From contig NC_134036.1 of assembly GCF_964204645.1 (NCBI RefSeq), forward strand, positions 3,213,501-3,277,500: a stretch of DNA of 64,000 bases, written 5' to 3'. The translations under genes were made by a program, and so were the position numbers. Position 1 is the stretch's first letter, and the number at the start of each line of letters is the position of its first letter. Shown one piece after another: positions 1 to 64,000 of this stretch. This DNA comes from Tubulanus polymorphus. Lineage: Eukaryota; Nemertea; Palaeonemertea; Tubulaniformes; Tubulanidae. The notes under the pieces were generated by a model. The model was given only the letters and a program-made list of their open reading frames with translations. It was not told where the DNA came from and did no database searches.

Positions 1-218
1 TCGACATACAGATATACACGCATGTTCATAAATATTGCATGTCAATTAAACTGATTTTGTTGGAATATAAGTATATAATATAATCTCTGAAATTCAATCC
101 ATCAAATTAATTCGATCAATGTTCAACTACTAAATTTATGCTGATAATTGCTACTTTAATCCAGAATAATTTATTAGATCCTATGTTATTGTGTATTATT
201 TTCCCAGTTGTTACTCAC

Positions 219-291
219 CTGCAGCAATTGATGCGGCACTGACCACAATCCCAACAACAGCACATACGCGAGTCATTAAATAAGCGAACAT
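219..291 (-). CDS. First coding exon of a secreted or membrane protein (partial gene)
   Basis: Reading on the minus strand from the ATG at 291, 24 codons encode a hydrophobic start (MFAYLMTRVCAVVGIVVSAA then SIAA) that looks like a signal peptide. The exon ends at 219 with a strong CAG|GTGAGT donor in phase 1, so the mature protein must continue beyond the left edge of the window. Nothing after the leader is visible, so the family cannot be named. A TATA-like sequence lies about 185 bases upstream. It could instead be an isolated chance ORF; the hydrophobic leader and the consensus donor argue against that. Confidence 0.5.
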
Positions 292-472
292 TTTCAGCGT
301 CTAGAATTTGAATTGAATATACATACTACTAATTTGGCATTGTAGGGCATCCCAAATATTCTGATTATTCAACAGTTCTTAACATGCTCGCAGTGCTTGC
401 TGCGTCAGCAAAAACTGATGATAGTGCAAAGCAGCGGTAACGAATTCTCTGCATGCTGGTTTGAATACCGTA

Positions 473-478
473 CTTATA
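473..478 (-). promoter_or_regulatory. Possible TATA box for the signal-peptide gene
   Basis: The minus strand reads CATATAAGTA here, about 180 bases upstream of the ATG at 291. Initiation about 30 bases downstream would leave a 5' UTR of roughly 150 bases. The motif is short and the sequence AT-rich, so this is only a candidate. Confidence 0.25.
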
Positions 479-1201
479 TGAAGCGTACAGAGTGTTGTCA
501 AAATTAGTCACATCAGTTCGTTACAGTGAGAATAGAAGTAATGATTGATTCAGTGGATAATTTGAATGTAAAATCCGATTTGAAGTCGCTTGCATTTTGT
601 ATCACAGAAAGACGGAAACAGGTTTCTGTCTCTTTTTTCCGTATGTGATGTATATAATATAGATAATCACTGAGTATGAGTACAATAGATAATCACTAAA
701 AATTCATTTTTGTCTTTAGAACACGACAGTCGTGTGATTGAAATTAGTTCCTCGCCTCAGTTATAAGAAGAAATTGGTTATGAATTTTATGCAGTTTAAA
801 TAGCAAAATAGCCATCGGTTAAAATACTTAGAATTAATACTATATTAGACGGTATGATCGGTCATGGAAAAATCATCAAGCGCTTGCTATCGCGGTATAC
901 GTTTGTTATCTACTTACGGTTTTGCCTTCCAGTTAAAGTTTGGTTGCTGCATTCAATAAAGGAACCTTTATATAGAAATTTCGCTCATCAATTTTACACT
1001 CCAGATATTTAACACACTATTTGCTTTCTACTCAGGTTCTTTTCACTTTGCCAGGATCTAATTTCAGCAATTGAATCCAGAGAAGGGACGGGTGAAATAT
1101 GAAACTATTTAATATTCTAATATTAATTTTACTTAATATTCAGAACCCAATATAATCTAGTCTGATAAACGTATATTTAGCGTCGTCATGTTAAACCCAC
1201 A

Positions 1202-1300
1202 AAACTGTGAAACTGGATTCAGAGTCAAATTAACCAACGAAACTGTGGAACTGGGTACAGAGTCGAATACAACCCACACAACTATGGAACTGGGTTCTGC
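1202..1300. repeat. 39-bp-period tandem repeat, three diverged copies
   Basis: The motif AACTGTGGAACTGGG-NCAGAG recurs at about 1203, 1241 and 1280, a 38-39 base spacing. The same unit forms a cleaner array at 20543-20713, and single copies of the core lie near 4535 and 4975. Confidence 0.6.
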
Positions 1301-3021
1301 GTGAAAATAACTCTTTACGACTGGAGATCTTGGGTCATGGTCGTATTTGACCTGAATCGAGAGTTATAAACTAAACGTAGGAACTTCATCTGCGAAACTC
1401 CTAAACTCCTAAATTACCAATAGTTCAGAACATCACTTCAGATGACATGAAAATAGTTTCTACTTCGATATTTTATGAACCGATGAGTCGCTCAGGTATA
1501 AACCTGACTTTTTTCAGGGGTAGTTTCCGTTTAATAAACCTACACTTCATAAACCTGAACTTCATCATTATCCATAAGTGAACCTTTTATCACAGGACTA
1601 CGAAACAGAAGTCGTACGTCTAATTATGTAATTATATAGTTTTCCCTTCAACCTTGTGAGCTCATCCGTCACTTACATTGAAAATATATAGGACTGGCGT
1701 TTAGCAAAAACAGTCAATGTAAAATCGATGACGTAAACTCTTTTCACAAAATATTAAAGTATTACGTTTATATAGTCTGATGTGGTATTGTTTTTGTCAT
1801 TATGACGGCTTGGCAGTCATTACGGGCCACAAATGTCTATAGATAGTGACCAAATATTCCTTGCGCGCCCCTTTTTCAAAAAGCTAGATCCACCCCTGGG
1901 TCACTCCACCCGGTTGCAGTGAAATATCATCTAACATCTCAGCCGCAGTGAGAGGTCTCTTCATAATATTCTAAATGTATGAATCTTGTTGGATTGTCTC
2001 TTCCAATTTCCTTATTTCATTATTGTTATTATCATTATTATCATTCTGACTTACTTTTCTTTTTTCATTTCGTTTTGGTTGGCTTTTCCGATCCTTACTA
2101 TCTCAATTATCAATATTTATAATTTTTTACAACTTTTTAAGGTGCCATCATCTTTAGAACCTTAGGCTTGCTTTTGGCATCCTTGGAATTATTTATAACC
2201 CATTAGATTATTATATATTATAACTAATTTTTTCTATTTCTAAAGTTTCTATGTTAATATGAAATTTCAATTCATCCAGAAATAAAGAATATCAATATCA
2301 ATATCAATATCAATATCGATATCAATTGTTCGATCCATCCATAGCAGCTGTGACCGATTCCCAATTGGCTTAGTTAAAAACGACATATGATATAAAACTC
2401 GACTAATTCGCGCACCTAAAGCAGTTTCAAACAATGAAGTAACTTGATCTATTTCTGTAGTTGAATGTATACGTACTTTTTTTAGGTAATTTTTATTCCA
2501 TTCAAATGGTGGGAATTTGGATCCACTTTCACACTTAGCAAACCTTAAATATCAAACATGAAATTTCATGAATTCTACGCGGTAATCGATACTTCAAACG
2601 GTAAGCTGAGAACATGACGCCTGAAGTAGATCTCTGCTGAGTAGCATTAAGCATTTATTCTTTGTAGAGAATAATCATAATCTATTATCTATTTTGAATT
2701 GAAATAATTGACTCTAAATAGCTCACACATCAAGGACATATGTAATACTTTTCACCGCAACATACATTACATTATAGCCTATATCCGACCCCCAGGCTCC
2801 AGGAAACGGAAACAATCAGGGAACATGGAGAATGATAAAATTGCATCAGTATATCTTTTTCATCCAGTAATCAATTCGCCAAAAGAAGAACAGACAACTG
2901 CAGCAATCACTGGATAACGACTACACATATAGAGGCATAAACGTGCCTCACAACAATCGGCAGATTACCCCTTTTACCCAGGCCTATCACCACTGTTCAT
3001 TCAATTCGCTTGATGACTAAC

Positions 3022-3290
3022 CGGCACGGACGGATCCAGTGGCAAAGGAAAGGAGGTACACTTTTATTAGGGCCTACGCCGCAATTTCGTTGTTCACGTA
3101 CACAATTATTTGTTTAGATCTTCAAGAATTAGTAAAACAGCCGTAATTGCCAAAACATAATTTTGGTATTTTTTCAGTTGTCCAGTGATAATTTTGATCA
3201 TTATTCAAAAAATATTCATTCCGGAATATTTAAGGATGGAATTTCCAGGTGTCCGGACCACATGAACACCCCCTGGATCCGCCACTGCCG
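3022..3290. mobile_element. Non-autonomous inverted-repeat element (MITE-like)
   Basis: The left end reads CGGCACGGACGGATCCAGTG. The right end, reverse-complemented, reads CGGCAGTGGCGGATCCAGGG. They match as imperfect terminal inverted repeats about 270 bases apart with no coding capacity between. Similar GGGGCGGAT ends occur at 12346 and 12582. No clear target-site duplication could be fixed. Confidence 0.5.
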
Positions 3291-5332
3291 TAAGATGTAC
3301 ACGTATTCCATCGCCGCAGGTTTCACGATTACACGATTTTCCCGGAACAACTGTTCACGCGGGTGCCAAGTGACACAAAATGAATTCTTATCCAAGTAAT
3401 GATCATAGTTTCACCAAGTAGGAAAAGACGATGTGGCATGGAAGTGACAGTTGTCCTCAATTTACAATGAAAATATCGTCCTTACCTTTTAAAAACCTTC
3501 TCTCCATTCAACAACAGTTCCATCGATTGTCAAACCATTTCAGCCACACAGAATGAATATTCTCGATGAGTTTCCTCGTCTTTTACTCCATCAAATACCA
3601 TAAGCAACGACACCACCTGAAATTTATGATAGCCATCATCAGGCAATTTATCTCGGAACTGGAGACCTCGGTTGATAACTTCTGTGACGAATAGTCATCT
3701 TGAAAGCAGTAGAGGAGAATTATCCTACAATGGCATTCTTTATGTCCCTTTCGGCTTGGAAATCGGTTTTGCCAGAGGGGAGAATGCTAGTGGGGTACAC
3801 GGAGAGCAACAGTCGCAATCGAGGATTCCACGTATGGCAGGCGAGGATCCACCAGGCTCGGTAGTTTTTACTCGGTCGTCCGCGTTCGATTTCTTCTACA
3901 TTCCAATCAAAACCGAATGAATTATTAATGAAAGCTATAACGATATCCGAGTAGAAAACGAATTTATTGTACATTCGGTAGGACCTGTGATAATATATTA
4001 TATGGATTCGGGAGTCTAAACATTCACTGAAAATATACTGGCTTTGACAACGTTCGTCACGCCATGTGGTGGGATAGCTGATGTTCGGGATTCCCCATTA
4101 AAGATCCATTAATCATATGGATGATGAGGCCATAGAGGGATTAAAGGAGTTTCCTTTTTCTATGAACAATCTTCGTCACTATATCAATTTCATCATCCAC
4201 AGTATGTTCGGAGGATTCATCGGGGTTGCCGTCATTTGTGGAAGGTTATGTGCCTTTGATTAAGAACAGTAAAAGAAGAGGTGCAAGTTGTTATCTCAAT
4301 AAAGTCTTTATTAAATATATTATCATCGTTATACAGATAAAATGGCTACAAAAACAGATGAAATGGCAGTTTCCCAAAGCCTTGTTAGGAGCCATGGCCC
4401 ATATGCAGAAAACTATAGTGCCTTACAAAATAACATCTTCGGAATGAAGGAGTTGAATTTGTTTCCTCACTGTTCAGCAATTTCTTTCTGCATAAGGGCC
4501 TAGCAGTTCCGAGTTTTTAATGTATTACCATCCAGAACTGTGGAACTGAATCCTTAATGTAAATTATTAGCAAAGGAAACAAAACTGAAGATGAAAAAGC
4601 GTGTGGAATGCGCTTTAAATCGTTAGAAATTATTTCAACAAAAATGAAATTGCAAGTTACACATTAATATTGTTATAGGAATAAAAGAAAATAACACAGT
4701 TAGGAAGTTTTTTGATACTAATTTGATTGAAATATCTTTTTTGTAGTTGTTCACAGTAGAAGATAAAGAATGAACAAAATATCGTAACACACAAAATAAA
4801 CAACTTTTTCTTTACATCAACAACATTCGTAATCTTCTCTTTATGATTTAACCACCTCAAATACGTTCTAGTAATGTCGAGTGGAAAATGATGAAATGAA
4901 ATCGTCCAGCTCCACAGCTGAGAGGCTTAGATTTGACCATGATTGTTTACTGCACGATTGTCAAGATGAAACCAACTGTGGAACTGGTTGAGAAAGATTA
5001 TGAAATAGACTCTTGTTAGTTTCAGCTTGGAATTATTATCTTGGCACGATAACTACTCCAAGTTTCCGGGCAACTAAAGAAAATACCAAGCATACCAGCG
5101 CGTGAAAATGCAGGCGGTAGGATAAATATAGCTACGAGCAAAAATTCTTTTTCATTGGAATATTGATTTATGACAACTTCCAATTCCCCACAAGGAAAAA
5201 CAACATCGTTTTGATTATCCGAATATTCAATTTAATTTTGTCATACATGTGCATGTAGATGTACGTGTAATTTAATCACGATAATGTCGGGAATGAGAAA
5301 GCCGTCATTATGGTAACTAATCACAATTTGTT

Positions 5333-8300
5333 TTATGGTAGAAACTTGCAGCCTTGAAGGCCTGCAGCGATGTACAGCATGATCAGATGTGGAATGCAGA
5401 ATGGTTAGTCATGTTTAGTGTGCGGCAGACCGGGTTCAGTTTTAGACTTACAGCAACAACAACAACAAATCAGCAACATTAACGACACGATTGCGGCACT
5501 TATACCTCCAATGACTGAGTACCGGACATTCGCGGACGTAGAACCGGACATAAACTCCTGTTGAGAAGAGCAAAAACATTTTGATCATTTTTCAAGGTTT
5601 TGAGATTTTTTTAGAATTCATAGTCAACGAGTTCTTTAAAGGGTAATCATGAGAAGATTCCAAAATGCTAAATTACCTTTATTTTCAATGCTATTTGACT
5701 CGTAAATTCATCACTGAAACAGAAAATTGAAAATTGTTATGATACTCTACTAACAAACTTGGGGTTGAGCCAAAGAATTATACTAAACTTATAGCAATAT
5801 CACAGGGAACAAGCCAAATGAGATAGAAGTGTAATGAAGTATTGTCATTCAATTTTCACGTCATATTAACAAGCTTTTGTCTTCCGTGAAGCGCGACCTT
5901 CGATAGAAAATATAGCCGTACTTTTATTCTTAGTATTTCTCATGTGAATCAGTACTTATGTATTTTCGATTAGAAATCTAACTTAACGACGAACGAAAAA
6001 TTCGGCAATTTGATAATCTTTCATTATCTGGTTGAATACTGTAATGAAACTTACAAAGGAGTTGGCTCCACGGCAACTGGGCCGTTCTTTGAATATTTAT
6101 ACGTATTTTTAGGGAAAGCTTCCAAATCGGTAAAAGTAATCGTCCGACTGGGCATCGGAAACAAGTATTGTTTGCCTTTCCTAAACCTGCAATCGATAAT
6201 AGAATACAGCTGCATTTTATTCTAATAATGACCATAAAACTAGCATACATCAATAGCGATGAACAACTGATATACTTACAGGTAGATTTCTGGGCATTTT
6301 TTTACGCCGAAGCGTTTCTTCAATCTGGTATTAGTTTTTGTATTGACCATAGCCGTGTTTACATATTCATGCGAGAACCTGCAATAAATGAGGAGGAAGT
6401 CAGTAAAGGGATAATTCTGAATGACCTGAGAAAAAAGACGACTGTATTTCTCGGGCACTTTTTTGAATTATCAAAAATTTCGTCCTCCATTTGCTATCAA
6501 CTTACTGAGTGGCCAATGTTTCAAATGTTATCTTCATGTTTTCCTTTAAACACTCACCATCGTGGCTGCAAAAAATCAAAGACAATGTTGAAAATACTCT
6601 TCTGATAGGTGCAAACGAAATTATCCTCTGAATTAGTTTTTAAGGCCATCTTCAGACTAAGGGTGGGGCATAGTGATTGGGATAACCAGACATCATGCAG
6701 CTATGGTGGAAGAGCAATGAACTGGAAGGACACGCATGTTTCGCAATAACCAATGAACAGAATCGTTGCAATAAGTTCTGCAAAAGAGCAAATGACCAGC
6801 TGTGCTTGGAGATGATAACTTACAAGATAACAAGCCAGTCGCCGGTGGTTGCTCCGGTAGCCGCTTGTGTTTCATGTTCGAACGAATCGTCGTTCAGCGA
6901 TTTCAATTGCGGTTCATGTCTGGCTACATCTTCTAGATGGTTTAGAATTGCTTGTGGTTTCATAGTCAAATGAGCTGAGAAAAGACGGAGATCATGTTGA
7001 CGAGTACAGGTGAATGAAAAAATACGTTAAGTAAAGTCCAACGCACACAGCACAGATGTTCGATTTGAACATTTTTATCGTTTGTGGGTAAAATCTTAAC
7101 TAAAAACGTATCGTTAAAAAAAGTATTTTTTGCGTTTATGAGACAACGGTTTTGCCGTGTGCGTTTGGTTTAATGAATGAAAGGGCATTAACGATGATCA
7201 ATAAATGGTTTGTGGCTCATATGGAAAGCTACTCTCCTCTCAAAACTATAGAAGTGGCATCCTATTGATGATACTTTCAGTAAGTGCGTTCATGACGATC
7301 AACAAGGGGTGGATTATGATTCAAATAATTTCCCTAAGTAAATGTACTTACGATTTATATAGACTGGCGTTGTGTTTTTTCTGTACAACAAAACAACAAA
7401 GTTTACGCTCAATCGTAACGCCACGTTTTGGTGAAGTGCATCGTCAGTAACGTGAACAGCCCGAAAATCTGCCAAAAAACATAACATCAGGATGAATTGA
7501 ATGATTTCAAGTTTGACATAGTATTGATTATGGTCAATATTGTCTATCTATAAAACAGTTCAATGATATCTTCATAGATGCGCTAACAATTAACATATAC
7601 TAAACAGCAGGGCCCGGTTTCATAGACTGAGTATCTAAGTTATCCCTAGGGATAAATCCTCAATCTGGTTAACAACCACCATAGTAACAATGAGAAACCA
7701 TGGTTATAACTGACAAATTTCAAAATGTTCCCAGGGACTCTTTTTCTTCCATATCTATGAAACCCAGTCCAGGATATTATTGCGGCTTAATCGAAATGTG
7801 CAAAAAAAGTAGAGACCACAAAAGAATAGATGAACAATGGCCACTACAGGAAGTTAGCGCTTCAGTGAAGGCATCTGCCCTCAGACAAATAAAATCAAAT
7901 AGAGCAATGTAGCAGTAGAAAAGCCCGGACACTCTGAAAATATATAATAAGTTTAAAACCTAATATACCCAAAATTTGTATGATTTATTCAAAATTAAAG
8001 CCAAAAGAAACGACGTTTCGAACTCTCGCTAATTCGCTTCTAAATCTTCTAAACTTTGTACAGAGTGAGTTAAAATTATTAGAGCAATGTGGCGCATTGA
8101 TGAAACTAACAATTCTATGAATGATCATCATCATCAATATTATTCATTGATCATAATCATTGTGAATTTAATGGATTGCCGCATGTAGCCCGCAGGCCGT
8201 TGTTGAAGCAGATGCCACCACGACCATTATTTCATTATTTCCAGAATATATAGCAATGTGTTTGCATCTATAACACGAACATATGGCAATAATAGATGAC

Positions 8301-10677
8301 TTCTTGCAAACAATAAAAACGTATGGATTGTTTCTACATGATTCATAGTCTAGATTATTTGATATATGAATAGGTTGTGACTTGAAAAAAATCTCATTTA
8401 CATAAAGTAAAATCGATTAAGCAGTAGTACACAGGTTGGTCTCTGTATGTCGGTGACAATGCCATGAAATGTCTACTGCACATTACAAGCCAACCTTGTG
8501 ATGATTTCAATATCGTCAATTATTTGACAACATCTTTGTAATTTGAATTTATTGATATGAAATTTGATGAATCTATGAATGAATCCTTTACCTTCGAGGT
8601 CGGTATTCTCAGCAATGTCCACTAGAACTTCAGAAGCGCGAATACATTCTTGGCTACATTTTGTGTTACCTGTAAAAAAAGCTCTATCATCGTTAACATA
8701 ATCTCAGTTTTTGCATGAGTAGCAAGTTCCCTTGAGGAGGACTCCTTCACCTGAGTTGAGCCCAGTTTGACTCCGTTATTCTATTTACCTAACAGGACTA
8801 GCACCAATGGAGTCTGGGAGACCAACTGTTCCAAATCTTCGGATTTAATTTCTGGTAATCTTGGCCGCGGTCGTTCGGGAGTAACAACAGGCGGCTGCTG
8901 TGTGGTTTCTGGTACCTTTGGAGGCTGTTCAGTGGCTTGCTGGACCACGGGAGGTTGTTCTGTAGTTTCCTGGACAACCGGTGGTTGATGGGTGGTTTCT
9001 TGGACGACAGGTTGTTCTTGGCTTGCAGTACTAGGCTCGACGATTGGTGGTGATGCAGTAGTTCCCTCTTCACCGGGGTCTGCTTCATGTAATTCTTGTT
9101 CTTCAAATGACGAGGGCTCCTCTTCTTCACTTGCAGGGTAATACTCGTCCTGGTTAAATTTAAAGGGACGCCAAATGAAAGATTTGGTGATGAGAGCCGT
9201 TTACAGCCGTTTTTTAAAATCGATTCCAGAGAAAATTTAAATGTTGGCTATGCAGTGAAAGTCCGTTATAACGCCATCGTTTGTAATGGCACTACTCACT
9301 TAAGGCCACAATTTTTCCGAGTACAATTTGCTCAATCTAACTCACATTCAATGAAAATGTCATTCTTTATAACGCTGTTAAATTCTTTTTAACGCCATGT
9401 TTTTCACTGGACAGTGGCGTTATGAATGACTTTTGAATATCATAAAAATTTGGTCCTCATCTTTGAGTTTTTCTTGCACTTTGACATAGATTATTGCACC
9501 CATTTGAAAAAAGCGATATGTGGAGGAAAATTATCTTCATCTAATCAAATATCTATAAATATCGTAAGATGTTTTTCTCGTTTTTGTCTCCATCATATCG
9601 CATGGGAGAAGTTATTAGTAAGCGTTATAGGAATTTTGTAATAAATGGACCAAGTAAAGTTCGACCAGGACAAGGTCTTCTACTGATCAGTAGTGACTGA
9701 GAGAATGGCCACTGGGCATGAAATTAACCAGACACAGCCATCTTCATTGAGAATTCCACATATCGAAAAACTGGATCAGCATCGTGTATAATGCGTGTAC
9801 ATATATACATATGTACAGTAGAATTGTTTAATTCGAATCTCACATTTATCGGTTTGACTCACAATCAATAAATACATTTCTCGACAATATCAATGAACGA
9901 TTCGATAAACCCTGTATATTTTCATTTCGAATGGCCAGATGTCAACCTCAACAAGTACGCTCTTGAGTTTATAGCAAGTGGCTATTGCTTTTGTGTCAAA
10001 TTATTGATAGCCAATGTTTATATAGAATACAAGCAACGTATCATAGTGAAGAATTATCAATCCAATTATGTTACAATTAAAATAGAATCCCATACAAACT
10101 ACCATCAAAAATTCGTTTCTTTTAAGAAATACGTTACGTGTAGACTACCCGTAAAATGAGGGGGAAAACCGGATATAAAACGGCATAGTTTTGGCTCCGT
10201 TCCGGTCCGTCCCTAATTCACACAACATTCAATTTGAAATGCAAACGGAAGAACGATGCATCGTGATCTAAATAAATCGTATATGCGAACCATTTAAACT
10301 TATTTTCTCTGGATGTATTATAGCTTGACCTACCTACTGACGCGTTCATCTAGTTCTCTAGACTTGTTCAACTAAGTCAAGCTATTTATTATATATTATC
10401 CATGAGTGGAAATAAATCTAAATGGTTCAATCACATAGAGAAACTTGGATAGAAGAATTTACATAATTCTATTCGAATCAATATATTATTGAAATTTGCA
10501 GTCTAGCCTCAAACTAGCACCGGCCAAGCACGATTAAAAGTATCGAAATTTTTGTGAAAATAATGAATTGAGAAATGTTCTAACCTCTGGATTTAGTTCC
10601 TCTGACGTCGGCTCCTCCTGAGAATGAGTTAGCGTCGCTGTCAACACCAGAATCAGCAGCAATAGCGTCTTTTTCAT
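5333..10677 (-). CDS. Type I membrane protein with two thioredoxin-like domains lacking canonical CxxC
   Basis: Eleven exons join in phase to give 420 residues: 10585-10677, 8789-9149, 8592-8669, 7352-7468, 6824-6974, 6506-6565, 6280-6378, 6055-6186, 5677-5713, 5452-5557, 5333-5361. In order the protein has a signal peptide (residues 1-19, MKKTLLLLILVLTATLTHS), an acidic Pro/Thr-rich stretch with PPVVQETTEQ-like repeats (about 20-130), a first thioredoxin-like fold with CSQEC at 156-160, and a second beginning around GATTGDWLVIF (residues 257-267). The second fold ends in a typical GVKKCPEIYLFRKGK segment with the cis-proline. One transmembrane helix (about 390-406) follows, then a run of six cysteines and a nine-residue tail. 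PDI-family members normally carry CxxC where this protein has HDGEC (268-272). A role in binding or chaperoning in the secretory pathway is inference. The last exon (29 coding bases) is the least certain. Confidence 0.85.
7610..7767. mobile_element. Inverted-repeat element related to the 11046 palindrome
   Basis: The left end GGGCCCGGTTTCATAGACTG and the reverse complement of the right end (GGACTGGGTTTCATAGATAT) match imperfectly about 158 bases apart. The end resembles the GGGCCGGTTTTATAGACTGG end of the palindrome at 11046-11154. It lies in an intron of the thioredoxin-like gene. Confidence 0.5.
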
Positions 10678-11045
10678 TGCGTATTTTCGGCGGACGGAGA
10701 ATACGTGGCTAATGGACGCAGCCATGTTGGAAATGGTCCGGTTGAAACCTTTGCGCCATCTGCTTTGCTTGGCAGCTTCGATGGTTAATTGCTGGCAACC
10801 ATTCAATTAGAAAATGGTTTCGCGCACCAATTCGCCATCTATCGAATATTTTACGAGATATTGCACTAGATCTATCGTTTCGGGTTCGGGAACTACATGT
10901 AGTAGACCTTTCTCCTGATCGAGGCACTGTCCCCAATTTTGCCAAAATCTTAAACTATACTGCGCATTGGCTGGTGGGTGGAGAAGAGTGGCGTGGGTCA
11001 CAACAAAATCGTTTTCTCCTACAATTTCAGGCCATAAACACCAGG

Positions 11046-11154
11046 GCCGGTTTTATAGACTGGTATAACCTTTAACCCGGGGGCTAACTCAATTGACAAT
11101 GAATTGAGTTAGCCCCCGGGTTAAAGGTTATACCAGTCTATAAAACCGGCCCCA
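11046..11154. mobile_element. Perfect 51-bp inverted repeat with 7-base loop
   Basis: The arms 11046-11096 and 11104-11154 are exact reverse complements (GGGCCGGTTTTATAGACTGG at the outer ends, AACTCAATT at the inner) around the loop GACAATG. This is a foldback of two element ends. Relatives with the same end lie near 7610 and at about 19320. The perfect match implies a recent origin. Confidence 0.8.
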
Positions 11155-11447
11155 GGCTTCTTAATGAAAAGAATATGTCCTTCAAATAGCGATTTGGGAT
11201 TTGCTTCTTTAAACCATAAGAGGTTTAGTTCAGAATCCTTCATATAGTAGAATCCATGCTTGATTCAAAAATGATTGCAGAATTGCCAAGAATAGAGAAT
11301 CAGCGATATTCTCCGAAACGAGAAGTAGCATAAGTAAAATAAGCAGGAAATTTTACAGGAAAAATGTTTCTTTTTATTTTCAGGTTGAAATCGTTTTTTA
11401 TGAGAACAGAATTAATCGACTTTTCATCCATATCATCATTTTGAATA

Positions 11448-11478
11448 ATAATTAATAAAAATAATAATTATAATTATG

Positions 11479-11514
<36 letters not shown>
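11448..11514. repeat. (ATA)n microsatellite
   Basis: An interrupted AATAAT/ATTATA run passes into about eleven uninterrupted ATA triplets ending near 11514. Confidence 0.85.
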
Positions 11515-11515
<1 letters not shown>

Positions 11516-12345
11516 TACATAGCACATATGCCACTCTTTACTGGCCATCACGACGCAAATTGATTAAGTTGACCGATGTAGTTCACAACATGCGGGACGA
11601 AGTGCTTGACAATACAGCAACTTGATTCCAGAATATATACACATCACCGACCAACTTTTTAAAAACATGTTCTTAAGGAAATTCAAGGGTTTTCATCGCC
11701 CCCTATACCCGCTAAAATCAGTAAACAGTTTTCCTTATTGCCCGAACGGAAACCACTAATCGATTTATAAAACAAATAGTTATGATGGACTGCTGCCAGA
11801 ACTTAAAACGCACGCAACGATACAAAATGGCACAAACCAATAAAAATGGCTGCCTCTATGATTCTTCCGATGACATCATTGAAAATAAAATTACAGTACA
11901 GAATTCAATTTAATGTCATAAGGAAAATAGTGGCATGGCAAGGGGAGGTGCACATACCCCTAAGATGTCAAATTGCCCTCAAATTTTATGGGAAAATGAA
12001 AAACATTAACTATAGAATATCAACTGTTTCAAAAATGAACTCAGTACTTTTCAAGGTAATGTTTCCAGTTGATCAGGTGGCCTTGTAATTATATGATAAT
12101 TATATTTTGAGGGTGCACCCTCCCTGAATCAGATCCTAACTCTGCGCCCCTGTATGGTAATAAGTTATGTCACAGGGGAATTCATGAAGGCAGCCATACG
12201 TTCAGAACCGGTCAATACATGTATGCTGCCCACATGAGTAAATGCCGCCTTTTCAGAAAACAATGAAAACCGTTTATAATTCATTCTATTTTGACATATG
12301 CATCATGTATGACCAACCTCTCGATTCTCAAGGCAGAGGGAAAAT

Positions 12346-12582
12346 CCAGGGGCGGATTTAGGGGGTGGTCTTGGGGGTCTGGACCACTGCCTTTCCATTG
12401 AGGTTGCCCTTTACGTTAAAACTGCAAATTTGACACTCTCTCAAAATGTGCATCTTTAAGGATGTATTTCTTCAAAAATATCTTAACACCGAGGGTGGGA
12501 CCCTCGGACTGCTTTATCCAAAAAATGCCTTTTCTCTTTATCTGGACCCCCGGCGTTCTTTTTTCCCCAGATCCGCCTCTGA
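12346..12582. mobile_element. MITE-like element with GGGGCGGAT ends
   Basis: The left end CCAGGGGCGGATTTAGGGGG and the reverse complement of the right end, CAGAGGCGGATCTGGGG, form imperfect inverted repeats about 235 bases apart. No protein is encoded. It is the same style of end as the element at 3022-3290. Confidence 0.55.
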
Positions 12583-13988
12583 AATATTTTGTAGATGAAC
12601 TAGAAAAATGATGATTGTCCGAATTTATTTTTGCCTTAGTTAAAAACAAACACTGTTTACCTATGAATCGATGGCCGATAATTTTGGTCACCGTCTGACT
12701 AAAACCTGATTCAAATGTACAATCGATATTCTATACCCCAAATATCTCTCGCTGAAATTTACAAATGTACACCTACTACGAAGAGAACTGGGCTCCTAAA
12801 GTTGTTATCTACAAATACCTTGCAATTTTTAAGTCATTTATTAAGTGGTGTAATGGTAACCAGCACCGTATTGTTTTTAGATAATTCCGTAGCGCATAAA
12901 ATTACCATTAATTGAATTAAATATTTACGATAGGCGCAATGAGTGAAATTAAAGTCATTTAAGATTTCGGCCATTGGACTTATGGAAAATACTATCGAAT
13001 TAAACTTAACTCGAACATAATTTTTCTTACTTTTTGCGCCAATTCCTTTAAACCGACTCGATTTCAATTATATTAAAATTACTGTAATGCGCCTCGATTG
13101 AACTTAACAAATTCTATCTACATCGACTTAATTTCTACAAAAAAGAAAAATTTTTTCCATTCAAGATTTACATATTTACACTTCAGAAAATTGAAGAAAT
13201 GCATTTTAAATATTATTCGCTATCATTAGTCAATCATCAACCATCGAACATTTTTCTATTGATAGATGCGCTCTGGTGCATGCTGCCATCTGTTGGACAG
13301 CGAGGAAACAAGTCACCTCGTTCAGGCGAAAGGTACTTTCATGTGTATGGTATCGCCATCTGCAGCTTAACACCAAACGCTTGCTGTGTACAGATTTTGA
13401 TGCTTGTGGAAACAGAATAATTCAAAATTTGAGGACAGAATTTGTATAAGCATTTGATAACTTGATATAACCATTTCAAACTAGAAATTTCCAAGTAAAC
13501 TGTAGGAAGAAGATTTTCACACGATATTGAACAAGTTTCCAAAATATAAAATTTGAACTTATATAGCAGTACCTCGAGCAAAAACGAAATCTGACCTCCC
13601 CATCCAACCACAAACTAGCGCAATTCATAATGGGGTACCGGCACTCACCGGTGGCGCCACTTAACACTGGGTCCTTCGATGAACTTTTAACTTTATTTTT
13701 AACGTTAGGCTTCCAAATTTGAAAACTATCAAACGAGTCATTGGATAGATATAAGATTCACTTTTCACTCAGTGTTTTACAAAGCTGAAAATTGAGTTTA
13801 ATTGAAATGTAGAAGGAAAACCCAGTGCCACTAGCACCACCTGGCGGATTATCCCTGAATCCTCGCTTGCCACAGTAGCATTGCCGGTACACCATTAGAT
13901 TCATCAAAATCAAAGATGAACTTTGTTTCTTCGTTGCAATCATCGTTAGTAAAAACACTAATTAATTAATAATCGATTTCCCCGATTG

Positions 13989-13994
13989 TTTATT
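13989..13994 (-). terminator. Candidate poly(A) signal for the inhibitory SMAD
   Basis: AATAAA on the minus strand, about 590 bases past the SMAD stop codon at 14587. It is the first clear hexamer I noticed downstream, but in AT-rich sequence it may be chance. Confidence 0.35.
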
Positions 13995-14586
13995 ATTTGA
14001 GGTGGGATTTGTATTACGCTGTATTTTTGTTTTTATAAACCCTGAGAGAATTACACAATATAGACATCATCGTCGTCGTCAGTTATATTTACAACAGAAA
14101 TAAAAAGTATCCAGATCAACCCGCGCACCGAGCTAACCCTTGCGCAGGCGCCGCCTGGTGGCGGGTTAATCGAAAAATTGAAAACAGTTTTTTCATTAAT
14201 TATCTATTACACAATCCACATTATTTCACACATTTTTGCGTCAGTCGCGATTTCGGTAAATCCGTTTTTCGTCTACACGTATTTCTTTTAAATGCATTGG
14301 CCACCAACGTTAAAGGGTTCACTCGAAAATTACCCTCATTCTACGTCAACCGACATTCCCTCGTTCAACCGAGGTTTACTCCGAATAACCCGTTCTAAAA
14401 ACAGTGCCACGTGAGTAAGAATGTAACTCCGATAAAATTGATGTTTAAGGCCCAGTCCCTCGCAGAAATCAACCTTCGAGCAATTGGGCTCTCTAGACTC
14501 AAACCCTCTAGACACATTCACCCGAGCCAATCATAAATAAATAAAAACGATTGCGACGCTCTCCGCAGCTGCGCTGATTCGTCGTA

Positions 14587-17500
14587 TCACCTCTGCACGT
14601 GCAGTAGAATCTCGATCCAACACGGACACGACATTATAAACTGTCGCGAGTACGTCGAGCCCCAACCCTTTGCGAAACTGACGCGCACCGCGTAGCCGTC
14701 GTACGGGCCGTCGAGCGAACGCGGGTCGCGCGCGCATTCCAACAACAGCGCCATCTCGTAGTCGAACACCTTCACCGCGTGGCCGGCGGCGACTTTGTGA
14801 ACGGTGAACGTCCGAGCGCTAGGCGGCGCCGTCGGTTCCATCGTCGGCGAATTAACGAACACGGCGTGCGCCGACCGATTATAAACCCACACGCCATCTG
14901 TCTCTTTACTCAGTACTAACCCGTGTCCGATTTTCTCGCGAGTTCGTTTGATATTTTCGAGCGTCGCCGGACTGTTGACGACGCCGACGTCGGCGACCGA
15001 GCATCGACCGGTGGCGCCACCACCACAGGAGCCGCCCGACGACTCCGAGTCCTGTAAAACGGCCAGGCACATACCGTCGCCGCGCGGCAACTGTTGAAAT
15101 ATGTTGACGCTCTGTTCGGTAACCGTGTACAGACGACCGACGCGCTGTCGATTCTCCCAGTAAGCCACATTACACCAGAACCGTCGATAAGTTCCGTCCT
15201 GAGATTGACTTTCACCTGAAAAATACATACAGCACAAATATTAATTAATCACTTTTTTTCGTACAAATATCATATTTCCAATGATGCATACATTATAGCA
15301 GTTTATTTTCAATAGTAATAGTGATAGTGCAATAGTAATTTCTCTTGCGCCCTTTTTACTGTGATACTATGTTCAACGTTGTTTTCTATTAAATCAGTAT
15401 TATAACCCCGTCCTATAACTCTAGCCATTTATCAGTCATCTCTACCCGGGGAAAAGTTTGCTAGGTGCTCAGGAGTCATCTATCAGGCCAGGTACCTGTT
15501 TACTCCTGGGTGGAGAGAGGCAATGAGGATAAGCGCTTTGCCCAGGGACGAGTACGGGTAACGTACAGGGTTCGAACCCACGGCTTCCTGGCCACTCGCC
15601 CACACTGCTTGCTCAGGCAAAATCAACGTTGGTAAATTGAAATATATATTGTGAAGAGCTTCGAGATTGTTCGAATGTAATGCACTTTTTACTAATAACT
15701 TATTATCATCATCAACATACAAAACTTTTCTCGAAGAAGAAGAGATGGAACAATGACAGAAACACGAAGACAACATCGAAAAGCATTTAGATAAAAATCA
15801 ACAAGAGGAAGTTAAAATGCATTCGGATGCATTGAGAACTTGGCGACATGGCCATGATCAATCCAGCCAAAAAACGCTCTTTTGCAAAGACTTTGAAAGC
15901 ACCACACCATGCTTAAAGACTGTATCGAAATGAAAATCCAGCTGAACCCATCATCTTTCGCTAAGATTTTCTAAAAGAAAGAACATAGAAAATTCTACAA
16001 TGCCAAAAGCGATGCTGATTCTTTAGAGCGGAGGAATGAATACACGTCGCGAGGCTCTTTTGATTAACGAGTTATTTGTTTCAACTGTATGTTGTGGATT
16101 AAGGACTGGGATCGAGGTCGACGCCTCATTTTTGTAGCTGCTTAAGAGAGTTGATCGTCATCTATACTGCCTCCTTACGAGACGTGTCAATGATGGCGGT
16201 TAATCTTAGTTAATCTAACAGCATCAGCGTGATAAGAGTGATGATATATATATATCTACATATTGTAGAATGTGGGAGATAGAATCGAGTATCAATGAAA
16301 AGAAAAATCGTATTCAAGAAAAGATAATAGCGAGAGATACCTAAGTCAGGGGTGGATCCAGGGGGACTTGAGAGACTTGCATAAGTCTATAAAACTTTTT
16401 TGAGTGCCCATATCAACAAAAGATAATTGGTCCATTTCAGTGAGGTAGAGGCCCTGGTATTGCCTATTTGCACATCTAAGTTAGTATTGGCCCCTCTGTG
16501 TGTGGAAGTTCATTTAATTGGACATCAAAGTATTCTTTGGCATTTTCGAGGAATCAGGGATTCGTAGAGACCTTGAGTATCCTTACAGCTCGAGTTCATA
16601 TGACAGGAATACTTTACCAGTGGCATTCTCACGAAATATCCTCATCGTCAAATGTATCGCTTTAAGAGAGGATGGGAACCACATGACCGAGAGGAGAGCA
16701 AAACACGAAACAACCGGTTTCATTTTTAAATTTCCCTCTTATAGTCTATTAACATATGTAGAAACCGAGTCAAGTTTGTTATTTTTCATAAAACAAACTA
16801 ACACTGATACTTTTTCACAACTCGCAGCGCTCAGCAGATGCGATCGTTTAAATCGGCCATTATTATGTGGCTTTTCTACATTAGAATTCTACTGTTTAGA
16901 TAAAAATTTACTATTCGCATAAACAGGGGACGATCTGGAAAAATTGGAAGGCGCCGAGTTCCAGAAAAAAAGAAAGGGCATTGCTACGATATAGCAGCCA
17001 TGGCCTCTGTGGTGTTAGATACTTTTGAAGAAATAAACGCGAAAAGATGCAATTTCAAAGACGATGAGTGCCAAATTAACAGTCAGGTTTTCACCCAATC
17101 CTGTCTTGACGAATAGGACAACCTCGATGGGACAACAAGGCTGTCGAGACCGACCCCCAAAATCTGCCTCTGATAAAAGCGAACTTTTTTTTGCACGAGA
17201 CGAGTCTAATCTATCGACTAATGAGTATAGAGGGTTAACAGGAGACAGTGTTCGGTTCTGCTCGGCGATGTCGTCGCCGCCACCGACGGTTCGGGGGATA
17301 ATTGGAGTCGCTGTGTATAATTGAGTTGTTTGTCTAATCGCGGAATAGTTTTTGAACGCCGGTTTATTCACGGCTCGGCTCCAGTCCGCTCGGAGCTGGT
17401 ATTATGCTGATCAGCAAGTGTGGTGCCTCTAAGTCTGTTCTTACAATAGAGCAGAGCTATACCACCACTGCCACCGCTCACCACCAAGGCTGAACGCGTA

Positions 17501-20500
17501 TATACATATGTATAAACTCATAGGCTTCAAAACCCTTTCTTCAATTCATATATACTTATACACATATTCTGTAATATAAGTTTCATGTTTTTCTTTCCGA
17601 ATAGATATTTCGTTTAAAAACCTTAAACCTGTCCCACCTATTGCTTTGATATAATCTGCGAATGGTGGTCACCGGCATTATTGTTAGTTCCGATAAAGGT
17701 TCAATGTAAAACTCTCCCACACCGACCGCCTCAACTTTACATCCCTGCTTCTCGAAAATAATTTCTTCATCAATTTTCTCTCATTATAGCAACTTGTTGT
17801 ATTTGTAAGTCATGTCAATGTAAAGTAATTATTCAGTATGTCCTCTCTGTCTTTGTTTATGGGATGTTGTTGCTCAAGTCTGTTAGCTTCCACGCAGGCA
17901 GGAGATAAAACTTAAAGAAGACTTTAAAAGATTCACTTTTAGTCTTATGATATATACATGTATATCAAAGGTATTTTAAAAAAGATATTTGAAGGTATTT
18001 TCCATTTAATTTTCAGATAGATCCAAAAGAAGGCAAGAAGCACTTTGCTGAAGCTATGAAATAAATGATTTAATATACAATGTATCGGAATCAATGTTAG
18101 TGTCAACTTGATAAACTAAACTAAAACTTACAACATTTTTTCACAATTATTGATTTAGCATTAAGCTTTGCAGAAGAATACCACCAAAGTCAAACTGAGG
18201 GCCCAGCCTACCCTAGAGCCAATGAAAGCTGGTTACCTGTGGTACCCTGTGCCCTATCTATTGAATGCAAGGTCTATGGTACCTACGTTTCAAGTACAGC
18301 TTTTCTTACAAACGAGGGGCCGCAGTTGCTCTGAAGTTTGTTAAAGCTTTGGAAGTTTTCTGAGTTAACTAAGTAGATAGTTGATGTAGTGACAATATTA
18401 AAAGTTCATTGCAACTATGGCATTTATCCGCTGGTTATCTTCAAGCAACTTTTGAGCAACTGCAGCACCTGATCCAAGAAATTAGACAAATTCAATGTCA
18501 ATCTAAGCGTCACTGTGGATCATCAATCGAAAATTTTTGTCCAGTTTTTAAAGTTCAATATATCAAGGTTAACCCTGGCCGATTCTATTCTTACGCTGAA
18601 TTCTTTCAAGACATGGAAGACATGACAGCTAAATAAAACTAGGCCTCCAGAAAAAAAAAAACCAAACGGAGAGTAACTCGCTGATTAATTTCCAAGATAT
18701 ATTCATAGGTACGTACGAACATGTACGACTAATAAATTACACCGAACAGTCGGGTGATAATCACGCGAGAGACGAGTCTTTATCCGATTAACAATGACAA
18801 TATACCTCGTCGTCGTCGACGACGCTGATCTCGGCATCTGATAACGCGAGCGAGCACCGGTGACAACAACAACAAAACCCGCCGAACACCGAGATAGCGA
18901 TCTACGGCACGGCGGCGGCGGCGTCCGGGCGACGGCGCGACGCGGCCGCCGAGCCGATCAAACACAGGCGTCTACGCGTCGTCTTGTCGATCGTCGACGC
19001 GATAAGAAACGTCGTCGACGACGATGACGACCGAGTCGATACATTTGAATCGAACGAGCGAGCCGACCGAGGCTCCGTCGAGACGCCATCGCTGATAGTC
19101 GTCGTGTCTGTCGCTGTCATTCATAACTTTAGTGAATACAACATGTATATATGTATTATCATTACATACATTACAATGAATTTTATCAATTTGTTGCTTC
19201 ATGAAACTGAATCATCCTTAACACTTAGTCATAACATCGATCTGTCTCCAACAACAATCTGCGTATCTCTAAGGCGACCTGATTCCTCCTGACACCTTGT
19301 CTTATCTGAACTTCCGTGACCGGCTTTATAGACTGGTATTATTACCTTTAACCCAGGGGCTAACTTCATCAGGGTGGCCGCTTTTATTTGACTCGCTATG
19401 TTCCCCACACTATTCCCTGACATGCGCGTTGTTTTCCCTGACTTGATCAGCTAAGAATCCGATCGATCGATTGACGCACAGTCAAATACGTAAAACATAG
19501 ACATTAACATAAACATAGTCAAATACGTAAGACATAGACGGAAACTGCTTCATGTTACGTGTAATCTAGCAATCTCAACAAATTTCCATGACTTTTCCTT
19601 GATCTTTAGCTGTTTTTAACACAATTCCCTGATTATTCCCAGACTTTTTAAAGAAAAGAAGATTCCCTGACATTTCCCTGATTTTTTTTCCTTAAATTTA
19701 TGCATATACTTCTAACGGAATAAGAATGTTATAAAATCTGTGTAAATAAACATTGCAAGTGAATTTCATATATGAAGCTACCGCATTGCAACAACTGATT
19801 CCGTTCGTGAATTCAACACTAAAGAATGAAACAATTAGTTTTTATGATGCTGTTTCCGATGCCGCTCGGATAGAAGCGAATTCAATTCTATCAAATTTCA
19901 ACTGGCTTCCACTGAATAAACTAAGCGTTAACACAGTTAAACAACGACGGTTTATCTTCATGAATTCAATACGTTTTTTCCTAAACGTTCTAAAACTTTT
20001 ACTAAACGTCTCATAATGAATTGTGAATTGTTCCTCTTTTTATGCCATGTAATTTTGAAATGCAAAATAAATTCACTGAACGCATCGAAGCCGCTTAATT
20101 TTCGCGAAGCGTGAAAAACTGTCGGTTATCGACGGAACGGAAATGAAATGGTTAACTATCAGTTTATAGCCGAGAAGGTGAAGGTATAAACGATGTTTAT
20201 TCAAGTAGAATTCCTGCCTCATCAACTCTTAATAGGCAGCATTCTTCATTCTTTACATCCCACTCGCTGTTCTCTCCTTCTCTCTCAGCGAGCGCTGGCT
20301 CAATCACTCACTCGCCACAGTCGCCGCATTCTACACACGCCTCGCTATAGTGCAAACCTTAAAAACCGCGGCCGAACTCTACAGCTGATGTTAGAGTCCA
20401 GTTCGGTAGTTCGGCATGGTAGATGCTAGATATTATTTTATTCAATCTTATTACCACCTCGTAGTAAAATAAACACGAAATGAGCTTATGAGCTAAGAAA

Positions 20501-23500
20501 ATTTATGCAACCTTTGAAACTGAGGTTTGGACCCAGAGAAACAACTGTGGAACTGTGTCTAGAGACAAATTAAACCCGCACAGCTGTGGAACTGGGTCCA
20601 GAGACAAATTAAACCCACACAACTGTGGAACTGGGTCCAGAGACAAATTAAACCCACACAACTGTGGGGCTGGGTCCAGAGACAAATTAAACCCACACAA
20701 CTGTGGAACTTGGACGTAATTTCTAAATCTAAAATATTCCCTCTGTGGCCACTGAATGTACACTCTACGCGCATACAGTCAGCCCTCTTCAATCTAACCT
20801 AACGCCGACCCCTTTTCGCATATCAATAAAACACGGCCCTAAAATCCTTCTACACTTTTGAAGCCATGCGACCTTTTACTTGAAATAATTATATGTCACA
20901 ACGCGCGAAGCAAAAATACTTGACCTCAGGGGCTTTCTATGTAGGGCAATTGTGTTGTGTAGCGATTAAGAGATACACGGTAGATAGACCTACTAGCATG
21001 CCAGGGGCTACTTCTTCAACTGGGAGTACAAGAGAGGCTTTGTTCTCGTAGTTGGGGCAGGGAGGCGAGGGGAGGGTGGATGCGGCTGCTTTTATAGAAT
21101 AGTTGGTGGCTATTTAGAACCAGGCGATGTAGAATAATACAATGTATCTAGTATTCAATGTAAAGACGATGGATGTACTATTCACGATGTACGCACTTTA
21201 CACTGGAGAAAACTGATTCGGAGACTTTTCAAAGTATTTGCTGCAACTGACCAGTAAAACGAAGATAAAAAATCTTCCAGGCGAGGACCTGAACAGATCT
21301 GAATCATGGAATGTCTAATATCTGGTGTTTGTAGTTCATTTTCAAAAAAAAAATGTCTCAGGTGAAGTACTGAACACATGTGAAGTGTGGACGATCAGTT
21401 TTTGAAATAGTGCCGATAAAATGTCCAATATCTGGTTTTTGTAGTTCATTTTCAATTAGAAATGTCTCAGGTGAAGTACTGAACACATGTGAAGTGTGGA
21501 CGATCATAAATTCGAAAAATCCACTATCACAGATTGAATTTTCAACTAAAAATCCAATAAACCTCCCGTTTCAATACTGGCAAGTGCGGTGGGTTCGTAA
21601 GGGACATCAAATCATAAACAAATCACGCGAAATCTACCAATCAAATGAATTATAGTGACAATCCGTATTTTAAGATCAAAATCCAATAAGTACAGATTGT
21701 ATACGGAATCCGGGAAGGTTAATAGCTCCGCGCGAACATTTCGGTTATCGCCCCCCCCTCAGATTTATATTCATACAACTCGAGTGAAGAGTGGAATTGG
21801 ACTGCAGCAGCGACGAGGTATTCACTCGACTCGGTCAACCGTATGTCGTTCGTTCGGTTCCTCGTTCACCGCGAGTATTGTCCTCTACGACGGACAATAC
21901 GACCCCCGCGAGGTCGAGGAAATTTCGTCGACCACGAAATTGTAGGTCGCGCGGAGCCGTCGAACGGAAACCTGATCCGCGCGTAATTGCGGCGTTTGTG
22001 CGGATAATTTCGGCGGCCGGCCGGCGTTATCGGACGAGGGGATCGTCGATTGATAGAATGAATATTCGTCCGTCTGTTCAAAAATTTGAAGATCGCGTAA
22101 AATGCATAACTCGCATCAAAATACTTTTACGATAACAGGTTTTAGAGAGGCGGCCACCCCTTTTATTTCTACAGCCATCCCTTATAAAATATCTGCTGTC
22201 CCTACCAGAGTGGATGTCAATATTCTATCAATGCTGATTATTGAAATATATTAAGCTAATGTGAAAAATAGACGATTGAACCAAAATCAAGCATAGATTT
22301 TCTGTATTCGTTGGGGGGGGTCAAACGCCTCGCTCCTTCAACGACGTCGCCCCTAAACCCAGAACGCAGGATGTATAGAATCTAATTTATGGATTCTCGT
22401 AAAAATGTCAGAAGGGTAATGAAAGAGAGGACATTCATTGAAACAAGCGCTGGTATGTCAGTAAGCCAAGCGGGATCCCGGTAAGCAGCCCCGGTAAGCA
22501 GCCCCTCATCGACCGTCGAGCGAAAACATGCCCTGGCAAGCGAGCGAAGATCTCGGCCGGCCGCCGCCGCCGCTGTGTGAAACTGACACTGGCAATGTAG
22601 GGATTCCTGATGATATACAAGGTAAACAGCCAGTAAGACTACGGAATGCCGCGTGATAAGAACCGTGGCACCAAAGTAGCTTTGCACACACACATTGCCA
22701 GAGCAGACTGGAGCCAGAGTTAAAAGTAACCAGCGAGAGATGGAGAGAGAGAGAGAGGAGCAGGGAGAGAGAGAGAAAGAGAAAGAGTTGAACCAATATT
22801 GTATACACGAATATGATACAGTTTCTGTCCGCCTCGCCACAGGAAGTATTACACAATACAAAAACATCTCCGTTTATTTTAAAAAGACTTTTCTCAATAA
22901 GCAACATTTTTTGAAAAAAAGACACTTTCAGCAGGCGCAGTGGGAAACAATGTAGAATTCAGAAGGAATCTAACAGGGTCCGGGGCTACAGATCATTACT
23001 GGATATAAGGAGTTTCAAAGGAGAAAATTCCTAATTTGCGCCTGCATCGCTTTACAAGTAGACTCCTCCTAAATTGGTACTGTTCATCTCGGTAAACCAT
23101 TAATTCAGCGGTTTTGTTAGCAGATGCTTATTCTTTAGACTAACCAACTTCGGTTTCTAATTCGGTAACCGCCTAATTGGGTAAAAATAAATCCTGGTCC
23201 CAACACTACCAATATAGGTGTAATCTAATAAAGATTTTCTAGTTGCCTATTTCTCAAAATCAAAGGAGTTTTAAAGCAGTTTCTTCAGGCATTTTGCTCG
23301 AAGTCAAGGAGTTTCAAGAATCTTAAAGAAACATTTTTCGTTTAGGAGTTTTTAAATGAATCAAGGAATCGTAGAGGCCCTGTGTGAGCTAGGCATAAAA
23401 ACCATTGGGTAAAGGGAGGAAAATTTGAAATGGAATTCCTCAAATTGATTGAATATTCGATATACAATGACGACGACGTTTGCAAAAATCGTTTAAAAAC

Positions 23501-25927
23501 CGTCTCTACGACGCCGACGAGGAGGCGGCAGATCTTACCAGCACGTAAATAGGAAGGATCTCCGCCGGTTTCCGTGGAGACAGGATCGCTCGGAGGAGTA
23601 TCTACAAAATACAACAATTGAAACGTAACTAATTTATTAAACACAGTTCATCACCATCATCATTAACATCAAAAACATAATACAACTATAATTCTGATTT
23701 CGGTTGTGAATTAAACCTTAAAATGGTCTTAAAGGCTCAAGACTTGCCTTATTACTTGACAACGATTAAGATTTTAAGGTCCGTAGCCACTGGGAAAAAC
23801 CATAGTTAAGATTACCACAGCTTTTCAAGGGCCTGGACAATCCCCATTCTCCGAAAATCCTGTTATTAGATTTCTTACAGAACTAAAGTGAGTTCAGACT
23901 GTTCTTAAGTTTTCTCGTTTTGCCATAGAACGAAAAAGAGCGAAGCCCATCTTGCCTCCGTGACCTAACAACTACAGATATAAACCGATCTTAATTCTAT
24001 AGCATTTACCCAATCCAATAAACCAGACTAAGCCCATTCTGGTTCTATAGCCATTCCAACAACCTAGGACCAGTCTCAGTATACCAAATCTAACAAATTA
24101 AATCCTAGACTCGGCCCCTCTTGGCTCTGTACCCAATCTACACCCGAACTTAGGACCAGACTTGTAAAAATCTTTCCATGACGGCGCCATTCGACGAGGG
24201 TATCTTAATTGAAAAGCCGAACTTCTCTCTTCCAGCGCGGCGCGCGAGTGAGTAGGAGCCGCCGTGGTGGCTGTTGTGTAATCAAACCTTCACAACTTTG
24301 CAACCCGAACTGCACATCAGTTACAACTAAAACAACCTTCAAAACGCTGTTTGTATACAGAGTACGCGGCATTCGCACACATACACTGTACTCACAGTGG
24401 CGCAGAGCAATGGAGTGCTGCGCAGTGAGGCAAGGAGCCGCTGTCAGTTGCTAATTTATACATACACGCTCTAAACTGCTCAGGCTTTTATTTCTTTAAA
24501 CACGGTTAATAGACTTGCTCGCTTTAGAGTGAGAGGGGAGGAAAAATACAGAGAAGAGAGAGAGAGAGAGAGTGAGAGAGAGAAAGAGTGAGAGAGGGTA
24601 GAAAAAATACTTAGAAAGAAACAACCGCTCGAGACTAATGGCGCTTTATGTATTGTGTGTTTAACTCAGCGGTGAGTGGAGAATGAAGGGAAAAGAGATA
24701 ATATCATTTTCTGCATCTCTTTATCTTGATAGAAATTGTTACCGACGAAATTCTATCCCGCGTCGAAGCCAAATACGGAGTAAGAGTTTGTGAAATACAG
24801 TAGACTCTGTCTCTCACTGCGGTGAAGTTGAGACCGGTAGAATTCCACCCCGAGTTGGTGTCAAATACTGAGTAAGAGTTTGTGAAATACAGTAGACTCT
24901 GTCTCTCACTGCGGTGAAGTTGAGACCGGTAGAATTCCACCCCGAGTTGGTATCAAATACTGAGTAAGAGTTTGTGATTAGACTCAGTCCCAAGTTGAGA
25001 CGAGTAAAATACTGAGAATACTGTGGACCCAAACTGGCCATCAACGCGATATATTATAAACCCTTTTGAGTTACACATACCTTTCCAAGATGAGCTGAGC
25101 TTTTTTATATCACAGATATCTTCATGTCGGGGTACCTCTGAAAAAGATAACACGTACTAATTACGAGACGAATAGACGGAAATTTGACCTACGAGTTGTA
25201 CAGCAATAACCGAGCGTTGAAACGTTGAAACGAGGAGTTCTCTTCAATCCAAATATAGAAAACTGATATCTGACAGCTACAAATCATGAGTAAGACATAA
25301 AAGCGATCTTGATTTCAATTATCAGAGGGCCCGATATTTGAGACAGTGGCGAATCATAATCGCGCGCAGACTTAGCGTCGTCTAACGTCTAACGTCGGCT
25401 GGCTTTTGAAACGTTGTATCAGTAGTCCAGGATTTGAGTGGTTGTTCGCCTACGACCGAAGTAGAATCTAAAACCACAAGTTAAAGGACCACCATGAACT
25501 CATCCAGCGATGCTTAATGCATATTTTTGCGAAAACGAAAAAGGTAAAGCTAAAAAGTTGATAACCCGTTTCTCATTTCTGCTGACTCTGACCCGACCAG
25601 CCGCTATATCTACCCACTAAATTACTTGTATTTCTTTTAAATCATGATCAAGCTAACTAACAGACCCGGCAGCTATATGAATGAACTGATTACTAATTTT
25701 ATTTCAGTTTATGATATTGACCCGGCCGACTATGAGAAACGAGGTATCATTTTATTTTCGCCTGAAATATGCGACGATGTTGTATCTGGCCGTTTAACCG
25801 CCGTTTAGCGGGAAAAACGTAGAAACATAAAAGTTAAAAGGGTACAAACATATATAAAGTTAATTGCCGAACGAATACACAACACAATACTACAAAACTA
25901 AAGACTCAATTGTCATGTAATGTACGC

Positions 25928-25994
<67 letters not shown>

Positions 25995-28900
25995 GGATTG
26001 AAGTTGGCGTTGTATGGGAGACAGGCAGCCAGGCAGGCAGCCAGCACTGGTATACAATAATTATTTCACTGGCGCCAATGTCTGTACACCATGCAATTAT
26101 AAGTGAGGAGCGCTTTACTAGTGAACGAGGCTCCCGAAGGGCTCTCCAGTTCGTCTAATACCCTAGTGTGTGTGTGTGTGTGTGTCTCGTAGTCGTCACG
26201 AGAGGGGTTTCCACTTCGCTATTGACTATGATTACGAGGTTTTTAAAATCGGCGCCACCCGCCGTGTGTGCGGAAATTTAGGTTTTGTCAAAAACGAATA
26301 TTTCATGGCATGGAGCTGTAATAGTTGGACTGAACGCTCGTGCGCGCAGATTCACACAGGGTTCCCAGAACGACGATTGCGCGCGTGCATACACTAACGA
26401 TTTCAATACATTTTGACACAATATTCGGGTGGTTAAAACTTTAATCCAACCAGAAAAATAGATCAAGAAAGAGAGAGAGGGGGAGGCAGGGAGACAATAG
26501 AGAGGTCAAGCTAGTCATGTAACATGCTCAATGCCTTTGTTTTTGATATATATCACAAGACCTATATGCACGAAATTGACCGGTTCAAGACGAAGAATCT
26601 TCTACATCAGAATTTTGAAGGTAATTTCCCGATTTCCGCGGGAAATGCCCGCATTCACTGATTTCCCTGCGTAGAATTTGGAATCCGAAATTCCCAGATA
26701 TTCCTCGGATGCCAGTCAACATTGCAAGACATCATTTTATACTGAATCATGTACCGATAAAGAAACGCGTGGTCAATAGCATAATCTGAATTCCCTGAGT
26801 TTTCGGTAAAATCTGTCTCAAATTACCCGCAGTTTTCCAAGAATTTTACTAGAATTTCCTAATTCCCTGAGATTTCTAGGATCTCCAGGTTTTCCAAGTC
26901 GGTGGCGCCACCCCGTTAATAGAGGAGATTTCGAACCGAATAATGAAAACTTCGGGAATTTTTTAGCGGTACATGCATATCATTAATACGTGCAGCATCT
27001 ATATAACTACGCCGACTACGACAGGAGAGGACAGTTAAAACCGGATAAGAGTTTGTGAGCGCCGATGAGAATGTCGTCCTCTTTCACGTAGTCAACAAGC
27101 GAGTAGATATTACACTTGACCTCAAATGTGTTTCAACGACGACATAACGCGAAAAAAATTTACAAGCGTTCAAAATCGTGTCAGTTGATATTTTTCAGTT
27201 ACTATATTCTTACAAAAGCAAAGTTTGCCATTGTTGTTTCGCGGTAACGCCGAACGCGCGCGCGACGACGCAACTCTTTGCGCGAGGTATTTTTTGCCGA
27301 ACGAGAAAAATCTCGAAAAGAAAAATCGAATGAAATCGATGCGCGAGTAGTTAAACCGGAAATTAGTACGTTCGAAGCCGAATAATGTACAAAATATAAC
27401 AATATTAGAAATAAACTTCAGGGATTAACGAGTTTTTTTTTCCAAAATTGCAGTTGATTTGCTTGGATCGAGGCTTGAAATTAATACGTAACCTTGTCTC
27501 ACAAAAAATCTTTTGTTTCAGTGCTAAGGATGGAGGTTTGAATCGATGTCGATACCCAGTAAAGAAGACAACTTCGCGACCACTGAAGATGGTTGAGCTG
27601 ATAGCACCGATAAACGGATGATCTCGGCGCCACTGAAGAAAATGATGGGCTTTAGCACCGCGCGCAGTCAATACCACTTTAGGCCGATAGGACAGTGATA
27701 TGTCAGGAGAAAAAGAAGCTCTTCGTGCTGACGAAGAAAATGATGGTCCACTGGTTGTACCACTTATGAATGAATGTAGTCGATACCGTCGGAGAAGATG
27801 CGGGCTGATACCATAGATGAAAAGGATGGAAGGAAAAGGAAATACAAATACACCCATCAAAAGTAGTAGAGAACCAGTGTTCTCCACAGCGGGTTTCGGG
27901 GTCACGGCCACCTCTATCATTTTCTACATCTGAGTATAGCTATCCCTCATAAAATATCTGCTGCCCCTACCAGCAATAGAAGATTACAACAAAATTAAAC
28001 TTGATCTTCTGTGGTTTTTGGGAGATCGAAAGCTGCGCTAGTTAGGCAGCCACGATATCATAGACTTGGCAATGAATGCAGCCCACATAAAATTCCAGGG
28101 GCCAGTTGCATAGTCGTGACTTAAGTCCAAAAGTGGTCTTAAATGTTCAGACTGGTCTTAAGTTGTTAGATTAGCTATAGAACTAATTTGGTCTTAGACT
28201 CTAAGTCATGACTATGCAACCGGCCCCAGCTTACGGAGAATGATGGAGAACCCACTGAAAACCCCTCAAAAATTAGAAGACAAAATCAGAACTTACCGGG
28301 TACGATGAGTATACTATAATGATAAGGATTACAGCAGATAAATCCTGATTCGTTGTGCGCGCAACACGGCAGTTTTTTACGTTCGAACTTCGCGGCGAGC
28401 TCCGGCCATCGGAACACCTGACACAGCAACAAATCGACGGGTCGCGTCGTCGCCGCGGCGCGAGACGCGGTTCCGACGCGTACGGGCGCGTCGGGCAGCG
28501 GTACGCAGACGCCCATTTCGCCGCCGCGCGATTCGAGGCACTGCGCCAACGATTCGAGTTGCGATTCTTTCAGACGTTTCAGTAAAGCGTGTAAAGTCGA
28601 TTCGAGTTCAGTCGTCGGCGTTTCAGACGAACCCGCGGTTTCATGTTTTAAAGACGACGAAGAAACCGCGCGATTTTTCCAAATACGTTTTATCAGCGCA
28701 GACCTTTTATTCCTGAAACAGAAAAAAACAAGAAACGTTGAAAAATAACAAATATATTGCTTATTATTGTCGATAATAAGATAATAAATTATTATCAGAA
28801 TTTATTGAATATAAACTAAGAGTTATGAAATATTGAAACACAAGATATAAACTAAAATTCACGATGGCAAATTGTTATTTTGAAACGCCGATATTGATGA

Positions 28901-29617
28901 CAAGTACACATCAGCCTTATATAACGCGTACTAGGTATCTATAGGGTTGATTTAATTCAACTTAAAAAAATATGTGTTCACCAAATGTCGATCGCAATTG
29001 CCAATGGACGAGTCCTCGGTCAATTTTTTTCTAGCAAGCTCTAGGCTCAATTCCATCATAAAGATTAAGCATTGACTACTACAATCTACAAACGTTCAAC
29101 AATCTGACACAAAGCGAGCGCTCCGGCTTATTTCTATGGGCGAGGAATTAATTGACCTTATATAGATTCACACAGCGAGTATGTTACATTGTATCAGGGA
29201 GGTGAAGACAATGCATCTTCTTAATTCCTCATAGTTGTGGTATAATAGACTCTTATTGAAATGGACAGCATTGAAATTGACTTCGCTGACTAAATCTAGA
29301 CAAAACAAAGCTGACACCTTCAACAGTGTAATAAAACTAGAAAACCCATAACTGTTGTAGCAGCAGAGAACAGTTCAGATAAGCTGAGCCAAGGTATAAT
29401 ATACGAAAATTAGCCCTCCCTGTCCAACATCAAGAACAAATCAGTATTCGAGTAGGCCTTAGCGATAAAAGGGTTAACCATTGATGATAAACGATACACT
29501 TCAGTCAGCACCGAGCGACTTACTAAGAAAAGTCAACGAACTTTTCACAAGAAAAACATTGTCATAATCGCTAAAAATATACGTGAATTAAATGCTCCCA
29601 ATTACATACCTAAACAT
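14587..29617 (-). CDS. Smad6/7: Inhibitory SMAD (SMAD6/7 type)
   Basis: Five coding exons join in phase to 390 residues: 29610-29617, 28297-28712, 25081-25137, 23539-23601, 14587-15215. The 8-base first exon encodes MF plus two bases of Arg, giving MFRNKRSALIKRIWKNR, the hallmark start of vertebrate SMAD6/7. Exon 2 carries an MH1-like domain (about 43-141) with RWPEL, LPCC and FICCNPYHYS, the family's zinc-binding Cys/His pattern. Exons 3 and 4 form a short linker containing STETGGDPSY. Exon 5 is a full MH2 domain (RFWCNVAYWENRQRVGRLYT to SCPCWIEILLHVQR) without the C-terminal SSxS of receptor SMADs. Such proteins block BMP/TGF-beta signalling at receptors and are induced as feedback inhibitors; that is family knowledge. 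I could not see the PPxY Smurf-binding motif. An in-frame upstream ATG at 29995 could add 126 residues. Confidence 0.93.
15488..15617. mobile_element. SINE-like fragment with a tRNA B-box-like motif
   Basis: About 130 bases containing TTTACTCCTGGGTGGAGAGA and, further on, GGGTTCGAACCCACG, which fits the Pol III B-box consensus GGTTCGANNCC. It lies in the last intron of the SMAD gene. No A-box or poly(A) tail was assigned, so orientation is open. Confidence 0.45.
18780..19120. other. GC- and CpG-rich block in SMAD intron 4
   Basis: A sharp compositional change inside an AT-rich intron, with runs of GTCGTCGTCGACGACG and GGCGGCGGCGGCGTCCGGGC. ORFs on both strands here reflect triplet-like composition (Asp/Arg/Ser runs) and not a recognised protein. 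It could be an internal CpG island, enhancer or alternative first exon. A similar block lies at about 21840-22060. Confidence 0.4.
19366..19690. repeat. Dispersed repeat, TTCCCTGAC family, copy 1
   Basis: Starts near GGGTGGCCGCTTTTATTTGACTC and contains repeated TTCCCTGAC/T motifs, CACAGTCAAATACGTAA and GACGGAAACTG. The same order of motifs occurs at 47810-48100 and 55540-55830. Confidence 0.6.
20543..20713. repeat. 39-bp tandem repeat array, just over four copies
   Basis: The unit begins AACTGTGGAACTGGGTCCAG and continues AGACAAATTAAACCCACAC. Starts at 20543 and 20699 are exactly four units apart. Since 39 is a multiple of three, ORFs read through it (CGFNLSLDP repeats), but nothing suggests it is translated. 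Confidence 0.85.
21355..21510. repeat. About 115-bp direct duplication
   Basis: The stretch ATGTCTCAGGTGAAGTACTG through GTGTGGACGATCA occurs twice (about 21353 and 21460), with ATATCTGGTNTTTGTAGTTC before each. Partial relatives lie near 47010 and 57700, so this is a dispersed family. Confidence 0.6.
22736..22789. repeat. (GA)n-rich simple repeat
   Basis: Interrupted GAGAGA run inside SMAD intron 4. A second one lies at about 24550-24598. Confidence 0.8.
24550..24598. repeat. (GA)n-rich simple repeat
   Basis: Interrupted AGAGAG run in SMAD intron 3, just left of the 92-bp tandem repeat. Confidence 0.8.
24748..24980. repeat. 92-bp tandem repeat, about 2.5 copies
   Basis: The unit contains GAATTCCACCCCGAGTTGGT, CAAATACTGAGTAAGAGTTT and GTAGACTCTGTCTCTCACTG. 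Copies start near 24748 (diverged), 24840 and 24932. The two right-hand units are nearly identical. The array lies about 100 bases from SMAD exon 3. Confidence 0.85.
25930..25991. repeat. (AT)n microsatellite, about 31 repeats
   Basis: An uninterrupted alternating TA run of about 62 bases in SMAD intron 2. Confidence 0.95.
26166..26185. repeat. (GT)n microsatellite
   Basis: About ten GT units in SMAD intron 2. Confidence 0.9.
28098..28227. mobile_element. 130-bp MITE, GGGGCC-GTTGCATAGTC family, copy 1
   Basis: The left end GGGGCCAGTTGCATAGTCGT and the reverse complement of the right end GGGGCCGGTTGCATAGTCAT are near-identical inverted repeats. The interior has repeated TGGTCTTAA motifs. Two relatives lie side by side at 60653-60915. 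This copy is 70 bases downstream of SMAD exon 2. Confidence 0.8.
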
Positions 29618-29647
29618 GCACAGACTGCAACTGCCAGCATCCGTGGA

Positions 29648-29677
29648 CGTGGTTGCTGCTGCTGCTGCTGCTGCCGC
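29648..29677. repeat. CTG/CAG triplet repeat in the SMAD 5' region
   Basis: A (GCT)n run just upstream of the conserved SMAD ATG. Read in the SMAD frame it would encode a polyalanine stretch within the possible N-terminal extension. Confidence 0.8.
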
Positions 29678-31209
29678 TGTATTGATGGATAGGTGATAAT
29701 TTTCTTCATCCGTGGTATCTTTACTACTCGGAGGATGATCACGTCGTATTTCGGAGCAGGAGGAGTTGGAGTTGGAAGCGGTGACCACAGCAGCGAGACT
29801 GGAGTTCGTAGTAGTCGTTGGTGTCGCGGTTCGACCGCCTGTGCCGACTGGTGATGGTATTATTACTACGGATGATGAAGCTGAAGAGGACGATGACGAT
29901 TCGACGATGACTCTGCTCCGGCCAGGGCTGCTGCAGGCTGCTCTCCTCAGTATGTCAAACGCGGCCGTCGTAACTTTTGAAAAATACACCAGCAATGTCG
30001 CCGATTATCGAAGCGCATCACAAATCGCTATTTCAATGACGACGATGCTACTAAAGCTTACGAAAATGACCCTGAATATAAATATGACCCTTAATTATAC
30101 GAAAATGACACTGAATTACCGCGCTATATATGAATATATCAATGTTGTTATTTACCGTTGGCTGCTTCTACAATCGCAAAAATATACCTCCTTTTCTCTC
30201 AAGTTGCAAATTCAACAACTATTCAGTGTAGAAGATGAATACCGGCGTAAATCCTTTTTTCTTCTAGAGATGCCGCACAGATTTAGTAGAGTAGTAGTAA
30301 TAGAAACCGCACAAGATAATTCCTGGGTTTATGAACCCGCAAATAAATCCGCTATTTAACTACTTTGAAACCGGGTGAGCACGGTGGCTCTTTAAATAAA
30401 TAAAATGAAGAGAGGATTGAGAGAGAGATGCGGCTCCGCTGTGGCTAGCCTCCTATGATACACCACACACTAGAACTAGAACTACATCCACACACGTCCT
30501 TTCTCCGTTAATATTACCAGCTTTCTCGTCGGTGAAAATAAACGCTCCGGACAGCGACTGATATTCGTGCAAATCCTAGATCGACATCGGCACCGAATTG
30601 ACACGGCCGAAATTCGAGTTGTTAATCCGCGCGGATTCTGAAATATCTATCATTCAGTAGTTTTGACGAGCTGTAGTTCGCTATGCGTGTTGTGAGTGTG
30701 TGTGTAGTACTCGAATGTAAACTGCTCTGTGGCCTGTGCCATCATTCACACACTGCGCAGGGAGAGCACGTTCTCAGACAATTCGGCACCGCAATGGACT
30801 ATTCCGCTATAATTAATAAAGGGGCACCGAACGCGCAGTTGAGAGTTTAAAATGCTCTAAAATTTTCAAATTTCAATATCGTTGTAATCCCGATGAATTT
30901 GGCGGATGAACGAAAGCCAGTTTAAAACGATCGCTAGCTGATAATATCAAATATGTACGATCAATATTTGTTTTGAGCTTGACCGGAAGGGTCAGTCCGT
31001 AGATCGATTATGATATTGATTTTTTAGACTTCCATTTTTGTTCCCAATTTCACGTCAACTCAGCGAAATCATTTCCGCTAGCAAAGTTTTATTCTCATTG
31101 TGGTTATACACTTTCATTGGGATGAGAAAGACTTGACCTTGTCCTCAGTCAGATCCCCAATTCACGAAAATACAAGAAAACATTTATTCTAAAACTTAAC
31201 ACTCGAAAC

Positions 31210-31215
31210 TTTATT
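31210..31215 (-). terminator. Candidate poly(A) signal for MIC13
   Basis: AATAAA on the minus strand about 410 bases past the MIC13 stop. A second hexamer lies at 31183-31188. Either or both could be used. Confidence 0.4.
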
Positions 31216-31620
31216 TCATCTCTTCGCAAAAACAAATTGTTAATTAATTAAAGTACTTATTACAACATGTAAACAACAAGATTGAGTTTGACATTCACAT
31301 GCGCCATCTGATGACATTCTAGAAGAACTAATTGAGCTGTATAAAACTTGAAACTCTGCGATCATACACTGCATTGTTTAGAGTTAGCATTCATATGATG
31401 TACAAATCAACCAAAGTTTATCTTTACATAATATAGTTTATACATACATTCAAATTAGTTACTGTTTCCAATTCACTAGTGTACTAGTACCAGAAAAAAG
31501 TACAGCATTCACTGGATATTATGTATGGTACATTAACAATATATTTGTTTTTGCATCGCCCGATGGAAATTTACTATCATTTAAAACATGTATCTAAATC
31601 ATTTCATACTATTAAGAGGT

Positions 31621-32603
31621 TCATTTTGACGAAATGAAATTTTTCTTCACATAGTCCACTCCTTTGTTGGTGTAATGTTTGATTGTTTTGGGCGATTCTT
31701 CGATAGCTTTAAACGTCGTTTCAACTCCTAGAAATATAGATCGATGAATTAAGCAGGTGATTTCAGAGAAATCAAGATATCAAAAATTCGTATTATATTT
31801 ACCACAGTTCCAATATATGGCCACTTTCTGCGACGAGTCATTAACCGAAGGAATCTGAAAGACAAAAATAAGAAAGTTTTAGTTCTATTCTAAATGAAAC
31901 GACTGGACCTAGTTCCACAATTGTGAGTTAAGATTTGACTCAGAGGTAACTCATCAAAACTGAACTAATTCTAACTCAGAGTTAACTCTATAACTCCTGA
32001 CTGTCAAACTGGATCCTGGACTATATCCACTTGTCTAATCCTACAATAACATTATCAACTAAGAATATAATGATCCTTCTTGAGTACCAGACACCGGATT
32101 GTCAATGACATCCTATAATATAGGATGCCGTGGACTTAAACAAACAATTTATATACCTTCATGAAATATTCGTTTGCTGTAGGAAGGACGGTCGTACGAA
32201 CTTTGGTCAAAGCGCGATACCCGTTGTGACTGGAATCCCAGATACCTTCTTTCACCGTCACATACACGGCCCCGCCAACGATGCCAAATTTGGCAGTCCA
32301 CCTGTGAATGTAGCAAGAAGGGGAAATAAATGTTAAGCAAAGTTAAATTGCCAGTTTTTATCGAGAAAGCAGCGATGTTTTAGAGACGTCTCGAGAAATC
32401 CAAATAATGTTCTACTCCGTGTCAAAATGAAAAACTGCAGAAATTGGTTAAAAAAAAGTGCAGATCAATTACATTAAATATCACTGTCTCAGGATCAGGA
32501 GGGCCTTGTTTCAGACAGAGAATGTCATTAGAAATTTTATTACATCATTGCATATTCGATAGGTGTGAATCAAATGTACTCACTTCACAAGCACGCCCAA
32601 CAT
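31621..32603 (-). CDS. MICOS13: MICOS complex subunit MIC13 (QIL1)
   Basis: Four exons join in phase to 107 residues: 32584-32603, 32157-32301, 31803-31854, 31621-31727. The protein begins MLGVLVKWTAKFGIVGGAVY, a short N-terminal hydrophobic segment with GGAVY as in MIC13/QIL1. It ends with IKHYTNKGVDYVKK, which resembles the family's C-terminal REYSKEGWEYVK. Length is close to the human protein's (about 118). MIC13 sits in the mitochondrial inner membrane, bridges the MIC60 and MIC10 subcomplexes and supports crista junctions; that is family knowledge. The match rests on the two end motifs and the size. The middle is poorly conserved, as is usual for this family. The start is set by the only ATG with a good donor (GAA|GTGAGT) in phase with exon 2. 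Confidence 0.88.
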
Positions 32604-33639
32604 TCCTGGTCGATGAGAATTTAGCGAATGAGACCTGCAAATGAAGAAGGTAGCAAGCAAATAAAATAGAGATTGAATTTACCGAATTGAATTGTAATTT
32701 GTACCTCTAATTAATACCAACCCATAGGCCTAAAATGATCAAAATAAGAGACACCTGCTTCGTTAAAATAGTTTAAGTAAATGGAACCTCAAAATGTGTA
32801 CCATTAATTATCATTGATAGCTGATAATCAAACGTGATTTAGAGTTAATTTCATTGACACTCACCTTCACAATAAATTTTGATTTACTTCGCTTGCGTTG
32901 ACTGATCGTAGACGGTCAGGCTCGAGTCCCAAATTTGCCGAGTATGGCCATTCTTAAAAATCCGCAGACCTGCCCTGAGAGGCGAATGGTCTAACTGAGC
33001 AGTATAAATGTCAAACTTGCCTTAATTCAGATGAAACGGCGTGGCAAACTCGGCGCGCTCCTGAGAGAATGAAAAAAATAATACAGCGTTGCCCAGTGAA
33101 TTTTTATTTTCTTTGTAACTAGCACTGTTCATATATGTGAAATAATAAAATATTGTAGAAAAGAATTGTATTTATTCATTATTGGCTATTCGCACGGAAT
33201 ACTCCGAAGGATAGTCGTACGGATTACTCCGAAAACTATTACGAACCATGGCTGAATTAGCCACAATTAGGGAAACCAACAATGAGCGAATAAACAAAAA
33301 TAAACAAACGAACGAACAAAACATGTACTTCTATTTTGAAAAAATATCAGCACATTTTCATTCCATAACACAGAAATAAAGAAAGTTTGAGAGCATTTCA
33401 ATTCATGCCTCGTCCAGGAACAATTATAGTCACGGATATAAATCAATATTATTTATTCGAAGAAAACTCATGGTAGAAACAACGATGAAATAAACAAAGC
33501 AGGACCAAGCCCAAGGGTTTCATTTGAATCAACCTTTGATTGTTGCTAAAACCTCATGAAACGATTGGAAGGTTTTAACGTGAATCATATTTATTTTTAT
33601 AATTTACATCAATTATAGAAAATGCCAGATTACGTGCTT

Positions 33640-35190
33640 GAGGAATTATTAATGTAAGTTCCTCAAACACGTTGACTGTACTATTTCAAAATCAGTCCAA
33701 CCACAGTTGACGTATAAACTATAAACTAGGACAATTTGCTAATATCCTCATTTATCAAGAAACTCAACTCTATTTCCCCTTAATAAAATCACACGAACAA
33801 CTGAAAACTACAAGGTGAAAAAGTTGCTATAAACTAAACAATTGAAGAGTTATGAAGAGTTCATGATGAAGAACATGTGTGTCGTTTTATTCTTATGACA
33901 ACTATTTTACATTGCTAAATGACAGGTATCATACTCAAGGAATTTATCATATAAGTTTCTCATTAACAAACACGTGAACTGTATAGCAAAAAGAGTTCAA
34001 CATAACATAATTAAAAGTATTAAACGAGAGATAAAAGTACGAATTCACTCTAAAAAAGCTTAAGATAAACAAACCCATCTTTAATTTCATGTTGATTGAC
34101 AATTATTTTTATTAGAAAAATATAAATTTGCAAACTTTGCCTCGTCTTAACTTAAAGATTTTCAAACATAATAAATTGCTTGAAATAAGTATTCAGACGT
34201 TTTTTCTTCCAGCTTTGAAATGAAAAATATCAAAATAATTATACTATCAATAACAAATCAACAATGATATCGATAATTTATGTTTATAACGTTTTTACGT
34301 TCGTGTAAATTGTATCAATCAGATTTTATTCCCCAGATTACCCATTAAACAATTAATACAAAATGTCAGGCGAGTGCTCAAGGCAAGTTCCTAACATTTG
34401 GGTTCTATTTCAAAAACAGTCCAACCATGGGACAATTTACTAATTGTTCATATATTCCTCATTTATCAAGGATCATTTATCCTCTTTTTTCGACAGGACC
34501 TTAATTAAATCAGTATTTTATGAACCACTGAAAACCACAACATTGAAAAAGTTGCTATAAACTAAACTAAACTAAACAATCGAAGTGGATGAACATGTGT
34601 GTAGTTTTATTCTTATGACAACAATTATACCTTGTTAAATGACAGGTATTATACTCAAGGATTCATCATGTAAGATCCTAATGAATATATAACATAAGTT
34701 CCTAGTGAACAAACACGTGAACTGTATTGCGAAAACAGTTCAACATAAAAGCATTAAACTAGAGATAAAACCTATGAATTCACTCTAAAAAGCTTAAGAT
34801 TAATAAATCAATCTTTAATTTCATTTGAATTAACATTATTTTTATTAGAAAACTAGAATTTTGCAAACTTTTTCTCGTCTCATCTTAAGGATTTTCAAAC
34901 ATAATAAATTCCCTTGAAATAAATATTCAAGGTAAAACCTACGAATTCACCCAGGACAGCCTAAGATAAACAAATCAATCAATAATTTCATTTTCGTTGA
35001 CATTTTTATTAGAAAACTATATTTCTACCTACTTACATTGTCTCAATTGAGATTTTAAGACGTTATTACTTCACTGACATATTTCTTCCAGCTTTAGAAA
35101 ACATTAAATGATTATACTTTGAATAAATAATCAACATCAGTAATATCAGTAATTTAAGTTCATGGCTGTTTTAACATTCGTGTAAGTCAG
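33640..35190. repeat. Diverged tandem duplication, period about 0.7-0.9 kb
   Basis: Matching landmarks recur in the same order. AGTTGCTATAAACTAAAC appears near 33823 and 34550, and GAACATGTGTGTNGTTTTAT appears near 33873 and 34583. TTCTTCCAGCTTTNGAAA is near 34205 and 35085, with ATCAACA and a TTCGTGTAA segment after it. Indels make the spacing grow from about 0.7 to 0.9 kb. Confidence 0.65.
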
Positions 35191-36112
35191 TCGTCCATAA
35201 AAATCTTGATACATTTAAATGATTTCCAATCGCAGAAATTTGTTTCCAAGCAAATGTTAAAAAGCGAGTATGTACAGAAATGTAGTTGCGGCCCCACACT
35301 TTTTGGCCAAGTGATGATTTTTTAAACATTGAAATCCAAAAACAGAATATTACGCATGTCTTCTTTATTATGTCTAAAAGTTAAGTCTAAAAATTTATGT
35401 CGACATATTTTCGCACATACAACTTTTTAAAATCCTGGCTACTTAAACGTTTAGGCAAAGCACATTATTTTCATCCAAGGAAATATAAAATGAACCACTA
35501 TTTCTTAGATTGATAGACCATTCATCCAATCATGGCAGGCTGATACGGAGAACAGGTTTCAAATCATTCAAAGTTAAGCTTAACTAAGTATGAAAATTAT
35601 CTGAACTTAAGTTCACAATATCATGTTGATTCTACCGGTATATCTCAGTTTACGCGCAACTCAACCATTCTATGAGTCGCACCTAGGCAGTGGACGTGAT
35701 CATTAAAACAGCGTCACAAACCTAACTTAACTAATCTAACCTAACTTAACAAATCTATCTGGGAGCAAAGGTCAAAATCACACAGCGTAGATTTTTTGAG
35801 ACTCTAAGAAGGAACTTTCAGTAAAGATTACAAAACAGAATGACTCCTGTTTATAAATTCATTAGTCTTTTCGAAAACAGTTCGCCCAATTAATTTAAAG
35901 TATAAGGATGCGATTTTATTGCAATATTCAAACGTAGATAGTTCCTTCTCAGGCCACAGAACCCTAATTAACCTAACTTCAATTTCATTGAATAATTCAT
36001 TACAAGTAGACTGTAATCTGGTAAATTTTGTGAACCTACATTTCTGACTAGACCAGTTTGTACAAGTGTAAAAATAAATCAGTACTTTACATTACTTTGA
36101 AGTCAATTATTG

Positions 36113-36465
36113 TCTCTGTTGCTCCTCGAGTGTTCATAAGATGCACAAGCTGCTCCTCAAGTGTTTATAAGATGCACTAGCCGCTCCTCAAGTGTTTCTA
36201 AGATGCACTAGCTGCTCCTGAGTCAGTGTTTATAAGATGCACTAGCTGCTCCTGAGTCAGTGTTTATAAGATGCACTGACAGCTCCTCAGTCAGTGCTTA
36301 TAAGATGCACTAGCTGCTCCTCAGTCAGTGTTTATAAGATGCACTAGCTACTCCTCAGTCAGTGTTTATAAGATACACTATTGTCTCTGCTCCTCCTGGA
36401 TCAGTGTTTATAAGACGCGCTATTGTCCATGCTGCTCCTCGAGTGTTGATGGGATCCGCTACTGC
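36113..36465. repeat. 31-38 bp minisatellite, about nine to ten copies
   Basis: The core GCTGCTCCTGAGTCAGTGTT then TATAAGATGCACTA repeats with variants such as CTCAAGTGTTTATAAGATGC. The unit length changes between copies. Confidence 0.85.
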
Positions 36466-37409
36466 TGCTCCTGAATCGGTGTTGGTAGAGATCCACCATC
36501 ATTCGTTGAAGAAATCCATCGTTGGGCGATAACTCGCTGCTGCTGGCTCTACAACTTCTCATCTGGACGTCTGCAGTTTTCATCGGCATCAGTAGTCATC
36601 TACTTTTGGTTGTCATTTACCAATCGAAGACCATTATTTCCAGGATAGAGTTCAGCTGAAATTGCCATGTTTTTTTGCAGCGGAAAGATTGATCGAAATT
36701 GATTGCGGCTTAAGACCATAACTAATAGTAGTTCAGCAGCATTGATACATCACTGTTTAAGACTAGTGACAACAGAATATGAGGCTGGATATAAGATCAG
36801 CCGTGCAGACCGTCACATGTAAATTTAACAATATAGAGGTCTGAAATGTCTATACTAGAAGAATTTCAGATCATTTAAATTCATCTTTATTTTAGATATC
36901 TAAACAATCAGTTAATTATTAAGCTATATAGCTATAATTTTAGCTATAGTTTGTTTTGGTAATTTGACTGCCTATATCCTAGTAACACTTAAGTTAAATC
37001 TGTTGATTAATAACTGACCTATCTACACTTCATTACTCAGCCAAGAATATTCATATGAGACCTAACGAGTACTATTTAGAGCAATGATTGTCATAGATTT
37101 CAACTCACTGATAACCATATACCGGCTACAGAGCTTCAATCTTCAATCAGTAAATAGTAAAATTTAGAATATTGAGAACTTCACCAGCGCCTCTGTTCTC
37201 TTCAGTGCTACGCATCCTGCCATTGATGCTAAACCAGAAATGAAAAATCAACTTAGCTTTTTATCAAGACTGCCAGGTTCCGTTTCGAAAGGTCTCTCGG
37301 TGTTTTGTTGACGAGTTTAATGCAAGCTGGAGTTTTCTGTGGTGACTTCTGGTCGGTAGGTTCTAGATGGCTGATGTATCTCATGCTGGGCCTTTTCAGA
37401 TTCATGTTA

Positions 37410-37860
37410 AGCTGCAATGAGTAAAAGAATGACATTCTGTAGTCACAGAATTGATTAATTGTAATTGACATGTGTATCAACTTAACTTTCTTAAGATTGC
37501 TGAGCATCCTTTTTGCATCGTCCTATGGTGTCTCCGTCATCTTCTTAATCGTGGTGGGCGTGTTCAGATTAAGTCTACCTAAAATGAGTAAAAGAAAGAC
37601 ATTCTGTAGTCAAACAATTCTTTGATTAATTGTGATTTACATGTTAATCAACTTAACTTTCTCAAGATTGCCGAGCATCCTTTTTTCATCGTCCTATGGT
37701 GTCTCCGTCATCTTCTTAATCATGATGGGCGTGTTCAGATTAAGTGTACCTAAAATGAGTAAAAGAAAGACATTCTGTAGTTACAATTCTTCGATTAATT
37801 GTAATTTACATGTTTATCAACTTAACTTTCTCAAGAATGCCGAGTTCAGTATCATCTTGT
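37410..37860. repeat. About 170-bp direct triplication
   Basis: AATGAGTAAAAGAAAGACAT starts copies near 37415, 37583 and 37755. Each continues through CTGTAGT, TTGATTAATTGT, a CAACTTAACTTTCT segment and GCCGAG. The first two also share TCGTCCTATGGTGTCTCCGT and the GGGCGTGTTCAGATTAAG block. Confidence 0.8.
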
Positions 37861-37942
37861 TGTAGCATCGCCATCTTCTGTCCTCTTGGGGCGTCGTTGT
37901 CTTCTGTGGGAGTCCTGAAATGAAAAAAAGAACAGAGATGAA

Positions 37943-38090
37943 AACCTGGTACGGAACAAAACTAATGGCCGAAAGCGTCGGCTCTCCTTCGCCGTTCATG
38001 AGTGGAGGATACCAGAAAAAGAGTCGGCCAGGAATTCGCTGCCCTCTACACGCCCTCACACAGAATGCGAAAACCTGAATGACAACTCCC
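37943..38090. repeat. Left arm of an inverted duplication
   Basis: The plus strand from GGAACAAAACTAATGGCCGA through CTGCCCTCTACACGCC is about 85% like the reverse complement of 38590-38735. Both arms contain ACTAATGNCCGAAAGCGTCG and AAAAAGAGTCGG. Confidence 0.7.
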
Positions 38091-38225
38091 CACGTACACC
38101 ATCTAACCACAGGGTGTACTGGGCTACGTTAGTAACTGACAAACCTGTGCGATTGTTCAAGGCAAAAATAGCGCAGTACAACCAGATTGACCGGATTGAG
38201 ATTCAGGATCTCAACTAGCACCAAA

Positions 38226-38460
38226 AGCGTGACAAGAGACTTCATCCACTGACCGGGTGGTCACAAGGACACAATGAATCTAGCACTCACAAGCCGACAA
38301 GAGACTTCATCCACTGACCGGGTTGTCACAAGGACACAATGAAATCTAGCACTCAAACTAGAAATCAAAGGGCGAGACAGTAGAATCATCCCTCAGCCGA
38401 CTCAATGAATACCAGAAATCAAAGGCGTGACAGTAGAATCATCCCTCATCCGAGCGGTCA
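38226..38460. repeat. Short tandem duplications (65 bp and 46-48 bp units)
   Basis: GACAAGAGACTTCATCCACT with GACCGGGT and GTCACAAGGACACAATGAA occurs at 38231 and 38296. AGAAATCAAAGGGCGAGACA and AGAAATCAAAGGCGTGACAG each precede GTAGAATCATCCCTCA. Confidence 0.75.
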
Positions 38461-38589
38461 CAAGGACCAATGGATACTAGTGGCGTGACAGTCCAGTATA
38501 ACCGCTCCATTTTTACCGCGAACAATCCGACAGATGTGCCCGTCATTGACGTCGCCAAGCACACTCTGCAGTTAGATAACGAACGTGAA

Positions 38590-38735
38590 GCAGTTGTCGT
38601 CCTGGTTTTCGTGTTCCGTATGAAGGCGTGTAGAGGGCAGCATTTCCTGACCGACTCTTTTTCTGACATCCCCTGCACATGACCGGCGAAGGAGCCGACG
38701 CTTTCGGACATTAGTTTTGTTCCATAGAACGTTGA
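38590..38735. repeat. Right arm of the inverted duplication
   Basis: Reverse complement of the block at 37943-38090. Read on the minus strand it gives an open frame with GTKLMSESVGS, which matches GTKLMAESVGS read on the plus strand of the left arm. Confidence 0.7.
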
Positions 38736-38910
38736 AAATCGACGGATAAATCGGCCCTGAAAAATAAAACGGATTAGATCCTGAAAAATAGAACGGGTTG
38801 ATAAACACCGAACAGTACACGACAGTACACGGACGGACAGTAACACATAAAACATAAAGACATCGTTCTTTATATGGAAAGAACCAGCTAGTAGAGCGCA
38901 GCGTAATCGC

Positions 38911-38970
38911 GAGGATGATAGCCAGGATGATCGCCGGGATGATCGCCAGGATGATCGCCGGGATGAACGC
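38911..38970. repeat. 12-bp tandem repeat, about five copies
   Basis: GGATGATCGCCN repeats in register; on the minus strand it would read Pro-Gly-Asp-His repeats. There is no flanking exon evidence, so it is treated as simple repeat. Confidence 0.75.
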
Positions 38971-40071
38971 CATATTCGAAATCAGGTCTACACAGTGTGA
39001 AGATCAAGAGATGAATGACCGGCTTAGTGATTCTACTCACTGTCGACTGGTGGCGTATTTCAATCCTGACCAATAGGCAGCCGCGCTGTTGTCTCTAGTA
39101 GTTGAAAGCGTTTACATTGAAGTGTGAAGACCGTTCCGCTGTTGCACACATGGGGCGATCGTGACGTCACCTCTGTATACATCCAGCATATAGACCGGGC
39201 ACACGGGTACCATTGAATATTGATCTATAGAAATAACTCTGAACATTCGAATTGTCGAAGTGACCGCATGATAAAACACTGAGGCGACGTCACCTCTATA
39301 CACCCGGCATATGGAGTATTGAACTTGATCGAAAAAACTAATGATTAAAGCAAACAATTTGAATACCCTGATCGTTTTCAGACTCTCTTGGTTGCATCGA
39401 TGTCTGTTTATCATTTACGACGGTTGTACGCGTAATAAAATACAAAAAAAAAACATCAACCAACTTCATTGAACGTAAATTTCTAGTCAAATGATGAACG
39501 CATTTGGTAGATTTCTGAAGATGCCGGCTTACTTTTTGATAACGATCGCAGAGATGGAATATTTACCGTATTCGGGAATCTGTCGATGCTTTTAAACGCC
39601 AACTTCAAAACATTTTTAGGAAAGCTTTTACCGTTGAATAATGTCTCTTACAGTTTGTTTTTATGTTCTTGTATTGCAATGGTATTTCAAATAATTTTGT
39701 GGTTTCGTGTAAAGTGCGAAGATTACTATAGCCGTAAACAAACAAGTTACTGTCGATTGATTGATTCAGTTATTTCAAGTAAAATATCAGATAATCATCT
39801 AATTCATTATCGACTGATTCGTTTTTTTGTGAACGTAAAGCCATCTTTTGCTCGTGTCCTAAAAAACTATTCAAGATGTAGAATTTGTAAGTAACGTCCC
39901 ATTGCACCAGGCATTACCTATGATCTATTTGATAAGCCTATAAGACCCCCAGCAATCGCGTCTCGGGTGTTCCGAATTTCTGACGTAATGCGATATTTTT
40001 GTTATATTCTTTTAAAAAGTGTTCTGAGGGTGCGCTTTTCCGAGGTAGAATTCTGAGAGAATTATCACCAA

Positions 40072-40252
40072 GAGGCGAATTTAGCTTCTGCAGATAGCGA
40101 CCTGTCCTGAGAGGCGCATTTCATCTTCTGCAGATAGCGACCTGTCCTGAGAGGCGCATTTCATCTTCTGCAGATAGCGACCTGTCCTGAGAGGCGCATT
40201 TCATCTTCTGCATATAACGAACCACCTGCCCCGAGAAGCGAATTTGGCTTCT
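40072..40252. repeat. 40-bp minisatellite, about four copies
   Basis: CTTCTGCAGATAGCGACCTG starts copies at 40085, 40125 and 40165, with a degenerate one at 40205. Each continues TCCTGAGAGGCGCATTTCAT. A single related core (CCTGCCCTGAGAGGCGAATG) lies at about 32971. Confidence 0.9.
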
Positions 40253-40584
40253 ATGGACCTGCCCCGAGTCATTTAGCTTTTGAATTGGCTTTGTTTATTC
40301 ATGGAAGTGATGAGACTCATCACACTTCCCAAAGGATTCATCAAAGGATTTTTCCTGGGACCGAATGGAAAAATCTAAACACCAATTTCTTCATATGTAT
40401 CTGGAACACCATACGTCAACTCTTGTTGTTCAAGTCACCTTAACTGTAACTGCCAATTCATTTCCCTCTTTTAAGAAACTTAGAAATTTCCTTGGATAAT
40501 AAAAGATAATTATGCAGTTTAATAAGTTGAAAAAATCCAAGAATTCTAAAACAATGCCGTTACTTTTCGATATAAATGAGACTA

Positions 40585-40590
40585 TTTATT
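40585..40590 (-). terminator. Candidate poly(A) signal for the zinc-finger gene
   Basis: AATAAA on the minus strand about 800 bases past the stop codon at 41392. It could be chance in this AT-rich stretch. Confidence 0.3.
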
Positions 40591-41072
40591 CTTCAATAAC
40601 ACATTATTAAACTGAGACGACTAAATCAAAACTTTGCACACAAGTGTGATTGAATATTAATCTTTTTAATACTAATTCGATTTAATACTTAATGAAACGT
40701 CACAATTGATTATCAAATTGTAATTAACGAAACAAAACAAAAATATCTGTTAAGTCACTGGTCCTTATTAAACTTTTCTAAAGAAAACTATAGAGTGAAT
40801 GACAAAAAAATTAACTACAAGATAAAAACAACAGTTTTTCTTAATATACAAACAATAAGTACATATATATCCGCATCGATTAAATTTGATAGTGAAACTA
40901 CAAAAAACATGTCTTCAAATACTGTACATAAATCAACTTAAAAATGCCTGTACATTAATATTAAAGCCTATATTTTAATCACTTCCTTGCGCCGTAATTT
41001 CTATTCAGCCTTACTGACGCAAAGTAGGTTTAAACTTGGCATTTGGAAGTGCATCCATGGAGGCTTTGACTA

Positions 41073-41242
41073 CAGTAGAACTCGCTGAATCCAGACTTTT
41101 AATCAGGGTTTTCGTTTAATTCGGCCGAAATATTTAATCCGTTAAACCTAGAAAATGTAAAATACTATTCACAATTCGGATTTGACTTAATTCCGAGAAA
41201 TCTGGGCAGTCTCAAGTCATCCGAATCAACTGAGTTCTACTG
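41073..41242. mobile_element. 170-bp mariner-type MITE with TA flanks
   Basis: The ends CAGTAGAACTC and GAGTTCTACTG are inverted repeats, each flanked by TA, the target site of Tc1/mariner transposases. The interior is AT-rich and non-coding. It lies in the 3' flank of the zinc-finger gene. Confidence 0.75.
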
Positions 41243-41391
41243 TATGTACATGTACTATCAAAGGGCTGATGCGATACCCTGGAATCCCCGTTGACAGCGG
41301 GCTGGGGTTGCTGGGAAAACCCAGGCTACATTTCTAATAAATGCTATCTTCAGCATTGATTACTAAGAATCGTATCAATTGCACAACGTAA

Positions 41392-44300
41392 TTAATCTTT
41401 ATCCGCTTCGACAGATTCTGTCGAAAGATCGTCGACATCAGGACCCGCGGTGGTCTGATCGGATATTTCGCCTCGAATCGCAGAAGTGGTGTCGCGATTG
41501 TTGTCATGTCCAAACTCAGCTCGTATCTCGCCGTCTTTCTCATCGCGATCAGATAAAATTTTTGGATCTTCGTTTTGTTGATTCTCCGTGTCACCGATTA
41601 AACCCGCGACCATCGGAATATCGCTATCATTAAGGCAAGGATCGACGGATTCCAAGAAACTATCGAACAGATTTTTGCCGTCGAAATGCTCGATTTCGCA
41701 CGAGTAGTCGGCGCCGCTGCTTTCGTCGTCTAACTGTCCGGAATGTTCAGTTTCGACGTCGGTTTGTATCGTGAAACTGTTATCGTGCTGAATTTCTTCT
41801 TTGGAAATCGCACCAGTATTCGCAGCGTCGGAAAGCAGAACGTTCTTTACCCTAAAATCATTCCTCGGTACGGGCATCGCTTTCTCTTCTAGATCCGGCG
41901 GCGATATTTCGCCACACGGGAATTTGTCGGAGTCCTGCGGACGCGGCGATGAGCAGCATCGCGGCGACTGCTGGCATCGTTCATCGTCCGCTGTAACCGC
42001 CTCGACGGACACCTCCGCAGCCGCGAGTACGAACGTACTTTCTCTGTCCGAGTTCGGGGTCGAATTCATGGAACTATCGAGTTTCAACACGAATGGACTA
42101 TTATCGTCGCAATCCATGTCAGCTGTCAACATCGCGTCAACCGATTCGCCGACAGCTTCTATCGCGTCTCCTATATCGACCTCGTCCTCTGTATTCATGT
42201 CATCATCATCCTCATCATTGCCGCATATTCCTTCTTGCTCTTCCTCCAGTTCATCTAGTTTCTCCAACAATTCCGATTTCATTCGCTCCAATTCGTCCAT
42301 CTTCTCTTCGATTTCTTCCGCCAGATCTTGCTGTTGTATTTTCGACTGAAGGCTCTCTGCGATTTCGTCCATTTTTTCGCAGCTATCTTCGTCCATCTTT
42401 TCATCATCGTCACCATCATTTCTATCTTCGTTCCGGATCACAACATCATTCGCATCCTCTCCTGGTTTTCTTTCTTCAGACTCATTTTCATCTAATTTCA
42501 ACGCGAAAACAGGTTTTTCTAACACAACAGGACCAGGAGCCACTACTTTGACCTCAGTAGCCTCGCTAACCTCTGGCACTTCACTTTTCTCGCGTTCTCT
42601 TAAGTTAGTTGAAGCGGTTTCAGTAACATCGCTGTTCAACTCTTCACCGCTACTCTGTTCAACTCGAACATCGCCGCAATCATCATCACCAGTAGATTTC
42701 AACTCCGCCGATTCACTGTTCTTCACAAGAGGAGTAAATTCCTCACGTAGACTACGTCTAACCTCCGAGGACGGTTTCGATTTTTCCTCAGATATAACCC
42801 CGACATTGTTTTTAGCAGCAGCAGCAGCAGCATCCAATCCAGGTGTGGATTTCGAAGCTCGTGGTTTTGAATCACGTTTTGACAATGGTTTTGATTTCGC
42901 GATAGTTTCATGGTCGTAATCAAGCATTTCTTCGAAGCTCAGTCGTTTCCTCGACGAGCTAATTAGTGCTGGTCGTGGTTTCTGCTTCTTGGGCGGAATC
43001 TCCGTCTCCGGGAGCCTCGTCTTTCCTTCAGCCGCCCGTTTCGTTTCCAATCCAATCCCTTTAATTTCACTATTTGCTTTTTCTCCGACCATCGAATCTT
43101 TTCCCTGGGAACTTTTGGATGTGACAGGTTCTGCTTTGCGTTTCATTTCGTCGACGATCTCTTCTCCTTTTGACAGAACTTCGGGAGAACTTTTCGATTT
43201 ATCAATCTTCGATTTTGCAACATCTTCCTGATCTTTTTCATGATGCGATTTCTTGTGCTGATTGCGCTTCGTCGTTTCAATTTTCGACAGAACTATTTTG
43301 CTATGAGATATCCTCTTCGATTTGTATGATTCGGTCGGACATCCGTGGCTGCCGGCGGATGCTTGCGAGCTTCGCCCGCAAGACAAGCACGCTTTCGTAG
43401 CGACGGTCGTTTCGTGATCGGCATGAAAATGTTTGTCCAGTTCGACACGAGATTCCACGCTCCGCTGACAAGTCGGACAATGATCGGTTGACTCGGCGAC
43501 GTCGTCAGAAGCTTCTGACGTAATTTTCTCGCGTTCTTCGCTCGGCAGGATTTTTGGTTTGGCGGCCGGTATTTTCGCAACTCTTTCGACGATCTCCGAA
43601 TCGCAACGCTTCAAAGCGACCACCGGTTTACGCATTAGTTTTTCGTCTGGAACGACAGTGGCGCCAGCGGCCGGTTCAATGCTGTTACTGGCGGAGACGG
43701 GTTTCTCAGCGACGGCGTGTTTGGAAACGTGTCGCACCAATTCGTACGTGTGTTGGAAGTTCATTCCGCAGACGGAACACTTGTTGCGCTCGGGCGGCAG
43801 TCGTTTCTGCAATGCTTGCATCTTCTGTATGATACGCTTCTGCAGTTCATCGCGAGTCGTAGTACCCGTTGTCGAAGTCTTCGCGCGACTATCGCCCCCT
43901 AGTGGTGGTGATGCAATCTTCGATGATGTTGCGCTTCCTGAAGACTCTAGCGATGATGATGACGATGAATTTTGGCTTAATGAAACTTTCGAAGGCGAAT
44001 CATCTTTACCGATTGCAGAAGAGGTTGACTTCAACTGTGTATTTTCACCAACATTGGATGCAGGAGATGTAACTGACGAGGAGTGATCGGTCTTGTCGCG
44101 ATTCTCTAGTCCGGACTGAGAAGAATGGACTGATTTCTCATGTTCGGATAGCAGCGACCGCGACTCAAATACGCCCCAATCACACGATGCGCATTTTCGG
44201 TAGTCATGGCATTGAACGAAATGCTGTTTCAATTCCGCAAGCGACGGGAACGCTCGCGCGCAATGTCGACATCGCTTCGAGGACGGATGCACGGTCGCCA

Positions 44301-47300
44301 GGTGCCGTCGCAGGTACGTTTTATCGGTGAACCCGCGGTCGCATCGTACGCACGGATACGGTTTCCGGTGCATACGCATGTGCATCTTGTAAAGCTTCTT
44401 CAAGTGGAACGAACACGCGCACGCCTCGCACCAGTAGTCGCGTTGGGTTGTGTGCTGCGCGACGTGCGTCAACAGGAGAACGCGCGACGCGAACCTCCGT
44501 TCGCAGATTGAACACGCGAACGCGCGATTCGACAGATGGTGTCGGCGTTTGTGCGAATTCAGCCGCGACCACGACGCGAATGACGGACGACTCGCCGTGC
44601 ACAGGTGGCACGCGAAGTGTCTGCGCGCGATTCCGTGTCGCCGGTGTTTATGCAGAATCAACGAATCGCGGTTGACGAATCGACGGCTACAGAGCGTACA
44701 CTTGAACGACGCTGCTTCAAAGCTGCTCGTATGCGATCTCTTATGTGCCTGCGCTAAACGATGCAGCGTGAATCGCTTCTCGCAAACTTCGCATCGATAT
44801 TGCTTTCCGATCGATGGTTTTAAGGTAGCTTTAGCAACGGCTGATGTTTGGCGAGTCTTGCTGTTGCTGCTGCTACTGCTAGTCTGAGATGATGTTGATT
44901 TCTTACGAGCTTCAGGGGGTTCACAAGGAGGCGACATTTTTATTTTAGCCGATACCTGATTCTGATGAGGCTCACTAGGGGGTGTTGTCTTTGAGGCAGG
45001 CGGAGTCTGCACAGTCTCACTAGTAGTTGTTGTTTTTGAGGCAGGCTGAGTCTGCAGGGTCTCACTAGAGGGTGTTGTCTTTCTGGCAGGCCGAGTCTGC
45101 GCGGTCTCACTAGTAGTTGTTGTTTTTGAGGCAGGCCGAGTCTGCGCGGTCTCACTAGTAGTTGTTGTTTTTGTGGCAGGCTGAGTCTGCAGGGTCTCAC
45201 TAGGGGGTGTTGTCTTCCTGGCAGGCCGAGTCTGCGCGGTCTCACTAGAAGTTGTTGTTTTTGAGGCAGGCCGAGTCTGCGCGGTCTCACTAGTAGTTGT
45301 TGTTTTTGTGGCAGGCCGAGTCTGCGCGGTCTCACCAGTAGTTGTTGTTTTTGTGGCAGGCTGAGTCTGCAGGGTCTCACTAGGGGGTGTTAGTTTTGTG
45401 GTAGGCAGAGTCTGCAGGGTCTCACTAGGGGGTGTTGATTTCGTGGCAGGCTGAGTCTGCAGGGTCTCGCTGGGCAGCGTTGTTTTTGTCTGATGAGGCT
45501 CACTAGGAGATATTGTCTGCATGGTCTCATTAGGTGGCGTGGTTAGCGTCCGTTGAGGCTCACTCGATTTCTCTGCTGCTGCGACTTCAGAATCTAGTTT
45601 CCCATCATTAACTTCATCATCATCTTCATTCTCATCTTCCATCGTAATAATTTTCATCGGTACACCTGGATGCTCGTGACGGAAGTGCGGAATGGCGGCG
45701 TTAACGTGGTCGAAAATCGTCGAGCAAATAGCGCACTTGCACGGCTGCTGATTGGACGAATGATGCACCAGGTGACGCCGCAACGACGCCATTTTCATCG
45801 ATGCTTTGCACAGTGGGCAGATTACGTGATCTCGTTTGGCGCCGACCCGGGACGCAGTATCGTCCTCGGTTTCCGTCTGCAGCTGAGCTTGCACCATGCG
45901 TAGCCTCGAATCGTGCGCGATGCCGCATCTGGCGAGGCAGCTACCGACGTGTTTGTCGTACGCGTGTTTCTTACGATACGACGCCCCGCAGCCCTTGCAC
46001 GTCCGGCCGTGCGCGGCGAAGATGTGCTGCTCGCATTCGCACTCGCTTAAACCAGCCCACGAACAAGCATCGCACAGGTAGACCTTTGGGTTGGCGGTTA
46101 CGACGGCGCCGCAATCGTGAATCTTCAACTCGTCTACGTCGACGAAACGCTGCTTGCACAAATTACACGCGTAAATCGGCACGCGTCGCTCGATCGGGTG
46201 CGCGTCAGCGGCGTGCTCGCGCGCGGCTACCGCGTCCGGGAAATACCGCGGGCACGTGTGACAGCGTATGCGCGTCGTGTACACCGCTCCGCTGCGGTGC
46301 ACGTCGAGCCCGTGTCGGAGCGCGTGGCTCTCGACGGCGTAAACGCGTCGACTCTTCGGCGGGCAGATCGTGCACTCGTGTTCGTAAACGAGCTGCCAGT
46401 GATTGTCGGCGACGTGTTTGTCGAGCGTCGACAACGCGCGGAACGCGTAACCGCACGCGTAGCACACGTACGGACACTCGTTCGCGTGCGCCGACGCCGC
46501 GTGGCGCAGACATTTCGATTCGTTGGCGAACATCTCGCGACAAACGCAACAACTTTTACGACGCGTTCGTTTCTGACGGTCGTTCTTATCGGAAATCTCG
46601 ACGGCGGTCGTAGTAGTTTTCATTTGGTCGATGGCGCGTGATTTTCTGGTCGATGCCCTCTTTTTCCTATTCGATATTTTTGTGTCTGAAAATTCAACGA
46701 AATATCATCAAGAAAACACACGCTTTGCGATAACTCTGCGCACTTGTAGAAATCGAACGTACCGGACTTTGTCTGAGTTTTCTGCATAATTGATGACGTA
46801 TCTTCTTCCATCGCTTCATTACAGTTGAGATCGACAACAGGATTTACATCAGGAGTATCGCTTGTAGCAGAATGATGACGCTGTGCGAAAACAAATCAAC
46901 AAAATTCAAATAAATATCATCCGAGAGCGTTATTACAGGTATCATTCTGTAACCTGGATTCACTAAGAGCGAACGATCGACAATCATTTAAGAAAAATGC
47001 GTTGATAAAATGTCTAATATCTGGTGTTTATAGATCATTTTCAATTAAAATTTTTCCGGTGATTTTCTGAAATCACGCTAGAAATTGAAAGAATGCATTG
47101 ACTGAATGTTTATTTTGCCTATAATAAAGTCTCTACCTAAACTCGAGTTTACGAATTTTATCCGAAGTCAAACATATTTAGTTCACAGCAACTCTAAATC
47201 AGTACATTGTATTCAACAAAGCCAATTATGAATAATAGTTTACACATGGTTCCAAATAAAATGGAAAAATATTTCATCCAAATTAAGTGAAAATCCGGAT

Positions 47301-50153
47301 TGATCAAGTTCTACCGTACAGGTGGTTTTGAATTGAAATTACCTTCACTTTTTTCGATTTTCTACTATTATCTGCCGCTTTCTCTTCCTCGTTGTTGTCG
47401 CTTTCGATGATTTTTCTCTTAGCAGACGCTTGTTCATCGTCGGAGCGCGCGACGAGCTTTTGCTTTCGCGACGCTTTCGTTTTCCTCCCCCTCGACGCTT
47501 TGTTCCGTGACTCGTCTGTTGTATTCCGTGTGTCCTCATCCTGTGAAACGGTCTTCTGTTCGATGTCTCTCTGCTTTGTTGATTCATCGCGCTTTTCTCT
47601 TTTTCTGTCCGGTTTAGTTGGCGGAGCGTCGTTCTGTTTCGATTCGGCTGAAGTCTGTCCATTATCGGTTTTCGCCGCAGGTTCATCTGCAATCGCAGTC
47701 GACACACTCTTGCATACGTCGATCCCAGACGCAGCCGGCGTCTGACTCAGGTTTCTTGGCTTGCGCTGAAACAAACAATAAAACACATTACATTCATTAA
47801 CGAATGACTAAGAAGGGTGGGCTCTTTTATTTGACTTTATTTTCCCTGACTATTGCATGATATGCACACGTTGTTTTCCCTGACTTGATCTGCTAAAAAT
47901 CCGATCAATTAACACAGTCAAATACATAAGACACTAGACGGAAACTGTTTGATTTTACATGCGAACTAGCATTCTCAATAAATATCCCCGACTTATCCCT
48001 GATCTGCCAATAAATTTACCTGTGAAATACGTAAAACATAAACTGACAGAAACTGTGTGATTTTGCGCAAGATCCAGCAATTTCAACATATATCCATGTT
48101 TTTTTTAGGGATTTTATGGGACGCAGGAACCCTGACACTGGCATATTTTTCTCGATGCATACCTGAAGTGCTGTTTTGGTATTGCCTCGGCTGGCTCGGT
48201 CAACCGATGTGTCAGTTGCTGTCGCTTCTGATGAATAAGAACCACCGCATGTTCCCGTGTCCATTTCCACTTTTTCATCAGTAGCCGCGACTTGCTTGTC
48301 GTTCGCTTTCAATAAGTGAAGAACACCGTCTATTACGATGAATTTCTGCGTCTGTTCAGTTGACGAGTTGACATCGACATGTTGCGTCTGTTCAGTCGAC
48401 GAGTTGACATCGACCTGTTGCGTCTGTTCAGTCGACGAGTTGACATCTCGTTTGGTCGCCCGATTCAAATCGACCGAATCGTTATCTTTGCGCTGCGATT
48501 TCGATTTCTTCGATTTTTTTCTCCTAGCGGTTTTTTCGGTAACCGGTGTTTCATCCGGTGAGATTACTATCGTTTCGGTCGGAATAATCGAGTTTTCCGT
48601 CGTATGCGTCGCCGATTCAGTTTCGCTCGTCGCGCTCAGGCGCTGGTTATCTCTGACCGGAATCGGATCCGGAGGAATCGCTTCCGCCGGAGCGCTCGCG
48701 AATCTGGAGCGCGGCGATAAAACGGCAAAATTTTGTCGCGATAATTCGACGTTTTCGCCGCCGAGATTTTTCAGCGTACTCTTTCGGTACAGTTCGAGCA
48801 ACAGATCGTCAAATTCTGTCGAATAAAACGAAATGGAATAAATTAAAGACGAAAAGGATAATTAACAAATATACGGTACACGTGGAGTCTTTTGTGCAGT
48901 CATGATGCTGGTTTTCAAGATACAGGCAATGATGCAATGGTGGACAACGCAGCCACTTTATTTTCATGTATTACAAGACTTGTTATACACAAACTTGAAG
49001 TTTGTGTTATCTTGTAGTAAATAGTCAAGGCTTTCATATGATATAAGATTTGATGAGGTGGGCCACCGAAATCGTGTCCTTTTGACCCCCGAAATCCATC
49101 CAGACTTCTTTTGATTTGAAGTGACCGCTCAGATCTGTCATGTTCATACTCCAAATACTGAAGAATTTCAAATGGGAAGATGTTGCATATTTTAGGCGCT
49201 TTGAGGAATAATAGCAGGGAGGATACAGGCAGCTTGAGGAGTAATAGGCAGGGTTTATATGGGCAGCTTGAGTGCTAATGGGTTGATAATGATTTTTCAG
49301 TAGTCATCGAAACCACGCATCTCTCTGTCGCTTCTTACCTTGGAAGTTGAAATCGACGTTGTTTTTGAATCTGTATTTTTCGATGATGTCCACGAAACTT
49401 CTCGCGTTCAGTTGTAACATCAGTTCTTCTAACAGCAACGCGGAAACTTGCTCGTTCTCATGGACGGACTCTTTCAGCGAACGATAAGGAATTCCTGAAA
49501 TTATGTCAAAACTGCACCTAAAACATACATCGACTGAGCAGATAGGCTCGCATTCTGCAGTACTCGCAAAACAACTAATGGAAGCAGCAGGAAATGTTTA
49601 TACAACTGAGTCAAAATTTTTAAATTCGGATTCTGAAACCATACACCCCCTATCAGTTTTATAGGTGAAAATTTTTTTCACCAATAAAACTGATTCCCAA
49701 AGTATACACCCTGATCAGTTTTATAGGTGATAATTTCATTAAATATAAAAACTGATTCCGAAACCATAAACCCCCATCAGTTTTATAGGTGACATTTTTT
49801 GTCACTCATATCAAACAGAAAAGCCGTTTCTGACAACGAGCTCTCGGACTCAAAATATATACTGAAGTTCCACTATTTTCTGACAGGGCCGGGAAAAAAA
49901 AGTTTATGACACCGGTTGTTTTTTCTTCGTATTGTACCTATAGTAAGATTATGGGGTTATCAACCTTTTGCGTCAGGCAACTCTGATTCTGAATGTTTTT
50001 TTAGACGCAGCTCGATCATCTCAAGAACAACTTCGAAAAAAACTGAAAATCAATAATACTAAGGCAGGCTGGGGATCACTAAAATACCCCCTCCCCTGGG
50101 GCAAGAGAGCGATTTCATGTAAAAGCATACTTACTTATCAACAGGTCGCCCAT
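41392..50153 (-). CDS. Large multi-C2H2 zinc-finger protein
   Basis: Six exons join in phase to 2,220 residues: 50135-50153, 49339-49494, 48163-48815, 47343-47765, 46763-46880, 41392-46685. The N-terminus (MGDLLI plus an exon of IPYRSLKESVHENEQVSALL type) is helical and acidic, and I do not recognise it. Basic, low-complexity linkers follow. The 5.3 kb last exon holds about 19 C2H2 or C2HC fingers: nine in 45660-46560, eight in 44110-44810, then two near 43715-43780 and 43385-43480. Between the first two clusters is a Thr/Pro-rich minisatellite. The C-terminal third is Glu/Asp/Ser-rich, with a predicted coiled coil near 42230-42365. A nuclear DNA- or RNA-binding role follows from the fingers. 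No orthologue is named because only the fingers are diagnostic. Exon 1 is the least certain: 19 bases chosen for its ATG, donor and phase. Confidence 0.9.
44965..45485 (-). repeat. 45-bp coding minisatellite, about eleven copies
   Basis: In the zinc-finger frame the unit encodes SETAQTRPASKTTTT with variants (SETLQTQPATKTTPP). The reading frame stays open across all copies, and subtypes alternate, which suggests multi-unit duplication. It separates the two main finger clusters. Confidence 0.9.
47810..48100. repeat. Dispersed repeat, TTCCCTGAC family, copy 2
   Basis: Begins AAGGGTGGGCTCTTTTATTT and shares TTTTCCCTGACTTGATC, ACAGTCAAATAC and GACGGAAACTG with copies at 19366 and 55540. It lies in an intron of the zinc-finger gene. 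Confidence 0.65.
48335..48450 (-). repeat. 36-bp coding tandem repeat, three copies
   Basis: Within exon 3 of the zinc-finger gene. The unit encodes DVNSSTEQTQ plus two residues (QV, HV or KF), three times in frame. Confidence 0.9.
49627..49800. repeat. 62-72 bp tandem repeat, three copies
   Basis: ATCAGTTTTATAGGTGA recurs at 49652, 49714 and 49786, each preceded by AAACTGATTC and a CCATA-type segment. It lies in intron 1 of the zinc-finger gene. Confidence 0.8.
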
Positions 50154-50852
50154 GATGATGGAGTTCCTTGCTTAGCGAATCCTATTCAGAAATCAACAAA
50201 CAACTAAAAAAAGAAGGGAAGTTTGATAATCAAGAAAGAGAGGGGTTGTTTTGCTTAAAGACCCGACGAGGTCTATTCCAGGATCGAGCTAGCAAATATC
50301 GAATTGATCCGATTCGATCGATCAATCAACGAACGCGGTCTGAATTGATTTTTTTCATCATCTTTTAATTCAAACATCTTCTTTCTTCATTTTAAACGCA
50401 TTTATCGTAAAACTGGAAACAATCCGAGGCAATCAGGAGTTAACCGACTTACCTAACTTTCAACTAGATTCAAAGACGAAGGCTGACACGCTTCCGTCGC
50501 TGCAGCATCGTCGTCAGTAAGGCGGAGGCTGACCCAGGGAGGAACAGCTTGAGGCTATATTCATCAATAAAATGTTGCTTTAGTTGCGTTCATTTCAGCG
50601 CTGTCGATACTAGGTTCGAATCCCGAAAACCTGAAAACGAATTCCAATTCACTTTATTGATCACCGTATTTGGAAATTCCGACCGACGGTGCGCGAATTA
50701 CCGCTAGACGGTGCACCGTTCGATAATAAACTACACATCGAAACTTGTTTCGTACACATTTTGTTTCTAGGTCATAACTGTGTTCGGGATGTGTATTTTG
50801 AATAGTAGATAACGATATCTTAGATTCTTAATAATCTGTTGTATTTCATTCA
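50154..50852. promoter_or_regulatory. Shared divergent promoter region, zinc-finger gene and ENTPD
   Basis: The two start codons lie 699 bases apart and point away from each other, so the promoters and 5' UTRs of both genes must lie here unless a distant non-coding first exon exists. I could not place a TATA box or start sites with confidence. Confidence 0.45.
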
Positions 50853-52211
50853 ATGTTCAAAAACTACACGAAACCGACATTTCATGTCTACAGTTCATTT
50901 ACGAATAAGAAAGGAGGTATCATGGATTTCGTGAAGAATTCCAGGTTCGTTTTGGTCGTTTCTCTCGGGTTTCTGGTGATCGTCGGTTACTACATGGTAC
51001 GCGGCAGCGGACCTTACGATCCCGTTAAGGTCAGTTTGGACGCTTCGATGCCCGTAGGCGTGGCCAACGCCACCAGAACGATGTACGTCATCATGTTCGA
51101 CGCGGGAAGCACTGGCAGTCGAATTCACGCTTACGAATTCGTGAAGGACAACGTGAACAACAAGATCGATTTGAAGGACGAATTATTCGAACACGTCAAG
51201 CCTGGGCTGTCGTCCTATGCCGACGATGCCAAGGCGGGTGCCGAAAGCTTACGAACGCTGGTGGAAAAGGCGAAGAAATACATCCCGCAAGACCAGTGGG
51301 CATCGACCCCGCAAGCGCTGAAAGCCACGGCCGGTTTGAGATTGTTAGAGAAACACAAAGCCGACAACATCTTGAACGAAGTACGCGATTTCATGCGCCG
51401 TCAACCGTTTCAATCGGTGGAAAACGTCGTCGAAATCATGGGCGGTACTGACGAAGGAGTTTACAGTTGGTTCACGATAAATTTTTTGAAAGGTCACCTG
51501 GCGAATATCGCGACGACCGCCGGCGTCATCGACCTGGGCGGCGGATCGGTGCAGGTAACCTTCATACCTCGCGAGGGATCGGACACGAAGAAAACCGCCC
51601 CGAAATCGCATCTGCATCGGGTACCTGTCATGAAACGCGACGTGGACCTTTATACGCACAGCTACCTAGGACTGGGTCTGATGTCGGCTCGTATGCAAAT
51701 ATTCGGGCGCGATCCCGACGCGAAAAGCCCGACCCAGTCGACGTCTAACGAACTGCATAGTCCGTGTATCGCTCCGGCCATCGAAACCGAATGGGAATTC
51801 CAAGGAAACAAATTCACAGTTCGCGGAACAGACGATTCTAACAGTTTCGAGTTGTGTTATAAAGCCGCCCGGGCGGTCGTCGTGAAGCACAAAGTATTCT
51901 CGCCGGTGGAGATTAGAAAAGATCGGCCTTTCAATTTGATCTCATATTTTTTCGACAAGGCCGCCGATGCCGGCTTGATCGACGAAGAGAAAGGCGGTCA
52001 TTTGACGCTGGAAGATTTCTCGAAAGCGGCCGCGAAACTTTGCGCCAATCACGACGCGAAACGCCCGTTTTTGTGCATGGATCTCTCGTACATCACCGCG
52101 CTACTGCGCGACGGATGGCGTTTCGAAGAGCGAACTCAGTTTTCGCTCGAAAAGAAAATCAAAGGCATCGAAACGGCTTGGACATTGGGAGCAGCGTATC
52201 AATTACTATGA
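50853..52211 (+). CDS. ENTPD5/6-like: Nucleoside (di)phosphate hydrolase, ENTPD5/6 type, intronless
   Basis: A single uninterrupted ORF of 452 codons with an N-terminal signal anchor (about residues 32-49) and a lumenal GDA1/CD39 catalytic domain. Apyrase regions are in order: DAGSTGSR (83-90), ATAGLR (158-163), MGGTDEGVYSW with the expected catalytic Glu201, IDLGGGSVQ (226-234) and SYFFDKAADAGL (364-375). The family hydrolyses nucleoside di- and triphosphates. ENTPD5/6 prefer diphosphates such as UDP and GDP in the ER/Golgi lumen, supporting glycoprotein folding. The C-terminus ETAWTLGAAYQLL matches the family's ETGWALGATF pattern. The usual DLGGAS is DLGGGS here. Vertebrate orthologues have many introns, so the intronless structure is notable. 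The second ATG (50922, Met24) has the better start context (A at -3, G at +4) and may be the true start, which would give 429 residues. Confidence 0.95.
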   Translation: MFKNYTKPTFHVYSSFTNKKGGIMDFVKNSRFVLVVSLGFLVIVGYYMVRGSGPYDPVKVSLDASMPVGVANATRTMYVIMFDAGSTGSRIHAYEFVKDNVNNKIDLKDELFEHVKPGLSSYADDAKAGAESLRTLVEKAKKYIPQDQWASTPQALKATAGLRLLEKHKADNILNEVRDFMRRQPFQSVENVVEIMGGTDEGVYSWFTINFLKGHLANIATTAGVIDLGGGSVQVTFIPREGSDTKKTAPKSHLHRVPVMKRDVDLYTHSYLGLGLMSARMQIFGRDPDAKSPTQSTSNELHSPCIAPAIETEWEFQGNKFTVRGTDDSNSFELCYKAARAVVVKHKVFSPVEIRKDRPFNLISYFFDKAADAGLIDEEKGGHLTLEDFSKAAAKLCANHDAKRPFLCMDLSYITALLRDGWRFEERTQFSLEKKIKGIETAWTLGAAYQLL

Positions 52212-52685
52212 AGAGCTTTTAGATATCATTTTATACGTGAAACTGGTGAAATGAACAAAGGAAAAATATTTTTGAACTTGGACATTTAGGAGCGGCGTAT
52301 CAGTTACTTACTATGAGGAGATAGACACTTTAAATAACGTTTATGTCAAAACTGGTGAATTGAACAAACTGAAAATACCGTGGAACTTGTTTTGGAATAA
52401 CGCAATTAAATTCAAAGAACTACACTGTGACTTTGACAATGTATAAAAACTTTCAAATTTCGAATCTAATTTTTCGTAATACATCTACATATATTATATT
52501 CCACTTATCAATTATCACTGCTCGTGATCTATCTGTTGCGTGATATGGATATTCCGTCCTTTAGAGCACATGTACATGTATACACATTTTGTGAAACTGA
52601 AAGGGGAGATGGTATAGGTAAAGTTTTAACCCTTCATTGCATTAGGTTTCAGTGCAGCTTTACTAGATTCGTACACCTACATTAC

Positions 52686-52691
52686 AATAAA
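52686..52691 (+). terminator. Candidate poly(A) signal for ENTPD
   Basis: AATAAA about 475 bases past the ENTPD stop, followed by a T-rich stretch. PRPF3 ends convergently at 53445. Confidence 0.5.
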
Positions 52692-53235
52692 GCTTTCTAG
52701 CTGGATTTCCTTACATTATATCGCTTGTCTTCCAACTTCAAACAAACCTTTTCCCTCTAAAACACTTTCGCGTTGTGAACGCACTCTTTGTAAGTTACCT
52801 CGATTTCCGTCTACGTTTTCCTTTTAATAAACAGTTGAGGCACATGTTTTGTTATCGTTTAATGCATTATTTTTACACTAATTCGACGATGCGGAACGAT
52901 GTCAATTCTGTCTTCATTCGGAGATTGCCTCATCTGAGCAACGAATAAAACGGCAGAAGAGAATTGGTTTTGTGCGCTGCTTCTGGACCGACGTTAAAGC
53001 CGGGTAGCCGGAAGGCCAGCCTAAACGGGCAAACGATCATCAATACAGCCCCCTTTGACTATGGCCACATATCAATGGTAAACATTCCACCCGCGATTAG
53101 ATTCAGGATACGAAAAACTAATACAACAGAACCGCTACATCAGGCCGAGAAAAATGTACGTCGATGAAGATAAAGAATTTCCTTCGAATAAACAACGACG
53201 CCATGAACTGTTATTCTATACAATGTTTATGTACA

Positions 53236-53241
53236 TTTATT
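53236..53241 (-). terminator. Candidate poly(A) signal for PRPF3
   Basis: AATAAA on the minus strand about 205 bases past the PRPF3 stop, placed so that the two convergent genes need not overlap. Confidence 0.45.
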
Positions 53242-53444
53242 TTCCAAAACTTTCACCCGAACGTCTTTTTTTTACTTTAAATCGGCAACAACATTCATAC
53301 ATCAACGATATAAATATTAGATTTTACGAGGAGCAGGAGGAGGTAATGTTTGTTTCATTCCCATTAATTACAAAATTATCAATGATAACACGATTAGATT
53401 TCAGAATTCTAAAACACTTCTTTTGTTTCACTAGTTTTTTTTCT

Positions 53445-56400
53445 TTAGATGACCTCTTCTCCGGCTGCTTCTAATATAGCGCCGCTGAACGCCAGATCCC
53501 AGTAGTGTTGAACGCCGTGTTTTTTAAACTGTTCCCGAGCGAACGTTTCGGTCGGGCACGCTTTGAACTTTATGTCGCCGAATGAACGATGTTTCACTTG
53601 ACCCTGCAAAGACAAGAAAGCGACTGATCTAGAAACCTTTGATTCCGACTTAACCTGATATCTTTAATTGGAGAAGATTTCACCTAGCCTGGAAATAATT
53701 TTTCATCGAAAATAATAGTTTTAGTATAATGAGCAAAACCCATAGTTGAATGAACTTCATCACGCTTGGTACGATAACCACACTCAAACGTGGTGAACAG
53801 ATGATAAGATAAAAACCCACTATTTACAAATTAAAAGAAATCTAAAATCGAGAATTTATTTATTGAAACAATCTAAAATATAAGAACACGACGTTTCGAT
53901 CTCACACTAGAGATCATCGTCAGGTGTGAGATATATCATCACGCTTCTCTGATGATGAACTTTAGTCAAAACTTCGAAACTGTTGGAATAAATTGTTGCA
54001 TCATCAACTGTGGGTTTTGTTCATTAACTCTGAATGAGATTAGTCTCTACCACAGTCACTTGTAGTTTACTTGAAAATGAACTTAAAAATCATCTTAATT
54101 TTCAAGATGAGCTCGACTTCAAAATGGTAGAAACTACATGTAAACAGTTGGCTTAGGTGTGCAAGAACTTAAAGATATTTTTCGAACAATTTTTTTAGAT
54201 TAGATTTTTAAAATACGAACCGTCCAAACTAGGTGACATTTATTCCGTTTGTCAGAATCATCATCATCCTCGTCATCGGATACGTCATCTACAAACAAGT
54301 GAAAACATTATAAATCAAACATTTTAAAACGGCAAAGTGCAAGAGGGTCGTCATTTCCCCATTTTTCGAAAGTTAAATTTGATTATCATTTAAAATTCGT
54401 TTATTTCTTACCTTTATTTGCTTTGTCCTCTTCCCATTTGATTCGGTGCATCATCAAACGACGAAATTTCTTCTGTTGTTTCGGACCTAAATCGAGCACA
54501 AAAATTTGTTGAAAGACAAGAGACAACTACTGATTTTGAGGAAAGTTGCAATGAAGTTTCTTTTCAATCAGTGGTTAAAAGACACAATAAATTGATTGTC
54601 TTACCGAAAGAAAAGTTGCAGAGGAATTTTTCTCACAACATCAAATTAGGACTTTATTTTTTTTTTCTCATTTCTGCTGAGCTTATTATAAGATGACCAG
54701 GCCTGTACATTACTGTATCTACCCTGTATATTACTTTTCTTTCAAATCATGATAAAGCTAACAATAACGGAATCAGCAGTCATAGAAATGAACTGATTAC
54801 AAATTTGATTGCAGATTACAGATGACCCAGTTGATTATGAGAAACAAGGTATCATTTTTGTTTAGCCTAAGAAATAAATAACAAAAGAAATGCCACCGAT
54901 TCTGAGAAGTTTCCTAGCAGTTATATTTCACTGTGAAGAAGACATGGTTAGAAGGTAAAGAGATCATTCTGATTTTACGAAGTGTCAAGCCAAGTTTCAG
55001 AAGGGGATGAAAGATGTTTCCGCTGATTCTGACGAGCAGATGAAGTGGTTGACAATAACACGGGAGAAGAGGGTTCAGTTTATGTTCTACATCTAAAAAC
55101 AAACATACCTCCTTCGACGGCTACTACGTTACAATCTTTGTACAACACGACGAATCCGGTCATTAACAACTGAATGCAATTCTGTTCGACTTTAAACTTC
55201 TTCGACGGGTGACTTAGATTCTTGATCCTGTCAAATACATATTAGATACACGAAGATAGAAATTATCTTTAAAAGGATATTTTTTGGAAAAGCATGTTGC
55301 TGTCTCTCACCTGTAAACTGCTACATCTATCCCTAATGACGTGTCCTCGCGGATTTTCTTCAGTTTTTTCTCGCGGCGTTGATCAGGGGTCAGTTTACGC
55401 GCCGCGTTCGTTTCTTCATGTAGTCTACGAAATACAGATAATACCCATAGTATACGTCACGTCTGAACACACGGGATATTTCGATTTCATGTTTGATGGT
55501 CAAAATGACTACTAAATTATTGATACATAATCAAAGTGATTATTTGATTGGCTTTTTCCCTAACTTATATCTTGGCTTATATCTCTGACTATTCCCTGAC
55601 ATGGATGTTGTTTTTCCTTTATTGATCTACGAAGAATCCAATCAATTAACACAGTCAAAATACGCAAATGGAAACTGTTTGATTATATGCACAATTTGAC
55701 TACTTTAGTGAACAAATTATCCGTGACTTGCCTTTTTAGCTTTTTTTACAAAATTGTCAGAATACTCCCCAACTTTTAGAAAATTCCACGCCTTTACCCT
55801 GATTTCCTGGTAAGTGGCCACCCTTATAAAGTCAGTTTAAAAATGACGACACCCATTATCAGGATAAACATGATGATAACCTATAACAACAGGCTTACCG
55901 TGATAACTAAAACACAGAAACAATATGAGTTGCCCCCAAGTAATAGATCATTCATAAACTATCCTAACCATAGTAACCATGAACATGATTAGCCCAATAT
56001 CCCTACACTACAAGTACCAGCATTTGAGGGCACTGAAAATATGAAAGGAAACTGACTTTTGACGTTTTGCCATCTGCGCTCGTACGTGCGCTTCTATCTT
56101 GGTCGGATCTTGTACGGCTTCGGTGCCCAACACTCGCATCAAATTAGCCATTCGCACTGAAATAAGGGCAAACATTAAGTTAACCATATCATCTTAGCTT
56201 GTTATCTAGTTTCATCTTTAAATAGGGATTCTCCCTGTTATTCATTCGTTTGGATGATTTGGTCTGATATGTGTTGATTTGGTGTCCCTTACAAACGCAC
56301 CACACTCGCCGGGAACAAATCAGGCAGTTTTTCAATAATTATGTGGCTTGGACGATAAGCAACTACGCCGATAGAGACAATATCTGAACCGGTGCAGCAA

Positions 56401-59400
56401 AGCTTGCCCAAACTTTTATCTACCTATATCTCTTACACATTGACAGGTAAAACTGTTCAACATGCCTTATGTTATAGGATATCTATCAACCACAGATCTC
56501 ATTCCACGCCTATGATCTTTATCCTTAGTAAATTTGACCATATACGAGTTATTTGACGTATCGAAAATAAGTAGTTTGATAGAAAACGAGTAAGAAATTA
56601 TGCTGATTTTGATATTCCTGGGAGAATTTGAGCATCGAACCCGTTCAGTGCAGTGTATAAATCAGTGCTGATGGACTCCGCGGTGTAGAGGCAACCAGTG
56701 TGCCCGTTATTCAACACACTGGGGTGGAATTTTTTCGAAACCATCTCCAGCACTTTTGGGTATTAATAAGTCAGCTCTGAAAGGGTTTTAAAGAATAGAA
56801 ACTAATCTTCGATTGTAGTCAAGTGTGAGATACCTTTCGGTTCGGGAGGAGGCATCAGTCCGAGGCGTATTTTCTCTGTCACATCTTTTTGCGCTTCCGT
56901 ACGATTTTGACGGCGTAACTTTTTGCGTTCTTGTTTCGTCAGGATGACGGGAATAGGAACGACTTTTTCGGGTTCGGCTGAAAACAGAAAATCAAACGCA
57001 ATGTAGTACACACGCATAATACTCGAGATCTAAAAGATGCCATTTCAAATATAGGGGTCAATTAGAGGTTAGAGTTAAGCAGTACAGTCAACCCCCTATA
57101 TACCACCAACATTGGTTGTTTTACTATGTATTTGTATAGAGATGTACATCGAGAAAACCTGGCGGTAGGCCGGGAAGGCGTTATATCAGGGGTTGACTGT
57201 AGTTAAATGCCATAGTGACAATTGGAATTGCATTATTACAATGGTATTTGTCCAATCAACTTTCCAAGCAACTTGCATGATTGATAACTCTCAAATGCCG
57301 ACTAACGACATTCAACTGGCAGCAGTTACGGTCAACTCACCGGGTGGTTTCATCTGAGCAGGATGTTCCACTAGGAACGTGATGCCTTCCAGTTTATCGA
57401 CTAATATTTCAGCTTCATCATTGTACATGTCATTATAACTGTAAAATATCAAAACGTTTAGGGTTAGTTGCTTTCAAACATGGATGCCATGGACCTATTA
57501 TCAAAGAATTCCACTATTGACTTTCTCACTCCTCATATCTATACAGTATCAATCGGAAACCTCAATCTTACATGCCCCAAGACATTGGAAATTTCATCAA
57601 CACTTGTCCAATCTTTGATTGTCTAGACTTCACAAGTGTTCAGTGTTTCGCCAGACAATTATGTAATTGAAAAGAACTACAAACAACAGACGGAGATTTC
57701 ATCAGCTGACTTTCAAGAACTGATCGTCCATACTTAACATGTGTTCAGCACTTCATCTGAGACATTTTTTCATTAGAAAGGAACTAAAAACACCAGACAT
57801 TAGATAATCTTAAAGAATGCTTTCAAAACCCGATCGTCCATGGCTTTAAACTCCCAGGGCTAATGTCTGAAAAGGGTGTTTGCAGGCAGCTGAATCGCAC
57901 ATACGGACAAATGCTGATGGAAAATCATATCAAATACGGGTACAAACGTATCATGCATGAACAGTAGACATACATACCTGACCCCTCTCATGATAACACT
58001 ATCCCACCACTCAACATCTGGTATTTCACCCTCGTGTATCTCGTGTTTCGGTTGAATCGTCGCCAGTTTCGCCGCCGACGCGATTCCTGTTTTCTTCGCC
58101 GCCTGCGCGATGTCCTGCTGCAGCTTCTCGAGTTGCGCCTTCGTGCGCATGCGCTGCGCCACCTGCTGGAATTTACCGGCGTCGTGGAACTTGAATAAAC
58201 GACGCGTGCGCGTTGCGCTTTTCAAACTGTAATCGAAAGAAGACCTTTTTGATTTTTTTCATGACCTATTTGTTTAAACAAATTCAATTTGTTCTTACAA
58301 TTATATCTTCCTTGTCACTGGCAAGAAAACAAAGAGACACTAAAAATTCGAAGTCCCCGATTATGCCGTGACCCGTGCCCCAAATATTCAAATTCCATGA
58401 TTTTCAAGAAAATAGTAAGAGTTCCCTGATTATCCCAGCAGGTAAAATTAAATCTGGAATAATTCCCTGATTACCATAGTCACACTAACAGAACTCGCGA
58501 GCATTTTCTGACTGAATAAAATGTTTGAAATTGACCCTACCTGACTCTGTTGTCGAAGAACTGAGCCTCGGCCGTCACTTCTTCCGGCAATTTCTCGGCG
58601 AGATTCTGCTTGAATTCTTCGCGACGTTTCGCCCGGATATTCGCCTGAAGTTCGAAATCAACCACTTACAATAATACGCGAACGCCAATAAAGCATTGAA
58701 CGCTGCCTGATTTCAATCTTACTTACTTTAAGCGTAGGCATATGATGCGCTAGAGTAATAGCTTCACCAGTCGAAGCATCGATCGTTCGTCCTTCATCGT
58801 CCAAAATAACAGGAGCTGGTCTGAAAATTCAGAAACTTTCATTCGCACTTTTTATAAAACGAACACAGGCACTGATCGGCATATTTCATTGACTTCTCCC
58901 CCATTTTGGCCATGACTGACATTTGAATAAGGCGGAGTCAACTGTTTCATTAAATGCATATAATTAACACTTACTTAGAAGTAGCTGTCACCACTTTCCT
59001 GAAAACAAAAACCAAACCACAAATTATTTCATTGCATTTAAAAACGTGGAAATCTACAATAACTCGACTGTAGCCGGTGATGTTTATGGAACGAGGTTTG
59101 ATTATCACCATGAAAGTGGAACTTTGAATAATTTGATACCAAAGAGAAACAATTTTCCAACATCCCCAACTTCTAGCGTATTTTGGGTGAAAATTTTGCT
59201 TCTTTTTCCTACAATTTCGCCTCAAGTCAAGTAAGTTTGGAAGCAAGTGCTCATTTTGAAGAAGAAAACAAATGAAAGCGTCACCAATGAGCGAATCTTT
59301 GAAATCGATGTTCTCATTTTCTGGCCGGCATCTGTGCCAAACTTTGTCAACAAGATGGGCTCAATTGAATCAACATTTTTCCATACACTTACGGAATAGC

Positions 59401-61380
59401 GTTTCGTAGTTGCATTTCTTGCGTCGCCGAGGCGATTTGTTGTTGTAGTCTCGCCGTCCTCGCCATTGTATCGGCCAAAGTCGACGACGCGCCCGGGGGC
59501 ACGGACAAGGTCGCCGCACGGATCTGCGGTATCGTCGCCTGCAAGGCAGACACAAAGAAGTCATATACACAAACTTTCCACCTGTTTACAAATTTCTTGA
59601 GTTTGCGATATGTGATTATACAAAATTCCCCCCCCCCCTCCGAGTGATTCAGAGAAATTTCTAGATTTAAAATGTTACAATTCATTCATTTTTCAGCGAA
59701 TCACGTATTAATAAAGAAACACGAAATCAATAACATTATCCAATTTCCTTGAGTTTTCTGTACGTACTATGCCGGTTCATATTCATCCATTTACGAAAGA
59801 CTCACCTGAATTTGAGCTTTTCGTTCTTGAATCATTTTCTGTGCGTTCGCCATCATTTCCTTAATCTACGTAAAGTGAGAAAAAATTGCATCAGGCAACG
59901 CGCGTTCTCTTTCTCAATTATTCATGAATTACGCCATCATTAGAGTAGTTACCTTATCAGCGGTCAGTTGTCCGGGACTCGGCTGTCCCGGTTCGGGAAT
60001 CGTCACCGGAGCGCTGTCCTCGAATTTCCGCTTCTTTTTCGTGTCGGACGAAGCATCGTCGTCGGTGAAACCGCGTTCTTCCTGAAACGGACGAGTGAAA
60101 AAAAAAAACAATTTTCTAAATTTCAAATATTGATTTCCAATGGAAATCAGTAGTAGAAATGAGCGGTTAACAACGGATAAATCGACGTATGATTTCTACG
60201 CACTTTACGCTTTCGCGATTTTTTCCTACTGGACGAACTGAAATCGTCGACGACGTCGAAGAGTTTATCGGTGAATTTGGCGGCTTGTTTCTCGTCGAGT
60301 ATCGCCGATAGTTTATCTGAAATAACACGACAATCAGGGTTCTGTATTTGTAGCAATACGCGACTGACTCGAAAATCAAAAATTTAACGGATACACTTAT
60401 TTTTCAAAATCAATGATTAACAATTTCAGTGCTGACTAATTAATACCTGAAAAACCTGGAGATAATTGATAATCAAAATAAAAATTTCACCCCAGTGTTA
60501 AATAACTGGCATACTGCTAGAGTGCGTCTAACGCTGTGGGCCAGTGTATCATTTGTTCTGTATTTGTAGCAATACAAGACTGACTCGAAAATCAAAATTT
60601 TTGATAAATGATTGACAATTTCAGAGCTGACTAATTAATACCCGAAAGTGCTGGGGCCAGTTGCTCAGTTGTGACTTAAGTCAAAAATTGGTCTTAAATC
60701 TTAAGACTGGTCTTAAGTTGTTAGATTGGCTATAGAACTTAGTTGGTCTTAAGTCTACGCCATGTAACCGGCCCAGGGCCCAGTTGCACAGTCGTGACTT
60801 AAGTCTAAAAGTGGTCTTAAATCATAAGACCGGTCTTAAATTGTTAGATTGGCTATAGAACTTAGTTGGTCTTAGACTGGTCTTAAGTCTAAGCCATGAC
60901 TATGCAACCGGCCCCTGGAGATAATTAATAATTTAAAAAAATTCCACCTCAGAGTGTTAAATAACTGGCATACTGCTTTGGTGAGTCTACAGCGCAGTGC
61001 GGTGTATCATTAGTTACTAATATTTTCCAATGTTTGACAGTTGCTTCCATCTTCCGATAGAGATAAAATCTTATTACTAATTACATCAATACACAGCAAT
61101 GCTGTGTACTGGCAAAATCTATCACTGATTTGTACACCGCAGTAAAGGATAAGGCGTGAAATAAAACAATGCAAATTGCAATCGCATTCGATGTTTTTAG
61201 AGTTACTGGGCCCGAATCATTCCACCTCTCCTCACCTCGGGTCTTCCGTTTATCGTATCCCTTATCGACGCAGTTGATCGCCGCGGTAACCAACGTCGTC
61301 TCGCTGAATCCGAGGAATTTCTGTACGGCTCGATTCACCTCCGGTTTCAAAACGTCCAAATCTTTCCGCGACAGAGACAT
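53445..61380 (-). CDS. PRPF3: U4/U6 small nuclear ribonucleoprotein PRP3
   Basis: Seventeen exons, all in phase, give 646 residues (human about 683): 61236-61380, 60204-60316, 59953-60081, 59806-59865, 59393-59538, 58975-58998, 58727-58820, 58541-58644, 57978-58226, 57341-57438, 56834-56977, 56057-56156, 55311-55424, 55109-55227, 54412-54486, 54221-54288, 53445-53603. The N-terminal PWI domain ([20 protein letters not shown] onward) comes first, then a charged and Gln-rich linker. The PRP3 core follows ([55 protein letters not shown]). The C-terminal DUF1115-type domain ends [14 protein letters not shown] then HYWDLAF. PRPF3 binds the U4/U6 RNA duplex with PRPF4 and holds the di-snRNP for spliceosome assembly in the nucleus. 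Two donors are weak: GTGCGT after exon 2 and GTTCGT after exon 16, the latter supported by strong protein continuity. Confidence 0.96.
55540..55830. repeat. Dispersed repeat, TTCCCTGAC family, copy 3
   Basis: Contains CTGACTATTCCCTGACATGG, ACACAGTCAAAATACGC and GGAAACTGTTTGATTAT, and ends AAGTGGCCACCCTT, the complement of the GGGTGGCC start of copy 1. It lies in a PRPF3 intron. Confidence 0.65.
57085..57199. mobile_element. 115-bp mariner-type MITE with TA flanks
   Basis: CAGTCAACCCC at the left and GGGGTTGACTG at the right are inverted repeats, each flanked by TA. The core contains GGCGGTAGGCCGGGAAGGCG. It lies in a PRPF3 intron and is a different family from the element at 41073. Confidence 0.8.
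60653..60774. mobile_element. MITE, GGGGCC-GTTGC family, copy 2
   Basis: Begins GGGGCCAGTTGCTCAGTTGT and ends CCATGTAACCGGCCC. The interior is TGGTCTTAA-rich and matches the element at 28098-28227. It abuts copy 3. Confidence 0.8.
60776..60915. mobile_element. MITE, GGGGCC-GTTGC family, copy 3
   Basis: Begins GGGCCCAGTTGCACAGTCGT and ends CATGACTATGCAACCGGCCC(C). It is in direct tandem with copy 2, one base apart. Confidence 0.8.
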
Positions 61381-62365
61381 CTTTAGTTCTTTTGTTCTAG
61401 TTTTTAGTTGTCTTTCTTATGATTATGATTCTCGACCTGTTGGTGAAAAAAAAGGAAAACGCGCTGTTAACTACTTATTCATGTGTTAACAAGCTTTACA
61501 TCATTTGGATCATTGTTTCCCAACATTCGTCCCATTGGATTGTTGATTTAACCTGAAGACTGGACCACAGCCTTTGAAGTGTCACCCCCATACTGTAGTG
61601 TAAGCAGCCAGTAGGACTTGAACCTACTTGTCAGTCAGTCATGGGATGGATAGGCCTAGGTACATAAATAGGTCGGTAAAACCACGACACTGTTTTATAT
61701 GTGGTAAAATATTGTGGCGCTAGCCTAGTCTATTGAACTGATGGATTAGGTTTGGCACATAACCATTAATGATACTTTTACTTGAATTACTTCGAAAAGA
61801 ATAGGCCTAACCCATTTTTGACAGTGAGACTGGTTTAAATACTTATTTCTGAGATAGACTGAGCCTTTAATTTCTGCCCTGGCAAGTGAGGTGAGGACTG
61901 TTGTTAAAACGAAATGAAAACGTATTTTCGAAGCGATTTACTCGGATTTCGACCGGTTCTGACGATTAGAAATATTACAAAAATTTTCAATACGAAAATT
62001 CTAATTCGACACGGGCTTAATACCGGAGATTCACTCCAATAAAAGCGGTTAAATCGTCACAAATTCCACTGAATCGTACCTTTCATTCGAGTTGAGACGC
62101 CATTAATCTTCTGCAGCATCCGTGCGCGAGTAAATTAAAATTAAAATTTGTTGAAAGACTCGGTCACGATTTTCGCTTATTCCAGTATTACCTGCTCTAA
62201 CGCGAATCCTTAAAAATAAGAATTTACTCCTTTTACGTGTTACTTTTGTTCGACGGATTTGAATTGTTCGATTTTCCGTTTCAGTCGGTGTTCTAGGCCG
62301 GCGGAGAAACTCGCTACGGCTGATCGGCGCGCTGCGCGATTTACGAATAGTGTGGAGCATCCAAC
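61381..62365. promoter_or_regulatory. Shared divergent promoter region of PRPF3 and LSM7
   Basis: The ATGs of PRPF3 (minus, 61380) and LSM7 (plus, 62366) are 985 bases apart and diverge. The right part becomes richer in G, C and CpG just before LSM7. No TATA box stands out, which fits housekeeping promoters. Exact start sites cannot be read from sequence. Confidence 0.5.
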
Positions 62366-63465
62366 ATGGCGCACGTAAGAGATGGAAAAGGCGATCGAGA
62401 GGTAAACATAAATCGTTTAATCGCGGCGTTGTGCAGCTTTTGGGCGGGTTAATAAAATGAGTGTGACAAGGACAGAAGAAAAGTGGGGGTAATGGGAATA
62501 GTATTTTTTGGGATGGGGGAGGTAGAACTGTCTAATTTTAGACAAGTCAGTCGAGCTGGAGGTGGAGCGGAGCCCGGAGGGCCGGACTGGCTCGATTCGA
62601 AGCGAAAAAGGAAGGTCGAAGTAAAACTGACATTTTTTTTGTTTTTCAGCCTCAACAGGAAAAGAAGAAAAAAGAGACGATCCTCGATCTGTCGAAGTAT
62701 ATGGATAAAAATATACGAGTAAAATTCAGTGGAGGACGAGAAGGTGCGAAGAAAAATAGTTCAAAAATTTTTTCATCATCTAATGACGTCGACTTGAATT
62801 AATCTTCAATTAATTAACGATTAATCGAAGTGAATGATATTTGTATTTTCAGCCGGTGGACTCTTGAAAGGTTTCGACCCATTGTTGAATCTTGTATTGG
62901 ACGACACAGTCGAGTTTCTCCGAGGTAGGTTCTAAGTTTCCGCGAGATTGAAACCTTTTCAGGACCAGTGGGGGACCCAATGTCCCCTGTGCTAAAAGTT
63001 TACAAACCACCTAGCCGATTATGGGGTCATTGTTGATAAATCAGCTATTTGGTTTTCAAATGTCAATGCATTCCTATATGTGCTGCCATCTGGTATTGAA
63101 ACTTAACACTAAGGAGAAAATCAGAGAAATATTGCCTGGCTCTATAAGGTTTTTTAATCAGTGATGTACTTTCGAAACAATTACAAACATTTCAAAGCTA
63201 CACCCTGTCTTCTTAAGAGCATTTCTTATTTAGTTATGAGCTTTTAAGGAATCAAGGAGTCGTAAAGATCCTGTTATTACTACCCGTAATCATATTCTTA
63301 ATTTGAATTTCTTTGTTTAAAATTTCAGATCCCGATGACCCGTACAAACTAACGCAGCACACGCGCCCCCTAGGATTAGTCGTATGTCGCGGCACGTCGG
63401 TAGTTTTGATTTGTCCGTCCGACGGAATGGAAGCGATACAAAACCCGTTCATCAATCAGGAATGA
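62366..63465 (+). CDS. LSM7: U6 snRNA-associated Sm-like protein LSm7
   Basis: Four exons in phase give 103 residues, the usual LSm7 length: 62366-62374, 62650-62743, 62853-62924, 63329-63465. The protein begins MAHPQQEKKKKETILDLSKY, carries the Sm1 motif (IRVKFSGGREAGGLLKGFDP then LLNLVLDDTVEFLR) and the Sm2 motif (LGLVVCRGTSVVLICP), and ends MEAIQNPFINQE. LSm7 is part of the LSm2-8 ring that binds the 3' end of U6 snRNA in the nucleus and of the LSm1-7 ring in cytoplasmic mRNA decay. The 9-base first exon is fixed by the ATG, a GTAAGA donor and phase 0 to exon 2. Confidence 0.96.
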
Positions 63466-63709
63466 GTTAAAATACGACATCGGAATTCTCCGAGGACAAT
63501 TTAAAAAGTTTTGCGGAACGGAGCGTAATGATCTCGAAATAACTACCGAAAACGAAACTTTGTGCCCTCTGTGTATTTGAGCAGGATTATAATTGATAAC
63601 ATAAAGAGCCCCTAATAATAGTAGAGAATTCGGTCTTAGAAATCTTCGTAATGAGATCAAGGGGTTGCTATCGCTGTGCTGGCAAAAATATCTAGCATTT
63701 AAATATGTT

Positions 63710-64000
63710 TTATACAAAATACAACAAAAAAAAACCCAAAGAATATTTGTACATATGAATGTATAATAAACATGAATTGAAATTCAGATTCGTTTTTGTG
63801 ATGTTAGCCTGCGGATTTTCGAGATTTTTTTTGGATGAACACATGTCAACTGGGGCACATGTGTAGAGAAGAAAATTTGGCATTTCTTGTGAAATTAGAT
63901 TTGCAACTTTTTGTCGACCTGTCGTATCTACCAATAAATTCTCTCCGAGGAGGTACACAATTCTTGGGCAGTCGGAGTAAGGATATTCAACCCTAACTCG
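63710..64000 (-). CDS. Probable C-terminal exon of an unidentified minus-strand gene (partial)
   Basis: The minus strand is open from the right edge down to a stop at 63710, a frame of about 97 codons with protein-like composition in its first half (VYLLGENLLVDTTGRQKVAN, then LISQEMPNFLLYTCAP). The last 30 codons are more AT-biased and may be read-through or 3' UTR if a splice is missed. I do not recognise the family. The gene would converge on LSM7 (stop at 63465), and the LSM7 poly(A) candidate at 63765 lies inside it. Confidence 0.45.
   Translation of the reverse strand, partial: RVRVEYPYSDCPRIVYLLGENLLVDTTGRQKVANLISQEMPNFLLYTCAPVDMCSSKKNLENPQANITKTNLNFNSCLLYIHMYKYSLGFFLLYFV
63765..63770 (+). 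terminator. Candidate poly(A) signal for LSM7
   Basis: AATAAA 300 bases past the LSM7 stop. It falls within the minus-strand open frame described at 63710-64000, so the two 3' ends may overlap. Confidence 0.4.

Follow-up and report, generated by a model that had tools for sequence, protein, structure and literature searches.

PRPF3 and LSM7 of the palaeonemertean Tubulanus polymorphus are adjacent and intact genes that lie on opposite strands in a divergent orientation, as revealed by gene models, Pfam profiles and structure matches. We consider it fairly likely that the two are single-copy housekeeping genes in a divergent pair of the ordinary kind, which are served by one promoter and whose products share a particle by coincidence. 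The window analysed is a stretch of 64,000 nucleotides on contig NC_134036.1, and positions are counted from its first base unless a contig is given. The two genes are organized as follows.

53445..61380, (-): PRPF3 coding region, rebuilt model of 17 coding exons, 646 aa, no internal stops
61236-61380, 60204-60316, 59953-60081, 59806-59865, 59393-59538, 58975-58998, (-): PRPF3 coding exons 1-6
58727-58820, 58541-58644, 57978-58226, 57341-57438, 56834-56977, 56057-56156, (-): PRPF3 coding exons 7-12
55311-55424, 55109-55227, 54412-54486, 54221-54288, 53445-53603, (-): PRPF3 coding exons 13-17
62366..63466, (+): LSM7 coding region, 4 coding exons (62366-62374, 62650-62743, 62853-62924, 63329-63466), 103 aa, Pfam LSM

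In the spliced model, the start codon of PRPF3 is located at 61380-61378 on the minus strand. The encoded protein displays the domain order PWI, PRP3 and Prp3_C (Pfam E-values of 8e-9, 2.8e-76 and 6e-45, respectively), with human Prp3 as the top match, and its best match among solved structures is the human hPrp3 chain 3jcr_K, with an E-value of 1.1e-202. A search against structure chains aligned residues 5-103 of the LSM7 protein to human LSm7 (3jcr_7) with an E-value of 4.3e-51, compared to only 4e-13 for the best chain that is not an LSm7. These matches uphold the identities that had been assigned to both genes in a sequence-only reading. Each gene is present in one copy in the 268-Mb assembly. 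Moreover, the two proteins occur together as chains in seven tri-snRNP structures (PDB 3jcr, 5o9z, 6ah0, 6ahd, 6qw6, 6qx9 and 8h6e), in agreement with the earlier claim that they act on the same particle.

The rebuilt models also reproduced the opposite orientation of the two genes, and the interval first reported, 61236-62374, is correctly bounded by the ends of coding exon 1 of PRPF3 and coding exon 1 of LSM7. The gap of 985 bases is exact from start codon to start codon (61381..62365); as a distance between transcription starts, however, it does not stand. Any 5' UTRs reaching into this gap would leave the starts nearer to each other than 985 bp, except where the two 5' ends overlapped.

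The interval between the start codons

The interval and its borders contain the following features.

61881..62365, no strand: CpG-rich stretch adjoining LSM7, CpG o/e 2.01, the likeliest site of a shared promoter
~61480..61655, (-): degenerate copy of a SINE-like repeat, with B-box-like GGTTCAAGTCC, in the CpG-poor part
61437..62079, (-): candidate PRPF3 5'-UTR intron, with donor AAG/GTACGA at 62079 and acceptor ...TTTTCACCAACAG at 61437
62098..62103, (-): ATGGCG in the candidate PRPF3 5'-UTR exon, opening a 6-codon upstream ORF (MASQLE)
62362..62373, (+): LSM7 start context CAACATGGCGCA, matching the YY1-like TISU consensus at 10/12 positions, of putative function

The 985 bases do not make up one uniform promoter, because a CpG-poor part that bears a repeat is joined to a CpG-rich part. 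The CpG o/e is 0.42 in 61438-61880, and that of the PRPF3 introns is 0.78. For the repeat at 61480-61655, about 40 other genomic matches were scored from among 250 candidates, and most of these matches show 76-79% identity over ~145 bp. In the other copies, a tRNA-like B box, GGTTCGAGTCC, is found on the strand equivalent to minus at 61480-61655, so that this dispersed repeat is probably a tRNA-derived SINE. A motif scan found no TATAWAWR in 61381..62365, and consensus sites for TATA, DRE, CREB, CCAAT, ETS and NRF1 were either absent from 61880-62365 or present no more often than expected. In addition, an Rfam scan of the window revealed no RNA gene, and no known snRNA or snoRNA family in the interval.

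Given how CpG is distributed and how close the genes lie, a shared promoter is plausible in the physical sense, and the two genes probably have one. We infer the transcription starts of PRPF3 and LSM7, the 5'-UTR intron, factor binding, co-expression and coincidence in the following way. Both genes would be transcribed outward from one open, CpG-rich and TATA-less promoter of ~200-300 bp, located roughly at 62080-62365. PRPF3 would possess a short non-coding first exon that is spliced at 62079 to the coding exon, and the intron between them may have been lengthened by the SINE-like repeat. LSM7 would start just 5' of its ATG and have a very short 5' UTR. The common open chromatin could result in a weak co-variation of the two mRNAs. 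The presence of both proteins in the tri-snRNP is most likely a coincidence in a class of genes that is divergently paired about half the time in this genome.

The putative donor at 62079 scores 9.1 on the minus strand, and the 19 known donors of PRPF3 and LSM7 score 6.2-11.5. Donors scoring at least 9 occur at ~0.2 per kb per strand, and the chance probability of such a donor here is roughly 10-20%. Although it carries a long T tract, the putative acceptor at 61437 scores 5.8, below all known acceptors of the two genes (6.6-16.1), which speaks against the explanation we favour. A further point against it comes from the plus strand, where the site at 62284 resembles an acceptor (9.8) and that at 61891 a donor (8.9), which would allow an upstream 5'-UTR exon of LSM7. 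If the intron from 62079 to 61437 is real, PRPF3 would start upstream of 62079, leaving less than ~290 bp to LSM7, and the true promoter interval would thus be shorter than 985 bp.

The TISU element is associated with YY1 and with very short 5' UTRs. Over the 64 kb, ATGGCG occurs rarely on the plus strand (6 times) and more often on the minus strand (20 times). The YY1- or TISU-like matches on the two sides of the interval were spotted post hoc and are weak evidence.

Alternatively, the interval might hold two separate promoters, with PRPF3 starting near 61400-61500 and LSM7 near 62340. The weak candidate acceptor at 61437, the high CpG of the PRPF3 coding exon itself (o/e 1.4-1.6) and the position of the repeat between the two CpG-rich zones are all consistent with this arrangement. 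However, the CpG-high DNA near 61200-61400 is coding, and the PRPF3 exons have a mean CpG o/e of 1.65 in any case, whereas CpG is scarce (0.28-0.56) in the DNA immediately 5' of this coding exon, which is partly repeat. Two promoters are rather unlikely, and a single promoter adjoining LSM7 is preferred.

Divergent neighbours of other Sm/LSm and tri-snRNP genes

Comparison with other genes of the same class showed that a divergent neighbour is common in this genome. The set (n=15) consists of 12 other Sm/LSm genes, with names assigned by eye from the translations, in addition to PRPF4, PRPF6 and SART1. About 5 kb of upstream DNA was inspected per gene wherever available, with ~1.6 kb for PRPF6 and ~4 kb for SART1. 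At least 7 of the 15 genes have a divergent coding neighbour within ~2 kb. Distances start at the first exon that could be recognised, and for some genes they are maximum values.

SNRPG: VCP (CDC48_N)
SNRPF: MED20 (Med20), C3:24311300-24316800, interval CpG-rich (o/e ~1.7-1.9)
SNRPD2: a TPR protein resembling TTC9C, start codons 721 bp apart
LSM4: OGFOD1 (4nhx match)
LSM10: DHX35, a spliceosomal DEAH helicase (9s2f match), C3:10368100-10373700
SNRPD1: an SLC6 transporter
PRPF4: a DUF4550 gene

Among the remaining genes, SNRPD3 and LSM6 have upstream neighbours on the same strand (EMP70/TM9SF and NAT10, respectively), and LSM8 has a reverse-transcriptase-like stretch upstream. SNRPB, LSM2, LSM5, PRPF6 and SART1 have no evident coding neighbour in the upstream DNA inspected. 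The Prp31_C profile had no match in the genome, but none in the controls either, so that the result carries no weight as to absence.

Only one of the seven control partners, DHX35, is linked to splicing, and the other six are unrelated to it. This base rate indicates that the divergent order is normal for Sm/LSm and tri-snRNP genes here, and that a partner of the same function is a minority outcome. The pairs SNRPD2-TTC9C, SNRPF-MED20, SNRPG-VCP, LSM10-DHX35 and LSM4-OGFOD1 share the arrangement of PRPF3-LSM7 at a similar distance; unlike PRPF3-LSM7, they mostly have partners outside splicing, with the exception of DHX35. A special status of the pairing is not supported by the comparison: roughly half of the sampled genes of this kind have divergent neighbours, and these are nearly always unrelated.

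Assuming ~20,000 genes and ~140 spliceosome genes, about half of which are bidirectional, we roughly estimate that ~0.3 divergent spliceosome-spliceosome pairs are expected by chance per genome. Across all complexes, a pair from the same complex somewhere in a genome is an unremarkable coincidence.

Known bidirectional pairs and the question of selection

In a survey of eight eukaryotes, the bidirectional genes of every one showed an enrichment of the spliceosome pathway, and the bidirectional share of Drosophila genes was 32%; the study excluded the functional relation of partners as the driving force behind the pairing (Xu et al. 2012; PMC3403606). Co-expression is frequent between neighbouring genes, whereas a functional relation is rare, and proteins are largely buffered against this co-expression (Kustatscher et al. 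2017; PMC5572396). Work cited in that paper reportedly found two subunits of one complex in no bidirectional pair of yeast or human. A literature search found no paper that joins PRPF3, LSM7 and a bidirectional promoter, nor anything of use on LSM7 together with SPPL2B. The closest known likeness outside this genome is the bidirectional housekeeping promoter, for example that of PREPL-C2ORF34 (PMC2713978), where the genes are also divergent, less than 1 kb apart, and have a short CpG/GC-rich intergenic segment with a YY1-like site; experiments have shown that at least one other bidirectional pair requires a YY1 site (PMC2713978). PRPF3-LSM7 differs in that both products are in one particle, and its promoter is a putative one.

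Alternatively, selection might keep the pair because a common promoter balances the supply of PRPF3 and LSm7 for U4/U6 assembly. The shared tri-snRNP structures, the start codons 985 bp apart around one CpG-rich zone, the YY1-like ATGGCG on the PRPF3 and LSM7 sides, and LSM10-DHX35 as a second divergent pair of RNA-processing genes in the same genome all point in this direction. LSm7, however, is not a dedicated partner of U6, as it is also part of the cytoplasmic LSm1-7 ring, and six of the seven control partners have nothing to do with splicing. Given this second ring and the numerous comparable pairs whose partners are unrelated, there is no support for a special co-expression device. Moreover, most of the co-expression in pairs of this sort is buffered in the proteins (PMC5572396). 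Altogether, selected co-regulation appears distinctly unlikely, and it is quite improbable that selection has kept, in this invertebrate lineage, a bidirectional promoter from which two subunits of one splicing particle are co-expressed.

If it were true, such a promoter would be an exception to the statement that bidirectional pairs of yeast and human hold no two subunits of one complex. Should conservation and a coupling of protein levels be shown for PRPF3 and LSM7, they would form one of the rare bidirectional pairs from the same complex, and one that tests whether promoter sharing can be selected for stoichiometry or only for low noise. As it stands, PRPF3-LSM7 is another divergent housekeeping pair.

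The arrangement is probably lineage-specific. Human PRPF3 lies at 1q21 and LSM7 at 19p13.3, in agreement with the earlier remark that the pairing is not known from vertebrates. It is very improbable that the two were neighbours in the bilaterian ancestor and split in vertebrates: 1q21 and 19p13.3 are often put in one four-fold paralogy group, but PRPF3 and LSM7 are not known to be linked in fly, worm or yeast.

Flanking genes and repeats

Beyond the 3' end of PRPF3, a single-exon ORF of a GDA1/CD39 nucleoside phosphatase (50835-52208, plus strand, 458 aa) runs convergently with it. On the other side, a mitochondrial carrier gene, probably SLC25A42-like, lies 3' of LSM7 and is convergent with it (C12:3277501-3287500). 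One open frame of 1770 aa at 41395-46704 on the minus strand encodes C2H2 zinc fingers and imperfect repeats of the SETAQTRPATKTTTT type. In addition, intron 1 of PRPF3 contains at 60643-60925 two similar copies of the motif GGGCCAGTTGC...GACTTAAGTC...GGTCTTAA, both of which bear inverted TTAAGTC/GACTTAA arms and look like a small palindromic mobile element.
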